From contig NZ_JAQNCY010000001.1 in assembly GCF_028368855.1 (NCBI RefSeq), positions 930,001 to 994,000 of the forward strand: 64,000 bases of DNA, given 5' to 3'. The first letter of the stretch is position 1. Each line of letters opens with the position of its first letter. Both the position numbers and the translations under genes were made by a program. Source of the stretch: Leisingera sp. SS27. Lineage in GTDB: Bacteria; Pseudomonadota; Alphaproteobacteria; Rhodobacterales; Rhodobacteraceae. This document shows positions 1-64,000 of the stretch, in pieces. A model generated the notes under the pieces. It was given only the letters and a program-made list of their open reading frames with translations, was not told where the DNA came from and did not search any database.

Positions 1-1
1 T

Positions 2-445
2 ATCACCGACATGAACGGCGGGTCTTCAGAGATGGAGATCAAGCTGATCCTGCGAGACTTTGAAATGGACGGTCTGGCGGCCAAGGGCGCCCTGCTGCGC
101 AGTGTCTGCGACGCCGTGCAGGCCGCCGAACCGCGGGCAGAAATCATCTGTGAGATTTTCCCGCAATACCGCAACATGCGGTACTGGCTGGAAAACGACA
201 TGACTCCGGTGGAACTGGCCGTGGAAGCCTGCCGCGCGCATGGGATCGAGCCTATCTCTGCCCCGATCCGAGGCGGCACAGATGGGTCACGGCTGACCGA
301 GTTCGGGGTGCCGACACCCAATATCTTCACAGGCATGCAGAATGTGCACGGGCCTCTGGAGTGGATTTCGGTGCAGGACATGGCCAAAGCCACGGAGGTC
401 TGTCTGACCTTGGTGCAAAAAGCAATTGCTCACGAAGTCCGCTAG
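2..445 (+). CDS. pepT: Peptidase T, C-terminal part (5' end outside window)
   Basis: This is the last ~147 residues of a tripeptide aminopeptidase of the M20 metallopeptidase family, which removes the N-terminal residue from tripeptides in the cytoplasm. The frame is open from base 2, so the gene enters from the left. The strongest evidence is the PepT C-terminal signature GGTDGSRL followed by PTPNIFTG and the HGPLEWIS segment, which carries the last zinc-ligand histidine. The N-terminal catalytic half cannot be judged. No terminator with a T-tract was seen after the stop. Confidence 0.9.
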   Translation: MTDMNGGSSEMEIKLILRDFEMDGLAAKGALLRSVCDAVQAAEPRAEIICEIFPQYRNMRYWLENDMTPVELAVEACRAHGIEPISAPIRGGTDGSRLTEFGVPTPNIFTGMQNVHGPLEWISVQDMAKATEVCLTLVQKAIAHEVR

Positions 446-561
446 ATTTTCAGTAAACTTCAGCCACTCAATCCTGGCCCAACCAGAGGCAGAAACTGTT
501 CCTTAACGCATAGCACTGCCCCAAACTTCTTTTTCCAAACCAATTTTCAGGACCTGTGCTC

Positions 562-1227
562 ATGAAAAACATTCCCGTTTGGGTATTTTCGACCATTGCT
601 GCAGGAACTGCCTGCTGGTTCGCCAGGGCGGCAATGAGCCTCATGATTGCAAAATCGTATCATCCCCAGGCCTACTACGGCAGCTTCGGCATGGTGTGGA
701 TGTGGGTTTTTGCATCTTTCGCAGGAACCGTGTTCACCGCTCGCATCATCTGTTTCTTCGCTCTGAAACAGCATCAAAAAGCTCTAAGCCTTGGTTCGGC
801 AGCAGTGCTCGCTTTAACTGCTCTTGCGCACTCCGCGTCCATGTCGGTTGACACAGGTCACAAGGAAATTTTCTGGATCGGCGGTGTCAGGCATGATGTT
901 CCCTGGCAATACGCTCCGCAAACTCGGCGTAAGAATGGTGTTTCCAGCCTATTCCAGATCCAAGTGGGCACAGAGGAACTGCGGCCTCGCTACAGTTCAG
1001 GCGGAGCCGGCTATTTCACTCTGACAAAGTCAATTGCCCCAGAAAATGGCGTAGCAAAAGCTCTCTTGGATCAATGCAAGCAGGAAGACTATGGCATAAC
1101 CTGCCGGAGCCTCCGCAATGGTTTCCTCTACGCCATCCATGGAAGAAGCAAAAACCTGCCGCAAAACACCGCGAGATTGCTCAAACCTGCACAGGAGTTG
1201 CTCGATAGTTTTATTGTGTCACCCTAG
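562..1227 (+). CDS. Hypothetical membrane protein
   Basis: A 221-residue protein that I do not recognise. The ATG at 562 is preferred over an in-frame GTG at 556 because AGGA lies at a suitable distance upstream. Residues ~5-30, ~45-68 and ~75-92 are hydrophobic and probably span the membrane. The remaining ~125 residues form a soluble domain with a CKQEDYGITC segment that could hold a disulfide. It looks less GC-biased than its neighbours, with many CAA, AAA and TTT codons, which may mean it arrived by transfer. It stands alone between pepT and the DUF4177 gene. Confidence 0.65.
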   Translation: MKNIPVWVFSTIAAGTACWFARAAMSLMIAKSYHPQAYYGSFGMVWMWVFASFAGTVFTARIICFFALKQHQKALSLGSAAVLALTALAHSASMSVDTGHKEIFWIGGVRHDVPWQYAPQTRRKNGVSSLFQIQVGTEELRPRYSSGGAGYFTLTKSIAPENGVAKALLDQCKQEDYGITCRSLRNGFLYAIHGRSKNLPQNTARLLKPAQELLDSFIVSP

Positions 1228-1340
1228 CATTAGAGCAAACTCAGCTGGGACTAGCCGCCTCCCGCTTACCGGTTCAAACGCCACCTTGGCCTCTGGCCGC
1301 CTGATTGATAAAAGCGGCCAAACTTCAAGAGATCAGCACC

Positions 1341-1838
1341 ATGCAAGCATTTGAATACAAGGTTGTCCCCGCCCCGGCCAAGGGCACCAAGGCCAAAGGG
1401 GTTAAGACACCGGAGGCGCGCTTTGCCAATTCGATCGAGACCCTGCTCAATGAGATGGCTGCCGAGGGCTGGGAATTCCAGCGCGCCGAACTGCTGCCGA
1501 GCGAGGAGCGCTCCGGCATGATGGGCTCCGCCACCAACTGGCGCAACGTGATGGTGTTCCGCCGCGCGCTGGCGGCGGAGGAAAAGCCCGCCAAGGTGCG
1601 GGAAACAGGCCGCAAGGAGCCTGCCGCGCCGTCGGTGGAATTCCGTCACAGCGAGGCCGATACACCGCGGCTGACGGCCGCCGCAGGCGACCCAGAGGCT
1701 CCGCCGGAAGCGGAACAGGTGCCCGGCCCCGGCGCCGCAAAAATGCAAGCCGATGACGGTGTCGAGGAACTGAGCCCGGTGTCCGGCATGACGGCGGCCT
1801 TGAAGGCCCGGGCCGGAATCAAGGACGGCGAAAAGTAA
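1341..1838 (+). CDS. DUF4177 domain protein
   Basis: A 165-residue protein whose first ~75 residues match the DUF4177 pattern: FEYKVVPAP at the N-terminus, then an LNEMAAEGWEFQ helix and a final strand ending in VMVFRR. The domain is small and of unknown function. The C-terminal ~90 residues are low complexity, rich in A, P and E, and probably disordered. The reading frame is open 12 codons further upstream, but the ATG at 1341 begins exactly at the domain. It is convergent with the bolA-type gene. Confidence 0.7.
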   Translation: MQAFEYKVVPAPAKGTKAKGVKTPEARFANSIETLLNEMAAEGWEFQRAELLPSEERSGMMGSATNWRNVMVFRRALAAEEKPAKVRETGRKEPAAPSVEFRHSEADTPRLTAAAGDPEAPPEAEQVPGPGAAKMQADDGVEELSPVSGMTAALKARAGIKDGEK

Positions 1839-1875
1839 GCCGGCACATGGCGGGCAGAAAGCCCGCCGCGCCCCA

Positions 1876-2130
1876 TCAGACGCCGATGTCCAGTGCCAGC
1901 GCGTGAATGCGCGGCACGATGCCGCCCAGCGCCTTGTGCACTGCCCGGTGCTGCTGCACCCGATTCATGCCCTGAAAGGCGCCGGCGCGGATCATCACGG
2001 CAAAATGGCTCTCGCCCGAGCCATCATCGCCCGCGTGGCCCGCATGCTTGTGGCTTTCGTTGACCACTTCCAGCGCGGTTGGCTCGAATGCCGCTTGCAG
2101 CGCCGCTTCCATTTCCTGCTTCACGTTCAT
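1876..2130 (-). CDS. BolA family protein
   Basis: An 84-residue BolA-like protein. Family members pair with monothiol glutaredoxins around a [2Fe-2S] cluster and act in iron-sulfur trafficking or regulation. Seen here are the N-terminal helix (KQEMEAALQAAF), the central ESHKHAGHAG stretch with the histidines that can ligate iron, and the C-terminal RVQQHRAVHKAL helix. Length is normal for the family. It diverges from the J-domain gene with ~106 bp between the starts, an arrangement that is common in alphaproteobacteria. Confidence 0.88.
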   Translation of the reverse strand: MNVKQEMEAALQAAFEPTALEVVNESHKHAGHAGDDGSGESHFAVMIRAGAFQGMNRVQQHRAVHKALGGIVPRIHALALDIGV

Positions 2131-2236
2131 TTTCCGCTCATCCCCATCTTTTTTGCCTGCGCCCCCTTCAATCTGGCGCCCCTTAGACTAAACTGCTGCC
2201 TCCGAGTCGAACAGATGCGTCTAGAAGGTGCGCCCC

Positions 2237-2860
2237 ATGAGCAAATCCGATCCCTTTGGCTTTGATATGTCCGTCCGCTCCGCCAAAAAGAAGAACCCGC
2301 GCGGGCGGCGCGCTGCCAGCGGCGCCTCCGAGACGTCCCAGCGCGTGTGCGACAAGGACGGCTGCGAGGAAGCCGGCAAGTTCCGCGCGCCCAAAGCTCC
2401 GGATGTGCTGGATGACTTCTTCTGGTTCTGCCAGGAGCACGTGCGCGAGTACAATAACCAGTGGAATTTCTTCGAAGGCACCACCGAGGCAGAGCTGAAT
2501 GCGCAGCGCTCCAAGGACAAGGTGTGGGAGCGCGAGACCAAGCCGCTGGGCGACCCGGAGGCCCGCGCCTGGGCCCGGCTGGGCATTGAGGACCCGCATC
2601 AGGTGCTGGGCGCCAATGCAACGCAGAACCCGGGCCGTGCCGCCAAGACCGGCCGCCGCCTGCCGCCGACCGAGCGCCGCGCCATCGAGATCCTTGAGGC
2701 CAAGGACGACTGGTCCAAGGCCGACATCCGCAAGGCCTACAAGAAGCTGATCAAGGTGCTGCACCCCGACATGAATGGTGGCGACCGCAGCCAGGAAGAA
2801 CAGCTGCAAGAGGTCCGCTGGGCCTGGGACCAGATCAAGGACAGCCGCAGCTTCAAGTGA
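2237..2860 (+). CDS. J-domain (DnaJ-like) protein
   Basis: A 207-residue protein with a C-terminal J domain (about residues 150-205) containing the HPD tripeptide (VLHPDMNGGD), which stimulates the ATPase of an Hsp70 partner. The N-terminal ~110 residues resemble the alphaproteobacterial J-protein architecture, with a CDKDGCEEAGKF segment and FFWFCQEHVREYN, possibly a small metal-binding region. The ATG at 2237 is chosen over an in-frame GTG at 2228. It is followed by a clear intrinsic terminator, so it is probably monocistronic. Confidence 0.85.
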   Translation: MSKSDPFGFDMSVRSAKKKNPRGRRAASGASETSQRVCDKDGCEEAGKFRAPKAPDVLDDFFWFCQEHVREYNNQWNFFEGTTEAELNAQRSKDKVWERETKPLGDPEARAWARLGIEDPHQVLGANATQNPGRAAKTGRRLPPTERRAIEILEAKDDWSKADIRKAYKKLIKVLHPDMNGGDRSQEEQLQEVRWAWDQIKDSRSFK

Positions 2861-2885
2861 GCCGGGGGCGGATTTCCGGACACCG

Positions 2886-2911
2886 GGGCGGCAGCAGCCG
2901 CCCTTTTTCTT
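2886..2911 (+). terminator. Intrinsic terminator after the J-domain gene
   Basis: A GGGCGGC stem, AGCA loop and GCCGCCC return arm are followed by TTTTTCTTT. It lies 25 bp after the stop codon. Confidence 0.85.
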
Positions 2912-3268
2912 TGCACTGCCGCCGGTTGCGATGCGCGGTCTTTTGCCGAAAACTTATGATAGAAATTTTATTTCTTTGACGCATGCCGCTCCAACCGGTT
3001 ACGCAAGGGCATGCCGGATGCAGCTGTCCCCCCAAAAGCTAGACATAACCGGCAAAACGCGCCCCCTGCTGCCCGGCTGGGGGCGCTTTGAATTTCCCCA
3101 GCAGCGCTGAACCGCCCGGCCGGCAGGCTCCGGCCCGTCCAGTTGCGGATCAATCGCCCCCTCAGCTGGCTTCCAGCGCGACTTTCCCTTGCCCTTGGCC
3201 GCCAGATCAGGCACCAATCCCGCGAATTGGCCCCTGACAGCAGGGAAGAGGGATAAGGACAGACTGCG
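2912..3268. other. Intergenic region upstream of cobS
   Basis: About 360 bp without a convincing gene. It holds an AT-rich patch (about 2950-2985) and a hairpin at 3059-3086 whose arms are GCGCCCCC and GGGGGCGC, followed by TTT. I found no recognisable cobalamin riboswitch. AAGGA about 14 bp before the cobS ATG is the ribosome-binding site. Confidence 0.5.
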
Positions 3269-4255
3269 ATGACCGACGGATTTGTGGATATGAATGCGAA
3301 ACCGACCGAAACGATTTCGGTGCGCGATGTGTTCGGGATCGACACCGACATGACGGTCAAGGGTTTTGCCGAGGGATCCGAGCGGGTTCCGGCGATGGAC
3401 CACACCTACAAGTTCGATCCGGAGACCACACTGGCCATTCTGGCGGGCTTCAGCCACAACCGCCGGGTGATGATCCAGGGTTACCACGGCACCGGCAAGT
3501 CGACCCACATCGAACAGGTTGCCGCGCGGCTGAACTGGCCGTCGGTGCGTGTGAACCTCGACAGCCACATCTCCCGGATCGACCTGATCGGCAAGGACGC
3601 GATCAAGCTGCGCGACGGCAAGCAGGTCACCGAGTTTCACGAGGGCATCCTGCCCTGGGCGCTGCGCAATCCGGTTGCCATCGTGTTCGACGAATACGAT
3701 GCCGGCCGCGCTGACGTGATGTTCGTGATTCAGCGGGTGCTGGAGCACGACGGCAAGCTGACCTTGCTGGACCAGAACGAGATCATCACCCCGAACCCGT
3801 TCTTCCGCCTGTTTGCCACCGCCAACACCGTTGGCCTGGGTGACACCACCGGGCTGTACCACGGCACCCAGCAGATCAACCAGGCGCAGATGGACCGCTG
3901 GTCGCTGGTCTCCACCCTGAACTACCTGAGCCATGACGCCGAAAGCGCCATCGTTCTGTCCAAGGCGCCGCATTACAACACCGCCGAGGGCCGCAAGAAG
4001 ATCTCCCAGATGGTGACCGTTGCAGACCTCACCCGCACAGCCTTCATGAACGGCGATCTGTCGACCGTGATGTCGCCGCGGACCGTGATCAACTGGGCCC
4101 AGAACGCCGAGATCTTCCGAAACGTGGGCTATGCCTTCCGCCTGTCGTTCCTGAACAAATGCGACGAACTGGAGCGCCAGACCGTTGCCGAGTTCTACCA
4201 GCGCTGCTTTGACGAAGAGCTGCCGGAGAGCGCCGCGAGCGTTTCGCTGGGCTAA
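3269..4255 (+). CDS. cobS: Cobaltochelatase subunit CobS
   Basis: A 328-residue AAA+ ATPase of the aerobic cobaltochelatase CobNST, which inserts Co2+ into hydrogenobyrinic acid a,c-diamide during vitamin B12 synthesis. Visible features are Walker A (GYHGTGKST, residues 71-79), a Walker B region ([10 protein letters not shown]) and a sensor-1 segment (FATANTVG). CobS forms rings with CobT and drives the CobN catalytic subunit. The length is normal. cobT follows on the same strand after ~170 bp, the usual pairing. cobN is not in this window. Confidence 0.96.
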
Positions 4256-4422
4256 CTGGTAAAATGCCGCCCGGCCGCAGGCCGGGCAGCGCCCGACCCG
4301 CCCCCCCACGGGACGGGCGCTTCTCGCCCACCCCGCCGGGCCGGCCGCTGCCCTATCCGCAGCACACTCGCTGGACTTTGAATCAGGCAAGGGCGATGCT
4401 GACTGGCGGAAAAGGTGCGACC

Positions 4423-6300
4423 ATGAAAAAGCCGAACGACAACCCAGCTGATCCGTTCAAGAAGGCCCTGTCCGAGGCCACCAAGGTGATGGCCAACGAC
4501 CCGGAGCTGACGGTCAGCTACACGGTCGACCCCTCGGGCCTCACGGGTGACACCATGCGGCTGCCGCAGGTCTCCCGCCGGATGACGCGTGAGGAGGTGC
4601 TGCTTGCCCGCGGCACCGCAGACGCGCTGGCGCTGCGCCACAAGTTCCACGATGACGCCACCCACGCCAAATACGTGCCGCAGGGCGAAATGGCCCGCGA
4701 CCTCTATGAGGCGATGGAAACCGCCCGCTGCGAGGCGATGGGCGCGCGCCACATGCCGGGCACCGCTTCGAACATCGATGTGAAGATCCGCAACGAGTCG
4801 ATCCGCCGCGGCTATGACCAGATGAAGTCCTCCTCAGAGGCGCCGCTTGCCGCCGCCGCGGGCTATCTGGTGCGCCATCTGGCGACCGGGCGCGACCTGC
4901 CCGAAGGTGCAGGCAATATCATGGAGCTGTGGCGCGGCTTCATTGAATCCCAGGCGGGCGGCACGCTGGAGAACCTGGACGAGACCATTGCCGACCAGGC
5001 CGCCTTCGCCAAGCTGGCACGGCAAGTGATCTCTGACCTTGGCTACGGCGACCAGCTGGGCGACGACCCGGATGAGCTGGACGACGAGGCAAACGACGAG
5101 GCCGAGGACAACGCCGAGGAGCAGCAGGACCCGGACAGCACCGGCCAGGACGACAGCGAGGAGGAGCAGGCCGACGCGTCGCCGGAGCAGAGCCAGGAGC
5201 AGCAGCAGGACGAGAGCCAGGCCCAGGTCTCGATGGACGAGATGGCCGATGATGAGCTGTCCGAGGACGTGGAGATGCCCGACGGCGAGGCGCCGCTGGA
5301 GCCGCCTGCCCCGCCGCCTGTCTCTGACGCTGATCCGGACTACAAAGTGTTCCGGGATGCCGATGACGAGGAAATCAACGCCGAGGAACTGGCCGAGCCT
5401 GCCGAGCTGGAGCGCCTGCGCGCCTATCTCGACCAGCAGCTGGAGCCGCTGAAGGGCGCCGTCAGCCGCCTGGCGAACAAGCTGCAGCGCCGCCTGCAGG
5501 CGCAGCAGAACCGGTCCTGGGAGTTTGACCGCGAGGAAGGCATCCTGGATGCCGGCCGCCTGGCGCGTGTTGTCGCCAACCCGACCACGCCCTTGAGCTT
5601 CAAGGTCGAAAAGGACACTGAGTTCCGCGACACCGTAGTGACGCTGCTGCTCGACAACTCCGGCTCGATGCGCGGCCGTCCGATCTCCATCGCGGCGATC
5701 TGCGCCGACGTACTGGCCCGGACGCTGGAGCGCTGCAACGTGAAGGTCGAGATCCTCGGCTTCACCACCCGCGCCTGGAAAGGCGGACTGGCGCGCGAGG
5801 CCTGGCTGAACGAGGGCCGCCCGCAGCAGCCCGGCCGCCTCAACGATCTGCGCCACATCATCTACAAGGGCGCCGACGCCCCGATGCGCCGCACCCGCAC
5901 CAATCTGGGCCTGATGATGAAAGAGGGCCTGCTGAAAGAGAACATCGACGGTGAGGCACTGGAATGGGCGCACCGCCGGATGGTGGCGCGGCGCGAGGCC
6001 CGCAAGATCCTGATGGTGATCTCCGACGGCGCGCCGGTGGATGATTCGACACTGTCGGTGAACCCGGCGAACTATCTGGAGAAGCACCTGCGCGACGTGA
6101 TTGCGATGGTCGAGAAGCGCAAGCAGGTGGAGCTGCTGGCCATCGGCATCGGCCATGACGTGACCCGCTACTATGAGCGCGCGGTGACGATCACTGACGT
6201 TGAGCAGCTGGCCGGTGCCATGACCGAGCAGCTGGCGGCGCTGTTTGACAGCGACCCGCGCGCCCGTGCCCGCGTCATGGGGATCAAACGCGCCAGCTGA
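4423..6300 (+). CDS. cobT: Cobaltochelatase subunit CobT
   Basis: A 625-residue partner of CobS. It has an N-terminal helical domain, a highly acidic central linker (about residues 205-330, mostly D, E, Q and S) and a C-terminal von Willebrand A domain with the MIDAS motif DNSGSMRG near residue 411. The MIDAS residues coordinate Mg2+ in the chelatase complex. The open frame reaches back to 4264, but that stretch is unlike the family, and the ATG at 4423 begins MKKPNDNP, the expected start. Composition matches cobS. Confidence 0.95.
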
Positions 6301-6677
6301 AGGCCTGCCGCGTTTCCCTAGGCACTGCGGGAGCACTCCCGCGCCTTAGGCCTGCATCAAAGATGCCGCCCTATGCCTTGGGCATGGCCGCGCGCAAATG
6401 CGCGCGGCGGCGCCGGATACCTGCGGTATCCGGCGCTTGGCCCAACGGGCCGCAGGGCATCACGGATGCCCCAAGGCCGGGCGGGAGCCCATGCTGCAAA
6501 TCCCAGGCAGGTTGTGCCGTCAGGTCCAGCGGTTTCCTTTGCCCGCCGCCCTTGCCAGCGGCAGGGTGATTTGGGACAAGAAGGGGCGCGCGGCTGCTCA
6601 GCCCCGCGCCTTTTCTTTGCAGCGGCCCTCAGGATGACCCCTGCCGCCGCCCCGCCTTATCTGCAGGAGAGACGCCG
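6301..6677. other. Intergenic region after cobT
   Basis: 377 bp without a gene. The first part holds a hairpin with GCGGGA/TCCCGC arms (6327-6342) inside CCTAGG/CTTAGG flanks, probably the end of the cobT transcript. The centre is the hairpin array annotated separately. The last ~20 bp carry the AGGAGA ribosome-binding site of the aminopeptidase gene. Confidence 0.5.
6373..6471. repeat. Array of five small-loop hairpins
   Basis: Five consecutive perfect inverted repeats. ATGCC-TTG-GGCAT is at 6373-6385. GCCGCGCGC-AAAT-GCGCGCGGC is at 6387-6408. A 12-bp stem with TGC loop spans 6410-6436. GGCCC-AAC-GGGCC is at 6439-6451. GGGCATC-ACG-GATGCCC is at 6455-6471. Loops are three bases except one of four. 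There are no T-tracts, so these are not ordinary intrinsic terminators. Confidence 0.75.
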
Positions 6678-8468
6678 ATGTATCAGACCTTCGATGTGAC
6701 CGCCCGCCCGGACCAGGGCCCGCCCCGGCTGGCGGCTCTGCGCAAGGAACTGACGACGGAAGGTCTCGATGGCTTCCTGGTGCCCCGCGCCGACGCCCAT
6801 CAGGGCGAGTATGTCGCGCCCCATGATGAGCGCCTCTCCTGGCTCACCGGTTTCACCGGCTCCGCGGGCTTTTGCGCGGTGCTGCAGGAGATTGCCGGCG
6901 TCTTCATTGACGGCCGCTACCGCACCCAGGTGAAACGGCAGGTCGCCGCGGACTACACCCCCGTGCCCTGGCCCGATGTGCAGCTGGCGGACTGGCTGAA
7001 AGATCAGCTGCCCAGTGGCGGCAAGGTGGGCTTTGATCCCTGGCTGCATGCCGCCGGCCAGATCACTTCCCTCACCAAGGAGCTGAAAGGCAGCGGCATC
7101 GCCCTGGTGCAATGCGAAAACCTGGTGGACCGGATCTGGGAAGACCAGCCCGCCCCGCCGATGAACCCCGTGGCCGCGCATCCGCTGGATTATGCAGGCG
7201 AAAGTGCTGCCGACAAATGCGCGCGGCTGGCCAAGGGTCTGCGGGACGCTGGCCAGGCGGCGGCGGTCATCACCCTGCCCGACAGCATCATGTGGCTTCT
7301 GAATATTCGCGGCGCAGACGTGGCCCGCAACCCGGTGGCGCATGGCTTTGCCATCCTGCATGACGATGCGCGGGTGGACCTGTTCATGGCCGCAGAAAAG
7401 CTGGCAGGCCTGAAGGACCATTTCGACGCCTCCGTCACGGTCCATGCAACCGAAGATTTCCTCAAGGCCGCAGCAGCCCTCAATGGCTCTGTCGCAGCCG
7501 ATTCCGGCACTGTGCCGCAAATCGTGGCGGACAAGCTGGGCGAACGGCTGATTCCTGCGGGTGACCCCTGTGCGCTGCCGAAGGCGCGCAAAAACGCCGC
7601 CGAGATCGAAGGCAGCGCAGCGGCGCATCTGCGCGACGGTGCCGCGATTGTGGAGATGCTGGCCTGGCTGGATGCGCAAGGGCCCGGCACCATTACTGAG
7701 ATCGGCGTGGTGAAGAAGCTGGAGGCCTTGCGCAGCGCAGACCCTTCCTTACGCGACATCAGCTTTGAAACCATCGCGGGCACCGGCGAGAACGGCGCCG
7801 TCATGCACTACCGCGTGACCGAGGAGACTGACACGACGCTGGAGGACGGCCACTTATTAGTGATGGACAGCGGCGGGCAGTATCTGGACGGCACCACCGA
7901 CATCACCCGCACCATCGCCATCGGCACCCCGGGCGAGGAGGAACGCGCCGCCTTTACCCGCGTGCTGCAGGGCATGATCGCCATGTCCCGCCTGCGCTGG
8001 CCCAAGGGGCTGGCCGGCCGCGACATCGAATGTATCGGCCGGATGCCGCTGTGGCTGGCGGGCCAGGACTTCAACCACGGGCTTGGCCACGGCGTCGGCG
8101 CCTACCTCAGCGTGCATGAAGGCCCGCAGCGGCTGGCGCGCACCAGCCATGTGCCGTTTGAACCCGGGATGATCCTGTCCAATGAGCCGGGATACTACCG
8201 GGAAGGCGCCTTTGGCATCCGGATCGAGAATCTTCTGGTTGTTGAAACCGCCCCGGCTCTTGACACCAGCGACCCGGAGCGCGACATGCTGTGCTGGCGC
8301 ACACTCACCTTTGCCCCGGTTGACCGGCGGCTGGTGAATGCCTCCATGCTGACAGCAGACGAGAAAGACTGGCTCGACAGCTATCACCAGGAGGTTCTGG
8401 CAAAGATCGGCCCGCAGCTCAGCCCCGCCGCAAAGGCGTGGCTTGATGCCGCAACCGCCCCCTTGTGA
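6678..8468 (+). CDS. pepP: Aminopeptidase P family protein (Xaa-Pro aminopeptidase, M24B)
   Basis: A 596-residue metallopeptidase that removes N-terminal residues preceding proline. It has the three-part architecture of long aminopeptidases P: two creatinase N-like domains (residues ~15-150 and ~160-310) and a C-terminal pita-bread catalytic domain. Metal-ligand motifs visible are MDSGGQY...DGTTDITRT, the HGLGHGVGAYLSVHEGP histidine segment, LSNEPGYY and GIRIENL. AGGAGA lies 8 bp before the ATG. It stands alone, followed at ~60 bp by the DUF427 gene on the same strand. Confidence 0.93.
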   Translation: MYQTFDVTARPDQGPPRLAALRKELTTEGLDGFLVPRADAHQGEYVAPHDERLSWLTGFTGSAGFCAVLQEIAGVFIDGRYRTQVKRQVAADYTPVPWPDVQLADWLKDQLPSGGKVGFDPWLHAAGQITSLTKELKGSGIALVQCENLVDRIWEDQPAPPMNPVAAHPLDYAGESAADKCARLAKGLRDAGQAAAVITLPDSIMWLLNIRGADVARNPVAHGFAILHDDARVDLFMAAEKLAGLKDHFDASVTVHATEDFLKAAAALNGSVAADSGTVPQIVADKLGERLIPAGDPCALPKARKNAAEIEGSAAAHLRDGAAIVEMLAWLDAQGPGTITEIGVVKKLEALRSADPSLRDISFETIAGTGENGAVMHYRVTEETDTTLEDGHLLVMDSGGQYLDGTTDITRTIAIGTPGEEERAAFTRVLQGMIAMSRLRWPKGLAGRDIECIGRMPLWLAGQDFNHGLGHGVGAYLSVHEGPQRLARTSHVPFEPGMILSNEPGYYREGAFGIRIENLLVVETAPALDTSDPERDMLCWRTLTFAPVDRRLVNASMLTADEKDWLDSYHQEVLAKIGPQLSPAAKAWLDAATAPL

Positions 8469-8530
8469 CACCGCTGTGTTACATAGGCTGAACACAAGAT
8501 GACAAGACCGAAGAGAATGGGAAAACACGC

Positions 8531-8872
8531 ATGACCACTATCCGTATCCGCAAGGCCGAAGGCACCTGGACCGTCCGCTCCGGCGGCGCCGTATTGGGGG
8601 AAACCTCCAATGCACTGGAGCTGTCGGAGGGCGATCTGGATCCGGTCATCTACTTCCCGCGCGAAGACATCGCCATGGCGTTCCTGGACCGCACCAGCAA
8701 GACCACCCATTGTCCGCACAAGGGTGACGCCAGCTATTTCTCGATCGCCAACAAGTCCTCGGTGACGGAGAATGCCGCTTGGAGTTATGAGGATCCCAAG
8801 GAGGAAGTGGCGCAGATCAAGGGCCATCTGGCCTTTGTGCTGAGCGAATCCGTCAAGGTGGAGCAGGTCTGA
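8531..8872 (+). CDS. DUF427 domain protein
   Basis: A 113-residue DUF427 protein of unknown biochemical role. The family pattern is complete: a first strand pair around [13 protein letters not shown], then YFPREDI, the highly conserved [15 protein letters not shown] segment with Cys and His, and AAWSYEDP. Length is normal. It is probably expressed alone, with a terminator following. Confidence 0.9.
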
Positions 8873-8937
8873 GCAAGGCCGCGGGCCTTGGTGCAGCCCC
8901 TGCCGGCTGCCTGACGGCGAAAAGCTTATAAACCATG

Positions 8938-8967
8938 CACCGGTGCCTTGGCGCCGGTGTTCTATTT
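8938..8967 (+). terminator. Hairpin terminator after DUF427
   Basis: A CACCGGTGCC arm pairs with GGCGCCGGTG (one G-T pair), followed by TTCTATTT. Another perfect hairpin with a three-base loop (CAAGGCC-GCG-GGCCTTG) lies directly after the stop at 8874-8890. Confidence 0.6.
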
Positions 8968-9046
8968 CAGGGAAGTGTGGAGCCAGCGTGCCCCACCGCC
9001 GCAGCCGCGATCAGCGCCTGTTTGCTCTTGCCGCAGAAGGAGGGGA

Positions 9047-9238
9047 TCAGGTCAGGACGGCCCGGCTGAGATTCTGCCTGGCCTGCTCAAGAGAGTCGCC
9101 ATTGCCCAGAATATCCGCCTCGCGCGCGCATTGGATCGCGTAATTGATCACCGCTTCCAGTGCCGCCCGTTCGTTTTCCCGCTCGTTCGCCTTGTGGTTC
9201 GTACCAGCCTCTTGCGGGCCAGTTTCGAATTTTCGCAT
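9047..9238 (-). CDS. Small hypothetical protein
   Basis: A possible 63-residue soluble protein that I do not recognise. The ATG at 9238 has GGCAGG about 7 bases upstream. A GTG at 9280 would add 14 residues but has no ribosome-binding site. The C-terminal ~40 residues (ALEAVINYAIQCAREADILG...) read as two amphipathic helices with no low-complexity bias, which favours a real gene. It could still be a chance frame. Confidence 0.4.
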   Translation of the reverse strand: MRKFETGPQEAGTNHKANERENERAALEAVINYAIQCAREADILGNGDSLEQARQNLSRAVLT

Positions 9239-9433
9239 CTTTGGTGCCTGCCAATGTGAGTGTTTTTGCGATTTCCTCACGTAATGGTGAGCCAGACACT
9301 GCCGCAGGGCAATCCGCAGATTAATTAATCCTTAACCTGTATCCAAAAACGCACATATCAGGGGAAGAAGCGGGCATTTTTCCCCTAAACTGCTCCGGGT
9401 TCATTCAGAAAAGCCTCAACTGCCGCGCCAGGC

Positions 9434-11116
9434 CTACCTGTGCTCTTCGGCGGCTGTTGCTGCGAGGGCGCGGTTGTAGGCCTTCAGAGCATCCACGTGG
9501 TAGAGCGCACCGATGACCTGCTCCCTTCCCTCTTCTTCCATGACCACCGGCAGATAGGCCGCGTCGGCGCGGTCAAACACCGGCATCGCCGCCTCCAGCG
9601 AGGCAGCGGCGCGGATGCACAACCCCTCTTCCACCAGGGCCTCGCACTCCTCCAGACTGGCACAGCGGCTGTCGCCCATCGGGCGCATCACGGCGCCTGC
9701 CCGGATCAGCGCCAGCAGATAGGCCTGCGGGCCGGCCGCACAGTGAATGTCGCGCCGCTCCAGCTGGGTCAGGAAAAACGACCGGTCCACCAGCCGCGAG
9801 GCCAGCGCGGTGGACATGGAGACCGACACCATCACCGCCAGGCCGATCTGCCAGTCTCCGGTCAGCTCGAACACAATGAGCGTGGTCGAAATCGGTGCAC
9901 CCAGAACCGCGGCTGCTACCGCCCCCATGCCGGCAAAGGCATAAAGCGTGTGGGTGCCCGACACATCCGGCAGCACCGAGGTTGCAATCAGCCCGAAGGC
10001 CAGCCCGGTCAGCGCGCCGATCATCAGCGAGGGCGAGAACACCCCGCCCCCCATGCGCCCGCCCATCGTGATCGCCACGGCGGCGGTCTTGACCACAGTA
10101 AAAATCACCGCCTGCCCCAGCAGCAGGCCGCCGGTCAGTGCCAGAACGGTGGTTTCATAGCCGACGCCGATGATATGCGGGAACCACACGGCAATCACGC
10201 CCAGCATGGCGCCGGACACCGCAGGGCGCAGCCAGCGCGGTAGCGACAGGCGCTGCTGCACCGTGTTGCCCACCTTTTCGGCAAAGAAGATCGCCCGCAT
10301 CTGAGCCACTGCCACAAGGCCGCAGATCAGGCCGAGGATCAGGAATGCGGGCAGTTCCACATAGAACTGCAGGGCACCCGGCGTGCTGAGAGTGAATTCG
10401 GTCACGTCGCCGTATTCCAGCCGGTTGATCACGGTGCCCGCGACCGAGGCCACCACGATCGGCGCAAACGCGTTGACGGAGAAATGCCGCAGCACCACTT
10501 CCATCGCAAACAGCGCCCCCGCAATCGGCGCGTTGAAGCTGGCGGAGACGCCTGCAGCCACCGCACAGCCCAAGAGGTCGCGCCCGGTGATGCCATCGGC
10601 GTTAATCCGGTTGCTGACCCAGGTGGAAATCACCCCGGCCAGATGCACCACCGGCCCTTCCCGCCCGGTGGAACCGCCGGTGGAGAGCGTGATGAAGGAC
10701 GCCAGCGCCGAGGCCAGGCCTTCCTTGTGCTCAACCCGTCCGTCATGCAGCGCCGCGCCCTCGATCACGTCGGCAACCGAACGCACCCGGGCATCCGGAG
10801 TGAAACGGTCTAGGATCAGCCCCACCACCAGCCCGCCGCCCGCGGCAATGCTGACCAGCACATACCAGGGCAGGTCCTGCGCGTAGGAATGCAGATAGTC
10901 GACATCCGGGGCGCCATAAACCCAGGCCTGCAGCGCCGCGATCCCCTTGCGGAAGAACAGGGCGGCGAAACCCGCGGCAATGCCGATCAGCAGGGCGATC
11001 AGCCAAAACTGGAACTGGCTGGGACCGCGGTGGCGCAGCATCCGCCAGATGTCCTTGAGGCCGGCCAGCCATTGCAGGAGGATTGCGGAAAGGGACGAAC
11101 GGATTTCTTGCACCAT
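9434..11116 (-). CDS. ClC family chloride channel/transporter with CBS region
   Basis: A 560-residue membrane protein of the ClC family, which moves chloride, often in exchange for protons. Selectivity-filter motifs are present: STGGSTGREGP, with the gating glutamate of the GREGP motif retained, and GGRMGGGVFSPSL, matching GGxFxPxL. About ten or more hydrophobic segments fill residues 30-430. The C-terminal ~110 residues look like a CBS pair, a cytoplasmic nucleotide-sensing module. The retained glutamate suggests a Cl-/H+ exchanger rather than a channel. It follows recN on the same strand after ~90 bp. Confidence 0.9.
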   Translation of the reverse strand: MVQEIRSSLSAILLQWLAGLKDIWRMLRHRGPSQFQFWLIALLIGIAAGFAALFFRKGIAALQAWVYGAPDVDYLHSYAQDLPWYVLVSIAAGGGLVVGLILDRFTPDARVRSVADVIEGAALHDGRVEHKEGLASALASFITLSTGGSTGREGPVVHLAGVISTWVSNRINADGITGRDLLGCAVAAGVSASFNAPIAGALFAMEVVLRHFSVNAFAPIVVASVAGTVINRLEYGDVTEFTLSTPGALQFYVELPAFLILGLICGLVAVAQMRAIFFAEKVGNTVQQRLSLPRWLRPAVSGAMLGVIAVWFPHIIGVGYETTVLALTGGLLLGQAVIFTVVKTAAVAITMGGRMGGGVFSPSLMIGALTGLAFGLIATSVLPDVSGTHTLYAFAGMGAVAAAVLGAPISTTLIVFELTGDWQIGLAVMVSVSMSTALASRLVDRSFFLTQLERRDIHCAAGPQAYLLALIRAGAVMRPMGDSRCASLEECEALVEEGLCIRAAASLEAAMPVFDRADAAYLPVVMEEEGREQVIGALYHVDALKAYNRALAATAAEEHR

Positions 11117-11205
11117 AACCTGTCAGCGGGTCTTCTTGTCTTCTGTGGCTCCTTGCTGCCACATCCCGGTTAAAGAACCCTCACCCAGGCCATGGAACCG
11201 GCGGG

Positions 11206-12855
11206 TCATCCGGCCAGCAATGCGCGGGCCGCGGCACGGGCCTCCTCTGTGATGGTATCACCGGACACCATCCTGGCAAGCTCATCAATCCGTTCCGCCT
11301 CTGCCAGCGGCACCACCTGTGACAGCGTCATGCCGTCGACCACCTGTTTGCGCACCTGCCAGTGATGGCCGCCAAGGGCTGCAACCTGCGGCGAATGCGT
11401 GACCACCAGCACCTGTCCGCTGCACGCAAGGCTGCGCAGGCGGCGGCCCACGGCGTCTGCTGTTGCGCCACCAACGCCGCGGTCGATCTCGTCAAAAATC
11501 AGCGTCTTGCTGGAATCTTCGCCCCGCAAACAGACTTTCAGCGCCAACAGAAACCGGCTCAACTCGCCGCCAGAGGCAATTTTGTTCAACGGACCTGCCG
11601 GTGCGCCGGGGTTGGTGGCAACGGTAAAGGCCACCGCATCCATGCCGTCCGGGCCGGGCTCTGCGGTGGTGATGCGGGTCTCGAACACCGCGCGTTCCAT
11701 CTTCAGCGGAGCAAGCTCCGCCATCACCGCCTGGTCCAATGCTGCGGCGCTTTGGCGGCGCACCGCGCCCAGCTGCTTGGCGGCTTCGGTATAGGCTGTC
11801 TCCGCGGCCTTCAGCGCCGCTTCCTGATCGGCCAGATCCTGATCGCCCGCATCCAGCGCCGCCAGCTTGCCGCGCAGGGTTTCCGCATAGCCTGCCAGCT
11901 CGTCCGGCTGCACATCATGCTTGCGCGCGAGGCTCCGGATCGCAAACAGGCGCTCTTCGCAGTCCTCCAGCTCACCGGGGTTGAAATCGAGGCTGTCCAG
12001 CACCCGTTCGACCCCGTCCTGGGCGTCCCCCAGTTCGATCATGGCACGGCTGAGAGCCGCCAGCGGTTCATCCAGGCCGCCCTCGGCCTCCTGGCCCGCA
12101 ACACCTTCCAGCCAGCGCTGCGCCTCGCCCATTGCCGTCTCGGCGCCTTCACTCAGCAGCGCATGGGCGCGGGCAATGTCGCCGCGGATGCGCTCTGCTG
12201 CCTGCATCTGGCGGCGGCGGGTGTCCAGCGCCTCATCCTCGCCCGGCTGCGGGTCCAGCTTGTCCAGCTCCGCCACTGCGTGGCGCAGGAATTCCTCTTC
12301 GGCCCGCACGGCGTCCAGCGCGGCGCGGGTCGCCGCCACCGTCTTGCGCGCCTTTGCGGCCGCGCCCCAGGCGCTGCGCACCTGTGCCAGCAGGTCCTGC
12401 ACACCGGCATACTGATCCAGCAGCGCCATGTGGCCGCGCGGATTCAGCAGCCCGCGGTCGTCATGCTGGCCGTGCAATTCAACCAAAGTCTCCGACAGCG
12501 CCCGCAGCACCTCGCCCGAGCAGCGACGGTCGTTGACCCAGGCGGTTTTGCGCCCCTCGGCGGTGTTGACCCGTCGCAGGATCAGCTCAGTGCCGCCCGG
12601 CAGCCCGGCCTCTTCGAGGATCGCGTGTGCGGGGTGGTCCGCGTTCAGCTCGAACTCCGCCAGAACCTCCCCCTGCGACGCCCCCTGGCGCACCAGTTCA
12701 GCGCGTCCGCGCCAGCCCAGCACAAAGCCCAGACTGTCGAGAAGGATCGATTTCCCTGCCCCGGTCTCACCGGTCAGCACATTCAGGCCGGGCTGAAAGT
12801 TCAGCTCCAGATGATCGATGATCAGGATATCCCGGATATCAAGCGCGCGCAGCAT
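11206..12855 (-). CDS. recN: DNA repair protein RecN
   Basis: A 549-residue SMC-like ATPase for double-strand break repair. Seen are Walker A near the N-terminus (GETGAGKS), a long central coiled coil (about residues 150-370), the ABC signature region (ASGGELSRFLLALK) and Walker B (LIFDEIDRGVGG). Length is typical. It lies 28 bp downstream of bamD on the same strand, so it may be the last gene of an lpxC-bamD-recN group, although lpxC appears to have its own terminator. No LexA box was identified. Confidence 0.96.
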   Translation of the reverse strand: MLRALDIRDILIIDHLELNFQPGLNVLTGETGAGKSILLDSLGFVLGWRGRAELVRQGASQGEVLAEFELNADHPAHAILEEAGLPGGTELILRRVNTAEGRKTAWVNDRRCSGEVLRALSETLVELHGQHDDRGLLNPRGHMALLDQYAGVQDLLAQVRSAWGAAAKARKTVAATRAALDAVRAEEEFLRHAVAELDKLDPQPGEDEALDTRRRQMQAAERIRGDIARAHALLSEGAETAMGEAQRWLEGVAGQEAEGGLDEPLAALSRAMIELGDAQDGVERVLDSLDFNPGELEDCEERLFAIRSLARKHDVQPDELAGYAETLRGKLAALDAGDQDLADQEAALKAAETAYTEAAKQLGAVRRQSAAALDQAVMAELAPLKMERAVFETRITTAEPGPDGMDAVAFTVATNPGAPAGPLNKIASGGELSRFLLALKVCLRGEDSSKTLIFDEIDRGVGGATADAVGRRLRSLACSGQVLVVTHSPQVAALGGHHWQVRKQVVDGMTLSQVVPLAEAERIDELARMVSGDTITEEARAAARALLAG

Positions 12856-12882
12856 TGCCCCGCCCCATTGCTGCGGCGGCCG

Positions 12883-13731
12883 TTACAGCCACCGCCCCTT
12901 GACCGTCTGGCGGTAAATCTGGCTCAGCCAGTTGTTGCCGCGGTCCCTGGGCTTGAGCCCGTTTGCAGTCAGCAGCTTGTAGCTGTCCTCATACCAGTCG
13001 GTGGACTGGAAGTTGTGGCCCAGAATGGCAGCCGCAGTCTGCGCTTCAGCGGTCAGCCCCAGCGACAGATAGGACTCGACCAGCCGGTGCAGCGCCTCAG
13101 GCGTGTGGCTGGTGGTCTGGAAATCCTCCACCACCACCCGGAAGCGGTTGATCGCAGAGGTGTAGTGGCCGCGGCGCAGATAATAACGGCCGATCTCCAT
13201 CTCCTTGCCCGCCAGATGGTCAAAGGCGAGGTCGAATTTCAGGATCGCCGAGTTGGCATATTCGCTGTCCGGATAGACCTCGATCACAGTGCGCAGCGCC
13301 TGCAGCGCCTGGAAGGTCAGCCCCTGGTCGCGGCCCACTTCGTCGATCTGGTCATAATAGCTCAGCGCCAGCAGATACTGGGCATAGGCCGCATCTTCAT
13401 CTGCCGGGTAGAAGTCGATGAACCGCTGCGCGGCGGCGCGGCTGTTCTCGTAGTCCTTGACCCGGTGATAGGCAAAGGCCTGCATGATCACCGCCTGCTT
13501 GGCCCATTCGGAATAGGGGTACAGGCGTTCAATCTCGGAGAAGTAATAGACCGCATCCTTGGGGCGCCGGTTGGCCAGTTCGAACTCGCCGCGCTCATAG
13601 ATCTGATCGGGAGAGAATGCCTCGACCGACTCGCCGCGCTTCACCGCGCCGCCGTCGCCGCCGCAGCCTGCAAGGGCTGCCACCAGCAGAACCGCGCCGA
13701 GGGTTTTGGCTCCCGCCCAGATGCCGTTCAT
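12883..13731 (-). CDS. bamD: Outer membrane assembly lipoprotein BamD
   Basis: A 282-residue lipoprotein of the BAM complex, which inserts beta-barrel proteins into the outer membrane. The N-terminus is a lipoprotein signal ending in the lipobox LAGC, with the lipidated cysteine at residue 23. The mature part is built of TPR-like helix pairs (ERGEFELANRRPKDAVYYFSEI and similar), as expected for BamD. It lies between lpxC and recN, the usual alphaproteobacterial order. Confidence 0.95.
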   Translation of the reverse strand: MNGIWAGAKTLGAVLLVAALAGCGGDGGAVKRGESVEAFSPDQIYERGEFELANRRPKDAVYYFSEIERLYPYSEWAKQAVIMQAFAYHRVKDYENSRAAAQRFIDFYPADEDAAYAQYLLALSYYDQIDEVGRDQGLTFQALQALRTVIEVYPDSEYANSAILKFDLAFDHLAGKEMEIGRYYLRRGHYTSAINRFRVVVEDFQTTSHTPEALHRLVESYLSLGLTAEAQTAAAILGHNFQSTDWYEDSYKLLTANGLKPRDRGNNWLSQIYRQTVKGRWL

Positions 13732-13912
13732 AATGCCTCACCTCACCGTCTTTGCCTTACGGGTGTCCGCCCCGGTTATGCCGTCTCTAGCATATTCAAA
13801 TGGCGCGCAAAACGCCTTTCGCCACTTCCGCCCTCACTTGGCAGAGAAAGCCGGCGATGGTCAAGGCCGGCCGGCGGCACGGGCCCTCATCTGCAGGCAA
13901 ACCCGCGGTAAA

Positions 13913-13937
13913 AGACCCGGGACGATTATGTCCCGGG
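13913..13937 (-). terminator. Intrinsic terminator after lpxC
   Basis: On the minus strand CCCGGGAC, ATAATC loop and GTCCCGGG are followed by TCTTTT. It lies ~35 bp beyond the lpxC stop. Confidence 0.75.
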
Positions 13938-13970
13938 CCAGTCTGTCCGCTCGTTCTTTGGTTTTCTGCC

Positions 13971-14906
13971 TTATGCCACGCGGCGCTGTTCGGCCGGGAT
14001 TTCCGACCAGATCAGCCCCTGCCCCGGCAGCCGTGCGGTCATCGCTGCATCGCAGGCGACGGCCCGGACCGCACCCGGCTCCGCAAACAGGGCCCGCAGC
14101 AAGGTGTTGGTCAGCGCGTGCCCCGCGCGCTCGCCAACATAGCGCCCCAAGATCGGCCCCCCGGCCAGCGCCAGATCGCCCAGCGCATCCAGCATCTTGT
14201 GGCGTACAGGCTCGTCCGAGTGGCGCAGGCCCGCACCGCTCTCGACCCGTTCTCCGTCAAACACAACGGCGTTCTCGCCGGGCACACCGCCCAGGGCGAG
14301 GCCGTTGGCCTGCATTGCTTCGACATCTGCCTGGCGGCAGAAGGTGCGGCTGTCGCACAGCTCACGCGCAAAGCTGCCGTTGCGCATGTCCAGGGACTTG
14401 CTCTGGCGGCCGATGGCGGCCTCGGCAAAGTCGATGTGGAATTCGATGGTCAGCCGGTCGCTGGGCAGCAGGGTGGCGCGGGCGCCATCCTTCTCGACCG
14501 TGACCGGCTTCAGGATTTCATAGGCGATGATGGGCGCATCCTGGCGCTGCACGCCCTGGCTCATGATGCCGCGCACGAAGGGGGCGGAGGAGCCATCGAC
14601 GATCGGCACTTCCGGGCCGTCGATTTCGATCAGCGCATTATGCACGCCGCAGCCGGCCAGCGCCGCCATAATGTGTTCGACGGTGGAGACGCTGACGCCG
14701 GAGCCATTGACCAGTCGGGTGCAAAGCGGGCTGCGCTCAACCAGATCCCAGCGGGCCGGAACCAGGGTATTGCCCAAGGCGATGTCGGTGCGCTTGAACA
14801 CGATGCCATGCCCCGCCGGAGCCGGGATCAGGACCATACGTGCGGGTTTGCCGGAATGCAGGCCGGCCCCTTCGAATGCCACCGATGCTTTGAGCGTGTT
14901 CTGCAC
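13971..14906 (-). CDS. lpxC: UDP-3-O-acyl-N-acetylglucosamine deacetylase LpxC
   Basis: A 311-residue zinc amidase that catalyses the committed step of lipid A synthesis. Zinc-ligand motifs are present: STVEHIMAAL (His78) and the HKMLDALGD His/Asp pair, with the catalytic His in RAGHALTN. The start is taken as GTG at 14906 (reading MQNTLKAS), preceded by GAGGC. The frame is open for a further 125 codons upstream, but those encode unrelated low-complexity sequence. The gene lies ~210 bp downstream of ftsZ, behind the ftsZ terminator. Confidence 0.95.
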   Translation of the reverse strand: MQNTLKASVAFEGAGLHSGKPARMVLIPAPAGHGIVFKRTDIALGNTLVPARWDLVERSPLCTRLVNGSGVSVSTVEHIMAALAGCGVHNALIEIDGPEVPIVDGSSAPFVRGIMSQGVQRQDAPIIAYEILKPVTVEKDGARATLLPSDRLTIEFHIDFAEAAIGRQSKSLDMRNGSFARELCDSRTFCRQADVEAMQANGLALGGVPGENAVVFDGERVESGAGLRHSDEPVRHKMLDALGDLALAGGPILGRYVGERAGHALTNTLLRALFAEPGAVRAVACDAAMTARLPGQGLIWSEIPAEQRRVA

Positions 14907-15071
14907 GTTGCGCCTCGTCTCGCTGTTTCCGGCCTCGGGGGCCGTGTTGCGGACGAGAGTTAAGGTTTTGCTGAAAAACGCACAACTCAATCTTTGTAAC
15001 GGTTTGAAACATGGCTGTAACAGCTCGGCAGAACACCGCTCAAAACACACCAACTCACTGTAAATAAAAAG

Positions 15072-15098
15072 TAAAAAGCCGCCCGAAGGCGGCTTTTG
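15072..15098 (-). terminator. Intrinsic terminator after ftsZ (bidirectional)
   Basis: AAAAGCCGCC, a CGAA loop (TTCG on the minus strand) and GGCGGCTTTT form a perfect 10-bp stem with T-rich sequence on both sides. It ends the whole dcw cluster. Confidence 0.9.
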
Positions 15099-15117
15099 AA
15101 GCGCGATATGTGATGCG

Positions 15118-16848
15118 TCAGTTGGCTTGGCGGCGCAGGAAAGCGGGGATTTCGATGCGTTCCTGGTCCGGATCCGCCTGCTGCTGCTGCATCTGCTGCG
15201 GCTGGGCTGCCGGTGCATGCGCGTGCATGGAGGGCTGCTGGCGCACCGCCTGCGGCTGCTGCTTGGCGGCAGGGGCGTCATTGCTGCCGGTCATCCGGTG
15301 GATCAGCGAATTGAGGCCAAAGCGGCGCTGCCCTTCGGGCTGCTGCTGGGCCTGTTGCTGCTGCTGCGGAGCCTGGGCAGCCGGTGCCGCCGGACGCATC
15401 TGCTGCTGAACCTGCGGCTGCTGAGCCTGGGGCTGCTGCACCCGCTGGGCCGCGGCCTGCAGACGCTCCAGCGCTTGCGGCGACGGGGTGCCCGGAGCCG
15501 GCGCCTTGGGGGCCACAAAAGCAGCTTGCGGGGTTTCCGCGACATCTGCCTGCGGGCGGAATTCCGGCACTTGCGGCTGATACGCGGGGGGCGGCAGGCC
15601 ATCGTCAGCCAGCGGCTCCACGGTTTCCACGACGTCTTCCACCAGGTCCTGCTCAGCAGCCTGCTGCACGTTCAGTTCCTCGAACAGCGACGGCTCTTCC
15701 AGAGCGGCGGCGGCAGGCGCTTCCTGTACCGGTGCAGGCGCGGCCTCAGCGGCCACGGGCTGCTGAACTGGGGTTTCCAGCTCCAGCGGCGCGGCGCGGT
15801 TTTCCTCAACGCTGACGGTCTGGCGCAGCGGTGCGGACATCGGGCGGCGCGGCACCGGCATGTCGGTGTTCACGTCAGTTGCGTCGATGCCGGTGGCCAC
15901 GACGGAGACCCGCATTTTGCCTTCCATGCCGGTATCCAGGGTCGAGCCCACGATGATGTTGGCGTCCGGGTCCACTTCCTCGCGGATGCGGTTGGCGGCC
16001 TCGTCCAGTTCGAACAGGGTCAGGTCGTGGCTGCCGGTGATGTTGATCAGCACGCCCTTGGCGCCCTTGAGGCTGATTTCGTCCAGCAGCGGGTTGGCAA
16101 TCGCCTTCTCGGCCGCCTGGACCGCGCGGTCCTCGCCCTCGCCCTCGCCGGTGCCCATCATCGCCTTGCCCATCTCGTCCATCACGGCGCGGACGTCTGC
16201 AAAGTCGAGGTTGATCAGGCCCGGGCGGACCATCAGGTCGGTCACACCTTTGACGCCCTGATACAGCACGTCATCGGCCATCGAGAACGCCTCGGTGAAG
16301 GTGGTCTTCTCGTTGGCAAGGCGGAACAGGTTCTGGTTCGGGATGATGATCAGGGTGTCGACGACCTTCTGCAGGGCCTCGACGCCAGCCTCGGCCTGGC
16401 GCATCCGCTTCAGGCCCTCGAACTGGAACGGCTTGGTGACAACACCAACGGTCAGCACGCCCAGTTCGCGGGCGGCCTGCGCGATGATCGGCGCGGCGCC
16501 GGTGCCGGTGCCGCCGCCCATGCCCGCGGTGATAAAGCACATATGCGCGCCCGCCAGGTGATCAACGATCTGCTCGATGCTTTCCTCAGCCGCGGCAGAA
16601 CCCACCTGCGGGCGGGCGCCTGCGCCGAGGCCTTCAGTGACCTTGATGCCCAGCTGCACCCGGCTCTTGGCCGAGCTTTGCTGCAGCGCCTGCGCGTCGG
16701 TATTGGCCACGACGAATTCGACGCCATCCAATTCCTTGGCGATCATGTTGTTGACGGCATTGCCGCCAGCGCCGCCGACACCGAACACGGTGATCTTCGG
16801 CTTCAACTCTTCATTCCCGGGCATCGAAAGGTTCAACGTCATGCTCAT
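15118..16848 (-). CDS. ftsZ: Cell division protein FtsZ
   Basis: A 576-residue tubulin-like GTPase that forms the division ring. The GTPase core is in residues ~15-320, with the [11 protein letters not shown] loop and the tubulin signature GGGTGTG. It is followed by an unusually long linker (~230 residues) rich in P, Q and A, with poly-Q-like runs, and then the conserved C-terminal peptide ([12 protein letters not shown]), which binds FtsA and other partners. The length is well above the ~380 of E. coli but normal for alphaproteobacteria. It has its own ~380-bp upstream region and a strong terminator. Confidence 0.98.
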
Positions 16849-17228
16849 ACCGCCTGTGTTACCTGCCCTTCCCGCAAAGGGCTTATTCCTGTCCTATTCA
16901 CCATAATCTACCGCGGAGAGGGTGTTTCGTCATCCTAAAAAGCACGACACGCCACAAAATAAGGCCTCATTCTAAGGCTAAAACCGCGGTATTTCGCCGT
17001 CCCTAGCAGATATTGCGGATTGAGCACAAGCCACACACAACAAAACCTCTCCATCCGCAAAATCGCTTTGCAGAGGAGGTTGGTTCCAAGGTTTGGCTGG
17101 CCACTGCCCGGCCTGCTGACTCGCCGCGTTTGCCGCGGACGTTAACGGCAGACTAACGGCTCAGGAGGACGCTGTCACGCCCTCTTTGCCCGTTCCGGCT
17201 GAATTGAATTGCCCGTGCGCGCCCGGGT
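16849..17228. other. Intergenic region between ftsA and ftsZ
   Basis: 380 bp with no gene. It probably holds the ftsZ promoter on the minus strand, because spacing this long inside the cluster is otherwise absent. A hairpin with GCAAA/TTTGC and AACCTC/GAGGTT arms lies at ~17043-17082, perhaps the end of the ftsQA transcript. TTAA-N7-CTAA at 17142-17156 resembles half of a CtrA box, but imperfectly. Confidence 0.4.
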
Positions 17229-18563
17229 CTACCAGTTGTCCCGGAACCAGCGCACCGCGCGGCCCAGAGTGCCCGCCGGATGACGGCCCGCGGGCATCTC
17301 GAAATCCCACCATTCATCCTGCGGATGGGCGGCAAACAGGCACAGCCCCACGGCAGAGGCAAAGCCCGGCCCGGTCGCAGACTGCGGCAGGCCGTGGACA
17401 CGCAGCGGGCGGCCCAGGCGGACCTGCTGGCCCAGAATGCGGCTCGCCAGCCCGTCCAGCCCCATGATCTGGCTGGAGCCGCCGGTCAGCACGATCTGCT
17501 GGCTCGGCAGGTATTCGAACCCGGCCGCATCCAGCCGCGCCCGCACCTCTTCCAGGATTTCCTCGACGCGGGGGCGCATAATGCCGATCAGCTCCGCCCG
17601 GCTGACGGTGCGCCGGTCATGTTCCCAGTCGCCGGTATCGCCGCCGATGTCGATGATTTCGCGGTCGTCGGCGCCAGTGGCATGCACCCCGCCGTTGAAG
17701 GTCTTGATCCGCTCCGCATTGGCCATCGGAATGCCCAGGCCCATCGAGATGTCGCTGGTGATGTGATCGCCGCCCAGACGCACCGCGTCGGCATAGATCA
17801 TGTGCTTCTTCATAAAGATCGAGATCGAGGTGGCGCCGCCGCCCATGTCGATACAGGCCGCGCCCAGTTCCTGCTCGTCCTCGACCAGCGCCGAGAAGCC
17901 GGAGGCATAGGCCGAGGACGCAATCCCCGCCAGTTCCAGATCGCAGCGCTGGATGCAGCGCACCAGATTCTGCACCGCGATGGCATCCACCGTCAGCATA
18001 TGCATGTCGACCGCAAGGGTCTGCCCCATCTGGCCGCGCGGATCGCCCAGGCCGGAGCGGTTGTCGAGCGCAAAGTTCACCGGCTGCGCGTGCAGCACCT
18101 CGCGGCCTGCGCCGTATTCCGGCACCTCGCAGGAGGCCAGCACCTGCGCCACCTCATGCTCGGAGACCACCTGCCCCTCAAGGTCCAGCTTGGCATCCAG
18201 CCCGTAAGAGCGCGGATTGGCGCCGGAGAAACAGGCGATCACATGATCGACGCGCACCTCTGCCATCTTCTGCGCCGCCTGCACCGCGGTGCGGATGGCG
18301 CGCTCGGTCTCCTGCATGGCGTTGATCTCGCCGAACTGCACTCCGCGCGACCGCGTTGTTGCGGCGCCGATCACCCGGAACCCGGATTGCCCGGCCAAGG
18401 CGCCGATGGAGCCGTCCTCGCTGAGCCGCCCGGTGCCGTCAAAGCGCAGCACCAGGCAGGCGATCTTGGAACTGCCCACGTCCAGAATAGCCACCACGCC
18501 GCGCTGCATCGCCTGACGCCGCATCTGCCGCATCGCCCGCTGCGATTGATAAAGATCTGTCAT
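17229..18563 (-). CDS. ftsA: Cell division protein FtsA
   Basis: A 444-residue actin-fold ATPase that tethers FtsZ to the membrane. Phosphate-binding motifs are visible: AILDVGSSKIACLV near residue 26 and CIDMGGGATSISIF near residue 208. The insertion typical of FtsA (the 1C domain) occupies residues ~90-170. The C-terminus ends in an amphipathic basic/aromatic stretch (LGRAVRWFRDNW) of the membrane-targeting type. Its start is only one base after the ftsQ stop, so translation is probably coupled. Confidence 0.97.
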   Translation of the reverse strand: MTDLYQSQRAMRQMRRQAMQRGVVAILDVGSSKIACLVLRFDGTGRLSEDGSIGALAGQSGFRVIGAATTRSRGVQFGEINAMQETERAIRTAVQAAQKMAEVRVDHVIACFSGANPRSYGLDAKLDLEGQVVSEHEVAQVLASCEVPEYGAGREVLHAQPVNFALDNRSGLGDPRGQMGQTLAVDMHMLTVDAIAVQNLVRCIQRCDLELAGIASSAYASGFSALVEDEQELGAACIDMGGGATSISIFMKKHMIYADAVRLGGDHITSDISMGLGIPMANAERIKTFNGGVHATGADDREIIDIGGDTGDWEHDRRTVSRAELIGIMRPRVEEILEEVRARLDAAGFEYLPSQQIVLTGGSSQIMGLDGLASRILGQQVRLGRPLRVHGLPQSATGPGFASAVGLCLFAAHPQDEWWDFEMPAGRHPAGTLGRAVRWFRDNW

Positions 18564-18564
18564 G

Positions 18565-19458
18565 TTACTGCCCGCCCCCGTTCAACTGCCGGATCCGCCA
18601 CCAGTTTTCCACTGAGTTTTCGGTCATCCGCACGGTGGGGCGCCCAGCCAGACGCATATCCACCGCTGCCACATCGCGTTCCAGCAAATCCTGTACTTCA
18701 CTCACCGCCAGCACCCGCTCCAGCGCCCGCACCGGGTTCTTGGCTGGCAGCATGATGCGCTGCTTGCGGTCCAGAACCACGTCCCAGCGCCGTTCGCCGA
18801 CGCGCACCAGCCCGCGCAGCCGCGGACCCAGCGGTTTCGCCGCTGCAAACAGCCGCAGTGCCTGCGCCGCGTGCCCGGCCGCACCCTTGCCCGCGATCAG
18901 CGGCAGGTCCGGGTGCAGGCTGCGGCGGCCCAGTTCGGCCACGTGAATGCCCTGCTCATCCAGCAGCGCCAGCCCCTCGCGGCTGCGCCAGATCAGCGCC
19001 GGTTCGCGTTCCTCAACATCGACCTGCAGGATGCCGCCGGGGCGGATCCTGACGCTGGCGGTTTTCACCGGGTCCAGACCGGTGATCACATCGCGGATCT
19101 GCTCCAGGTCCAGATCAAAGGAGCTGACCGGAAAATCCAGCGGCACCACCTCGCGGATGTCGCGCGCCACGCTGACGCCGGCCCCGTCCACTGCCATCAC
19201 CTTGACCATGAACTCGGGCCGTTCCTGGATTGCGGCGCGGGCGTCATTATAAAGTGCCACCAGCGTGTCGCGCCGGGCCTCATCCGCCAGATAGGCGCTG
19301 CCCGCCGCAAACACCAAACAGAACGGCACCCCGAAGCGCAGGCCAAAGCGGATGCCCGGTGTCAGCATCCAGCGCTGCAGACGGTATTTCAGCCGCGACG
19401 GCGCCGGGTCGCAGCGCCCTTCCTCCGGCTTGCGGAACCAGCTCCTCAGCGGTTGCAT
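18565..19458 (-). CDS. ftsQ: Cell division protein FtsQ
   Basis: A 297-residue bitopic inner-membrane protein. The cytoplasmic head is residues 1-35 and one membrane helix is at ~36-62. A periplasmic POTRA domain (about 85-160) is followed by the FtsQ beta domain. FtsQ links the FtsZ ring to the FtsL and FtsI septal wall machinery. The start overlaps the 3' end of ddl by 13 bp and ftsA begins just after the stop, so ddl-ftsQ-ftsA form a tightly coupled unit. Confidence 0.93.
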
Positions 19459-20366
19459 GACGCATCCTCCACCATCCAGGCGCAGAGCTGGCCAAAGGTC
19501 ATGCCGCAGTGGGCCGCCTGTTCCGGCGCAAGAGAGGTCGGCGTCATGCCGGGCTGAGTGTTTGTTTCAAGCAGAACAAGCCCGCTGGCGCCGCGCGCCT
19601 CATCCCAGCGGAAATCGGTGCGGCTGACACCGCGGCAGCCCAGCACCTCATGCGCCTTCAGGGCATATTCCAGGCACAGGTCAAAGATTTCCCGCGGCAG
19701 ATCCGCAGGTAGCACATGGCGTGATCCGCCGGGCTTGTACTTGGCGTCATAGTCATACCAGCCGTCGGTCAGAATGTCCGTGACGGTCAGCGCCCGGTCC
19801 CCGACCACGGTGGTGGTCAGCTCGCGCCCCGGCGCATAGGTCTCGACCATCACCTCGGCCGGCATTTCCTCCGACAGCAGCGGCGGGCCGTTGGCGGCCT
19901 CATGCACGATATAGATGCCGACGCTGGAGCCCTCGTTGTTGGGCTTCACCACATAGGGAGGCGCCATAACATGGCCCGCGCTCACATCATCCTTGGCGAA
20001 CAGGCCGCTTTCGACCACCGGCAGCCCGGCGGCGCGGTAGACCTCTTTGGAGCGCTGCTTGTCCATTGCCAGCGCCGAGGCCAGCACACCGGAATGGGTA
20101 TAGGGGATCTGCAGCCATTCCAGCACGCCCTGGACGCAGCCGTCCTCGCCCCAGCGCCCATGCAGCGCGTTGAACACAACATCCGGCTTCACATCCAAAA
20201 GGCGCGCGTGCAAGTCAGCGCCTGCATCCACCTCGGCAACCTCGAACCCCTCACCGCGCAAAGCGGCCGCGCATTCACGGCCGCTGGACAGCGATACCTC
20301 GCGTTCGGCTGATGGGCCACCCATCAGCACCGCGACTTTCGGGAGTGCCCTGCTCGACTTACTCAC
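19446..20366 (-). CDS. ddl: D-alanine--D-alanine ligase
   Basis: A 306-residue ATP-grasp enzyme that makes the D-Ala-D-Ala dipeptide for peptidoglycan precursors. Seen are the N-terminal [14 protein letters not shown] motif, the [16 protein letters not shown]-grasp loop and the C-terminal [10 protein letters not shown] metal and substrate loop. Two consecutive GTG codons (20369 and 20366) lie 6-9 bases after GAGG, and either may be the start. A TTG at 20381 is less likely because the ribosome-binding site would fall inside the gene. Confidence 0.95.
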
Positions 20367-20658
20367 CACGAAACGCCTCAATATACGCGGGGCTTTTTGC
20401 CCCTGTTTCTTGGGACCCGTTACAGGCCCGCCTTTATAATTTGAACCGGATTTGTTCCGGCTGATCTGTGCAGGGCTGCACGCCCCTGAAACCGGCGGTG
20501 CCTTGCCGCCTGTGCGGCACCGTAACGCCCAAGATCTTACCGGCGCATTAACAGTGCCTTTACCACGGTTAAGATTTCCGCTTCCCGGACCTGTGCCAGG
20601 CCCTGTTCCTTTTCCAGCTGCCGGTGCAGAAGCCTTTGCCGGCGCTCAAGATTTCCGG

Positions 20659-21600
20659 TTATTCGGGAAGCGGATCACCTATCCGCATGATTTCCCACTC
20701 TAGCGTGATGCCGGAATCTTCGTAAACCTTTTTCCGCACATCTTCGCCCAGCCCTTCCAAATCTGCGGCAGTTGCGCCACCCGTATTGATCAGGAAGTTG
20801 GAATGCTTTTCGCTCATCTGCGCCCCGCCGCGCCGCGCACCGCGCATGCCGGCGTTGTCGATCACCTTCCAGGCCTTGAGGTCATGCACATCATCGGCCC
20901 GTCCCGTCGAAGAGAAACCCGCCGGGTTGCGGAAGGTGGATCCGGCAGAGCGGTCCCTGACCGGCTGGGTCTCGTCGCGCTTTTGCAGCTGCGCTGTCAT
21001 CCGGGCGTGCAGCTCTTCCGGGTCTCCCTTAGTGCCGCGCAGGGTGGCGGAAACCAGCACCGCGCCCTCGGGAAATGCAGTCTGGCGGTACCGGAAGTCC
21101 AGTTCCTGTGCCGCGATCTCGCGGATTTCGCCCTGGCGGGTTACGATGGTGGCTGACACGAACACATCCGCGGTGTAACTGCCGTAGCAGCCCGCATTCA
21201 TCCGCACCGCGCCGCCGATGGAGCCGGGAATGGTGCGCAGGAAGGTCAGGTCAATCCCCGCATCCGCCGCACGTTTTGCCACATGCGCATCCAGCGCCGC
21301 GGCGCCCGCGGTCACTGTATCGCCGTCAGCTTCAATGCTGTTGAACCCGCGGCCCAGACGGATCACCACCGCCCGCATGCCGCCGTCGCGCACGATCAGA
21401 TTGGAGCCAACCCCCATCGGGAACACTTGAACGCCCGGGTCCAGCTGGCGCAGGAATTCTGCCAGATCATCAATGTCCTCAGGCTGGAACAGATAGTCAG
21501 CCGGGCCGCCGACCCGCAGCCAGGTCAGTTCCGCAAGCGGTTTCTGCCCTGTAAGGCGGCCACGCACCGCCGGAAGTATAGCTTGATCTTGCGCCGCCAT
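20659..21600 (-). CDS. murB: UDP-N-acetylenolpyruvoylglucosamine reductase MurB
   Basis: A 313-residue FAD enzyme that reduces the enolpyruvyl group to make UDP-MurNAc. FAD-binding motifs are [19 protein letters not shown] and [26 protein letters not shown]. The catalytic serine loop is [10 protein letters not shown]. The start ATG at 21600 has GGAAG five bases upstream. In-frame ATGs at 21624 and 21639 have poorer sites. The 5' end overlaps the preceding small membrane gene by 76 bp in another frame. Confidence 0.94.
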
Positions 21601-21863
21601 CGCCGCTTCCGCCCCAAGTTCCATCCTACAAACGCGCATAGTCCGTAAACAAGATGGCCGCGGAAATAAAGGGACAACGCAACCTCGCGGAAATCATGAA
21701 CGTGATCGGCAAAACACTGCTTCTGCTCCAGCCAGACCAGCGTGGCCAGCCAGCCTGCTGCAGCCAACGCCGCCAGCCAATGCCGCCGGAACCGGCCGAG
21801 GCAGTAAAAGCCAAGCAGCCACATCAGGCCAAAGGCCAGCCAAATTGCAGAAACGGCGATCAT
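21525..21863 (-). CDS. Small membrane protein between DUF2484 gene and murB
   Basis: A 112-residue protein that I do not recognise. The ATG at 21863 has GGAGG at ideal distance, which supports translation. Residues ~5-25, ~30-48 and ~65-85 are hydrophobic, and the C-terminus is strongly basic ([16 protein letters not shown]). Its 3' end runs 76 bp into murB in a different frame, so part of this stretch is doubly coding if both are expressed. The location inside the dcw cluster suggests an envelope role, but that is inference. Confidence 0.6.
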
Positions 21864-21991
21864 TGCCTGCCTCCACCGCCGGAAAGCACGTACCGGCATC
21901 AAACGGGTTACAAAGAGTATTCCCGCCTGAGTATCAGGCCAACCGGAAGAAAAGGTTAAACCTTTCGAACCACCAGCCCTTTTGTGAAGTT

Positions 21992-22240
21992 TTACCGGCC
22001 CAAAGCGCGTTTAACCCAGCGCCCGAAATACAGCACGGGCCAGCGCAGCACCGACATCCCCGCCAAGAGCACTGCCAGCCCCCACCAGGGGCCGTTTTCA
22101 TAGGTCACATACCCCAGCAGCGGAATGCCCAGCGCAATCAGCACGTAGGCCCGGCGCCAGTGGTTGTCGCGGCTGGGGATCATCGCCAGCACGTTTGCTG
22201 CCAGCGCCCAGACGGCGGCCAGGGTCAGCGACAGCGTCAT
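21992..22240 (-). CDS. DUF2484 family membrane protein
   Basis: An 82-residue protein matching the DUF2484 family, small membrane proteins found in Rhodobacteraceae near mur genes; function unknown. Three hydrophobic segments are visible (about residues 2-20, 30-47 and 52-68), with the family-like AMIPSRDNHWRRAY loop between the first two. It begins four bases after the murC stop and is therefore translated with the mur operon. The longer open frame back to 22273 overlaps murC and is not needed. Confidence 0.8.
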   Translation of the reverse strand: MTLSLTLAAVWALAANVLAMIPSRDNHWRRAYVLIALGIPLLGYVTYENGPWWGLAVLLAGMSVLRWPVLYFGRWVKRALGR

Positions 22241-22244
22241 CGCT

Positions 22245-23642
22245 CTAGCGCTCCAGACGCTGGGGCAGGCCATTGGCCCAGGTGCTGATGGTGCCGGCGC
22301 CGAGACAGACCACCATGTCGCCGGGGCGCGCCTGCTCGCGCACCAAGCGCTCCAGGTCTTCTTCGCTCAGGATGGCGCGGGCGTGGCGGTGGCCATGGCG
22401 GATCAGCCCTTCGACCAGATCATCGCGGCTGGCACCTTCGATCGGTTCCTCGCCGGCCGCGAACACTTCGGCAATTGCCACCACGTCCGCCTCGTTGAAA
22501 CAAGCGCAGAAATCTTCGAACAGGTTCGAAAGGCGCGAATAGCGGTGCGGCTGGTGCACAGCGATGACCCGGCCCTCGCAGGCCTGGCGCGCCGCCTTCA
22601 GCACCGCGGCGATCTCCACCGGGTGGTGGCCATAGTCGTCGATGATGGTGACACCCCCCACCTCGCCTACCTTGGTGAAACGGCGGTTGACGCCGCCAAA
22701 GGCCGCCAGAGCCTCGCGGATTTCGACACTGTTCATGCCCAGATGCCGCGCCACTGCCACCGCAGACAACGCGTTGGAAACATTGTGGTCCCCCGGCATA
22801 GGCAGGGTGCAGCCCTCGATCACCCGGTCCTCGGCCTGCAGCACCACGTCGAAATGCGCAACGCCGCCCTTGTAGGTCAGATTGACGGCGCGCACATCCG
22901 CCTGCGCGTTGAAGCCATAGGTCACCACCCGGCGGTCGGAAATCCGGCCCACCAGCGCCTGCACCTCGGGGTGGTCGGTGCAGCAGACGGCAACACCGTA
23001 GAACGGGATGTTGGAGACAAACTCCAGGAAACCGTCGCGCAGCGTGTCGAAGTCGCCCCAGTGCTCCATATGCTCAGGGTCGATATTGGTCACCACAGCG
23101 ATGGTTGCGGGCAGCCGGTTGAAGGAGCCGTCGCTCTCATCCGCCTCGACCACCATCCATTCGCCCTGACCCATCCGCGCGTTGGAGCCATAGGCGTGAA
23201 TGATGCCGCCGTTGACGATGGTCGGGTCAAATCCGCCGGCCACCATCAGTTCCGCCATCATTGTGGTGGTGGTGGTCTTGCCGTGGGTGCCGGCAATGGC
23301 GACGTTGGACTTGAGCCGCATCAGCTCTGCCAGCATGTCGGCGCGGCGCACCACCGGCAGGCCGCGCAGGCGGGCCTCGTCCAGTTCCGGGTTGCCCGGC
23401 TTGATTGCAGAGGAGATCACCACAACCGCGGCCTCCTCCAGGTTCTCCGCCTTCTGGCCGGTGAAAACGCGCGCGCCCAGCTTCTCCAGCCGCTCGGTGA
23501 TCTTGGAGGACTTCAGGTCCGAGCCCTGCACCATGTACCCGAGGTTCAAGAGCACCTCGGCGATACCCGACATACCGATGCCTCCGATCCCCACGAAATG
23601 GATCGGGCCAACGTCACCGGGCAGTTTGGTTGCAGGGTTCAT
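22245..23642 (-). CDS. murC: UDP-N-acetylmuramate--L-alanine ligase MurC
   Basis: A 465-residue Mur ligase that adds L-alanine to UDP-MurNAc. The N-terminal Rossmann motif is [17 protein letters not shown], the ATP-binding P-loop is GTHGKTTTT, and the central domain carries EADESDGSF and the [11 protein letters not shown] segment. The C-terminal domain includes [14 protein letters not shown] and HQPHRYSR. Length is typical. It is separated by five bases from murG. Confidence 0.97.
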
Positions 23643-23647
23643 GATCG

Positions 23648-24739
23648 TTATCCTTCCTCGGCCAGCTGCTCCACCAGTGCTGCCAGACGTTCGGCAGCAT
23701 CGGGGACCCCGGCGCTCAGTGCAGCGGTTGCCATCTGCGCGGCAGCCTGCGGGTTACTCAGAATCGCGCCCATATGCTCTGCCAGCACCGGGATATCAAG
23801 GGCGCTTTCGGGAATCATTACGGCAGCATTGGCATCAACCAGCCCGCGGGCATTGGCGCTCTGGTGATCGCCTGCAGCGGCGGCAAAGGGGATCAGGATC
23901 GACGGCCGCCCGATGATCGAGATATCCGCGACCGAGGAGGCGCCCGAGCGCGAGATCACCAGCTGCGCCTCCGACATGCAGGCGGGCACATCGGTGAAAA
24001 ACGTCTGCACATCGGCATTTATGCCGTGTTCGGCATAAAACGCATTGACCCGCTGCAGGTCTTCCTCGCGTGCCTGATGCGACACGCGCAGGTGCCTGCG
24101 GATCTCCTCCGGCAGCGCCGCCACAGCAGCGGGGACCACGTCAGACAGGATGCGCGCACCCTGGCTGCCGCCCATCACCAAAAGCGACATCGGGTAATCG
24201 CCCGGCGGGATATAGCCGGCAGCGGCCCGTTCCTTCACCGCGCTGCGGACCGGGTTGCCCACATGCTCATGCGCGACGCCTTGTGGCAGCGCGGTCGGCC
24301 AGGTGCCGCAGGCGACACCCGCGACGCGGGTGGCAAAGATCTGGTTGACGCGGCCCAGCACGCCGTTCTGCTCATGGATCATCCGCGGCAGTTTCAGCAG
24401 CGTCGCCGCCCCCAGCGCCGGGATAGACGGGTAGCCGCCAAAGCCGATCACCGCATCGGGGCGGTCACTGCGCATCTGCATCGCCATCGACAGGACGCCG
24501 CCGGCAATCTTCGGCGCCACCAGCGCCTTGGCCAGCAGACTGCCGCGGGCAAAGGTGGCAGAGGACACCTGCGAGATTTCAACCGCGCTGGGGAAGGACG
24601 CGGTATAGCGCGCACCGCGCGCATCCGTCGACAGCTTCACCCGCCAGCCGCGCGCCAGCATTATCTCGGCCAGCGCCTGTGCAGGAAACATATGGCCGCC
24701 GGTTCCGCCGGCAGCCATCAAAAGCATTTTCTGTGCCAT
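23648..24739 (-). CDS. murG: UDP-GlcNAc:undecaprenyl-PP-MurNAc-pentapeptide transferase MurG
   Basis: A 363-residue GT-B glycosyltransferase that converts lipid I to lipid II on the cytoplasmic face of the membrane. The first G-loop is [12 protein letters not shown], the second is [10 protein letters not shown], and the donor-binding region has [13 protein letters not shown] and [15 protein letters not shown]. It lies between ftsW and murC. Confidence 0.97.
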
Positions 24740-24764
24740 CGCAGCTGGTCTCTTTTCTCTCTCG

Positions 24765-25931
24765 TCAGCGGCCGCGGCCGTTCAGGTAATCGGCAATCCC
24801 GCCCTGCGGGCGCGTCCGGGTAAAGGCCAGCAACATACCCACCGCAATCCCGGTGGCAATCAGCGAAGATCCGCCATAGCTGACGAACGGCAAAGTCATG
24901 CCTTTGGCGGGCAAGAGCCGCACCGCAACCCCCATATTGATCATCGCCTGCACGCCGAACATGCACACCAGGCCAGTGCCCGCGAGGCGGATGAAGGTAT
25001 CGCGCTCGCGCATCAGCCGGAACAGCGAGCGCACAACGATGGAGGCGTAAAGCGCGATCAGCACCGCCACCAGCACCAGCCCGTATTCCTCTGCCGCAAC
25101 CGCCACGATGAAATCGGTATGGGCATCGGGCAGCGACCATTTCACCTGCCCCTCGCCGACGCCGACGCCGAACAGCCCGCCCTCGCGGATCGCGTTGGTG
25201 GCATAACCCAGCTGGGTTGTGGGATCGACATCCGGGTTCAGGAAGCCGTCGATGCGGCGGGCAAAGTGTTCCGAGCTGTTATAGGCAAAGACGCCGCCCA
25301 TCACGACCACCGCGGCCATGCAGACCAGCAGCAGCATCGGCGCCCCGGCGACAAAATACATCACGCCCCAGCCGAACAGGATCAGGCTTGCCTGGCCGAA
25401 ATCCGGCTGCAGGACCAGCATCATCACCACCATCATGCACAGCGCGAACGACATCAGCGTGCCCGGCGGGCCGTTGATCTGCTGGCTGGCCGCAATCATC
25501 CAGGCGGCCACCACGATGAAACCGGGCTTGAGGAACTCCGATGGCTGCAGCGAGGCAAAGCCAAGCGAGTACCAGCGCACCGCGCCCTTGCCGAAATCGG
25601 TTCCGAAGATCGGCAGGAAGGCCAGCGCCACAAAGGCGACCGCAAAGCCGACCACCGCCAGCCGCCGCACCAGCGTGGGCGACATCACCGAGGTGATCAG
25701 CATCGCCATCAGCGCCGTCAGGCCGAAAACCGCCTGCCGCTGCACATAGTGGAAATTTCCGAACCCGTTCCTTTCCGCCAGCGGCACCGAGGCGGCAAGC
25801 CCCAGCAGCAGCCCGATCACGAACAGCATCAGGATGCAGGACATTGTCCATTTATCCAGCGTCCGCCACCACTTGGGAAGAATCGGTTCACCAGCCTGCA
25901 CGGGAACCGCGCCATAGACCATCTCAGTCAT
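24765..25931 (-). CDS. ftsW: Septal peptidoglycan polymerase FtsW
   Basis: A 388-residue SEDS-family protein with about ten membrane helices that polymerises glycan strands with FtsI during division. Typical motifs are [39 protein letters not shown] and the C-terminal [13 protein letters not shown]. The start ATG at 25931 (MTEMVYG) is preceded by GGCGG. The open frame extends further upstream into arginine-rich sequence that is antisense to the divergent flavoprotein region. Confidence 0.97.
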
Positions 25932-26166
25932 GGGAATACCGCCACTATATGCCTCGTTCCGCCCCATTTTTCGGGGTCTCACAGAAACTGTAACGATTCG
26001 TGAGCCGCGGCGCCAGAAAAAGAACACAGTTCGGCAAGAATCCACCGCCCGCGCGGCGGCCCGTCTTGACAGGCAGGAAGCCGCCCGCCTGCCAGCGCCA
26101 ATCCGCCGGGCCGCGCCCGCCGGCCTGCCCCTTGCGCCGCCACCGGTTCCGTGGTGGATGCGCGCC

Positions 26167-27348
26167 ATGCGGATAAACACCCTGATTCTCGGCGCCGGCG
26201 CGGCTGGCATGATGTGCGCGGCCCGCGCGGGCGGCAGCACATTGGTGATTGACCACGCCAAGGCGCCGGGTGAAAAGATCCGCATTTCCGGCGGCGGCCG
26301 CTGCAACTTCACCAATATGTATGCAGAGGCGAAGAACTACCTCTCTGCCAATCCGCATTTCTGCAAGTCGGCGCTGGCGCGCTATACCCAGTGGGATTTC
26401 ATCGAACTGGTGGACCGCCACGGCATCGCCTGGCACGAAAAGACCCTGGGCCAGCTGTTCTGCGACGGCTCCTCCAAGCAGATCATCGCCATGCTGGTTG
26501 AGGAGATGCGGGCGGCCGGCGCCGACCTGTGGCTGCACACCTCTGTTGAGGCCGTGGCGCAAGCCGCAGACGGCTATACCGTCCGGCTGCTGCGCGAGGG
26601 CAAGGCGCAGACCGTCACCTGCCGCAACCTGGTGCTGGCGACCGGCGGCAAGTCGATCCCCAAGATGGGCGCCACTGGCCTCGCCTATGACCTTGCCCGC
26701 CAGTTCGGGCTTGAGGTGACAGAGACCCGCGCAGGCCTGGTGCCTTTCACATTCCCCGACGGGCGGTTTCAGCCGCTGGCGGGTGTCTCCCTGCCCGCGC
26801 GTCTCAGCAATGCGCGCACCGCCTTCGACGAAGCGCTCTTGTTCACGCACCGCGGCCTTTCCGGGCCCTCGGTGCTGCAGCTCTCCTCCTACTGGCGCGA
26901 GGGCGAGGAGATCACGGTCAACCTGATCCCGGATACCCCGCTTTATGCTCTCCTGCGCGACCAGCGCCAGACCGAAGGCCGCCGCGACCTGACAACCGAA
27001 CTTTCCCGCCACCTGCCCGGCAAGCTGGTGGATTTCCTTGCCCCGCAGCTGGGCCTCAAGGGCCGCCTGGCGGACCAGTCCGACGCCGCGCTTCAAGGCT
27101 TAAGCGAAGCCCTGCAAACCTGGCATCTGCTGCCCGCAGGCACCGAGGGCTACCGCACCGCCGAAGTCACCCTGGGCGGCATCTGCACCGGCGGCCTCTC
27201 CTCCAAGACCATGGAAGCCAAAGCCGCCCCCGGCCTTTTTGCGATCGGCGAAGCCGTGGACGTGACCGGCTGGCTTGGCGGCTACAATTTTCAGTGGGCC
27301 TGGTCCTCAGCCCATGCCGCAGGCACCGCCATCGCCGCCAAAGGCTGA
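26167..27348 (+). CDS. NAD(P)/FAD-dependent oxidoreductase, HI0933 family
   Basis: A 393-residue flavoprotein of the HI0933/BaiN-like family; the substrate is unknown for most members. It shows the dinucleotide-binding motif LILGAGAAGMMCAA, the family signature SGGGRCNFTN, the central LATGGKSIPKMGATG motif and a C-terminal FAD-binding stretch (GLFAIGEAVDVTGWLGGYNFQWAW). GGTGG lies seven bases before the ATG at 26167; an in-frame ATG at 26158 is an alternative. It is divergent from ftsW with ~235 bp between the starts. Confidence 0.88.
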   Translation: MRINTLILGAGAAGMMCAARAGGSTLVIDHAKAPGEKIRISGGGRCNFTNMYAEAKNYLSANPHFCKSALARYTQWDFIELVDRHGIAWHEKTLGQLFCDGSSKQIIAMLVEEMRAAGADLWLHTSVEAVAQAADGYTVRLLREGKAQTVTCRNLVLATGGKSIPKMGATGLAYDLARQFGLEVTETRAGLVPFTFPDGRFQPLAGVSLPARLSNARTAFDEALLFTHRGLSGPSVLQLSSYWREGEEITVNLIPDTPLYALLRDQRQTEGRRDLTTELSRHLPGKLVDFLAPQLGLKGRLADQSDAALQGLSEALQTWHLLPAGTEGYRTAEVTLGGICTGGLSSKTMEAKAAPGLFAIGEAVDVTGWLGGYNFQWAWSSAHAAGTAIAAKG

Positions 27349-27355
27349 GCACAGC

Positions 27356-27398
27356 TTGACATCCCCCCCGGGCGCCACCAATATAGTTACCATGGTAA
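27356..27398 (+). promoter_or_regulatory. Promoter and palindromic operator of the ABM-MarR pair
   Basis: TTGACA at 27356-27361 is followed 17 bases later by CAATAT (27379-27384); TATAGT at 27382 is an alternative -10. The perfect 12-bp palindrome TTACCATGGTAA (27387-27398) abuts the -10 element, where a bound dimer would block transcription. The MarR-type regulator encoded two genes on is the obvious candidate ligand-responsive repressor. Confidence 0.65.
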
Positions 27399-27416
27399 TA
27401 AAAATCGGAGCCTGCC

Positions 27417-27710
27417 ATGACAACCTCCTTTCAGCTTGTCGCCAAAATCACCCCGAAACCGGAGCATATGCAGGATGTGCGCCAAAGCCTGCTGGACATT
27501 CTGGCGCCGACCCGGGCCGAACCCGGCTGCCTGAAGTTCCTGCTGGCCGAAGGCCGCGACGGCAATTGCTTCTATCTGGACGAAGAATGGGCCAGCGACG
27601 ACGCCTTGGCGGCGCATTACGCAGCAGATTACATCACGCCGGTCTTCGCCAAATACGAAGCGTGGCTTGCCGCCCCGGTGGAAATCCACAAGATGACCCC
27701 GCTGGCCTGA
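27417..27710 (+). CDS. Putative quinol monooxygenase (ABM domain)
   Basis: A 97-residue protein with a single antibiotic-biosynthesis-monooxygenase domain, a dimeric ferredoxin-like fold that often oxidises quinols or aromatic compounds without a cofactor. Typical features are FQLVAKITPKPEH at the first strand, RAEPGCLKFLLAEG and the FYLDEEWASDDALAAHYAADY region. The start codon is followed closely by the operator-controlled promoter, leaving a short leader. The MarR gene starts five bases after the stop, so the two are co-transcribed. Confidence 0.85.
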   Translation: MTTSFQLVAKITPKPEHMQDVRQSLLDILAPTRAEPGCLKFLLAEGRDGNCFYLDEEWASDDALAAHYAADYITPVFAKYEAWLAAPVEIHKMTPLA

Positions 27711-27715
27711 CGCGA

Positions 27716-28150
27716 ATGTTCTTCCTCAAGGACCTGCCATCGCAGCAAATGGTCGGCACCTATGCCGAGGCTTACGGTGCCGACCCGGCCCATATCAGCG
27801 GCGCGCTTCTGATGATGCGCCGCGCCAGCCTTCTGATCCGCAGTCTGGAAGCCTTTTTCGCAGCACAAGGCCTGTCCCAGCTGCGGTTCCTGGTGCTGAT
27901 CGTGATCGACCGGGAACCGGACCGCGACTGGCTGAGTCCAAACGAGATCGCCGAGCGCATCGACGTGTCCAAACCGGTGATGACCCGCACCCTGCAATCG
28001 CTGCAGAAAGACGGGCTGATAACCATATCGGCAAGCCCTTCCGACGGGCGGTCAAAAAAGGCCATGCTGACAGCAGAAGGCCGACACCGGCTCAGAGAGA
28101 CTCTTCCCGGCTACTTCAAGATTTTGTCACAGGAAATGTCCAAAGGCTGA
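27716..28150 (+). CDS. MarR family transcriptional regulator
   Basis: A 144-residue winged-helix dimer repressor. The helix-turn-helix is around LSPNEIAERIDVSKPVMTRT and the wing around ISASPSDGRSKKAMLTAEG, the classic MarR DxRSK pattern. The ATG at 27716 lies five bases after the upstream stop; the longer frame from 27275 is spurious. It probably represses its own operon through the palindrome at 27387 and is released by a phenolic or quinone ligand (inference from the neighbouring monooxygenase). Confidence 0.88.
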   Translation: MFFLKDLPSQQMVGTYAEAYGADPAHISGALLMMRRASLLIRSLEAFFAAQGLSQLRFLVLIVIDREPDRDWLSPNEIAERIDVSKPVMTRTLQSLQKDGLITISASPSDGRSKKAMLTAEGRHRLRETLPGYFKILSQEMSKG

Positions 28151-28206
28151 GTTGCTGGGTTTCCCTCTTGGGTGAGAATGAAATCCTCCTTCTCTCAATT
28201 CAGCCT

Positions 28207-29103
28207 TCACCCGGCGAATTCTGCCACCTCCGCCAGCAGCCAGCTACGGAAGGCTGCTATGGCCGGGGCATCGCGGCGCCCCTCCGGGTAGACCAGCCAG
28301 ACAGAGATATCATCCTCCGTCACCAGATCGAACGGCTGCACCAGTGCGCCGCTGGCAATCAGGCCGCGGGCATAGGCCGGTGTCAGCAAGCAAGCGCCCT
28401 GTCCCGCAAGGGCCGCCTGAACTTCCAGCATCTGGGTGCCCAGGCTGTGCTGCTCGGCTGGCTTTGGCGGCGCTACGCCGGCTGCGCGGAACCACAGGGC
28501 CCAGGCCGGGTCCCCGGCATCCACCCGCGGCACCCGCAGCAGGTCGGCGGGCTGCTCCATAGGGCCAAAGGCCTCTATCAGCGCCGGCGTTATCAGCGGC
28601 GTATAGCTGCCGCGGATAAGAAGGTCCGCCGCCAGCCCCGGCCAGCTGCCGCGCCCGGCACGGATCGCCACGGTGGCCTCCCCCGCCAGCAAATCCGCCA
28701 CCCGCGGATTGACGTCCACCCTTGTGGTGATGCCGGGGTGCGCCACCTGAAACTGCCCCAGCCGCGGCGCCAGGATGAAGGCGGCAAAACTGGTGAGGGT
28801 GCTGATCACCAGCTCCTCGCCGCCGCCGCGCAGATCCGCCCATCCTTGGCGCAACAGATCCAGTGCTTCGCGGGCGTGGCGCTGCAAGGCCTCTCCCGCG
28901 GCGGTTGGCGCCACTCCGCGCGGCAGACGGCGGAACAGGGGCTGGCCCGCCCGGTCCTCCAGCAGCTTGATCTGATAGCTGACCGCAGCCTGCGTCATCG
29001 CCAGTTCCTCAGCCGCGCGGCTGAAACTGCCCAGCCGGGCCGCGGCTTCAAAGACGCGCACCGCCGGCAGCGGCGGCAAGGGGTTCACAGAGCGATCCAT
29101 CAA
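28207..29103 (-). CDS. LysR family transcriptional regulator, GcvA-like
   Basis: A 298-residue LysR-type regulator. The N-terminal winged helix (residues ~5-65) has FSRAAEELAMTQAAVSYQIKLLE, typical of the GcvA/AmpR-like subgroup; a linker helix and a periplasmic-binding-like effector domain follow. It is divergent from the small DUF1127-like gene, and a perfect inverted repeat lies in the 90-bp space between them. The ligand is unknown. Confidence 0.92.
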   Translation of the reverse strand: MMDRSVNPLPPLPAVRVFEAAARLGSFSRAAEELAMTQAAVSYQIKLLEDRAGQPLFRRLPRGVAPTAAGEALQRHAREALDLLRQGWADLRGGGEELVISTLTSFAAFILAPRLGQFQVAHPGITTRVDVNPRVADLLAGEATVAIRAGRGSWPGLAADLLIRGSYTPLITPALIEAFGPMEQPADLLRVPRVDAGDPAWALWFRAAGVAPPKPAEQHSLGTQMLEVQAALAGQGACLLTPAYARGLIASGALVQPFDLVTEDDISVWLVYPEGRRDAPAIAAFRSWLLAEVAEFAG

Positions 29104-29163
29104 GACAGCTTATACCAGGGCCGCTGAGATTCAATTGGTCATTGACGCGGCAAGCGGCCACAT

Positions 29164-29182
29164 CTTGTTCAGATAGAACAAG
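29164..29182. promoter_or_regulatory. Candidate LysR operator
   Basis: CTTGTTC-AGATA-GAACAAG is a perfect 7-5-7 inverted repeat and contains a T-N11-A core, the form expected for LysR-type sites. It lies 11 bp before the DUF1127-like ATG and 61 bp from the lysR ATG, so one site could control both genes. Confidence 0.6.
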
Positions 29183-29192
29183 GATCAGGCCC

Positions 29193-29357
29193 ATGGCTGA
29201 AATGCTTTCACAGATGACCCTTTGGCACGTTATCAGCAGAGCTTTTGCTTCGCACCCGCGCAAGGACGCCCCCGCCAGCCAGGCTGCCGGCCAGCAGCTC
29301 GCCCGCAGGCGGTTGAGCCACCTGCCGGAGCACCTGTTGCGCGATATCGGTCTTTGA
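29193..29357 (+). CDS. Small DUF1127-like protein
   Basis: A 54-residue protein ending in LSHLPEHLLRDIGL, which matches the C-terminal signature of DUF1127 proteins (LxxLPDHLLRDIGL). Short DUF1127 proteins are basic and several are stress-induced RNA-binding proteins. The ATG at 29193 follows AGGATCAGG. It is the only gene facing the LysR regulator and is followed by hairpins that probably terminate the transcript. Confidence 0.7.
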   Translation: MAEMLSQMTLWHVISRAFASHPRKDAPASQAAGQQLARRRLSHLPEHLLRDIGL

Positions 29358-29358
29358 C

Positions 29359-29427
29359 CCGGCTGCAGGCAGCCGGATGCGGGTGTTGGGACCTGTCAGA
29401 TGGCGGCAACTGCACGGCTGCCGCCAT
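29359..29427. terminator. Two hairpins between convergent genes
   Basis: CCGGCTGC-AG-GCAGCCGG at 29359-29376 directly follows the DUF1127-like stop. ATGGCGGCA ... TGCCGCCAT at 29400-29427 is a 9-bp stem just beyond the stop of the convergent thiamine-binding gene. T-tracts are weak. Confidence 0.55.
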
Positions 29428-29769
29428 TCACTCTTCGATGAACACCTTGTTGTTCGGGGTCACACCGCGGGTATAGGTGCAGAAGGTATCGTGCGCCTCG
29501 GGCGTGGTCGTGTGGATCTTGATATTGGTGATCACTTCCACCGCGCCGAACTCCAGGCAGGCTTTCTCCGCCTGCTTGACGATCTCCAGCAGGTGATCCA
29601 GCTCACCTTTCATGGTGGTCTCCATCGCCCCCACCTGGAACGGCACGCCTGCGGATTTCACCACGGCAATCGCCGCGTCCACCGCTTCGAAGTTGTTGCC
29701 CGCGCGCAGCCGCGGGATGACCTGAAATGCCAGCATAACGGTGTTTTCTGTTGAAGTGCCTGCGGTCAT
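29428..29769 (-). CDS. Thiamine-binding protein of the MTH1187 family
   Basis: A 113-residue ferredoxin-like protein of the MTH1187/YqgV family, members of which bind thiamine. Supporting segments are MLAFQVIPRL at the first strand, FQVGAMETTMKGELDHLLEIV and VEVITNIKIHTT. The ATG at 29769 has an excellent AGGAGG site; the frame open to 29796 overlaps murD. The start lies 19 bp after the murD stop, so it is probably co-transcribed with murD as the end of the upstream dcw segment. Confidence 0.75.
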   Translation of the reverse strand: MTAGTSTENTVMLAFQVIPRLRAGNNFEAVDAAIAVVKSAGVPFQVGAMETTMKGELDHLLEIVKQAEKACLEFGAVEVITNIKIHTTTPEAHDTFCTYTRGVTPNNKVFIEE

Positions 29770-29788
29770 GCCTGTTTCCTCCTGCGAC

Positions 29789-31186
29789 TTAACCAAGCCG
29801 CGCTTTCACTTCCGCAACGAAATCATCACCGCGCTGCTCGAAGTTGTCATATTGGTCAAAGCTCGCCGCGGCCGGCGCCAGCAGTACCGTGTCACCCGGC
29901 TGCGCCTCTGCCATGGCGCGCTCCACCGCTGCGGCCATGGTGGTGCAGACCTCCGCCTCCACGTCCAGCTGCAGCGCGAACCCCGCCGCCTCGCGGCCGA
30001 TCACATAGGCTTTCACCACATTGGCAGTTTGCCCCTGCAGCGCATTTAGCCCGCCGTCTTTTTCCAGCCCGCCGCAGATCCAGCGGATGTTCCTGAAGGC
30101 GCTCAGCGCCTTTACAGCGCTGTCCAGGTTGGTGGCCTTGCTGTCATTCACATAGCGCACGCCATCTGCCTCAGCGATGGTCTGGCTGCGGTGCGGCAGG
30201 CCGGGAAAGCTGGCCATCGCCTCGCCGATCAGCCGCGGCGCCAGCCCCAGCGTGCGCGCCGCAGCATAGGCCGCGCAGGCGTTTTGATGATTGTGCGCGC
30301 CCGGCAGGCCCATCATCTCCCGCAGGTCGATGGAGGCCGCCTGCCGCCCCTTGCGATACTCGCTCAGAAACCCCTTCCTGGCAAAGACCTGCCAGCCCGG
30401 CCCGGTCAGCTTGCGCGCGGCGGACACCCGGATCACCCGGTCGTCCCCCAGCCCTTCGGACAGCTGGCCCGCCAGAAACAGCCCCTCGTCCTCGTCGATG
30501 CCAATGACGGCGCGGTCCGGCCCGCCTTCGGCAAAGAGGCGCCGTTTGGCTGCGAAATAGCCGCCCATGCCGCCATGCCGGTCCAGATGGTCGGGGCTGA
30601 GATTGGTGAACACCGCCACATCCGGCGTCAGTGCCCGCGCCAGCTCCGTCTGATAGCTCGACAGCTCCAGCACCACCACGCCGCCCTCGCCGGGCGGATC
30701 AATGTCTAAGACCCCGCGGCCGATATTGCCCGCCAGCTGGCTGTCACGGCCCGCCTCCTGCAGGATGTGGTGCAGCAGCGCCACCGTGGTCGATTTGCCG
30801 TTGGAGCCTGTCACCGCCACCACCTTGGGCGGCTGCTCAAACATCTGCCACTCAGCATCAGCAAAGGAGCGGAAGAACAGTCCGATGTCATTGTCCACCG
30901 GTACGCCCGCCTCAATCGCCGCGCGGATCACCGGGTTCGGCTTGGGATAGAGATGCGGAATGCCGGGTGAGGTGATCAGCGCCGCCACATCATCAAAAGC
31001 ACCGGATATATGCAGGTCGCGGCAGGTGAAGCCTTCTGCCTCAGCCGCCTCCCGTGCCGCCGGGTTGTCGTCCCAGCAGATGGCCGCGGCCCCGCCCGCG
31101 CGCAGAGCCCGCGCCGTCGCCAGACCTGAGCGCCCCAGCCCCAGCACCGCCACCTTGGCGCCTTCATATCCTTTGACCGGGATCAT
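29789..31186 (-). CDS. murD: UDP-N-acetylmuramoylalanine--D-glutamate ligase MurD
   Basis: A 465-residue Mur ligase that adds D-glutamate to UDP-MurNAc-L-Ala. The N-terminal domain starts [17 protein letters not shown]; the P-loop is TGSNGKSTT; the central domain has ELSSYQTE and [11 protein letters not shown]; the C-terminal domain has [23 protein letters not shown]. The ATG at 31186 is preceded by AGGGCAGG. In this genome it follows a TPR gene instead of mraY directly, and ftsW, normally next, is ~4 kb away. Confidence 0.97.
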
Positions 31187-31258
31187 AGCCTGCCCTTTCG
31201 CACGTCCGCCGTTTTGGGGATTACCCTGTACAGAGGAACCTCCGGAATGCAAGCGGGG

Positions 31259-32689
31259 CTATTCTGCCTGTTTGGCCAGAAAGATCTCCAAATTCCTGCG
31301 TACAGTTTGCGTTTTCGGGTGCTTACCCCCCAATGCCCGCTCAGATACCGCCAGCGCCTCGCGGTACAGCGGCTCCGCCTCCTCATGCCGCCCGGTCGCC
31401 TGCAGCAGCCCCGCGAGGTTGTTCAGGTGGGTGGCATAACCGGGATGCTCTGTGCCAAGCGTCTTGCGGTCAATCTCCAGCGCCTCGCTGTACAGCGGCT
31501 CTGCCTCTTCATACCGCCCGGTCGCCTCCAGCAGCCCCGCGAGGTTGTTCAGGCGGATGGCATAATCGGGATGCTCTGTTCCAAGCGTCTTGCGGTCAAT
31601 CTCCAGCGCCTCGCTGTACAGCGGCTCTGCCTCTTCATACCGCCCAGTCGCCCGCAGCAGCCCCGCGAGGTTGTTCAGGTGGATGGCATAATCGGGATGC
31701 TCTGTTCCAAGCGTCTTGCGGTCAATCTCCAGCGCCTCGCTGTACAGCGGCTCCGCCTCATCATACCGCCCGGTCGCCCGCAGCAGCTCCGCGAGGTTGT
31801 TCAGATCGGTGGCATAATCGGAATGCTCTGTGCCAAGCGTCTTGCGGTCAATCTCCAGCGCCGCGCGGTACAGCGGTTCGGCTTTCGCGTACTCCCCCTG
31901 AGATCTCAAGCTCCCGGCAAGATTATTCAGCGCAGTTGCTGTTCTTTCATCCTCATCTCCAAATTCGCTGCGTGCAACATCCACCAGATCCTCTTCAAAG
32001 CGGATTGCCTGCTTGTGCCGTCCCGCCCGCCAAAGGAATGTGCCGGCTTTGATCAGGGTTTCATAATTCGGGTCCAATTTTGCGGCGCGCGCGTAGTGTT
32101 CCGCCGCATCCAGCCAACGCACTTCCTGTTCGGCAATTTCACCCCGGCCAAAGGCTGCGCGGGCCGCTTCCTGCACTTCCAGTTCTCTATGTGCCTCGAT
32201 TTCTGCAAAAATCCCGTCTGCGATGGAGAAGTCCCCCTGCTCCAAAGCGGTCCGCGCTTCGGCAATGCGCTCACCGCCTATGCCGTTGCCCGACCGCTCG
32301 AGCAGCGCTTCCAGATCGGCGATGCGTTTTTGAGCGTCTGCCAAAGCCGGCTCCGGATCAGCGATCTGTTTCTCCAGCTCGGCTATCCGTGCGCGAAACT
32401 GGTCTTTCTCCGACTGGTCCGCTTCAGCCAGTTCCCGCTCCAAGTCTGCTTTCAGATCGCGTCGTATGCGGATGAATTCCGGCACTGTCAGAGCCGGGCC
32501 ATCTACTGCTCGGTTAGGACTTAGGGCAGCAACTGTCTTTTCATCCAGCGTGACTTTCTCTGGCGCTTTCCGCCGAGCAAACAGAACTCGGACTGGCTTA
32601 AAGAAGAACTCAATACCAGCGAGTAATGCAGCCCCACCGCCCAAAGCCGTTCCATGTGTATTCAGGAATGCCAGAATCTCATCGCGCAA
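31259..32689 (-). CDS. Membrane-anchored TPR protein with near-identical repeats
   Basis: A 476-residue protein starting at TTG (32689) with AGGGGA about seven bases upstream. One hydrophobic segment (about residues 16-30) is followed by a basic patch, a charged coiled-coil stretch (about 75-135), degenerate TPRs and then a run of 42-residue TPR_12/kinesin-light-chain-type repeats. Each repeat has the pattern LNNLAxLLxATGRYEEAEPLYSEALEID. It is a protein-interaction scaffold; no enzymatic domain is visible. It sits between mraY and murD, where most dcw clusters have no gene, and probably came by insertion. A role in division is possible but unproven. Confidence 0.8.
   Translation of the reverse strand: MRDEILAFLNTHGTALGGGAALLAGIEFFFKPVRVLFARRKAPEKVTLDEKTVAALSPNRAVDGPALTVPEFIRIRRDLKADLERELAEADQSEKDQFRARIAELEKQIADPEPALADAQKRIADLEALLERSGNGIGGERIAEARTALEQGDFSIADGIFAEIEAHRELEVQEAARAAFGRGEIAEQEVRWLDAAEHYARAAKLDPNYETLIKAGTFLWRAGRHKQAIRFEEDLVDVARSEFGDEDERTATALNNLAGSLRSQGEYAKAEPLYRAALEIDRKTLGTEHSDYATDLNNLAELLRATGRYDEAEPLYSEALEIDRKTLGTEHPDYAIHLNNLAGLLRATGRYEEAEPLYSEALEIDRKTLGTEHPDYAIRLNNLAGLLEATGRYEEAEPLYSEALEIDRKTLGTEHPGYATHLNNLAGLLQATGRHEEAEPLYREALAVSERALGGKHPKTQTVRRNLEIFLAKQAE
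31326..31955 (-). repeat. 126-bp tandem repeats inside the TPR gene
   Basis: Units begin at 31452, 31578, 31704 and 31830, with a diverged unit before 31452. The period is exactly 126 bp (42 codons). By eye the units at 31452 and 31578 differ at only about five positions, including silent ones, so the expansion or homogenisation is recent at the DNA level. Confidence 0.9.
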
Positions 32690-33211
32690 AGCGTTTCCCC
32701 TGAACAGAGTAACTAATTGAGCCGGACAATATCAAATCGCATAGAAGTTGAAAGCTGGCGTTTTCCACTGAGGGCAGTGCCCGAACCGAGGGGCGGGGTG
32801 TAAAGCGCCCGCGTCGTGCTGGAAGCACGCCTGCGGCATGACGGGGATGGTTCGGGCGCTGCCCGGCGTGCCGCCGGGCGGGAGGCTGCAACTGGCAGGT
32901 GTTGCCTACCCACCGTACGCGGCCCTCACCGTATCTTCACTCCGTCAGGTTAGTCTCCAAGCGTTGCAACAAGAAGACCAGGAGACCGGCCCCCTCAGAC
33001 CACCTCTTCATCGGGTGCAGGGCGGGCCCGCGAAAGGCCGATAGACGGGCACAGCCCCTTGGCAAGGGCTGTCCGATGCTCCGCCCCTCCGGCGGCGCCG
33101 CCTTCTTCCTCAAAGACAAACCGCCCGCAGCAGCAGCCCCGGGCGGTTCCATGAAAAAGAGAGTTCAAACTGCCCCGCCAGCGTGACGGCGCGGCGGCCA
33201 AACGGCGTGTT
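32690..33211. other. 522-bp intergenic region between mraY and the TPR gene
   Basis: I see no convincing gene. A large imperfect inverted repeat has arms CAGTGCCCGAACC (about 32775) and GGTTCGGGCGCTG (about 32850), matching at 12 of 13 positions. A second hairpin has ACAGCCC and GGGCTGT arms (about 33049-33070). AACCGCCCG...CGGGCGGTT at ~33117-33144, followed on the minus strand by GTCTTT, probably terminates mraY. The region may mark the boundary of the inserted TPR gene. Confidence 0.5.
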
Positions 33212-34294
33212 TTACCGCACCTTCAGCGTTGCGAGGCCGATCATCGCCAGGATCAGCGAGATGATCCAGAAGCGGATCACGATCTGCGGCTCGGCCCAGC
33301 CCTTCTTCTCGTAATGGTGGTGGATCGGCGCCATCAGGAACACCCGCCGCCCGGTGCGCTTGAAGTAGAGCACTTGGATGATCACCGACAGCGCTTCAAC
33401 CACGAACAGGCCTCCGACGATGGCCAGCACCAGCTCGTGCTTGGTGGCAATGGCGATGGCCCCCAGCGCACCGCCCAGGGCCAGCGAGCCGGTGTCGCCC
33501 ATGAACACCGCCGCGGGCGGCGCGTTGTACCACAGGAAGCCGAGGCCCGCGCCGAACAGAGCCGCGCAGAAGATCAGGATCTCGCCAGTTCCAGGCACGT
33601 AATGCACGTCCAGATACTCGGTGAAGTCGACCCGCCCCACCGCATAGGCAATGACACCCAGGGTGCCGGCCGCAATCATCACCGGCATGATCGCGAGCCC
33701 ATCCAGACCGTCCGTCAGGTTCACCGCATTGGCAGCCCCCACCAGAACGCAGATCGAGAACGGCACATAGAAGATACCAAGGTTGATCAGCGTGTCCTTG
33801 AACACCGGCAGCGCCAGCTGGTTCTGCAAAGGCGCCGGGTGATAGGCCGCAGCCCAGAGCGCCGCAATCACCGCAATCATAATCCCCAGCGCCAGCCGCA
33901 CCTTGCCGGGCACGCCCTTGGTGTTCTGTTTGGATACCTTGGCGTAATCATCGGCAAAGCCGATGAGGCCGTAGGCCAGTGTCACAAACAGCACCAGCCA
34001 GACAAAGGGATTGTCCCAGCGCGCCCACATCAGGGTAGCGGTCAAGAGCGCGCCCACCACCAGAAGGCCGCCCATAGTCGGCGTGCCCGCCTTGGAAAAA
34101 TGCCCCTCCGGCCCGTCATCACGGATCGGCTGGCCCTTGCCCTGGCGCTTGCGCAGCACGTTGATCAGCGGCTTGCCGAACAGGAAGCCGAAGATCAGCG
34201 CGGTCATGAAGGCGCCGCCTGCGCGGAATGTGATGTAGCGGAAGAGGTTGAAAACATCCCCCCCGTCCGACAAAGCGGTCAGCCAATAGAGCAT
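33212..34294 (-). CDS. mraY: Phospho-N-acetylmuramoyl-pentapeptide transferase MraY
   Basis: A 360-residue integral membrane enzyme with about ten helices that transfers phospho-MurNAc-pentapeptide to undecaprenyl phosphate, giving lipid I. Conserved motifs include GTPTMGG, the GFADDYAK aspartate pair, [26 protein letters not shown] and [15 protein letters not shown]. Length is typical. It lies 21 bp after murF. Confidence 0.98.
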
Positions 34295-34315
34295 CTGAGC
34301 CCTTCCCTCGTTCTC

Positions 34316-35716
34316 TTATGCGTTTTCTTGTGTGGGGGTGGAGTGACCCATTTCGCGGATGCCGTCAACAATCCTGGCCAGTGCCATGCTGAGCGATCCC
34401 TTGGCCAGCACGATGTCACCGCCGCGGATTTCATCATTCAGGTCCGGCACCGCCTCAGCGCTGGACTGATACCAGCCGCCGCGTTTTGCCTCCGGCAGGG
34501 CCTCATGCAGCGCCTGCATCAGCGGGCCGATGCAATGGATCCTGTCGATGCCCTGCACCGCGTCCAAACCGGCCAGCCCGGCGTGCAATTCCGCCTCCTG
34601 CGGGCCAAGCTCCTTCATGTCGCCGACATAGGCGATCCGCCGCCCCTGCCCCGGCGTGGCTGCCAGCACCGCCAGCGCTGCTGCCATCGAGGTCGGATTG
34701 GCGTTATAGCTGTCGTCCAGCAGGGTAATGGCGCCGCTCTCCAGCTGGATGCTCTCACGGACACCGCGGCCCTTGACCGGCGACCACAGGGCGAGGCTTT
34801 CGGCTGCTTTTGCCGGATCGGCGCCCAAGGCTTCGACACAGGCCAAAGCGCCCAAGGCATTCATTGCAAAATGGGCGCCAAGGGATTGAATACGCAGCTC
34901 AACTTCGCGCCCCGCTGCGGTGGCGCGGGCAACGGTCTCCTCGCCGTCGATCCCGGCGGAATGCAGGGTGTAGTCTGCGGCGCTTTCGCCAAACCAGCGG
35001 GTGGTTGCGCCCAGGTCCGCGGCCACATCCCGCAGGACATCGGCCTCTGCGATATCGGCATTCAGCACCGCGACGCCGCCAGGCTCCAACCCCTCCATGA
35101 TCGCAGCCTTTTCGCGGGCGATGCCTTCGACGTTTTCAAATGCCTCCAAATGCACCGCCGCCACCGTCGTAACCATCGCCACATGCGGGCGCGCCTGTTT
35201 TGCCAGCGGCGCGATTTCGCCGGGATGGTTCATGCCGATCTCGATCACCGCAAACCCGGTATCGCGCGGCATCCGTGCCAATGTCAGCGGCACGCCCCAG
35301 TGGTTGTTGTAGCTGGCAACGGCGGCATGGGTGCGGCCCTGATCGCTGAGCATCCGCGCCAGCATTTCCTTGGTCGAGGTCTTGCCGACCGAGCCGGTCA
35401 CCGCAACGACCTTGGCGTTCGTCCGGGCGCGCGACGCGCGGCCCAGGGCCTCCAGCCCCGCCTGCACGTCCTCGACGATTAATAGTGGCGCGTCGGCCGT
35501 CACTCCATCCGGAATGCGGGAGACCAGCGCCGCGCCTGCGCCCTTCTCCAGCGCCTGCGCCACGAAGTCATGGCCGTCGCGCGCGGCCTTCAGCGCCACG
35601 AACATATCGCCGGGTGCGATGGTGCGGGTGTCGATCGACAGGCCGGAAACAGCCCAGTCGCCCTGCGCCTTGCCACCGGTGGCGGCGGCGGCCTCAGATG
35701 CGGTCCAAAGGGTCAT
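34316..35716 (-). CDS. murF: UDP-MurNAc-tripeptide--D-Ala-D-Ala ligase MurF
   Basis: A 466-residue Mur ligase that adds the D-Ala-D-Ala made by Ddl. The P-loop is TGSVGKTSTK; other family segments are IEIGMNHPGEIA, VLNADIAEAD and LLDDSYNANPTSMAAAL. The start overlaps the murE stop by four bases (ATGA), showing translational coupling. Confidence 0.97.
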   Translation of the reverse strand: MTLWTASEAAAATGGKAQGDWAVSGLSIDTRTIAPGDMFVALKAARDGHDFVAQALEKGAGAALVSRIPDGVTADAPLLIVEDVQAGLEALGRASRARTNAKVVAVTGSVGKTSTKEMLARMLSDQGRTHAAVASYNNHWGVPLTLARMPRDTGFAVIEIGMNHPGEIAPLAKQARPHVAMVTTVAAVHLEAFENVEGIAREKAAIMEGLEPGGVAVLNADIAEADVLRDVAADLGATTRWFGESAADYTLHSAGIDGEETVARATAAGREVELRIQSLGAHFAMNALGALACVEALGADPAKAAESLALWSPVKGRGVRESIQLESGAITLLDDSYNANPTSMAAALAVLAATPGQGRRIAYVGDMKELGPQEAELHAGLAGLDAVQGIDRIHCIGPLMQALHEALPEAKRGGWYQSSAEAVPDLNDEIRGGDIVLAKGSLSMALARIVDGIREMGHSTPTQENA

Positions 35717-37215
35717 GCGATCCTCCCGTCCAGCGCGGCCACGGCAATGCTGGCCTGCTCCACATCATCAAACGGCAGCACCGTGTCGCCGACGGTCTGG
35801 CCGGTCTCATGCCCCTTGCCGCAGACGATCAGCGCATCACCCGCCTGCAGCATGTCAGCGCCGCGCAGGATCGCCTCGGCGCGGTCTCCGATCTCAATGC
35901 AATCCGGCGCGCCGCCCTTGACGGCGGCGCGGATGATGGCCGGGTCTTCGCTGCGGGGGTTGTCGTCGGTGACGATCACCACATCGGCGTTCTCATGTGC
36001 CGCCTGCCCCATCAGCGGCCGCTTGGTGGTGTCGCGGTCGCCACCTGCGCCCACGATGGCAATCAGCCGGCCCAGCACATGCGGGCGCAGGGCCTTGATG
36101 GCGCTGGCCACGGCATCCGGTGTATGGGCGTAGTCGACAAACACGGCCGAGCCGTTGTCGCGCGATGCTGCCAGCTGCATCCGGCCGCGCACGGTGGTCA
36201 GATGCGGCAGGGTTTCAAACACCCGCTCCGGATCCTCGCCCCCGGCAATCACCAGCCCGCAGGCCAAGAGCACGTTTTCCGCCTGGAAACCGCCGATGAG
36301 GTTCAGCCGCACCTGATAGGGCTTGTCATGCCAGGAGAAGCGCACGTCCTGCCCGGTGCCGTCATAGCGCATGCCCATAAGGTTCAGATCGCCAAGGCCC
36401 CGGCCCACGGAAATCACTTCCTGCCCCCGGGCAGCGGCCACTGCGCGCATCTCAGCGCCGCGCGGGTCGTTCATGTTGATGACGGCCACGCCCTCATCCG
36501 GCAGCACCCTGCGGAACAGGCCCGCCTTGGCGGCAAAATAGGCGTCGAATGTCTCGTGGTAGTCCAGATGGTCCTGGGTGAAATTGGTGAAGCCGGCAGC
36601 CGCCAGTTGCACCCCGTCCAGACGCCGCTGATCCAGCCCGTGCGAGGAGGCCTCCATCGCCGCATGGGTAACGCCTGCCTCTGCCGCGGCGGCCAGCGCG
36701 CGGTGCAGAGTGATGGGTTCCGGTGTGGTATGGGCCAACGGGGAGCTCCAGGCGCCTTCGATGCCGGTGGTACCCATGTTGACGGCCTCATGGCCCAGCT
36801 CTGACCAGATCTGACGCACGAATGTCGCAACAGATGTCTTGCCGTTGGTGCCGGTCACCGCCACCACGGTCTGCGGCTGGCCGCCGAACCACAGGGCGGC
36901 GGCATAGGCCAGCGTCTGGCGCGGATCCTCGACAACCACCAGGGCGGCGTGGCTTTCGTCCAGCACCCTAGAGGCGATTTCCGCCCCTGCGGCATCCGTC
37001 AGGATCGCAGTTGCGCCCTTATCCAATGCGCCCGGAATGAACTTGGCGCCATGCATCTGGCTGCCCGGCAGGGCGGCAAACAGGAAGCCTTCGCGCACTT
37101 CGCGGCTGTCCACTGCCAGTCCGGAAATCTGCGGGTCAGCGCCGCCGCGGGCAGTAAGCCCCAATTGGCTCAGTCTCAATTGGTTCTGGGGCTGGTCTGG
37201 TCTGCTGCTGCTCAT
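35713..37215 (-). CDS. murE: UDP-MurNAc-L-Ala-D-Glu--meso-diaminopimelate ligase MurE
   Basis: A 500-residue Mur ligase that adds the third residue of the stem peptide. The P-loop is TGTNGKTSV; the DNPR motif (TDDNPRSEDP) in the C-terminal domain is the determinant for meso-diaminopimelate rather than lysine. Other segments are EASSHGLDQRR and NFTQDHLDYHETF. The ATG at 37215 has GAGGG five bases upstream; the GTG at 37227 is less likely. It is preceded by ftsI with a 17-bp gap. Confidence 0.97.
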   Translation of the reverse strand: MSSSRPDQPQNQLRLSQLGLTARGGADPQISGLAVDSREVREGFLFAALPGSQMHGAKFIPGALDKGATAILTDAAGAEIASRVLDESHAALVVVEDPRQTLAYAAALWFGGQPQTVVAVTGTNGKTSVATFVRQIWSELGHEAVNMGTTGIEGAWSSPLAHTTPEPITLHRALAAAAEAGVTHAAMEASSHGLDQRRLDGVQLAAAGFTNFTQDHLDYHETFDAYFAAKAGLFRRVLPDEGVAVINMNDPRGAEMRAVAAARGQEVISVGRGLGDLNLMGMRYDGTGQDVRFSWHDKPYQVRLNLIGGFQAENVLLACGLVIAGGEDPERVFETLPHLTTVRGRMQLAASRDNGSAVFVDYAHTPDAVASAIKALRPHVLGRLIAIVGAGGDRDTTKRPLMGQAAHENADVVIVTDDNPRSEDPAIIRAAVKGGAPDCIEIGDRAEAILRGADMLQAGDALIVCGKGHETGQTVGDTVLPFDDVEQASIAVAALDGRIA

Positions 37216-37232
37216 GGCGGCCCTCACCTGTG

Positions 37233-39017
37233 TCAGTTCGAGGTGAGGGTTATACCAGTCACCTCTGCGGGTTCAACTTGCGGACGCAGCCCCAAAAGCG
37301 GCGCGACCCGGCCGATCATCTCCGCCGCCACCGGGGTGGCGGTCCAGCCTGCGGTTCGGCGCTCCTCGCCGTGGGCGATAATCGACGGTTCGTCCAGCGT
37401 CACGATCAGCACATACTTGGGGTCATGTGCCGGGAAAATAGAGGCAAAAGTGGCAATCACCTTGTCATCATAATAGCCGCCGCGAGGCTTGGGCTTGTCG
37501 GCGGTGCCGGTCTTGCCGCCCACCTGATAGCCCTCGACCTCGGCAAAGGAGGCGGTGCCCTCGCTCACCACCTTGCGCAACATCTTGCGCGCGGCGGCGG
37601 CGGAGGCCTCGCTCATCACCCGCGGACCCAGCTGCGGCGCGGTCTGTTTCAGAATCGTCGGGGCCACGTAACGACCGCCGTTGGCCACCGCAGCATAGCC
37701 TGCCGCCAGGTGCATCGGTGTGGTCGAAATACCGTGACCGTAGGAGATGGTCATCGCCGACAGCTCCGACCAGTTGGCGGGCAGCAGCGGTTTGCCGCCC
37801 GCGGCCTCGGAAATCTCGAACGGTGTCGGCTCCAGCATGCCAAGAGTGTCGAGGAAGCTTTTCTGCCGTTCCACCCCGATCTGCTGGGCCAGCCGCGCGG
37901 TGCCGATGTTGGATGATTTGACGATAATTTTAGTTACCGACATTTCGTTTCCGTAGTTGCGGAAATCGCGGATCGCAAAGCGGCCCCAGCGCAGCGGCCC
38001 GCGGGTGTCGATCACAGTGTCGGCGTTGACCAGCCCCAGGTCCATCGCCTGCGCGGCAGTGAAAATCTTGAAGGTGGATCCAAGCTCATACACGCCCTGA
38101 ACCGCGCGGTTGAACAGCGGGCTGTCTGAGGGATCAAAGCCGGAGGTCGGCGGGCGCGGGCGGTCGTTGGGGTCGAAATCCGGAAAGGAAACCACCGAAA
38201 TCACCTCGCCCGTGCGGGCATCCATCAGGATCGAGGTGGCGCCCTTGGCGTTCATCAGTTTCATGCCGCCGTAAAGCACCTGCTCTGCCGCCGCCTGTAC
38301 GGTGAGGTCCAAGGACAGCTGCAGCGGCTTGCCCGCATTGGCCGGGTCGCGCAGGTAATCGTCGAACTGGCGCTCGACACCGGCAACGCCGATCACCTCG
38401 GCGGCGTTCACGCCTTCCTTGCCGAAACCGGCCCCGCCCAGCACGTGAGCCGCCAGGCTGCCGTTCGGGTAAAGGCGCATCTCGCGCGGGCCGAACATCA
38501 GGCCGGGATCACCGATGTCATGCACCGCCTGAAGCTGCTCAGGGCTGATTTTCTTCTTCACCCACAGAAACTTGCGCTTTCCGGTGAAATCCTTGATCAG
38601 GCGCTCGCGGTCGAGATCGGGGAAGATCTCCACCAGTTTCTCCGCGGCACCGACGGGGTCGATCATCTGCGGCGGCTGGGCATAGAGGGAGTGGGTCTCG
38701 AAATTGGTGGCCAGCAGGCTGCCGTTGCGGTCGACGATATCAGCGCGCTGCGCGGCGATGGCGGCGCCGGGGACGCTGGCCACGGGTTCCGCCGGCTCAG
38801 ACACAGCTGTCATGCCCATCCGCGCGATGATGGCGCCAAAGGCGCAGACGAAGAACAGGCCCAGCACCAGAAGCCGTCCCTCGGCGCGCTGGCGGGCGTG
38901 CACCTGCATCTCCTGATGGCGCAGGCTGATGTTTTCCTCTTCGATCACATCCGGGTTTTCTCCGCTGGCGCGGGCGTGGAGGATGCGGGCCAAAGGACGC
39001 AGCGGCGTGCGGATCAT
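37233..39017 (-). CDS. ftsI: Septal transpeptidase FtsI (penicillin-binding protein)
   Basis: A 594-residue class B PBP that cross-links septal peptidoglycan. A short cytoplasmic tail and one membrane helix (about residues 48-68) precede the dimerisation domain. The transpeptidase domain has the active-site motifs STFK (YELGSTFKIFT), SSN (VKSSNIGTA) and KTG (VGGKTGTADK). Its start overlaps the ftsL stop by four bases. Confidence 0.97.
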   Translation of the reverse strand: MIRTPLRPLARILHARASGENPDVIEEENISLRHQEMQVHARQRAEGRLLVLGLFFVCAFGAIIARMGMTAVSEPAEPVASVPGAAIAAQRADIVDRNGSLLATNFETHSLYAQPPQMIDPVGAAEKLVEIFPDLDRERLIKDFTGKRKFLWVKKKISPEQLQAVHDIGDPGLMFGPREMRLYPNGSLAAHVLGGAGFGKEGVNAAEVIGVAGVERQFDDYLRDPANAGKPLQLSLDLTVQAAAEQVLYGGMKLMNAKGATSILMDARTGEVISVVSFPDFDPNDRPRPPTSGFDPSDSPLFNRAVQGVYELGSTFKIFTAAQAMDLGLVNADTVIDTRGPLRWGRFAIRDFRNYGNEMSVTKIIVKSSNIGTARLAQQIGVERQKSFLDTLGMLEPTPFEISEAAGGKPLLPANWSELSAMTISYGHGISTTPMHLAAGYAAVANGGRYVAPTILKQTAPQLGPRVMSEASAAAARKMLRKVVSEGTASFAEVEGYQVGGKTGTADKPKPRGGYYDDKVIATFASIFPAHDPKYVLIVTLDEPSIIAHGEERRTAGWTATPVAAEMIGRVAPLLGLRPQVEPAEVTGITLTSN

Positions 39018-39364
39018 TGCTGCGCCTCCGCGTTCAGGCCGGAAACTTCGACCTCGTTGGTGATCTCCAGCTCCGGCGGCACAGGGTAGGAAACCTCGTC
39101 GACGCGGCCGAACTGATCCGGGCGCAGCGGCAAGAGGCCGAGACTGTCGAAGTTAATCTCTGCCAGATCGCGCAGCCGTTGCGGGCGGTTGAGGTAGGCC
39201 CATTCGGCGCGCAGCACGCTGAGGCGCACCTGGGCAGCGCCGATTTCACGCTGCAGCGCGCGGGTGTCTTTCAGCACCTGCTGGGTGGCGTAGTTTTCGC
39301 GGTAAGCCCAGAAGGCGAGGCCAAAGACGGCCAGGCAGGTTGCGGCATACAGCAAAGTCTTCAT
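39014..39364 (-). CDS. ftsL: Cell division protein FtsL
   Basis: A 116-residue bitopic protein with a membrane helix at residues ~3-22 and a short periplasmic coiled coil (about 30-65) that pairs with FtsB. FtsL is poorly conserved in sequence; the call rests on size, topology, a [17 protein letters not shown] segment typical of alphaproteobacterial FtsL, and its position between rsmH and ftsI with four-base overlaps on both sides. Confidence 0.9.
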
Positions 39365-40353
39365 TTGCGCGCCTCTTTCAGCTGCGGCATTCCAAGCTCC
39401 TTGGCCGAGATCGGCCCGGGTGCGGCATCGGTGCGGCGCCCGACCCGCAGGCGGGCGGAGCGGGAGCGCGGGTTCTCGGCCAGTTCCTGATCGTCCGGCC
39501 CCACCGCCTTGCGGGTGACCAGTTCGAACTGTGACGGAGCCTCTTCCTGCTCCGGCGCCCAGCGGTTGGCGCGGCCGGTCTTGCCTGCGCGGTGCTGGAA
39601 GAAGCGTTTGACCATGCGGTCCTCGACCGAGTGGAAGGTGACAACCGCCAAAAGCCCGCCGGGCTTCAGCGCCCGTTCGGCGGCCAGAAGACCCTCGAAC
39701 AGCTCCTCATATTCGGCGTTCACCGCGATGCGCAGGCCCTGAAAGCTGCGGGTCGCCGGATGCGACTGGCCGGGCTTGGGGCGCGGCAGGCAGCTTTCGA
39801 TGATTTTGGCCAGGCGCAGGGTGGTGGTGATCGGTTCGATTGCCCGTTCTTTTACAATCGCCTTGGCGATGCGGCGGCTGGCGCGCTCCTCGCCGTAGTG
39901 GAACAGGATGTCGGCGATCTGCGCCTCGCTCAGCTCTGCAATCAGATCGGCGGCAGACGGGCCGGACTGCGACATGCGCATGTCCAGCGGACCGTCCTTC
40001 ATGAAGGAGAAGCCGCGTTCGGCCAGGTCCAGCTGCATCGAGGAGACGCCAAGGTCCAGCACCACGCCGTCGAGGTCCTGCGCGTATTCATCCATGCGGG
40101 AGAACACACCGGGTTGCAGGATCAGGCGGTCGCCGTACTCCCCTGCCCAGGGTTTTGCCAGTTCAAAGGCCAGCGGGTCACGGTCCACGCCGATCACCTG
40201 CTCTGCACCGGCCTCCAGGAGGCCGCGGGCATAGCCGCCGGCGCCGAAGGTTCCGTCAAGCCAGCGGCCCGAAACCGGCGCCACGGCTGCAAGCAGCGGG
40301 CGGAGGAGAACCGGAATGTGGGGACCATTGGCAGCTGTTTGGTCCTGGGTCAT
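39361..40353 (-). CDS. rsmH: 16S rRNA (cytosine1402-N4)-methyltransferase RsmH
   Basis: A 330-residue SAM-dependent methyltransferase that modifies C1402 in the ribosomal P site. Motifs include HIPVLL at the N-terminus, the SAM-binding [18 protein letters not shown] loop, [13 protein letters not shown] and the C-terminal [15 protein letters not shown]. It lies three bases after mraZ and overlaps ftsL by four. Confidence 0.97.
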
Positions 40354-40356
40354 GTC

Positions 40357-40860
40357 TTAAGCGCCCCCGGCGCCGTCTAGGAATTCCATTGGATCGAAGC
40401 CCTCTGGCAGGTCGTCCATCCACTCTTCGGCCTGGGCCAGCTCTTCCTGCTCGTAGGTTTCCGGCTTCCAGATCTGGAAGGTGTCGCCTGCGGCGATGAA
40501 GAAGGCCTCTGCCTCAAGGTCGATCTTCTGGCGCAGCTTGGCAGGAAGCACCAGGCGGCCGGTCTCGTCCACGTTGGTCGGGAATGACTGGCCGTGGAAC
40601 ATGCGCTGCAGCATCTTGCGCTGCATCGAGCCGCGCGGGAGCTGGTCGATCTTGGCGTCGACCTCCTCGATCGCCTCGATAGTATAGCATTCCAGGAAAT
40701 TGCGGCGCTGGTCGCCGTAGACGATCACCAGTTCCGGGTTCTGGCCGGGCTGCCAATTGGGATCGGCGGCTTCCAGCACACGGCGAAAGGAGGCCGGTAT
40801 CGACACCCGCCCCTTTGTGTCCACCTTGTGGTGGCTTTCGCCTCTGAACCTGCGGCCCAA
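40357..40860 (-). CDS. mraZ: Transcriptional regulator MraZ
   Basis: A 167-residue protein with two AbrB-like SpoVT halves, each carrying the DxxxR motif (VDTKGRVSIP and VDETGRLVLP) used for DNA binding. MraZ forms rings and, in E. coli, represses its own dcw operon by binding TGGGN repeats. The start is TTG at 40860 (MGRRFRGESHHK), preceded by GGGA. Longer in-frame extensions run through the leader RNA and lack conservation-like sequence. It heads the dcw cluster; its probable boxes are annotated upstream. Confidence 0.93.
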   Translation of the reverse strand: MGRRFRGESHHKVDTKGRVSIPASFRRVLEAADPNWQPGQNPELVIVYGDQRRNFLECYTIEAIEEVDAKIDQLPRGSMQRKMLQRMFHGQSFPTNVDETGRLVLPAKLRQKIDLEAEAFFIAAGDTFQIWKPETYEQEELAQAEEWMDDLPEGFDPMEFLDGAGGA

Positions 40861-40905
40861 TTTCCCGTCCTTTTCGCGCGTCCCTCGCGTTAATCCGTCC
40901 CCCAG

Positions 40906-40949
40906 AATGAAAAGGGGCGGGTTGATCTGCTGCCACTGATCAACCCGCC
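40906..40949 (-). terminator. Strong terminator in the mraZ leader
   Basis: On the minus strand a perfect 12-bp stem (GGCGGGTTGATC / GATCAACCCGCC, loop of ten) is followed by CCTTTTCATTC. It lies 46 bp upstream of the mraZ start codon, so transcription of the whole dcw cluster must read through it. Confidence 0.88.
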
Positions 40950-41122
40950 GCCTTGGCCCGCTTTGCGGGATGTCCGACTGCACGCGCCACCTGGGGGGAT
41001 GTCTGCTCGCCCGCGCGCCGGATCTCTTGGTTCGATGAAAGCGAAGGCCTGTATGAAACCTGCTTGTTTTGTTTTTGGCTCTGGGGTCGTTTGGCGCCCC
41101 GTCCTTCGTCTCATTCGATGAA
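40906..41122 (-). ncRNA. upsM: Candidate UpsM-like leader sRNA
   Basis: In Rhodobacter sphaeroides the dcw cluster is preceded by a long 5' leader that is mostly terminated before mraZ, giving the ~200-nt sRNA UpsM. Here a candidate promoter (TTGCGA at about 41150-41155 and TAGTAT at 41129-41134, minus strand) would start RNA near 41122, and the terminator ends near 40906. The predicted product is ~215 nt. The -35/-10 spacing of 15 is short, so the exact start is uncertain. Primary sequence homology could not be tested. Confidence 0.55.
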
Positions 41123-41124
41123 CT

Positions 41125-41149
41125 AGGGATACTATGGGAATTGATGGGC
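41125..41149. promoter_or_regulatory. Three TGGGN boxes: probable MraZ operator
   Basis: On the plus strand AGGGA-N5-TGGGA-N5-TGGGC has exactly the 10-bp spacing described for E. coli MraZ sites (TGGGN repeats separated by five bases). The boxes cover the -10 element of the candidate leader promoter, a position suited to repression by MraZ. Confidence 0.65.
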
Positions 41150-41300
41150 TCGCAACTGTTTTCTGCGGAAGACCGTCGAATCCTTGACAAGGAATCTGTG
41201 GAATCTCACAGGATTCGCGGCATATTTGGGGCGAATTTCAGAACTTATAGTGAGTAAAGCTAGCACAAACACTAGATGTAGATGCGAGTTGCAGGGGTAA

Positions 41301-41330
41301 ATTTTTTCCCATAGTTTCCCGCGATTCCGC
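41301..41330. promoter_or_regulatory. Second cluster of GGG boxes upstream of mraZ
   Basis: On the minus strand GCGGA, CGGGA and TGGGA follow each other at 9 and 10 bp. They lie ~150 bp upstream of the first triple and in the opposite orientation. This is a candidate secondary MraZ site. Confidence 0.45.
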
Positions 41331-41470
41331 AGATCCGGCAATCAGACTTCGGAAAGTTCCCGCTATGTTCACACCTCGAGGGCAAGAGCCGCGCTGAACA
41401 CGGTCCATAAAGGCGTTTCAATACCCAGTGATTCGCAACTTCAAGGGGTGTTTTGCGGATCAAGGGCCAT

Positions 41471-41584
41471 GATTTCCCATATCGCCCATGATTTCCCGCT
41501 GATCCCATGGTTTCCCAGCCAGCCCGCGGCTTCCCAGCTGCCCCATGAGTTCCCGCGCGGCGCAGCAGGTGCCATGCGGTCCCA
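41471..41584. repeat. Array of six degenerate 19-bp repeats with paired GGG boxes
   Basis: Units start at 41471, 41490, 41509, 41528, 41547 and 41566. On the minus strand each is approximately ATGGGN5YGGGAAATC, so CCC cores (plus strand) recur at 76, 85, 95, 104, 114, 123, 133, 142 and 152 after 41400, alternating 9 and 10 bp. The last unit is degraded. The array lies between the mrp terminator and the mraZ leader and encodes no protein. Confidence 0.8.
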
Positions 41585-41651
41585 TTTCCCGCTCGCAACC
41601 CCATCTGCGCCCGTTAGGCTGCAAGCAACAAAGCCGCGGGGCCCTCAGCCA

Positions 41652-41678
41652 GAAATGGCCCGCCAGAACGGCGGGCCA
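41652..41678 (-). terminator. Terminator after mrp
   Basis: TGGCCCGCC and GGCGGGCCA form a perfect 9-bp stem with a five-base loop, followed on the minus strand by TTTCT. It separates mrp from the dcw leader. Confidence 0.75.
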
Positions 41679-41723
41679 GTCAGGTCGCTTTAAATAGGTG
41701 CGTGATATGCGTGCATGAATGCC

Positions 41724-42788
41724 TCAGGCCATGCCGCCGCCGATCAGCCCTTCGGCAATGCGGGCATAGGCCTGGGCCATCGGCCCCTCCCCCGCCGCAA
41801 TGGGCGTGCCGCTGTCGCCGGCCAGGCGGGTCTCCAGATCAATCGGCAAGGCGCCCAGAAGCGGCAGTCCAAGCGCCTCGGCCTCAGCCGCGACACCGCC
41901 ATGGCCGAAGATGTGATGCTCCCCGCCGCAATCGGGACAGGTGAAGAAGGACATGTTCTCAATCAGCCCCAGCACCGGGGTTTTCAGCGTGTTGAACATG
42001 TCCAGCGCCTTGCGCGCGTCCAGCAGCGCCACATCCTGCGGGGTGGAGACCACGATGGCACCGGACAGCTCTGCCTTGGTGCACAGCGTCAGCTGCACAT
42101 CTCCGGTGCCGGGCGGCAGATCGACGATCAGCACGTCCAGTTCGCCCCAGTTCACCTGTCCCAGCATCTGCTGCAACGCGCCCATCAGCATCGGGCCGCG
42201 CCAGACCACGGCCTTGGCGTCATCCACCATGAAGCCGATCGACATCAGGGTGACGCCATGCGCGTGCAGCGGTTCGATGATCTTGCCGTCCGGGCTGGCG
42301 GGCCGACCCTTGGCGCCCATCATCCGGGGCTGGGAGGGACCGTAGATGTCGGCGTCCAGCAGGCCGACCTTGCGGCCCTGTTTGGCCAGCGCCACGGCGA
42401 GGTTCGAGGACACGGTGGACTTGCCTACCCCGCCTTTACCGGACCCAATGGCCAGGATGCGCTTGACCCCGGCGGGCTTCAGCGGTTCGGCCTGCGGCTT
42501 CGGGTGGCCGCCGACCTTGAGGCTGGGCGCGGGCTGCTGGGGCGCGTGGGCCGTCAGCGCGGCGGAGACGGTTTCGACACCGTCCAGAGACAGCACCGCA
42601 GCCTCGGCAGCCTTGCGCAAGGGCTCCATCAATTTGGCAATCTCGGGGCTGGGCGCCTCGATCACAAAGCTCACCCTGCCGCCCTCGATGCGCAGCGCAC
42701 GCAGCATGTCGCGCGATACCAGGGTGCCGCCGTCCGGCAGCGCCAGCCGCTCCAGCACCGCGCGAATCTGTTCCTGTGTGACACTCAT
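41724..42788 (-). CDS. mrp: Mrp/ApbC/NBP35 family iron-sulfur carrier ATPase
   Basis: A 354-residue P-loop protein that carries or assembles [4Fe-4S] clusters. An N-terminal MIP18-like (DUF59) domain spans residues ~1-85. The deviant Walker A is GSGKGGVGKST, followed by the VGLLDADIYGPS switch region. The C-terminal CxxC (FTCPDCGGEHHIF) is the cluster-bridging pair of the dimer. It is transcribed alone, toward mraZ, and has its own terminator. Confidence 0.95.
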   Translation of the reverse strand: MSVTQEQIRAVLERLALPDGGTLVSRDMLRALRIEGGRVSFVIEAPSPEIAKLMEPLRKAAEAAVLSLDGVETVSAALTAHAPQQPAPSLKVGGHPKPQAEPLKPAGVKRILAIGSGKGGVGKSTVSSNLAVALAKQGRKVGLLDADIYGPSQPRMMGAKGRPASPDGKIIEPLHAHGVTLMSIGFMVDDAKAVVWRGPMLMGALQQMLGQVNWGELDVLIVDLPPGTGDVQLTLCTKAELSGAIVVSTPQDVALLDARKALDMFNTLKTPVLGLIENMSFFTCPDCGGEHHIFGHGGVAAEAEALGLPLLGALPIDLETRLAGDSGTPIAAGEGPMAQAYARIAEGLIGGGMA

Positions 42789-43131
42789 TGCTGCTCTCCT
42801 GCGTCAAATCCGGCCCATATATATGTGTGCCCAGGCGCGCAGGGAACCCGGACTGCGCGTTTGCCGCATCTGCAAGGCGGCGGATGTGTTAATCCGCGGC
42901 GGCAAGACCCATGCGCTGCACGCAGCAGCCTGCCCGGAAATTATACAGCCGCATAACGGACTGCCGAAAAACCTGGCCAATTTCAAAGACCTACCCTGCG
43001 TCACCCATGCATATGCCGCATAGCAGCAATGACGAAGCACGGGATTGTGCATCCGCAGCATACCCTTAAATTGTCATTCAAGAAATGCCACAGCGGCACA
43101 CGACGAGACGGTTAGACGAAGGAACAGAACG
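42789..43131. other. Divergent intergenic region between mrp and the DUF1127 gene
   Basis: 343 bp without a gene. It must hold the mrp promoter on the minus strand and the promoter of the ccaF1-like/CcsR transcript on the plus strand. The R. sphaeroides counterpart uses heat-shock-type sigma factors. I could not identify a clear matching promoter by eye; TTGTGC (43045-43050) with TTAAAT (43066-43071) is the best sigma-70-like pair, with a short spacer. Confidence 0.4.
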
Positions 43132-43341
43132 ATGGCAGCAGCACAACAGATCTCCGCGGTGAACTTTGCCTCCCCGCTTGGCTTCCTGGATGCCCTGCTG
43201 GTCAAGTTCGTCCGCTACCGCCTGTACCGCCAGACCGTGAATGAGCTGTCTGCGCTGACCGCCCGCGACCTGGCAGACCTGGGCCTGAACCGGTCCGAAA
43301 TCAAGCGCGTCGCCTACCAGGCGGCTTACGAGAACAACTGA
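43132..43341 (+). CDS. ccaF1: DUF1127 protein, CcaF1-like
   Basis: A 69-residue basic protein with a C-terminal DUF1127 motif (ELSALTARDLADLGLNRSEIKRVAYQAAYE). In Rhodobacter sphaeroides the DUF1127 protein CcaF1 (RSP_6037) is an RNA-binding protein involved in sRNA maturation, and its mRNA carries the CcsR1-4 sRNAs in the 3' part. The same arrangement is present here: four CCTCCTCCC hairpins begin seven bases after the stop. AAGGAAC precedes the ATG at 43132; the longer frame from 43045 is not needed. Confidence 0.85.
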   Translation: MAAAQQISAVNFASPLGFLDALLVKFVRYRLYRQTVNELSALTARDLADLGLNRSEIKRVAYQAAYENN

Positions 43342-43348
43342 TAGAGAT

Positions 43349-43382
43349 CAGGCTCCTTCTCCTCCTCCCTTAGAAGAGCCTG
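43349..43382 (+). ncRNA. ccsR1: CcsR1-like sRNA hairpin
   Basis: CAGGCTC and TTCT pair with AGAA and GAGCCTG around one bulged C. The loop shows CCTCCTCCC. It starts eight bases after the DUF1127 stop. The exposed anti-Shine-Dalgarno-like CU-rich loop is the hallmark of CcsR RNAs. Confidence 0.8.
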
Positions 43383-43388
43383 TCTTCT

Positions 43389-43422
43389 GCGGCGGCATCC
43401 TCCTCCTCCCTGATGCCGCCGC
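43389..43422 (+). ncRNA. ccsR2: CcsR2-like sRNA hairpin
   Basis: GCGGCGGCATC and GATGCCGCCGC form a perfect 11-bp stem with loop CTCCTCCTCCCT. A minor CCGGC/GCCGG hairpin at 43431-43445 separates it from the next unit. Confidence 0.82.
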
Positions 43423-43453
43423 ACCCTATACCGGCCAGAAGCCGGCCTTGGAT

Positions 43454-43485
43454 CACCGGGGTCTCCTCCTCCCTGATACCCGGTG
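43454..43485 (+). ncRNA. ccsR3: CcsR3-like sRNA hairpin
   Basis: CACCGGG and CCCGGTG form the outer stem, with GTC/GAT inner pairs and one bulged A. The loop is TCCTCCTCCCT. Confidence 0.8.
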
Positions 43486-43493
43486 TTTGACAG

Positions 43494-43536
43494 AACGGCG
43501 GTGCCCCTCCTCCTCCCTGGGCGCCGCCGTTTCTTG
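43494..43536 (+). ncRNA. ccsR4: CcsR4-like sRNA hairpin and transcript terminator
   Basis: A 13-bp stem (AACGGCGGTGCCC with GGGCGCCGCCGTT, one G-U pair) shows CTCCTCCTCCCT in its loop and is followed by TTTCTT. The last sRNA therefore doubles as the intrinsic terminator of the ccaF1-ccsR1-4 transcript. Confidence 0.83.
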
Positions 43537-43654
43537 ATTCCGGCACAGTTAATGCCGCACCCGGACCGGGCGGCTGACGGTTTTGCGCTATCCCTTGGCC
43601 GCATCTGCTGATTTGATCGCAGGCATAGGCATCAGTGATTTGCGGGACCGCGTC

Positions 43655-44443
43655 ATGAAATTCATTCACCTCACCGATATCCACCTGATGGCGCCGGGCG
43701 TGCCGCTGAACGGCGGGGACCCGGCGGCGAATTTCAGCCGGGTGCTGGCGGATATTGCCGCATGGCACGCGGACGCCGCGTTCTGCGTAATCTCTGGCGA
43801 TCTGGCGGATGAGGGCGATCCGGCGGCCTATGGCTGGCTGCAAGAGCAGCTGGCAGCCTTTCCGCTGCCTACATTCCTGATGCTGGGCAACCATGACGTG
43901 CGGGAGAGCTTCCTGCAGGTCTTTGCGGACCATCCGCGCAGCGGCGGCGGCTATGTGCAGCACAGCCATGCTGCAGGCGGTGCGAAGTTCCTGTTCCTGG
44001 ACACGCTGACCGGCCGACCGGATGTGCATGACGGCGAATTGTGTGCAGAGCGGCTGGCCTGGCTGGAAACGGAACTGGAAACAGCAGGCGATACGCCTGT
44101 GTTCCTGTTCCTGCATCATCCTCCATTTGACATCGGCCTGCCTTATGTCGATGACATCAAGCTGCGCGACCCGGAGGCGTTTCACGCGGCGCTCAGGAAG
44201 GGGCGGAACATCCGCCATATCTTCTTTGGCCATATTCACCGGATGACCTATGTGAACTGGCGCGGCTACAGTTTCACCTCGCTGCCCAGCACCAACCACC
44301 AGATCCCGCTGGTGCCGGAGCGGGCTGGCACTGAGTACAGTGTCGAGCCCATGGCCTATGGCGTGGTGCAGATCAGCGATGACCAGGTCACAGTGCATTT
44401 CGACGCTTATCTGGACCGTCCAGGACAGGACGCGGCCGGTTAA
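43655..44443 (+). CDS. Metallophosphoesterase, class III cyclic nucleotide phosphodiesterase type
   Basis: A 262-residue calcineurin-like phosphoesterase. All metal-site motifs are present in order: TDIHL (DxH), SGDLADEG (GD), LGNHDVR (GNHD), LHHPPF and FGHIHR (GHxH). The overall pattern is that of CpdA/GpdQ-like enzymes, acting on cAMP or phosphodiesters; the substrate is not provable here. The ATG at 43655 begins directly with the first strand. The DMT permease gene starts immediately after its stop. Confidence 0.88.
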   Translation: MKFIHLTDIHLMAPGVPLNGGDPAANFSRVLADIAAWHADAAFCVISGDLADEGDPAAYGWLQEQLAAFPLPTFLMLGNHDVRESFLQVFADHPRSGGGYVQHSHAAGGAKFLFLDTLTGRPDVHDGELCAERLAWLETELETAGDTPVFLFLHHPPFDIGLPYVDDIKLRDPEAFHAALRKGRNIRHIFFGHIHRMTYVNWRGYSFTSLPSTNHQIPLVPERAGTEYSVEPMAYGVVQISDDQVTVHFDAYLDRPGQDAAG

Positions 44444-45307
44444 GTGGAGCTCTTCTGGATTCTGCTGGTTCTCTTGTCGGCGGTCACCCATCCGCTGCGG
44501 GACCTGACGCTGAAAGGCGTGGCGCATCCGGTGTCCTGCTATACCGGGGTGTGCCTCAGCTGGGTGGTGTTTGCCGCTGTGCATATGGCGCTGGCGGGAC
44601 ACAGCCCTGCCCTGCCCGCCGGGATCTGGCCGCTGGTTCTGGCCTCGGCGCTGGGGCTGACGATTTACTACTACGGCACACTGTCTGCACTGCGGCGGGG
44701 CAATGTCTCAGCCTATTACCCGATTGTGCGCTCTTCGCCCTTGGCCATTGCCGGGTTCAGCTGGCTGATGCTGGGGCAGAGCTATTCAGCCGCAGCTCTC
44801 TTGGGGATGGGGCTGATCATCTGGGCCGGGCTGATGATCCAGAAGGGCAAGGGGCGGCTGCTGGATGACCCGCGTGCCTTCGCCATGGCCCTGATGGCGA
44901 TGCTGGGATCCGCGGCCTATTCGATTTCAGATGCTGCCGCAATGCAAGGCACCACCAGCGCGCCGTTTCTGTTCTGGACCTATATCCTGGTGACGGCGGC
45001 CATGGGGGCTTTGCGAGCGCGGGAGGAACGGGGACAGTCGGCGCCGCTGCTGGGTGTGGTGCGCGGCTGGGTGCAGAACCCCTGGCGCATCCTGTTTGCG
45101 GGACTGTCGTCCTACCTGTCCTATCTGCTGATCCTGCAAGTGTTCCAGCTGGGCGCCGAGGCGGCCGCCGTCAGCGCGGTGCGGCAGGTGTCGATCCCGG
45201 TTTCCGTGATCCTGGCGGCGCTGGTGCTGAAGGAGCCGCGCGGCCTCAGCCGTCTGGGCTGGGCGGTGCTGATTGCCGCAGGCATTGCGATGATTGCGCT
45301 GCGGTAA
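44444..45307 (+). CDS. DMT/EamA family permease
   Basis: A 287-residue membrane protein with about ten hydrophobic helices in two repeated EamA halves (residues ~5-135 and ~148-285). Drug/metabolite transporters of this type export amino acids, metabolites or small organics; the substrate is unknown. It starts at GTG 44444, directly adjoining the TAA of the phosphodiesterase gene, so the two are translationally linked. Confidence 0.87.
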   Translation: MELFWILLVLLSAVTHPLRDLTLKGVAHPVSCYTGVCLSWVVFAAVHMALAGHSPALPAGIWPLVLASALGLTIYYYGTLSALRRGNVSAYYPIVRSSPLAIAGFSWLMLGQSYSAAALLGMGLIIWAGLMIQKGKGRLLDDPRAFAMALMAMLGSAAYSISDAAAMQGTTSAPFLFWTYILVTAAMGALRAREERGQSAPLLGVVRGWVQNPWRILFAGLSSYLSYLLILQVFQLGAEAAAVSAVRQVSIPVSVILAALVLKEPRGLSRLGWAVLIAAGIAMIALR

Positions 45308-45357
45308 AGCCGCAGTCCTGCCTTCACTGCCGTAAGAAAACTTCAAAGGAAAGGGGT

Positions 45358-45445
45358 GGCGCAGGCGTGGCGGGCAGCTTTGCTGCCCGCCACGCCTGCG
45401 CCCGGACCGGATCGCTGCGCGATCCGGTCCGCCGGTTTAACCGGC
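45358..45445. repeat. Three perfect hairpins with three-base loops between convergent genes
   Basis: A perfect 21-bp stem with loop TTT spans 45358-45402. A 12-bp stem with loop TGC (GGACCGGATCGC arm) spans 45404-45430. A 6-bp stem GCCGGT-TTA-ACCGGC spans 45431-45445. They fill the space between the DMT permease and the helicase gene, with no T-tract on either strand. Confidence 0.85.
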
Positions 45446-45461
45446 CCGCGTATTTGAAAGG

Positions 45462-47819
45462 TCAGAACGGAACATCGTCTGTGGCTGTGACGAACTTGGC
45501 AACCACCTTCTTGAGGCCTGCCTTCTCGAAATCCACTTCCAGCTTGTCGCCCTCGATACCGGTGATTGCGCCATAGCCGAACTTCTGATGGAACACCCGC
45601 TCTCCCAGGATGAAGCTGGAGGTCGCGGTGAGGTCGATCACCTGATGCTTGCTCTCCTTGGGCTGGGACATGCCGTACTGGCCCGCGCGGGCCTGCATCC
45701 GCTTCCAGCCGGGGGAGTTGTAGCCGTCCGCCTGTGCCACCTTTTCCTCGATGGTGGACCGCACCTGGCCCGCACCCGGTGCAGCCGCACCGTAACCGCC
45801 GCCGTAGAGGCCCGGCGGGGTCAGCACCTCGACATGTTCTTCAGGCAGCTCATCAATGAAGCGCGAGGGCAGCTGTGATTGCCACTGCCCGAACACCCGG
45901 CGGTTGCCGGCAAAGGAAATGGTGCAGATTTCCTCGGCCCTTGTGATGCCGACGTAGGCCAGGCGACGCTCTTCCTCCAACCCCTTGAGGCCGCTTTCAT
46001 CCATCGAGCGCTGCGAGGGGAACAGCCCGTCCTCCCAGCCGGGCAGGAAGACCGCGGGAAATTCCAGGCCCTTGGCGGCGTGCAGGGTCATGATCGAGAC
46101 CTTCTCCTCCGCGTCCTGCTTGTCGTTGTCCATCACCAGGCTGACATGTTCGAGAAAACCCTGCAGGTTTTCGAAAGACTCCAGCGCCTTCACCAGTTCC
46201 TTGAGGTTTTCCAGACGGCCGGGAGAATCCGGGTTCTTGTCGTTCTGCCACATGGCTGTGTAGCCGGACTCGTCCAGGATGATCTCGGCCAGTTCCATGT
46301 GGGTGATGTCCGCGTCGTCGGCCATGCGGCCCCACCGGGCAATGCCCTCGACCAGCTCGCGCAGTTTGCCTGCGCCCTTGCCCTTGATATGGCCGCCTTC
46401 GACCGCCAGCCGGGCGCCTTCGACCAGCGAGACGCCGTTCTCGCGGGCAATCATCTGGATGGTCTGCTGCGCCTTGTCGCCAAGGCCGCGTTTGGGCGTG
46501 TTGACGATGCGTTCGAACGCCAAGCCGTCGTCGGGGGAGACCACGACCCGGAAATAGGCCATGGCATCGCGGATCTCCATTCGCTCATAGAACCGCGGTC
46601 CGCCAATGACGCGGTACGGCAGGCCGATGGTCAGGAAGCGGTCCTCGAATGCGCGCATCTGGTGAGAGGCGCGGACCAGGATCGCCATGCTGTTGAGGCC
46701 GATGGGGGCCTGGCCGCGGGTGCCGCGCTGCATGGCTTCGATCTCTTCGCCGATCCAGCGGGCCTCTTCCTCGCCGTCCCAATGGCCGATCAGCCTGACC
46801 TTTTCACCCTCGCCTGCATCGGTCCACAGCTCCTTGCCCAGACGGCCGGCATTGCCGCGGATAACATTCGAAGCCGCCGCCAGGATATGGCCGGTGGAGC
46901 GGTAGTTCTGCTCCAGCCGCACCACCATGGCGCCGGGAAAATCCTTCTCAAACCGCAGGATGTTGCCCACCTCGGCGCCGCGCCAGCCATAGATCGACTG
47001 GTCATCGTCGCCGACGCAGCAGACGTTCTTGTGCGCACCGGCCAAGAGCCGCAGCCAGAGGTACTGGGCGACGTTGGTATCCTGGTATTCGTCCACCATG
47101 ATGTATTTGAACCAGCGCTGGTACTGCTCCAGCACGTCCGGGTGGTTCTGGAAGATTGTCACCATGTGCAGCAGCAGGTCGCCGAAATCCACCGCGTTCA
47201 GCTCCCGCAGGCGGGTCTGGTACTGGGCATAAAACTCGGTGCCGCGGCTGTTGTAGGCGCCGGCATCTGCAACCGGCACCTTCTCCGGTGTCAGCGCGCG
47301 GTTTTTCCAATCGTCGATAATGTTTGCCAGCATCCGCGCGGGCCAGCGCTTGTCGTCGATGCCCGCAGCCTGGATCAACTGCTTCAGGAGGCGGATCTGG
47401 TCATCCGTATCCAGAATGGTGAAATTCGATTTCAGCCCCGCCAGTTCCGCATGGCGGCGCAGCAGTTTCACGCAGATCGAGTGGAAGGTGCCAAGCCAGG
47501 GCATGCCTTCAACCGCCTGACCCAGCATGCCGCCAACCCGTTCCTTCATCTCGCGGGCGGCCTTGTTGGTGAAGGTGACCGACAGGATCTCGTTCGGGCG
47601 CGCGCGGCCGGTGCTGAGAAGATGCACGATGCGGGTAGTCAGCGCCTTGGTTTTGCCGGTGCCGGCGCCGGCCAGCATCAGCACCGGGCCGTCGAGGCAT
47701 TCAACCGCCTCCCGCTGGGCTGGATTCAGCGAGTCCATATACGGCATCGGCCGCGCGGCCATGGCGCGGGACGACAGCGATGCGCCCTCAAAGGCGTCCA
47801 TTTCGTCAAAACTGCTCAT
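45462..47819 (-). CDS. uvrD: UvrD/PcrA-type ATP-dependent DNA helicase II
   Basis: A 785-residue superfamily 1A 3'-5' helicase for nucleotide excision and mismatch repair. Motifs are Q (LNPAQREAV), I (GAGTGKTKALT), Ia, II (VDEYQDTN), III (GDDDQSIYGWRGA), IV (QNYRST), V (MTLHAAKGLEF) and VI (AYVGITRAE). The C-terminal ~80 residues form a Tudor-like RNA polymerase-binding domain (GERVFHQKFGYGAITGIEGDKLEVDFE). The start is ATG 47819; 42 further upstream codons are open but unlike the family. Confidence 0.95.
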   Translation of the reverse strand: MSSFDEMDAFEGASLSSRAMAARPMPYMDSLNPAQREAVECLDGPVLMLAGAGTGKTKALTTRIVHLLSTGRARPNEILSVTFTNKAAREMKERVGGMLGQAVEGMPWLGTFHSICVKLLRRHAELAGLKSNFTILDTDDQIRLLKQLIQAAGIDDKRWPARMLANIIDDWKNRALTPEKVPVADAGAYNSRGTEFYAQYQTRLRELNAVDFGDLLLHMVTIFQNHPDVLEQYQRWFKYIMVDEYQDTNVAQYLWLRLLAGAHKNVCCVGDDDQSIYGWRGAEVGNILRFEKDFPGAMVVRLEQNYRSTGHILAAASNVIRGNAGRLGKELWTDAGEGEKVRLIGHWDGEEEARWIGEEIEAMQRGTRGQAPIGLNSMAILVRASHQMRAFEDRFLTIGLPYRVIGGPRFYERMEIRDAMAYFRVVVSPDDGLAFERIVNTPKRGLGDKAQQTIQMIARENGVSLVEGARLAVEGGHIKGKGAGKLRELVEGIARWGRMADDADITHMELAEIILDESGYTAMWQNDKNPDSPGRLENLKELVKALESFENLQGFLEHVSLVMDNDKQDAEEKVSIMTLHAAKGLEFPAVFLPGWEDGLFPSQRSMDESGLKGLEEERRLAYVGITRAEEICTISFAGNRRVFGQWQSQLPSRFIDELPEEHVEVLTPPGLYGGGYGAAAPGAGQVRSTIEEKVAQADGYNSPGWKRMQARAGQYGMSQPKESKHQVIDLTATSSFILGERVFHQKFGYGAITGIEGDKLEVDFEKAGLKKVVAKFVTATDDVPF

Positions 47820-48024
47820 GGCCGTGATCCTAGCGTGATTCAGTCCCGGCGGAAAGAGGACGTTCACAGTCTGTTCACTTGCCCGGGCCGCACCCGCGTG
47901 CCCCCAAGAAGAGCTGCTTTTGATTGCATTTTGCCTATTCGGCACAAGCAGAGGCGGGTTTCTTCACCTTATATAAAGACTGCCGCGCAAGTCTTGCGCA
48001 AAGACTGCATGCCCGAGGACTGTT

Positions 48025-49872
48025 ATGAGATACCGGCAAGACCGGAAGTTTCTTTCCAAACTCAAAACTTTAATGGCCATCCCGCTGCTGCTGGCGGCGG
48101 CCGTCCTGTCCGCGTGGGCGGTCTATTCCGTACCGCCGCCCGTCGTGGACCGGATGCTGGAGGCGGATCTGCGCAAACAGTCCGACACCTGGCGGCGGGC
48201 CGTCTTGCTGCATCTGTCCAGCAGCGAGGATGCCTTTGTTCTGGGCGACCTGAACATGCATGACGAGGAATATCTGAGTCTGTTGCCGCAAACCTCGGAC
48301 GTTTACCGGCTGAAGCTGTTTCAGGCGGATGGCACCATCTTCTGGTCCACGCGGCTAGAAAACATCGGCGAGCGTAACAATAAGCCCTATTTCCGGACAG
48401 TCGTTGCCGAGGGCCTGACCTACTACAAGCACGAAGCGATACCCGCTAACGAGGTGGACAGATTGAGGGTAGCGGTCAAGGCCGACGGTTCCATCCCGCT
48501 GCGCGAAGTGGCCGAAGTCTACACCCCCATCATGCATGACGGTTATTTCGTCGGTGCGATTGAGTTTTATTCGGACATAACCGATGTTCGGAACACTTTC
48601 ATAACTCGGGTCCGCATTTCGCTGGCTCTGATCTCGGTAGTGATGATTTCAGCAATGACCATTGTCATGGTTGTGATTATGCGGACCAACCGCCGCAGCC
48701 TGCGCCAAGTTGAGGAGCGTTCGGCCAAGGACCAGGAGATCATGGCGACCCAGCTGCAGCTGGCGCGGGAGGTAAAGCTGTTGGGCGAACTGAATGAATG
48801 GCTGCAGTCGTGCCGCTCTCTGGATGAGTTGTTTAACATGGTTTCGGAGTTCATGAGTCACCTGCTGCCGGATTCGGAGGGCAGCATCTATGTCTTCTCC
48901 AATTCACGCGACGTGCTGGACGGCTGGGCCAGCTGGAACGGCGGCAGCCACAAAGATCATATCCAGCCGGGCGAGTGCTGGGGGCTGCGCCGCGGCCGCA
49001 CCTATGAATTCGGCGCCTCGGAAGTGGAATTCACCTGCGAGCATGCGGAACCGCATGACGGGCGGCCCTATTTCTGCTTTCCGATCCTGGCGCATGGCGA
49101 AACCGTGGGACTGATGCACCTGCGGGCGCGGCCCAGCCGGGCCGGGGATTTTTCCGCCTGCAAAAAGCTGGCGCAGATGTGCGCCGAGCAGATCAGCATG
49201 GCGATTGCCAACGTGAAGATGCGCGACCAGCTGCATGACCAGTCAGTGCGCGATCCGCTGACAGGACTGTTCAACCGCCGCCACATGACTGATTCCCTGC
49301 GGAAATTCGTGGCGGCCAGCCAAAACAGCGGAGCACCGCTGAGCGTGGTGTCGATCGACGTCGATCATTTCAAGAAATTCAACGACAACCACGGCCATGA
49401 TGCCGGCGACATGGTGCTGCGTGCGGTTGGCACCGCGCTGGAACAGGCCTGCGACGGCGACGAGGTGGCCTGCCGCCCTGGCGGCGAAGAGTTCGCGCTG
49501 CTGCTGCCAAGGGTTGCCCCCCATGATGCCATCACCAAGGCGGAATTGCTCCGCCAAACAGTCGAAGACATCGTTGTGCGTTACGGCGAAAAGGCACTGC
49601 CGCGGATTACCATCTCGCTGGGGATTGCCCATTACCCGATGCACGGCACCCTGCCGCAGGAACTGCTGCGGGCTTCGGACGAGGCGCTTTACGAGGCTAA
49701 GGCGAAGGGCCGCAATCAGCTGTGCATAGCAGCAGGCAACAGTGCTTTGCCGCGTGATCCTGCTGCGCAGCCGGAACAGTCCAGCCCTGAGGCGAAGCCT
49801 GCGGACAGCAATGCCCCCCGTCAGGAAGACAAGCTGGCCGCTGAGGAAGCCAGAAAAAAAGGCGCCGCCTAA
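48025..49872 (+). CDS. Membrane diguanylate cyclase with periplasmic sensor, GAF and GGDEF domains
   Basis: A 615-residue protein that probably makes c-di-GMP. It has a membrane helix at ~17-37, a periplasmic sensor (about 40-195, Cache-like), a second helix (about 198-222), a coiled linker, a GAF domain (about 265-405) and a GGDEF domain (about 415-570) with the active-site motif GGEEF. The RxxD inhibitory site expected five residues before the motif is absent (DGDE), so product inhibition is unlikely. The last ~40 residues are low complexity. GAGGA precedes the ATG; the gene is divergent from uvrD. Confidence 0.92.
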   Translation: MRYRQDRKFLSKLKTLMAIPLLLAAAVLSAWAVYSVPPPVVDRMLEADLRKQSDTWRRAVLLHLSSSEDAFVLGDLNMHDEEYLSLLPQTSDVYRLKLFQADGTIFWSTRLENIGERNNKPYFRTVVAEGLTYYKHEAIPANEVDRLRVAVKADGSIPLREVAEVYTPIMHDGYFVGAIEFYSDITDVRNTFITRVRISLALISVVMISAMTIVMVVIMRTNRRSLRQVEERSAKDQEIMATQLQLAREVKLLGELNEWLQSCRSLDELFNMVSEFMSHLLPDSEGSIYVFSNSRDVLDGWASWNGGSHKDHIQPGECWGLRRGRTYEFGASEVEFTCEHAEPHDGRPYFCFPILAHGETVGLMHLRARPSRAGDFSACKKLAQMCAEQISMAIANVKMRDQLHDQSVRDPLTGLFNRRHMTDSLRKFVAASQNSGAPLSVVSIDVDHFKKFNDNHGHDAGDMVLRAVGTALEQACDGDEVACRPGGEEFALLLPRVAPHDAITKAELLRQTVEDIVVRYGEKALPRITISLGIAHYPMHGTLPQELLRASDEALYEAKAKGRNQLCIAAGNSALPRDPAAQPEQSSPEAKPADSNAPRQEDKLAAEEARKKGAA

Positions 49873-49950
49873 AAGGACGGGACGCGGAAGCTGCATTATG
49901 TGCTTGCGCTTTTGCTTGCACATCTGCGGCCTGCGCGTACCAATGCCTGC

Positions 49951-51096
49951 ATGGATCTGCATCAGACATATCCGGGCCTGGAGGACCTGAAACACCGCGC
50001 CCGGCGGCGGCTGCCCAAGTTTGTGTGGGAGTATCTGGACAGCGGCACCGGCTCGGAGGCAGCCAAGGCGCAAAACCGTGCCGGTCTGGACCGGATCGGC
50101 ATGCTGCCCTCGGTGCTGCACGGGCCGCTGGAGACGGAGCTGAGCGTTGAACTGCTTGGCACCACGCACGCCTTCCCGTTCGGGGTCGCTCCTGTCGGCA
50201 TGTCGGGGCTGATCTGGCCGGATGCTGAGGGCATCCTGGCCCGCAGCGCCAGAACGGCTGGCATTCCCTATTGCCTGTCCACCGTGGCCAGCCGGTCGCC
50301 TGAGGATCTGGCCCCGCATCTGGGGGCAAATGCCTGGTTCCAGCTTTATCCGCCCAAGGATGAGGGCATCCGCGCCGACCTGCTGAAGCGGGCGAAGGAC
50401 GCCGGGTTCCGCACCCTGGTCCTGACAGTGGATGTGCCGGTGGCGTCGCGCCGGGAACGGCAGACGCGCTCTGGCCTGACACAGCCGCCGCGGCTGACAC
50501 CCCGCCTGTTGGCGCAAATCGCCATGCGCCCTGCCTGGGCGCTGGGAATGGCGCAGCAGGGGATGCCGCATATGCGGACCCTGGACAAATACATCAGCGG
50601 CGACCAGGCCAACCTGCCGCCAACGGCGCATATAGGGTACCTGCTGCGCACCTCGCCCGACTGGAATTATGTGCATTGGCTGCGGCGCAACTGGGACGGG
50701 CCCTTGATCATAAAGGGTGTGCAGCGGGCCGCGGATGCGCAGCGGCTGCAGGAGGCAGGCGCGGATGCAATCTGGCTGTCCAACCACGGCGGCCGCCAGT
50801 TCGACGGCTGCCCGCCAGCCATCAGCCTGCTGCCGGAAGTGCGGGATGCGGTGAGCGTGCCGGTGATCTTTGACAGCGGCATCGGGGGCGGGCTGGACAT
50901 TCTGCGGGCGCTGGCACTGGGGGCGGACTTCATCATGCTGGGGCGCGCCTTTCACTATGCGCTGGCCGCCCTGGGAGAGGCCGGACCGGCGCATTTGATC
51001 AGCATCCTCGCCAAGGATCTGGAGGCCAACATGGGCCAGCTGGGCCTGCCCGGCCTGGCCGAAGCGCGCGGTTTGCAAATCCGTCACCTGGGCTGA
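49951..51096 (+). CDS. FMN-dependent alpha-hydroxy-acid oxidase (LldD-like)
   Basis: A 381-residue TIM-barrel flavoenzyme of the L-lactate dehydrogenase/glycolate oxidase family. FMN and substrate motifs seen are PFGVAPVGMSGL, WFQLYPPKDE, LTVDVPVASRRERQ, PLIIKGV and the catalytic histidine segment WLSNHGGRQFDG. Substrate could be lactate, glycolate, mandelate or another 2-hydroxy acid. The ATG at 49951 begins MDLHQTYPGLEDL; the frame open to 49900 is less likely. It follows the GGDEF gene by 78 bp. Confidence 0.9.
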   Translation: MDLHQTYPGLEDLKHRARRRLPKFVWEYLDSGTGSEAAKAQNRAGLDRIGMLPSVLHGPLETELSVELLGTTHAFPFGVAPVGMSGLIWPDAEGILARSARTAGIPYCLSTVASRSPEDLAPHLGANAWFQLYPPKDEGIRADLLKRAKDAGFRTLVLTVDVPVASRRERQTRSGLTQPPRLTPRLLAQIAMRPAWALGMAQQGMPHMRTLDKYISGDQANLPPTAHIGYLLRTSPDWNYVHWLRRNWDGPLIIKGVQRAADAQRLQEAGADAIWLSNHGGRQFDGCPPAISLLPEVRDAVSVPVIFDSGIGGGLDILRALALGADFIMLGRAFHYALAALGEAGPAHLISILAKDLEANMGQLGLPGLAEARGLQIRHLG

Positions 51097-51418
51097 TTGC
51101 GCGCCCTGCCAGCGCTTTTTGCGCCAATTCGGATGAATTGCGCCAAAATGACGCACACGCAGCGTCACTTTGCGCTGCACCGCAACAAAGAAAGTTACAA
51201 AACTATGCTGCATGTGCAGAATTTCTGCAGAATCTGCAAATGTTAGCGCCAAGCAATGCGGTAAGTTGCAAAGTCAGCACCCCCAAAAAACGCGGCCAGA
51301 AAGGAAAGGACAAGCCGCTTGAGAGCGCAATCATGCCGGAAATACCCAGAACTACTGTTGTGCGGTTCGATAATATCCGCCTAACACTGCACCAACTTGC
51401 ACGGACCCCGAGGGTGAC
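51097..51418. promoter_or_regulatory. Upstream region of pyc with a palindrome
   Basis: 322 bp without a gene. TGCAGAA-T-TTCTGCA (51215-51229) is a perfect 7-1-7 inverted repeat, followed by another TCTGCA and TTGCAA-type words at 51233-51240 and about 51263-51268. It may be an operator controlling pyruvate carboxylase. The regulator is unknown. Confidence 0.5.
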
Positions 51419-54400
51419 ATGACCGACTTCAAAAAAATCCTGATTGCCAACCGTGGCGAGATCGCGATCCGCGTGATGCGCGCCGCCAACGAGATGGGCA
51501 AGCGCACCGTCGCCGTCTATGCCGAGGAAGATAAGCTCGGCCTGCACCGGTTCAAGGCGGATGAAGCCTACCGGATCGGCGAAGGCATGGGGCCGGTTGC
51601 GGCCTACCTGTCGATCGACGAGATCATCCGCGTCGCCAAGGAAAGCGGCGCCGATGCGATCCACCCCGGCTATGGCCTGTTGTCCGAAAACCCGGATTTC
51701 GTCGATGCCTGTGCCCGCAACGGCATCACCTTCATCGGCCCCAAAGCCGAAACCATGCGCGCGCTGGGTGACAAGGCCTCTGCCCGTAAGGTGGCCATTG
51801 CGGCCGGCGTGCCGGTCATTCCGGCAACCGAAGTGCTGGGCAACGACATGGACGCGATCCGCAAGGAAGCGGCCGAGATCGGCTACCCCTTGATGCTGAA
51901 AGCCTCCTGGGGCGGCGGCGGCCGCGGCATGCGTCCGATCCACGCCGAGAAGGAGCTGGAAGAGAAAGTGCTGGAAGGCCGCCGCGAGGCGGAAGCCGCA
52001 TTCGGCAACGGCGAGGGCTATCTGGAAAAGATGATCACCCGCGCCCGCCACGTCGAGGTTCAGATCCTGGGCGACAAGCACGGTGAGATCTACCACCTGT
52101 ATGAGCGCGACTGCTCGGTGCAGCGCCGCAACCAGAAAGTGGTTGAGCGCGCCCCTGCCCCGTATCTGAGCGAAGAACAGCGCGCCGAGCTGTGCGACCT
52201 GGGCCGCAAGATCTGCCAGCATGTGAACTATGAATGCGCGGGCACCGTCGAATTCCTGATGGATATGAACGACGGCAAGTTCTACTTCATCGAAGTGAAC
52301 CCGCGGGTGCAGGTGGAGCATACCGTGACCGAGGAGGTCACCGGCATCGACATCGTGCAGGCGCAGATCCTGATTGCGGAAGGCAAGACCATTGCCGAAG
52401 CCACCGGCAAGGCCAGCCAGGGCGACATCCGACTGAACGGCCACGCGCTGCAGACCCGGGTGACCACCGAAGATCCGCTGAACAATTTCATCCCGGACTA
52501 CGGCCGCATCACCGCCTACCGCTCCGCCACCGGCATGGGCATCCGCCTGGACGGCGGCACCGCATATGCGGGCGGCGTGATCACCCGCTATTACGACTCG
52601 CTGCTGACCAAGGTGACCGCCTGGGCGCCGACCCCGGAAAAGGCGATTGCCCGCATGGACCGCGCGCTTCGTGAATTCCGGGTCCGCGGTGTTTCCACCA
52701 ACATCGCCTTTGTCGAAAACCTGCTGAAGCACCCGACCTTCCTGTCGAATGAATACACCACCAAGTTCATCGACGAGACCCCGGACCTGTTCCAGTTCAA
52801 GAAGCGCCGCGACCGCGGCACCAAGGTGCTGACCTATATCGCGGACATCACCGTGAACGGCCACCCGGAGACTGAAGGCCGCGCGGCCCCCGCCGCCGAC
52901 CTGAAGGAGCCGCGCGCGCCGAAGGCGGACGTGGGCAACCTGCCCTATGGCACCCGCAATCTGCTGGAGGAAAAGGGCGCACAGGCGGTGGCGAACTGGA
53001 TGAAGGCGCAGCCGCAACTGCTGCTGACCGACACCACCATGCGCGACGGCCACCAGTCGCTGCTGGCGACCCGGATGCGCTCAATCGACATGATCAAGGC
53101 GGCACCTGCCTATGCACAGAACCTGAGCCAGCTGTTCTCGGTTGAATGCTGGGGGGGGGCGACCTTTGACGTGGCCTACCGCTTTTTGCAGGAATGCCCG
53201 TGGCAGCGCCTGCGTGACCTGCGCGAGCGGATGCCGAACCTGATGACCCAGATGCTGCTGCGCGCCTCCAACGGCGTCGGCTACACCAACTATCCAGACA
53301 ATGTGGTGCAGGAGTTCGTGCGTCAGGCGGCAGCCACCGGTGTCGACGTGTTCCGCGTCTTCGACTCGCTGAATTGGGTTGAGAACATGCGCGTTGCGAT
53401 GGACGCAGTGGTCGAAAGCGGCAAGGTCTGCGAAGGCACCATCTGCTATACCGGCGATATCCTGGACCCGAACCGCGCCAAGTACGACCTCAAGTACTAT
53501 GTCGGCATGGCCAAGGAGATGGAGGCGGCTGGCGCCCACATCCTGGGCCTGAAGGACATGGCAGGCCTGCTGAAACCCGCCGCAGCCCGCCAGCTGGTCA
53601 AGGCGCTGAAAGAAGAGGTCGGCCTGCCGGTCCACTTCCACACCCATGACACCTCCGGCGTGGCTGGTGCCACCATCCTGGCGGCGGCAGATGCCGGCGT
53701 CGATGCGGTGGATGCAGCCATGGACGCCTTCTCCGGCGGCACCTCGCAGCCCTGCCTGGGCTCCATCGTCGAGGCACTGCGCAACACCGACCGCGACACC
53801 GGCATCGACATTGCCAAGGTGCGCGAGATCTCCGGCTACTGGGAGCAGGTGCGGGCGCAGTATGCGGCATTTGAGTCGGGCCTCGCGGCGCCGGCCTCCG
53901 AGGTCTACCTGCACGAGATGCCGGGCGGCCAATTCACTAACCTGAAGGCGCAGGCACGCAGCCTGGGGCTGGAAGAGAAATGGGCTGACGTGGCGCAGAC
54001 CTATGCCGACGTGAACCAGATGTTCGGCGACATTGTGAAGGTGACGCCCTCCTCCAAGGTGGTTGGCGACATGGCACTGATGATGGTCAGCCAGGGCCTG
54101 ACCCGCGATGAGGTCGAGGATCCCAAGACCGACGTCGCCTTCCCCGACTCGGTCGTCGACATGATGCGCGGCAACCTGGGCCAGCCCCCGGGCGGCTTCC
54201 CGGAGGGCATCGTTGCCAAGGTTCTGAAAGGCGAAGCGCCCAACACCGAGCGTCCTGGCGCGCATCTGGAGCCGGTTGACCTGGAAGCGGTCCGCGCGGA
54301 CCTGTCCCAGCAGCTGGAAGGCTTCAAGGTCGATGATGAGGACCTGAACGGCTACCTGATGTATCCCAAGGTGTTCCTGGATTACATGGGCCGCCACCGC

Positions 54401-54862
54401 CAGTACGGCCCGGTGCGTACCCTTCCGACCCGGACCTTCTTCTATGGCATGGAGCCGGGTGAAGAGATCACTGCTGAGATCGATCCCGGCAAGACCCTGG
54501 AAATCCGCCTGCAGGCGATTTCCGAGACCGACGAGAAGGGCGAAGTGAAGGTCTTCTTCGAACTGAACGGCCAGCCGCGGGTGATCCGGGTGCCGAACCG
54601 CCTGGTCAAGTCTTCGACCCAGGCCAACCCCAAGGCGGAAGCGGGCAACCCCAACCACGTTGGCGCGCCGATGCCGGGTGTTGTGGCGTCAGTCGCGGTG
54701 CAGGTGGGCCAGCAGGTGCATGAAGGCGACATGCTGCTGACCATCGAGGCGATGAAGATGGAAACCGGCATTCACGCTGAGCGCGACGCGGTGGTCAAGG
54801 CCGTGCACGTTCAGGCCGGCGGCCAGATCGACGCCAAGGATCTGCTGGTCGAACTGGATTAA
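51419..54862 (+). CDS. pyc: Pyruvate carboxylase
   Basis: A 1147-residue single-chain enzyme that converts pyruvate, bicarbonate and ATP to oxaloacetate, the anaplerotic step. The biotin carboxylase domain (about 1-455) starts KILIANRGEIAIRVMR and contains the GGGGRGMR ATP-grasp loop. The carboxyltransferase barrel (about 525-830) has DTTMRDGHQSLLATRMR and SVECWGGATFDVA. The biotinyl domain at the C-terminus has EAMKMETGI, with the biotinylated lysine near residue 1112. Length is typical. A run of nine Gs (53151-53159) falls in the conserved WGG codons. Confidence 0.97.
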   Translation: MTDFKKILIANRGEIAIRVMRAANEMGKRTVAVYAEEDKLGLHRFKADEAYRIGEGMGPVAAYLSIDEIIRVAKESGADAIHPGYGLLSENPDFVDACARNGITFIGPKAETMRALGDKASARKVAIAAGVPVIPATEVLGNDMDAIRKEAAEIGYPLMLKASWGGGGRGMRPIHAEKELEEKVLEGRREAEAAFGNGEGYLEKMITRARHVEVQILGDKHGEIYHLYERDCSVQRRNQKVVERAPAPYLSEEQRAELCDLGRKICQHVNYECAGTVEFLMDMNDGKFYFIEVNPRVQVEHTVTEEVTGIDIVQAQILIAEGKTIAEATGKASQGDIRLNGHALQTRVTTEDPLNNFIPDYGRITAYRSATGMGIRLDGGTAYAGGVITRYYDSLLTKVTAWAPTPEKAIARMDRALREFRVRGVSTNIAFVENLLKHPTFLSNEYTTKFIDETPDLFQFKKRRDRGTKVLTYIADITVNGHPETEGRAAPAADLKEPRAPKADVGNLPYGTRNLLEEKGAQAVANWMKAQPQLLLTDTTMRDGHQSLLATRMRSIDMIKAAPAYAQNLSQLFSVECWGGATFDVAYRFLQECPWQRLRDLRERMPNLMTQMLLRASNGVGYTNYPDNVVQEFVRQAAATGVDVFRVFDSLNWVENMRVAMDAVVESGKVCEGTICYTGDILDPNRAKYDLKYYVGMAKEMEAAGAHILGLKDMAGLLKPAAARQLVKALKEEVGLPVHFHTHDTSGVAGATILAAADAGVDAVDAAMDAFSGGTSQPCLGSIVEALRNTDRDTGIDIAKVREISGYWEQVRAQYAAFESGLAAPASEVYLHEMPGGQFTNLKAQARSLGLEEKWADVAQTYADVNQMFGDIVKVTPSSKVVGDMALMMVSQGLTRDEVEDPKTDVAFPDSVVDMMRGNLGQPPGGFPEGIVAKVLKGEAPNTERPGAHLEPVDLEAVRADLSQQLEGFKVDDEDLNGYLMYPKVFLDYMGRHRQYGPVRTLPTRTFFYGMEPGEEITAEIDPGKTLEIRLQAISETDEKGEVKVFFELNGQPRVIRVPNRLVKSSTQANPKAEAGNPNHVGAPMPGVVASVAVQVGQQVHEGDMLLTIEAMKMETGIHAERDAVVKAVHVQAGGQIDAKDLLVELD

Positions 54863-54884
54863 GCCGTTCTGGCGAGGAGCACAG

Positions 54885-54920
54885 GAAGGGCGCCTTGCCG
54901 GCTGGCGGGCGCCCTTCTTC
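54885..54920 (+). terminator. Terminator after pyc
   Basis: GAAGGGCGCC and GGCGCCCTTC form a 10-bp stem followed by TTC. It lies 22 bp after the pyc stop. Confidence 0.65.
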
Positions 54921-54934
54921 GCTGCCGCCAGCAC

Positions 54935-55052
54935 CCGGAATTCGACGCGAATTCCGGCCCGATTTCCGGCACGGCAAACGGGTGGTGCACCAAGGGCATG
55001 GCGCCCGAAAATCCTCGCAGGATTTTTGGCCGTTTCCCGCGCCGGGAAACGG
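54935..55052. repeat. Three perfect hairpins with three-base loops after pyc
   Basis: CCGGAATTCG-ACG-CGAATTCCGG is at 54935-54957. AAAATCCT-CGC-AGGATTTT is at 55008-55026. CCGTTTCCCG-CGC-CGGGAAACGG is at 55030-55052. Each is perfect, and sequences differ between units. They occupy the end of the pyc region facing a minus-strand small gene. Confidence 0.85.
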
Positions 55053-55064
55053 TTTCCTTCAACG

Positions 55065-55250
55065 TCAGGTGTTGAATACCGGGGTGGCCGGCAGGGACAC
55101 CCTCTCAACCGACACCGGGCGGATCATCTCTATCGGGCCTGCCCAGCTGTCTGCTTGCGGTGCGCTGCTGTGCTCACCACTGTGCACCAGCAGCCCTAAG
55201 GTAATCGCAGCGCCCAGGCTGACGATCCGCAGATAGTCCTTGCACGGCAT
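55065..55250 (-). CDS. Small putative exported/membrane protein
   Basis: A possible 61-residue protein that I do not recognise. The ATG at 55250 follows GGGGAGA. Residues ~8-22 are hydrophobic and could be a signal or anchor; the rest is polar. It might be expressed from the region upstream of the first tRNA-Gly gene, on the opposite strand. A chance frame cannot be excluded. Confidence 0.4.
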   Translation of the reverse strand: MPCKDYLRIVSLGAAITLGLLVHSGEHSSAPQADSWAGPIEMIRPVSVERVSLPATPVFNT

Positions 55251-55356
55251 CGGCTCAGTCTCCCCTGAAGTTTCTCTTGCTTGAGGGTCATACGAGGCTC
55301 CTGCGCCGTTCCGTCGCTGCCAGTGCGGTTTTTTTCTCCTGCTGCCGATTTTCCTC

Positions 55357-55385
55357 TTGCAGCCTCGCCCTCAAGCCCCTATTTC
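55357..55385 (+). promoter_or_regulatory. Promoter of tRNA-Gly copy 1
   Basis: TTGCAG, 17-base spacer, TATTTC; the -10 ends 20 bp before the tRNA. The other two copies carry matching TTGCGG-N17 promoters at the same place. Confidence 0.7.
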
Positions 55386-55405
55386 ACCGCTCACCGGATG
55401 GCAGC

Positions 55406-55480
55406 GCGGGCGTAGCTCAGGGGTAGAGCATTACCTTGCCAAGGTAAGGGTCGTGAGTTCGAATCTCATCGCCCGCTCCA
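55406..55480 (+). tRNA. tRNA-Gly(GCC), copy 1
   Basis: Cloverleaf by eye: acceptor GCGGGCG/CGCCCGC, D stem GCTC/GAGC, anticodon stem TTACC/GGTAA around TTGCCAA (anticodon GCC), T arm with TTCGAAT, discriminator T and encoded CCA. It is identical to copies at 58019 and 58238. Confidence 0.97.
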
Positions 55481-55494
55481 TCGGGAAAACGGAC

Positions 55495-55525
55495 AGGCCG
55501 CCCTTCGGGGCGGCCTTTCGCTTTT
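55495..55525 (+). terminator. Terminator of tRNA-Gly copy 1
   Basis: AGGCCGCCC, TTCG tetraloop, GGGCGGCCT, then TTTCGCTTTT. Confidence 0.88.
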
Positions 55526-55625
55526 CAGCATTTCCGCATAGTCTGGCCGGGTGCAGAAAACCTTGTGCGGAATCGCTTTACCGCATAGGAACAGAGCAAG
55601 AACGCGAACGGACAGGCAGAGCAGA

Positions 55626-56585
55626 ATGCTGACATCGGTAGAACTATGCGCAGGTGCGGGCGGCCAGGCCCTCGGGCTCGAGGCGGCGGGCTTTGACCAC
55701 ACGGCGCTGGTTGAGATCGACAAGCACTGCTGCGCCACCCTGCGCCACAACCGCCCGGCGTGGAACGTGCTGGAAGAGGACGTGCGCAAGTTCAAGGACG
55801 TCGCAAGCAACTACAAAGGCATCGACCTCTTGGCCGGCGGCCTGCCCTGCCCGCCGTTTTCGGTCGCGGGCAAGCAGCTGGGCGAGAAGGATGAGCGCAA
55901 CCTGTTTGATGATGCAATTGAGATCGTCGATGCCACCCGCCCGCGCGCGGTGATGATCGAGAACGTGCGCGGCTTTCTGGATGCAGTATTTCATGACTAC
56001 CGTGAAAAGCTGAAGAAACAGCTTTCGAAACTGGGCTATGAAACCGACTGGCGGCTGCTCAATGCCTCCGATTTCGGCGTCCCGCAGCTGCGGCCGCGGG
56101 TGGCGATTGTCGCCCTGCGCAAGGAGTTTGCCGGCCAGTTCAACTGGCCCGAGCCGCTGCCGCACAACCCGCCGACCGTCGGTGCAACCCTGGTCGACCT
56201 GATGAAGGAACGCGGCTGGCGCGGGGCAGATGACTGGGCTGCCAAAGCGGATGAGATCGCGCCGACCATCGTCGGCGGCTCAAAGAAACACGGGGGTCCC
56301 GATCTGGGCCCCACCCGCGCGCGGCGCGCCTGGGCGGCTTTGGGCGTTGAGGGCCGCACGATTGCGAACGAGGCGCCGGATCCGTTTCACAACGACATGC
56401 CGCGCCTGACGGTGCGGATGGTCGCGCGCATCCAGGGCTTCCCCGATGCCTGGCACTTCACCGGTGCCAAGACCAATGCCTACCGCCAGGTCGGCAACGC
56501 CTTCCCGCCGCCGGTGGCAGAGGCAGTGGCGCGGGAGCTGAAGGCGGCGATTGCCAAACCAAAGCTGCATGCAGTGCGGGCCTAA
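55626..56585 (+). CDS. DNA (cytosine-5-)-methyltransferase of a restriction-modification module
   Basis: A 319-residue C5-cytosine methyltransferase. Motif I is ELCAGAGGQALGLEAAGF, motif IV is GGLPCPPFSVAG with the catalytic Pro-Cys, motif VI is MIENVRGF, motif VIII is QLRPRVAIVAL, and motif X is YRQVGNAFPPPVAEAVA. It protects host DNA against the neighbouring NaeI-family nuclease. The ATG at 55626 directly precedes motif I. It begins ~100 bp after the first tRNA terminator and is the first gene of a three-gene unit. Confidence 0.93.
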   Translation: MLTSVELCAGAGGQALGLEAAGFDHTALVEIDKHCCATLRHNRPAWNVLEEDVRKFKDVASNYKGIDLLAGGLPCPPFSVAGKQLGEKDERNLFDDAIEIVDATRPRAVMIENVRGFLDAVFHDYREKLKKQLSKLGYETDWRLLNASDFGVPQLRPRVAIVALRKEFAGQFNWPEPLPHNPPTVGATLVDLMKERGWRGADDWAAKADEIAPTIVGGSKKHGGPDLGPTRARRAWAALGVEGRTIANEAPDPFHNDMPRLTVRMVARIQGFPDAWHFTGAKTNAYRQVGNAFPPPVAEAVARELKAAIAKPKLHAVRA

Positions 56586-56627
56586 CCCCGCGCCCGCTGC
56601 CTTGCCGGCCGCCGGGCGGCTTTTGCC

Positions 56628-57530
56628 ATGAAACAGAAGATTCCCAACAGCCTGGTTGATTTCGACCACCAGGATTTCAACGTCCTGCTCCACCTTGAGA
56701 TGGAGATCACCCAGCGCGCCGGCGGGCTGCTGGCGCTCGAGCATGGCGTGGCCTTCATGCTGCGCGACTGCATCGACGATGTGATCATGACACCCAAGAC
56801 CGGGCGGCGGTCTTACGAAGAACTGGAGAAAACCGAAAAGACCTATATCGGCACCCGGGTGGAGATTGAGCTGCGGGCCCTGCTGGGCCTGCGGAAGGGA
56901 CGGCTGGACACCGTGATTTTGGGCCATGACGTGGACATCAAGCACACCATGGGCAGCAACTGGATGATTCCGACCGAAGCTGTGGGCAGCGCTTGCCTGC
57001 TGGTGGCCGCAGATGAGGCGCGGGCGCGCTGTTACCTTGGGCTGATCGTGGCCCGGCCCGAATACCTGACTGCAGGTCAGAACAAGGATGCCAAGCGCAG
57101 TATTTCCGCTGAAGGTTTCAAACACATTCAATGGCTGCTGAAGGACCACCCCTACCCGGCCAACTTCTGGCGCACTGCGGATGCGGATGCCGTCCAGGAT
57201 ATATTTGACTGCGACACGGGCAACGCCCGCATGGCCACACTGTTCCGGCTCATGCAGCGCCGCCCGATTCCCCGCGCCGCGGTGGAGGCGGTGGCGCAGC
57301 AAAAGGATTTCATGCGCCGCATCCGTGCTGACGGCGGCCATGGCACCCGCGACATTCTGGGGCGTGAGCAGATCGTGGTGCTGGAGGGACGCAAGGACGC
57401 CCAGCTGATCAAAGCGCTGGAGCTGCCGCCCTGTGCGGCCAGCGAGTTCATTTCCTGCCGGATTGAAACGGAGTACCATGCCCGCATGGCCGGACAATCA
57501 GGGCATCCAATCGCGTGGCCGACAAGCTGA
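56628..57530 (+). CDS. NaeI-family type II restriction endonuclease
   Basis: A 300-residue protein resembling NaeI (317 residues). The endonuclease half has TRVEIEL (Glu79), RLDTV (Asp94) and HDVDIKHTMG (Asp103, Lys105), in the order of the NaeI active-site residues Glu70, Asp86, Asp95 and Lys97. The family pattern NWMIPTEAVGSACLLVAADE...GLIVARPEYL...GQNKDAKRSI is also clear. The C-terminal half should be the second DNA-binding (CAP-like) domain of NaeI. If specificity is conserved the target is GCCGGC. It lies 42 bp after the methyltransferase and overlaps vsr by 16 bp. Confidence 0.85.
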   Translation: MKQKIPNSLVDFDHQDFNVLLHLEMEITQRAGGLLALEHGVAFMLRDCIDDVIMTPKTGRRSYEELEKTEKTYIGTRVEIELRALLGLRKGRLDTVILGHDVDIKHTMGSNWMIPTEAVGSACLLVAADEARARCYLGLIVARPEYLTAGQNKDAKRSISAEGFKHIQWLLKDHPYPANFWRTADADAVQDIFDCDTGNARMATLFRLMQRRPIPRAAVEAVAQQKDFMRRIRADGGHGTRDILGREQIVVLEGRKDAQLIKALELPPCAASEFISCRIETEYHARMAGQSGHPIAWPTS

Positions 57531-57928
57531 CACCAGAGCGGCGCAGCGCCAATATGGCAAAAATCCGCGCCAAGAACACCAAGCCGGAAATGCTGGTGCG
57601 GCGGATGGTGCATGGGATGGGGTTCCGCTACCGGCTGCACCGCAAGGACCTGCCGGGCAAGCCGGACCTGGTGTTCGGCCCGCGCCGCAAGGTGATCTTC
57701 ATGCATGGCTGCTTCTGGCATCTGCACAGCTGCCGCGACGGGCGCATTCCCGCCTCGCGCCGCGACTACTGGGAGCCGAAGCTGCTGCGCAATGCCGAAC
57801 GCGACGCGGAACAACTGGCAGCCCTGCAGGCGGCGGGGTGGCAGGTACTGACCATCTGGGAATGCGAGACCAAGGATCTTGCCGCCTTGGAAGAGCGCCT
57901 CGCAGACTTCCTTGAAACGACAGAATAA
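57515..57928 (+). CDS. vsr: Very short patch repair endonuclease Vsr
   Basis: A 137-residue nuclease that nicks at T:G mismatches created when 5-methylcytosine deaminates. Recognisable family features are MAKIRAKNTKPEMLVRRMVHGMGFRYRLH, GKPDLVF with the catalytic Asp, the HGCFWHLHSC zinc and DNA-contact motif, and the YWEPKLLRNAERD helix. It starts with GTG 57515 inside the end of the endonuclease gene. A neighbouring C5 methyltransferase is the usual partner. Confidence 0.93.
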   Translation: MADKLTPERRSANMAKIRAKNTKPEMLVRRMVHGMGFRYRLHRKDLPGKPDLVFGPRRKVIFMHGCFWHLHSCRDGRIPASRRDYWEPKLLRNAERDAEQLAALQAAGWQVLTIWECETKDLAALEERLADFLETTE

Positions 57929-57969
57929 TGCTTATCCACAGTCACTTGCGAGGTTCCGAAAATTTCCTC

Positions 57970-57998
57970 TTGCGGCCCGTTTGGGAAAACCCTAAACA
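57970..57998 (+). promoter_or_regulatory. Promoter of tRNA-Gly copy 2
   Basis: TTGCGG, 17-base spacer, TAAACA; the -10 ends 20 bp before the tRNA. Confidence 0.7.
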
Positions 57999-58018
57999 CC
58001 GCCTCACTGAATGGCAGC

Positions 58019-58093
58019 GCGGGCGTAGCTCAGGGGTAGAGCATTACCTTGCCAAGGTAAGGGTCGTGAGTTCGAATCTCATCGCCCGCTCCA
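58019..58093 (+). tRNA. tRNA-Gly(GCC), copy 2
   Basis: Same 75-base sequence as copy 1, anticodon GCC, CCA encoded. It marks the right edge of the restriction-modification module. Confidence 0.97.
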
Positions 58094-58107
58094 TTCGAAA
58101 GCGGAAC

Positions 58108-58138
58108 AGGCCGCCCTTCGGGGCGGCCTTTCGCTTTT
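58108..58138 (+). terminator. Terminator of tRNA-Gly copy 2
   Basis: Same stem as after copy 1 (AGGCCGCCC, TTCG, GGGCGGCCT) with TTTCGCTTTT. Confidence 0.88.
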
Positions 58139-58188
58139 CCGCACCGCAGCACCGGCGGCATTTTCTTCACCATCCTGTCATTTTCCGC

Positions 58189-58217
58189 TTGCGGTGCAGC
58201 CGCGGATTTCCTATTCA
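58189..58217 (+). promoter_or_regulatory. Promoter of tRNA-Gly copy 3
   Basis: TTGCGG, 17-base spacer, TATTCA; the -10 ends 20 bp before the tRNA. Confidence 0.7.
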
Positions 58218-58237
58218 CCGCGTCACCGGATGGCAGC

Positions 58238-58312
58238 GCGGGCGTAGCTCAGGGGTAGAGCATTACCTTGCCAAGGTAAGGGTCGTGAGTTCGAATCTCA
58301 TCGCCCGCTCCA
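58238..58312 (+). tRNA. tRNA-Gly(GCC), copy 3
   Basis: Third identical tRNA-Gly(GCC), ~145 bp after copy 2. The short spacing between copies 2 and 3 is probably the ancestral tandem arrangement. Confidence 0.97.
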
Positions 58313-58323
58313 TCGGGAACCGA

Positions 58324-58357
58324 AAAGGCCGCTCAGCTGAGCGGCCTTTCGCTTTTT
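58324..58357 (+). terminator. Terminator of tRNA-Gly copy 3
   Basis: AAAGGCCGCTC, AGCT loop, GAGCGGCCTTT, then CGCTTTTT. The stem differs from those of copies 1 and 2. Confidence 0.88.
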
Positions 58358-58478
58358 CAGGGCTACACGCATAATTTGATCAAATTCCTTTTGACCTGCA
58401 GCGCAAAGCCGGCCAATGCTACGGGCAAAAGGCGCCCCTTGGGTCATTTGAGGGGCGGTTCGTGCAAGGAGTTTGGCA

Positions 58479-59831
58479 ATGGCCCCAGTCATCTATCCCA
58501 CCACCAATTTCACCGCGACCGAACAGCTGTGCCTGGACCGCGGCGAAGGCATCTACGTCTATGACACGGACGGCAACAAATACATCGAAGGGCTGGCAGG
58601 CCTGTGGTGCACCTCGCTGGGCTACAGCAACACCGAGGTGATGGACGCAATCACCGAGCAGCTGCACAAACTGCCGTTCACCCACACCTTCGGCGGCAAA
58701 ACCCACAAGCCGATCATGGAGCTGGCCGAGAAGCTGAAGGCGATGGTGCCGGTGGAAGATGCCTATATCTTTTTCGGCAACTCCGGCTCGGATGCCAATG
58801 ACACGCACTACAAGATGCTGCGCTATTATTTCAACGCCATCGGCAAGCCGGAGAAACGCAAGATCATCACCCGCGAGCGCGGCTATCACGGGGTGACGGT
58901 GGCGGCTGGCTCGCTGACCTCCCTGCCCGCGAACCTGGCGCATTTCGACGCGCCGCTGGAGGCGCTGTCGATCCTGCGTTCGGACGCGCCGCATTATTAC
59001 ACCGGCCGCCAGGGCAATGAGACCGAAGAACAGTTTGTCGACCGGATCATCAACAACCTGGAACAGCAGATCCTGGCCGAGGACCCCGACACCATCGCCG
59101 CGATGATCGTGGAGCCGATTACCGGAGCGTCGGGCGTGATCGTGCCGCCGGAAGGGTATTATGAGAAACTGCAGGCGCTGTTGCGCAAACATGGCATCCT
59201 GGTCTGGGCCGATGAGGTGATCTGCGGCTTCGGGCGCACCGGGGCGGATTTTGGCTGCACCACCATGGGCATCAAGCCGGACCTGATGACCTTTGCCAAA
59301 CAATTGTCCTCTGCCTATTTCCCGATCTCCGCCTCCGTCATTCCGGGATACATGTATGAGGCGATGATCGCGCAGACCAATGAGGTTGGCGTCTTTGGTC
59401 ACGGCTACACCTACTCCGGCCACCCGGCGGCCTGTGCCGCGGCCCTGAAAACGCTGGAGATCTATGAGCGCGACAACCTGTTTGAACACGCGGCAGAGGT
59501 CGGCGCCTATATGCAGGCGCAACTGCGGGAGATCTTCACCGATCACCCGCTGGTCGGCGAAGTGCGCGGCAAAGGCCTGATCGCGGCGCTGGAGCTGGTG
59601 TCGAACAAGACCACCGGCGCGAGCTTTGCCAAAGGCGCGGCGGGCGCGGCGGCTCAGAAAGCCTGCCAGGAGAACGGCCTGATCCTGCGCGCGGTGGCAG
59701 GCAATGCGCTGGCGCTGTGCCCGCCGATCATCATAACCAAAGCCGAAGTGGACGACATGCTGGCGCGGCTGAAGACCGCGGTTGATACGGCCTATGCAGA
59801 GCTGAAGGAACAGGGGCTGATCGCCGCCTGA
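58479..59831 (+). CDS. Class III PLP-dependent aminotransferase (omega-transaminase type)
   Basis: A 450-residue fold-type I aminotransferase. The N-terminal GIYVYDTDGNKYIEGLAGLWC segment, the GNSGSDANDTHYKMLRYY phosphate-binding region, WADEVICGFGRTG and the PLP lysine in MTFAKQLSSAY (Lys274) are all present. These fit omega-amino acid/amine:pyruvate transaminases; substrate could be beta-alanine, GABA, taurine or polyamines. AAGGAG lies seven bases before the ATG at 58479. It is monocistronic, with a strong terminator. Confidence 0.92.
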   Translation: MAPVIYPTTNFTATEQLCLDRGEGIYVYDTDGNKYIEGLAGLWCTSLGYSNTEVMDAITEQLHKLPFTHTFGGKTHKPIMELAEKLKAMVPVEDAYIFFGNSGSDANDTHYKMLRYYFNAIGKPEKRKIITRERGYHGVTVAAGSLTSLPANLAHFDAPLEALSILRSDAPHYYTGRQGNETEEQFVDRIINNLEQQILAEDPDTIAAMIVEPITGASGVIVPPEGYYEKLQALLRKHGILVWADEVICGFGRTGADFGCTTMGIKPDLMTFAKQLSSAYFPISASVIPGYMYEAMIAQTNEVGVFGHGYTYSGHPAACAAALKTLEIYERDNLFEHAAEVGAYMQAQLREIFTDHPLVGEVRGKGLIAALELVSNKTTGASFAKGAAGAAAQKACQENGLILRAVAGNALALCPPIIITKAEVDDMLARLKTAVDTAYAELKEQGLIAA

Positions 59832-59853
59832 CTGAGCAGCGGCCGATAATCTG

Positions 59854-59881
59854 AAAACGCCCCGCATTGCGGGGCGTTTTT
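59854..59881. terminator. Bidirectional terminator after the aminotransferase
   Basis: AAAACGCCCCGC, ATT loop, GCGGGGCGTTTTT. A perfect 12-bp stem with a T-tract on the plus strand and A/T flank on the other, between convergent genes. Confidence 0.9.
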
Positions 59882-59909
59882 GCATTCCAGGGGTTTGCTG
59901 CCGGATGTC

Positions 59910-60149
59910 TCAGAACACCTTATAGGTCATCGTGGTCAGCGACCGCTCAATCCCTTCGATCTGCAACAGCTGGTCGTTGATGTATTTGCCGACATCTTCG
60001 CCTGCCGGGATGTAGAGCTTCATCAGCAGGTCGAAATTGCCGCTGGTGGAGTAAAGCTCGGAGTGGATTTCGCGCAGGGCAATCTCCTCAGCCACCTTGT
60101 AGGTGGTGCCGGGTTTGCAGCGGATCTGGACAAAGACGCAGGTGGACAT
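59910..60149 (-). CDS. Lrp/AsnC ligand-binding-domain-only protein
   Basis: A 79-residue protein consisting only of the alpha-beta RAM domain of Lrp/AsnC regulators (CVFVQIRCKPGTTYKVAEEI, then YSTSGNFDLLMKLYIP and EGIERSLTTMTYKVF). It lacks the DNA-binding winged helix. Such stand-alone RAM proteins form decamers and may bind amino acids. AGGGG precedes the ATG at 60149. It is divergent from hisB with ~170 bp between the starts. Confidence 0.88.
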   Translation of the reverse strand: MSTCVFVQIRCKPGTTYKVAEEIALREIHSELYSTSGNFDLLMKLYIPAGEDVGKYINDQLLQIEGIERSLTTMTYKVF

Positions 60150-60322
60150 GGGTGCCCCTTTTGAATGGCCGGTTGTTTGCATCCAAGCTCGCACGCGCTG
60201 CTGCCGGACGCAAGAGACCGGGATTGCTGCAACAGATTGCCGCCATTGCACAATGGCACACTTGAGCCGCGGCCCCTGCCCGCCTTATAAGCGCGTGCAG
60301 CATGACGAAGGATGAGCCGCTG

Positions 60323-60910
60323 ATGCGTACCGCCAAAGTGACCCGCAAGACCGCGGAAACCGATATCTCTGTCGAGATCAACCTCGACGGCACCGGGGTT
60401 TATGACAACCAGACCGGGGTCGGCTTTTTCGACCACATGCTGGACCAGCTGGCGCGCCATTCACTGATCGACATGACCATCCGCGCCAAGGGTGATTACC
60501 ACATCGACGACCACCACACGGTGGAGGACACCGGCATTGCGCTGGGTCAGGCGATGGTGCAGGCGCTGGGAGACAAGAAGGGCATCCGCCGTTACGGCGA
60601 GTGCCACCTGCCGATGGATGACGCTTTGGTGCGCTGCGCGCTGGACCTGTCGGCCCGCCCCTTCCTGATCTGGAATGTGGAGCTGCCGACCCAGAAGATC
60701 GGCACCTTTGATACTGAATTGGTGCGCGAGTTCTTCCAGGCGCTCAGCACTCACGGCGGCATCACTCTGCATATCGACCAGCTGCACGGGTTCAACAGCC
60801 ACCACATTGCCGAGGCGGCGTTCAAGGCAGTGGCCCGCGCGCTGCGGCTGGCGGTAGAGACCGATCCTCGCAAGGCGGATGCGATTCCGTCCACCAAGGG
60901 TGCACTCTGA
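60323..60910 (+). CDS. hisB: Imidazoleglycerol-phosphate dehydratase HisB
   Basis: A 195-residue enzyme of histidine synthesis. It carries the duplicated metal-binding motifs: [14 protein letters not shown] and [10 protein letters not shown]-type ([18 protein letters not shown]) in the first half, and [15 protein letters not shown] in the second. The ATG at 60323 gives the usual length; an in-frame ATG at 60302 would add seven residues. hisH starts one base after its stop. Confidence 0.97.
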
Positions 60911-60911
60911 G

Positions 60912-61550
60912 ATGCTGACCGCGATTATCGACTACGAATCCGGCAACCTGCACTCCGCCGAAAAAGCGTTTCAGCGCATGGCGCGGGAGATGGACGCGGG
61001 CGAGGTCGTGGTGACCTCTGACGCCGATGTTGTTGCGCGGGCCGACCGGCTGGTGCTGCCAGGCGATGGTGCTTTCCCGGCTTGTGCGGCAGAGCTGCGC
61101 GGCCACAAGGGCATCTATGACGCAATGGTCGAAGCGGTGGAGCAGAAGGGCCGCCCGTTTCTGGGCATCTGCGTCGGCATGCAGCTGATGGCGACCACCG
61201 GGCATGAATATGAAGAGACACCGGGCCTGGGATGGGTTGGCGGCGACGTGGTGAAGATCGCACCTGCGGACCCGGCCCTGAAGGTGCCGCATATGGGCTG
61301 GAACGATCTGGTGATCGACCATGCGCACCCGGTGTTTGACGGCATCCGGAGCGGCGATCACGTGTATTTCGTGCATTCCTACCATTTCCGCGCGGCCAGC
61401 CCGGCTGAGCGGCTGGCGCATGTGGATTATGCCGGTGACGTGACCGCTGTTATCGGGCGGGACACAATGGTGGGCATGCAGTTCCACCCGGAGAAAAGCC
61501 AGGCCACGGGCTTGCGGATGATCGGCAACTTCCTGACCTGGAAACCCTGA
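60912..61550 (+). CDS. hisH: Imidazole glycerol phosphate synthase subunit HisH
   Basis: A 212-residue class I glutamine amidotransferase that supplies ammonia to HisF. The nucleophile elbow is GICVGMQLM, and the catalytic His-Glu pair is in MQFHPEKSQ. The N-terminal IIDYESGNLHS glycine-rich loop is typical. It is directly downstream of hisB; hisA resumes ~2.3 kb later. Confidence 0.96.
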   Translation: MLTAIIDYESGNLHSAEKAFQRMAREMDAGEVVVTSDADVVARADRLVLPGDGAFPACAAELRGHKGIYDAMVEAVEQKGRPFLGICVGMQLMATTGHEYEETPGLGWVGGDVVKIAPADPALKVPHMGWNDLVIDHAHPVFDGIRSGDHVYFVHSYHFRAASPAERLAHVDYAGDVTAVIGRDTMVGMQFHPEKSQATGLRMIGNFLTWKP

Positions 61551-61616
61551 AGGGACGGCGCTAACGCGCCGTGGCCTCCGGCGGGAGTATTTTCGGAAAG
61601 ATGAAAGCCGGGACTT

Positions 61617-62348
61617 TCAGGCGGCAGCGGTGCGCAAAGAAACCGGCGCTACGCCATAAACCTTGCGGAAAGCGCGGGTAAAACCTTCGGGGCTGGTATA
61701 GGCATAGCGGCGCGCGACGGCCTCCACCCGGTCGCCGCGCACAAGATCCTGATGCGCCAGGATCAGCCGCCAGCGGCGCAGGTAGCCGATCGGGGTTTCT
61801 CCGACTTCGGCGGCAAAGACTTCCGCGAAGCGCGACAGTGACAATCCCGCCTCTTGCGCCAGGTCGGCATTGGTCCAGAGGCGGCCCGGATGATCATGCA
61901 TCGCCACGATGGCGCGGCTGAGGCGCGGATCGGCGAGGCCTGCCAGCAGCCCCGGCTCTGTCGCGCCTTTCTGGATCTGGCTGCGCAGCAGGCGCACGAT
62001 CAGTACCTCGCCCAACCGGTTGATCACCGATTGCGCGCCGCAATGACGGCCCTCCGCCTCATCCCGCATCAGCCTGATCAGCCCCTGCGCCTCGGCATTG
62101 CTGGAAACGTCATACTCCACCATCGGCGGCAAGGCGGCCAAAAACGGATTGCTTTGCCCCGACCATTCCACCCGCGCCGCCCACATGACCGCACCCAAAG
62201 CGGGGTCCGCCAGCGGGCCGCGGGTGCAATAGAGGATCTGCACTGGCTTTCCTGCCGCATCAGCCAAGGCAATCAGGTTGGCCCGGGCAGGGGGAGCGGC
62301 CTGCACGGCGAGCTGGAAGCGGTCCATCAATGTGGTGAGGCGGTCCAT
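61617..62348 (-). CDS. AraC family regulator with N-terminal cupin-like domain
   Basis: A 243-residue regulator. Residues ~10-135 resemble the AraC-type cupin (LTTLMDRFQLAVQA..., IALADAAGKPVQILYC). Residues ~145-238 hold two helix-turn-helix motifs, LAQEAGLSLSRFAEVFAAEVGETPIGYL and VARRYAYTSPEGFTRAFRKVYGVAP. It is divergent from the peroxiredoxin-like gene, which it probably controls. The ATG at 62348 is chosen; the open frame reaches into the promoter region. Confidence 0.9.
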   Translation of the reverse strand: MDRLTTLMDRFQLAVQAAPPARANLIALADAAGKPVQILYCTRGPLADPALGAVMWAARVEWSGQSNPFLAALPPMVEYDVSSNAEAQGLIRLMRDEAEGRHCGAQSVINRLGEVLIVRLLRSQIQKGATEPGLLAGLADPRLSRAIVAMHDHPGRLWTNADLAQEAGLSLSRFAEVFAAEVGETPIGYLRRWRLILAHQDLVRGDRVEAVARRYAYTSPEGFTRAFRKVYGVAPVSLRTAAA

Positions 62349-62463
62349 GTTTTCGGTGTTTTCATCAGGTTTTTCGGATTTATACGACAATGAACTGCGC
62401 GATACATTCAGGCAAGCACCACCACTCACACACTCCAAACCACCACTCACGAGGACAATTCAC

Positions 62464-63000
62464 ATGCTGATCCCCCGCCAGAAGACCCCGGACCTGACCC
62501 TGCCGACGCTGGACCACGGCCAGTTCGACCTGTCCTCGGAAACGTCCGAGCGCGGCACCGTGATCTGCTTTTACCGCGGCCTGCACTGCCCGATCTGCGC
62601 GACCTACCTGAAGGACTTTGAAAAGAAGGTACCGGCCTTTGCCGAGCGCGGCGTCAACTGCATCGCCATCAGCACCGACGGCGAGGAGCGCACCCGTGCG
62701 ATGGCCGACAAAATTGAAGCCAAGGAGCTGCGGTTCGGCTATGATCTGCCGCTGTCTGCCGCCAAGGAATGGGGGCTTTATATCTCAACTTCGCGCGGCA
62801 AGACCTCGATCGGGATCGAGGAACCAGAGCTGTTTGCCGAACCCGGTCTTTTCATGGTGACACCGGAGCAGACTCTCTATTACGGGTCTGTGCAAACGAT
62901 GCCGTTTGTGCGCCCGCACTTTGCGGAACTGGTGGCGGCGCTGGATTTCGCGATCCCCAACAACTACCCGGCGCGCGGTGAATACACCGGTGAGGTGTAA
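62464..63000 (+). CDS. Peroxiredoxin-like protein (AhpC/TSA fold)
   Basis: A 178-residue thioredoxin-fold protein. Residues ~10-155 form an AhpC/TSA-type domain with FYRGLHCPICATYLKDFEKK; the CPIC pair occupies the thioredoxin-like active-site position. This subgroup is a common partner of AraC-type regulators. GAGGA precedes the ATG. It probably reduces peroxides or responds to a thiol-reactive compound, but the substrate is unproven. Confidence 0.88.
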   Translation: MLIPRQKTPDLTLPTLDHGQFDLSSETSERGTVICFYRGLHCPICATYLKDFEKKVPAFAERGVNCIAISTDGEERTRAMADKIEAKELRFGYDLPLSAAKEWGLYISTSRGKTSIGIEEPELFAEPGLFMVTPEQTLYYGSVQTMPFVRPHFAELVAALDFAIPNNYPARGEYTGEV

Positions 63001-63055
63001 GCGCCGCAGCTGCCGCCGGGGCCGGTACAATTCACCGGTTTGAGCAATAGACAAG

Positions 63056-63090
63056 AGGTCCGCTTCGAGGCATACGGGGCGGACCTTTTG
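63056..63090 (+). terminator. Terminator after the peroxiredoxin-like gene
   Basis: AGGTCCGC and GCGGACCT form an 8-bp stem followed by TTTG. Confidence 0.75.
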
Positions 63091-63110
63091 TCACTTCGGC
63101 AGCCTCTCCC

Positions 63111-63362
63111 TTGCACATCCGTTTTGAGAAATACGACCACGCTGAAGGCAAGCACCGCTATTGCCTGCTGAGCCTGACGCCGACCCTGTTCGGCGACTGG
63201 TGTGTTGAGCGTGTGTCCGGGCCGCTGAACGCGCCGGGCGGCGCGCAGAAGCGGACCTATTTCGCGGGCCACGCCGAAGCGCTGGCGATTTTCGAGGGGT
63301 TCCGGGACCGGCAGCTGAAGCGCGGCTATGCGCCGATCCCGGTGCAGCTGGGGCTGCTGTAG
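63111..63362 (+). CDS. WGR-domain-like small protein
   Basis: An 83-residue protein that is essentially one WGR domain: RFEKYDHAEGKHRYCLLSL at the start, LFGDWCVERVSGPLNAPGG in the middle and KRTYFAGHAEALAIFEGFRDRQLKRGY at the end. WGR domains bind nucleic acid or act in MolR-like proteins. The eponymous WGR triad is replaced by VSG. The proposed start is TTG 63111, without a clear ribosome-binding site, so the start is uncertain. It is convergent with the DUF2147 gene. Confidence 0.72.
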   Translation: MHIRFEKYDHAEGKHRYCLLSLTPTLFGDWCVERVSGPLNAPGGAQKRTYFAGHAEALAIFEGFRDRQLKRGYAPIPVQLGLL

Positions 63363-63378
63363 GAGCAGCCCCGAAGCG

Positions 63379-63765
63379 TTACTGGACGCGGGTCCAGGTT
63401 TGCTTGGAGCAGATCAGCCCGCCCGCGACGCAGCCGCGCAAAGCCAGAGAGCTGCCTGCCAGATCCATCTTGCCGATGTAGATCTTGTCATTCGACGGGC
63501 GCCAGACCTTGCCCTCGTAAGATCCGTCGCCGTTCGGCACCATGTCGATCACCAGCGTCTTGCCAATATTCGGGGACTTGTACTCGCCTTCGCTGTTGAA
63601 GGTACGGGCAATCTTGCCGCAGACCGCAGCGCCGCATTTCGCCATCTGGATATGGGCATAGGAGCCGTCATCAGCTTGCGTTTTCCAGACACCCAGCACC
63701 GGATCCGCCGCCGCGGCGCCTGCCAGCCCGACGGCTACGGCCATGCCTGCCAGTAGATGTTTCAT
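63379..63765 (-). CDS. DUF2147 family secreted protein
   Basis: A 128-residue protein with a clear signal peptide ([20 protein letters not shown], cleavage near residue 20) and the DUF2147 pattern [25 protein letters not shown]..., [29 protein letters not shown]. The family is periplasmic and of unknown function. AGGAGG-like GGGAGGA precedes the ATG at 63765. It is divergent from hisA and convergent with the WGR gene. Confidence 0.9.
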
Positions 63766-63900
63766 TCCATTTCCTCCCTGTTTTTCAGGCAGCCTGTCCC
63801 TGATGCGGTCTTTGAGGCAAGGTTGACTTCGGGTCGCGTTGCAATCTGCCCTTACGTTGTGCAAAACACCGCCAGCTTGATTTCACGAAGGACCGCCCGG

Positions 63901-64000
63901 ATGATCCTCTACCCCGCGATTGACCTAAAAGACGGCCAGGCCGTGCGCCTGCTGCATGGCGAAATGGACAAGACCACCGTGTTCAACGACAACCCCGCCG
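63901..64000 (+). CDS. hisA: HisA, phosphoribosylformimino isomerase, N-terminal part (3' end outside window)
   Basis: The first 33 codons of HisA, a TIM-barrel isomerase of histidine synthesis. [20 protein letters not shown] is the canonical first strand with the catalytic Asp in IDLKDG. The gene continues beyond the window. It lies downstream of hisB-hisH but separated by four unrelated genes. Confidence 0.95.

Follow-up and report, generated by a model that had tools for sequence, protein, structure and literature searches.

A DUF1127 gene followed by an array of hairpins

We found that a gene for a short DUF1127 protein in Leisingera sp. SS27 is followed by four hairpins that carry a common motif in their loops, and is preceded by a conserved two-box promoter block (43005-43072). 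Coordinates are positions in the window, the whole stretch of 64,000 nucleotides that we analyzed. The features of the locus, all on the + strand, are:

43005..43031, +, box 1, CCATGCATATGCCGCATAGCAGCAATG (family consensus CYATGCANTTGCTGCATAGCAGCATTG), a probable transcription-factor site; 11 columns identical in 29 of 29 aligned orthologous upstream regions
43044..43061, +, box 2, ATTGTGCATCCGCAGCAT, which holds the TTG (43045-43047) of a probable -35; TTGTG in 29 of 29
43065..43072, +, probable -10 region, CTTAAATT, at the position of the weakly conserved alignment columns 61-66; predicted transcription start near 43081
43132..43341, +, ccaF1 ortholog, a 69-amino-acid DUF1127 protein (PF06568, E = 7.2e-14)
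43349..43382, +, hairpin 1 (unit 1, first of the pair), motif in loop; from the fold, with 2 stem pairs changed on both sides and 97.7% of alignment cells paired
43389..43422, +, hairpin 2 (unit 1, second of the pair), CGGCGG-type stem, motif in loop; from the fold, with 2 pairs changed on both sides and 100% of cells paired
43431..43445, +, motif-free spacer hairpin between the units, CCGGC-CAGAA-GCCGG; from the fold, with 100% of cells paired in 19 sequences
43454..43485, +, hairpin 3 (unit 2, first of the pair), motif in loop; from the fold, with 1 pair changed on both sides
43494..43531, +, hairpin 4 (unit 2, second of the pair), CGGCGG-type stem, motif in loop, followed by TTTCTTGATT; from the fold, with 1 pair changed on both sides

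The ccaF1 product is 63-65% identical, over 37-43 amino acids, to the 71-amino-acid proteins of Cereibacter azotoformans and Cereibacter johrii. The last base of its stop codon is 43341, and 7 bases separate it from the first stem, which begins at 43349. The array spans 43349-43531 and all four loops hold CUCCUCCUCCC. The motif CCTCCTCCC within them is at positions 43361, 43402, 43465 and 43509. That is, the spacings are 41, 63 and 44, and the motifs form two pairs. An initial annotation of this DNA had described a DUF1127 gene and then four hairpins with the motif in their loops, and this description was right as far as it went; it omitted both the promoter block and the hairpin without the motif (43431-43445).

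The array stood out from shuffled sequence. The fold of 43342-43540 had an energy of -93 kcal/mol (z = -7.47), and none of 200 shuffles was equally stable. Two spaced pairs of CCTCCTCCC motifs were found in the window, whereas 100 shuffles gave none. The bare motif occurred four times in the window compared to a shuffle mean of 0.84, and 1 of 100 shuffles reached four. Genome-wide, there were 56 matches to the bare motif and 60 to the reversed pattern, and a loose tandem pattern was found at 8 places compared to 7 for its reverse. Based on these counts, we rejected the notion that the motif is enriched in the genome. Four of the 8 tandem places are the ccaF1 array itself; the remaining four are at three sites. 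The signal is the folded, conserved array, rather than the frequency of the motif in the genome.

Hairpin 4 is probably a terminator, with a weak T-tract. The T-tract claimed in the initial annotation amounts to TTTCTTGATT, and a strict terminator scan limited to loops of 3-8 bases found none at hairpin 4, which has a loop of 12. We also noted that a mechanically called ORF of 410 amino acids on the opposite strand (43370-44602, -) overlaps the greater part of the array and might be annotated as a gene by mistake.

Loops are conserved and stems covary within the genus

The search for relatives covered 61 genomes, including 21 from the same genus (the genome of the window among them). All 21 had four motifs, with spacings of 40-41, 62-66 and 44-45. 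The same-genus sites that we fetched were at ccaF1 in 19 of 21 cases. The other two (L122 and L137) were elsewhere; the ccaF1 loci of their genomes were found separately and have four motifs each.

In the 19 aligned same-genus sequences, the CCTCCTCCC core was unchanged in all four loops. A lack of loop conservation in sister species was one of the results that would have refuted the initial annotation, and the loops proved to be conserved. In one sequence (L123), hairpin 4 is three bases shorter, outside of the core.

Covariation of the stems, proposed earlier as a check, was also seen in these 19 sequences. Standard pairs made up 99.4% of 835 stem cells, compared to 31-49% when the partners were slid. 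Six of the 44 stem pairs had changed on both sides (13 cells), and none of 500 shuffles scored as high. A different measure of covariation, the number of further pair types, was not significant in the same sequences (94 of 500 shuffles). The only variation in the spacer hairpin was a U-G in place of C-G at a single pair, which gives this hairpin no compensatory support. Contrary to what had been claimed, the stems do not differ completely between units: hairpins 2 and 4 have common CGGCGG..CCGCCG stems and are the related ones in the window.

A CcsR RNA contains two hairpins

We compared the array to known RNA families. The Rfam model for CcsR1 (RF02791) matched 43340-43427 (40.1 bits, E = 2.7e-8) and 43445-43535 (35.8 bits, E = 5.2e-7), each time below its gathering score (65.3). 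The model has 83 positions and two hairpins, and both halves of the array align with it over its full length.

Two hairpins per RNA is consistent with what has been described in Rhodobacter sphaeroides. The transcript RSs0680a (printed RS0680a) is reported to have two stem loops with an anti-Shine-Dalgarno motif in each (PMC3927594) and to be co-transcribed with RSP_6037 (PMC3320616). RSP_6037 is given as ccaF1 (PMC8625941) and, because of this co-transcription, RSs0680a is presumably an earlier name of a CcsR RNA.

The arrays of C. johrii (L085 and L090, two contigs of one strain) and C. azotoformans (L084; the record is named Luteovulum azotoformans, now Cereibacter) have eight motifs in four pairs, with spacings of 36-38 within pairs and 66-79 between pairs. 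Both species are congeneric with R. sphaeroides, and the comparison covered 16 sequence records, R. sphaeroides not among them. Based on these arrays and the two-hairpin description of RSs0680a, we infer that R. sphaeroides also has eight motifs.

The initial annotation had called the locus a complete CcsR1-4, with one RNA for each of the four hairpins. We rejected this assignment because one CcsR RNA holds two hairpins. A complete CcsR1-4 array would have eight motif hairpins in four pairs, as in C. johrii and C. azotoformans. In contrast, the window has four motifs in two pairs, and the two-hairpin CcsR1 model matches only twice. Thus, the four hairpins of the window correspond to two CcsR-like units.

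The locus is of the known ccaF1-CcsR kind ("CIN1"/cuckoo RNA), in a short, two-unit version. The CIN1 type is described as a gene for a short DUF1127 protein adjoining CcsR-like RNAs (PMC10253847). Such a gene adjoins CcsR-like RNAs in Leisingera, and the locus also has a conserved CCUCCUCCC loop with variable stems: the CCTCCTCCC core is invariant and six stem pairs have changed on both sides in the 19 sequences. The kind of locus was correctly recognized in the initial annotation, given the same layout with four motifs in all 21 same-genus genomes and at least two motifs in 28 of the 29 other best-matching loci (see below).

The closest known system is the ccaF1-CcsR1-4 operon of R. sphaeroides, in which the DUF1127 gene is also directly before tandem paired hairpins with CCUCCUCCC loops. 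The C. johrii and C. azotoformans loci share with the window a similar upstream two-box block and differ from it in having four pairs rather than two. They also differ at the end of the array, which is hairpin 4 in the window and, as we read the sequence, seems to be a motif-free hairpin in these two species. The ar14/NfeR1 RNA of rhizobia (RF02344) has tandem hairpins with the same loop motif; its model matched 43343-43450 with 39.9 bits, below the gathering score of 58.8. Rhizobial NfeR1 is reported to differ in having three hairpins and an RpoD-type promoter (PMC10746234).

The array seems to vary in length by pairs of hairpins

Related loci are widespread in the family. The protein was matched in 264 of 295 family genomes. 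The CcsR1 model was matched at E ≤ 0.001 in 324 of 394 (17 of the 394 above the cut-off), and in 1 of 14 control genomes (Thermus composti, below the cut-off).

We compared the loci of the 30 best protein matches, including the window. In 29 of the 30, at least two motifs followed the DUF1127 gene, with a range from 2 to 14. Counting ended 700 nt past the stop codon (at the contig end in L036), and the longest arrays may exceed 14. The exception, L042, had no array and no clear boxes, and was left out of the gap analysis and of the upstream alignment described below (n = 29 for each). Motifs with altered loops were not counted, which may explain the odd totals in L025, L035 and L045.

Gaps between motifs alternated in length. 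The first and every second gap had a median of 42 (87 gaps, 34-105), compared to a median of 64 for the other gaps (63 gaps, 38-90), and none of 10,000 permutations within arrays reached this difference. The number of motifs was even in 24 of the 29 arrays, and gaps alternated strictly at a 50-nt cut in 22 of 29, counting one (L041) that has a single gap. Stems without and with the CGGCGG-type sequence, a rough classification, alternated strictly in 14 of 29. Based on the alternation of gaps and stems over these arrays, the array seems to gain and lose hairpins in pairs.

The neighborhood is less constant. A divergent Mrp/ApbC neighbor was found in 13 of the 30 loci, too few for this synteny to be a defining feature, and we rejected it as such. 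The promoter block accompanies ccaF1 also where this neighbor was not found.

A conserved two-box block upstream of ccaF1

The aligned upstream regions share the two boxes listed above. The family form of box 2 is ATTGTGCANNYGCAGCAT, and the boxes are 12 bases apart in the window. The columns between them (28-38 of the alignment) are identical in at most 16 of 29 sequences. Among 46 additional CcsR loci, which include Cereibacter, were selected by their CcsR match and contain duplicates, 41 also had the box 2 pattern at a distance of 200-520 nt upstream of a motif. With up to two mismatches allowed, the Leisingera genome has a single match to an 18-nt segment of box 1. At the ccaF1 locus of another genome of the genus (G411), box 1 is degraded, and box 2 and the array remain. 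We noticed a close copy of box 1 elsewhere in G411 (L137, ~1492-1518), between ORFs that by eye are LysR-type and purL-like; there is no array there.

The R. sphaeroides ccaF1-CcsR operon is reported to have an RpoHI/RpoHII promoter, processing by RNase E and a terminator (PMC10253847). RpoHI promoters are described as having A-12 and T-9, and RpoHII promoters C-14 and T-13 (PMC3441632). The TTG of box 2 is what an RpoH-type -35 would be expected to have. Counted from it, positions -12 and -9 in the window are A and T, without C-14/T-13, and the probable -10 appears to fit RpoHI better than RpoHII. The extra conservation, in box 1 and between the -35 and the -10, suggests a further regulator.

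We considered PhaR. Its sites in Sinorhizobium meliloti are reported to have a YGC-RNY-GCR core (PMC12542648), and PhaR of Paracoccus and R. sphaeroides is said to recognize repeated TGC sequences (PMC10888616). Neither box has the core: the center of box 1 is A-T-A or A-T-G (RNR) in 29 of 29 sequences, and in box 2, TGC and GCA are separated by 4 bases. PhaR as the protein that might bind the boxes is only a lead. The organism's own phaP promoter (L139, 1328-1377 in reverse-complement coordinates) has two YGCRNYGCR cores that flank TTGAAA. The pattern TGYTGCNNNGCARCA, with one mismatch allowed, had 192 places in the genome per strand compared to 16 for its reverse, and seems too permissive to be informative.

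Box 2, with up to two mismatches, was found at 15 places in the genome compared to none for the reversed pattern. A mechanically called ORF overlaps every one of the 15 places, even the ccaF1 site, such that the overlap with ORFs does not distinguish promoter from coding sequence, and we claim no regulon. Two copies are associated with Pfam matches: one is 61 bp before an ORF for a short-chain dehydrogenase, and the other overlaps an ORF for a glycosyltransferase on the opposite strand. A copy with one mismatch, ATTCTGCACATGCAGCAT (51205-51222, -; L094), lies in a stretch with several TGC/GCA repeats, ~200 bp before an opposite-strand ORF that by eye resembles biotin carboxylase/pyruvate carboxylase.

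It is possible, although we consider it rather doubtful, that an undescribed DNA-binding regulator reads the two TGC-rich boxes throughout the family, in addition to the RpoH-type promoter, and that the array is a module whose length, from 2 to at least 14 motifs gained and lost by pairs, tunes the dose of anti-Shine-Dalgarno loops. The boxes resemble PhaR sites without matching them, and such a regulator might tie carbon storage to stress riboregulation. Neither the two-box block nor arrays as long as 14 motifs came up in the part of the R. sphaeroides and rhizobial literature that was covered; papers on CcsR, CcaF1 or the cuckoo family may already describe them.

Proposed function of the operon

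Based on the gene, the hairpins, their paired layout, conservation, covariation and the promoter block, we think that the locus is a stress riboregulator operon of the ccaF1-CcsR type with two CcsR units (probability about 0.85). What is known of relatives suggests how promoter, transcript, cutting, CcaF1 and target pairing would work together. The RpoH-type promoter with its two TGC-rich boxes would give rise to one short transcript, with a leader of ~50 nt, the CcaF1 gene, and two paired-hairpin RNAs separated by the small spacer hairpin, ending at hairpin 4. RNase E would release the CcsR units, and CcaF1, as a DUF1127 RNA-binding protein, would modulate their maturation. In R. sphaeroides, RNase E is reported to cut the ccaF1-CcsR transcript and CcaF1 to take part in maturation (PMC10253847). 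Under stress, the exposed CUCCUCCUCCC loops would then base-pair with selected mRNAs at extended Shine-Dalgarno sequences (GGGAGGAG), and translation of these mRNAs would be blocked. The flhR mRNA is described as a target of CcsR1-4 (PMC8307010), and three of the same motifs in NfeR1 of S. meliloti are reported to silence ntrB by pairing at the translation start (PMC10746234). By analogy with NfeR1 and CcsR, the Leisingera loops should cover extended Shine-Dalgarno sites.

We looked for such sites. The pattern GGGAGGAG-N3-12-ATG was found at 34 places in the genome compared to 5 for the reversed pattern, an excess to be expected for any Shine-Dalgarno-like sequence. These 34 include the antisense strand of the array itself (L161) and at least six places that give ORFs of fewer than 25 amino acids. 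Among 20 Pfam-scanned ORFs (from 30 of the 34 places), six encode parts of solute uptake systems (DctQ, two DctP, Peripla_BP_5, TctC and Na_Ala_symp). These places are candidate targets only.

We considered other functions for the hairpins. It is unlikely, but not far-fetched, that the loops serve as a sponge or ligand for a protein, either CcaF1 itself or Hfq, rather than as seeds for pairing with mRNA, with the length of the array setting the capacity for titration. Identical loop cores repeated in 2 to 14 motifs, next to the gene for CcaF1, are what one might expect of a sponge, and an interaction of CcsR with Hfq is described (PMC8307010). However, the loop sequence complements Shine-Dalgarno sequences, and base-pairing is the reported mode of action of the three motifs of this kind in NfeR1 (PMC10746234).

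We consider it less probable still that the hairpins act mainly in cis, as a structure in the 3'-UTR that protects the ccaF1 mRNA or times its decay and ends transcription, with no targets in trans. Their position directly behind the stop codon and the short T-rich stretch after hairpin 4 fit such a role, but an element needed purely for stability has no use for an invariant loop core, and here the CCTCCTCCC core is invariant while the stems change with compensation. Arrays of up to 14 motifs, and the action in trans described for CcsR (PMC8307010) and NfeR1 (PMC10746234), also argue against it.

Finally, a C-rich, hairpin-rich spacer that arose by chance and has no function would be consistent with the genome-wide counts (56 vs 60 and 8 vs 7), but this notion can be dismissed in view of the two CCTCCTCCC pairs compared to none in 100 shuffles and the fold z of -7.47, and is refuted by the likeness of 21 of 21 same-genus genomes and by the covariation. 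The stress riboregulator with pairing loops is the reading that we favor.

Related genes and neighbors

The Leisingera genome has eight DUF1127 matches, including a weak one with an internal stop. Three of the genes outside the window (L009, L011 and L013) have a single CTCCTCC anti-Shine-Dalgarno motif 21-25 nt past the stop codon; that is, single-motif versions exist beside the array. In L009, the motif is in a clear hairpin ahead of a terminator-like hairpin. A search of the 350 nt ahead of the domain match gave no box-like pattern in any of the three.

The array is followed by a gene for a calcineurin-like phosphoesterase (43643-44440, +), for which the nearest NCBIfam model is SpdA, below its cut-off (228 vs 400 bits). 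Farther along, three identical tRNA genes (55406-55477, 58019-58090 and 58238-58309, all +; anticodon GCC by reading) lie within 3 kb.

Implications

The kind of locus found here is already known. The corrected number of units is well supported, and the promoter block is a good open lead and the part most worth following. Our results show the ccaF1-CcsR kind outside of the model organism and with a clear anatomy, a two-hairpin unit and a spacer hairpin. The number of units is alike in the 21 genomes of the genus and variable in the family, and the promoter block is conserved in distant genera. With this anatomy, it can be tested which factor binds to the boxes, and whether regulatory strength is set by how many hairpin pairs an array has.
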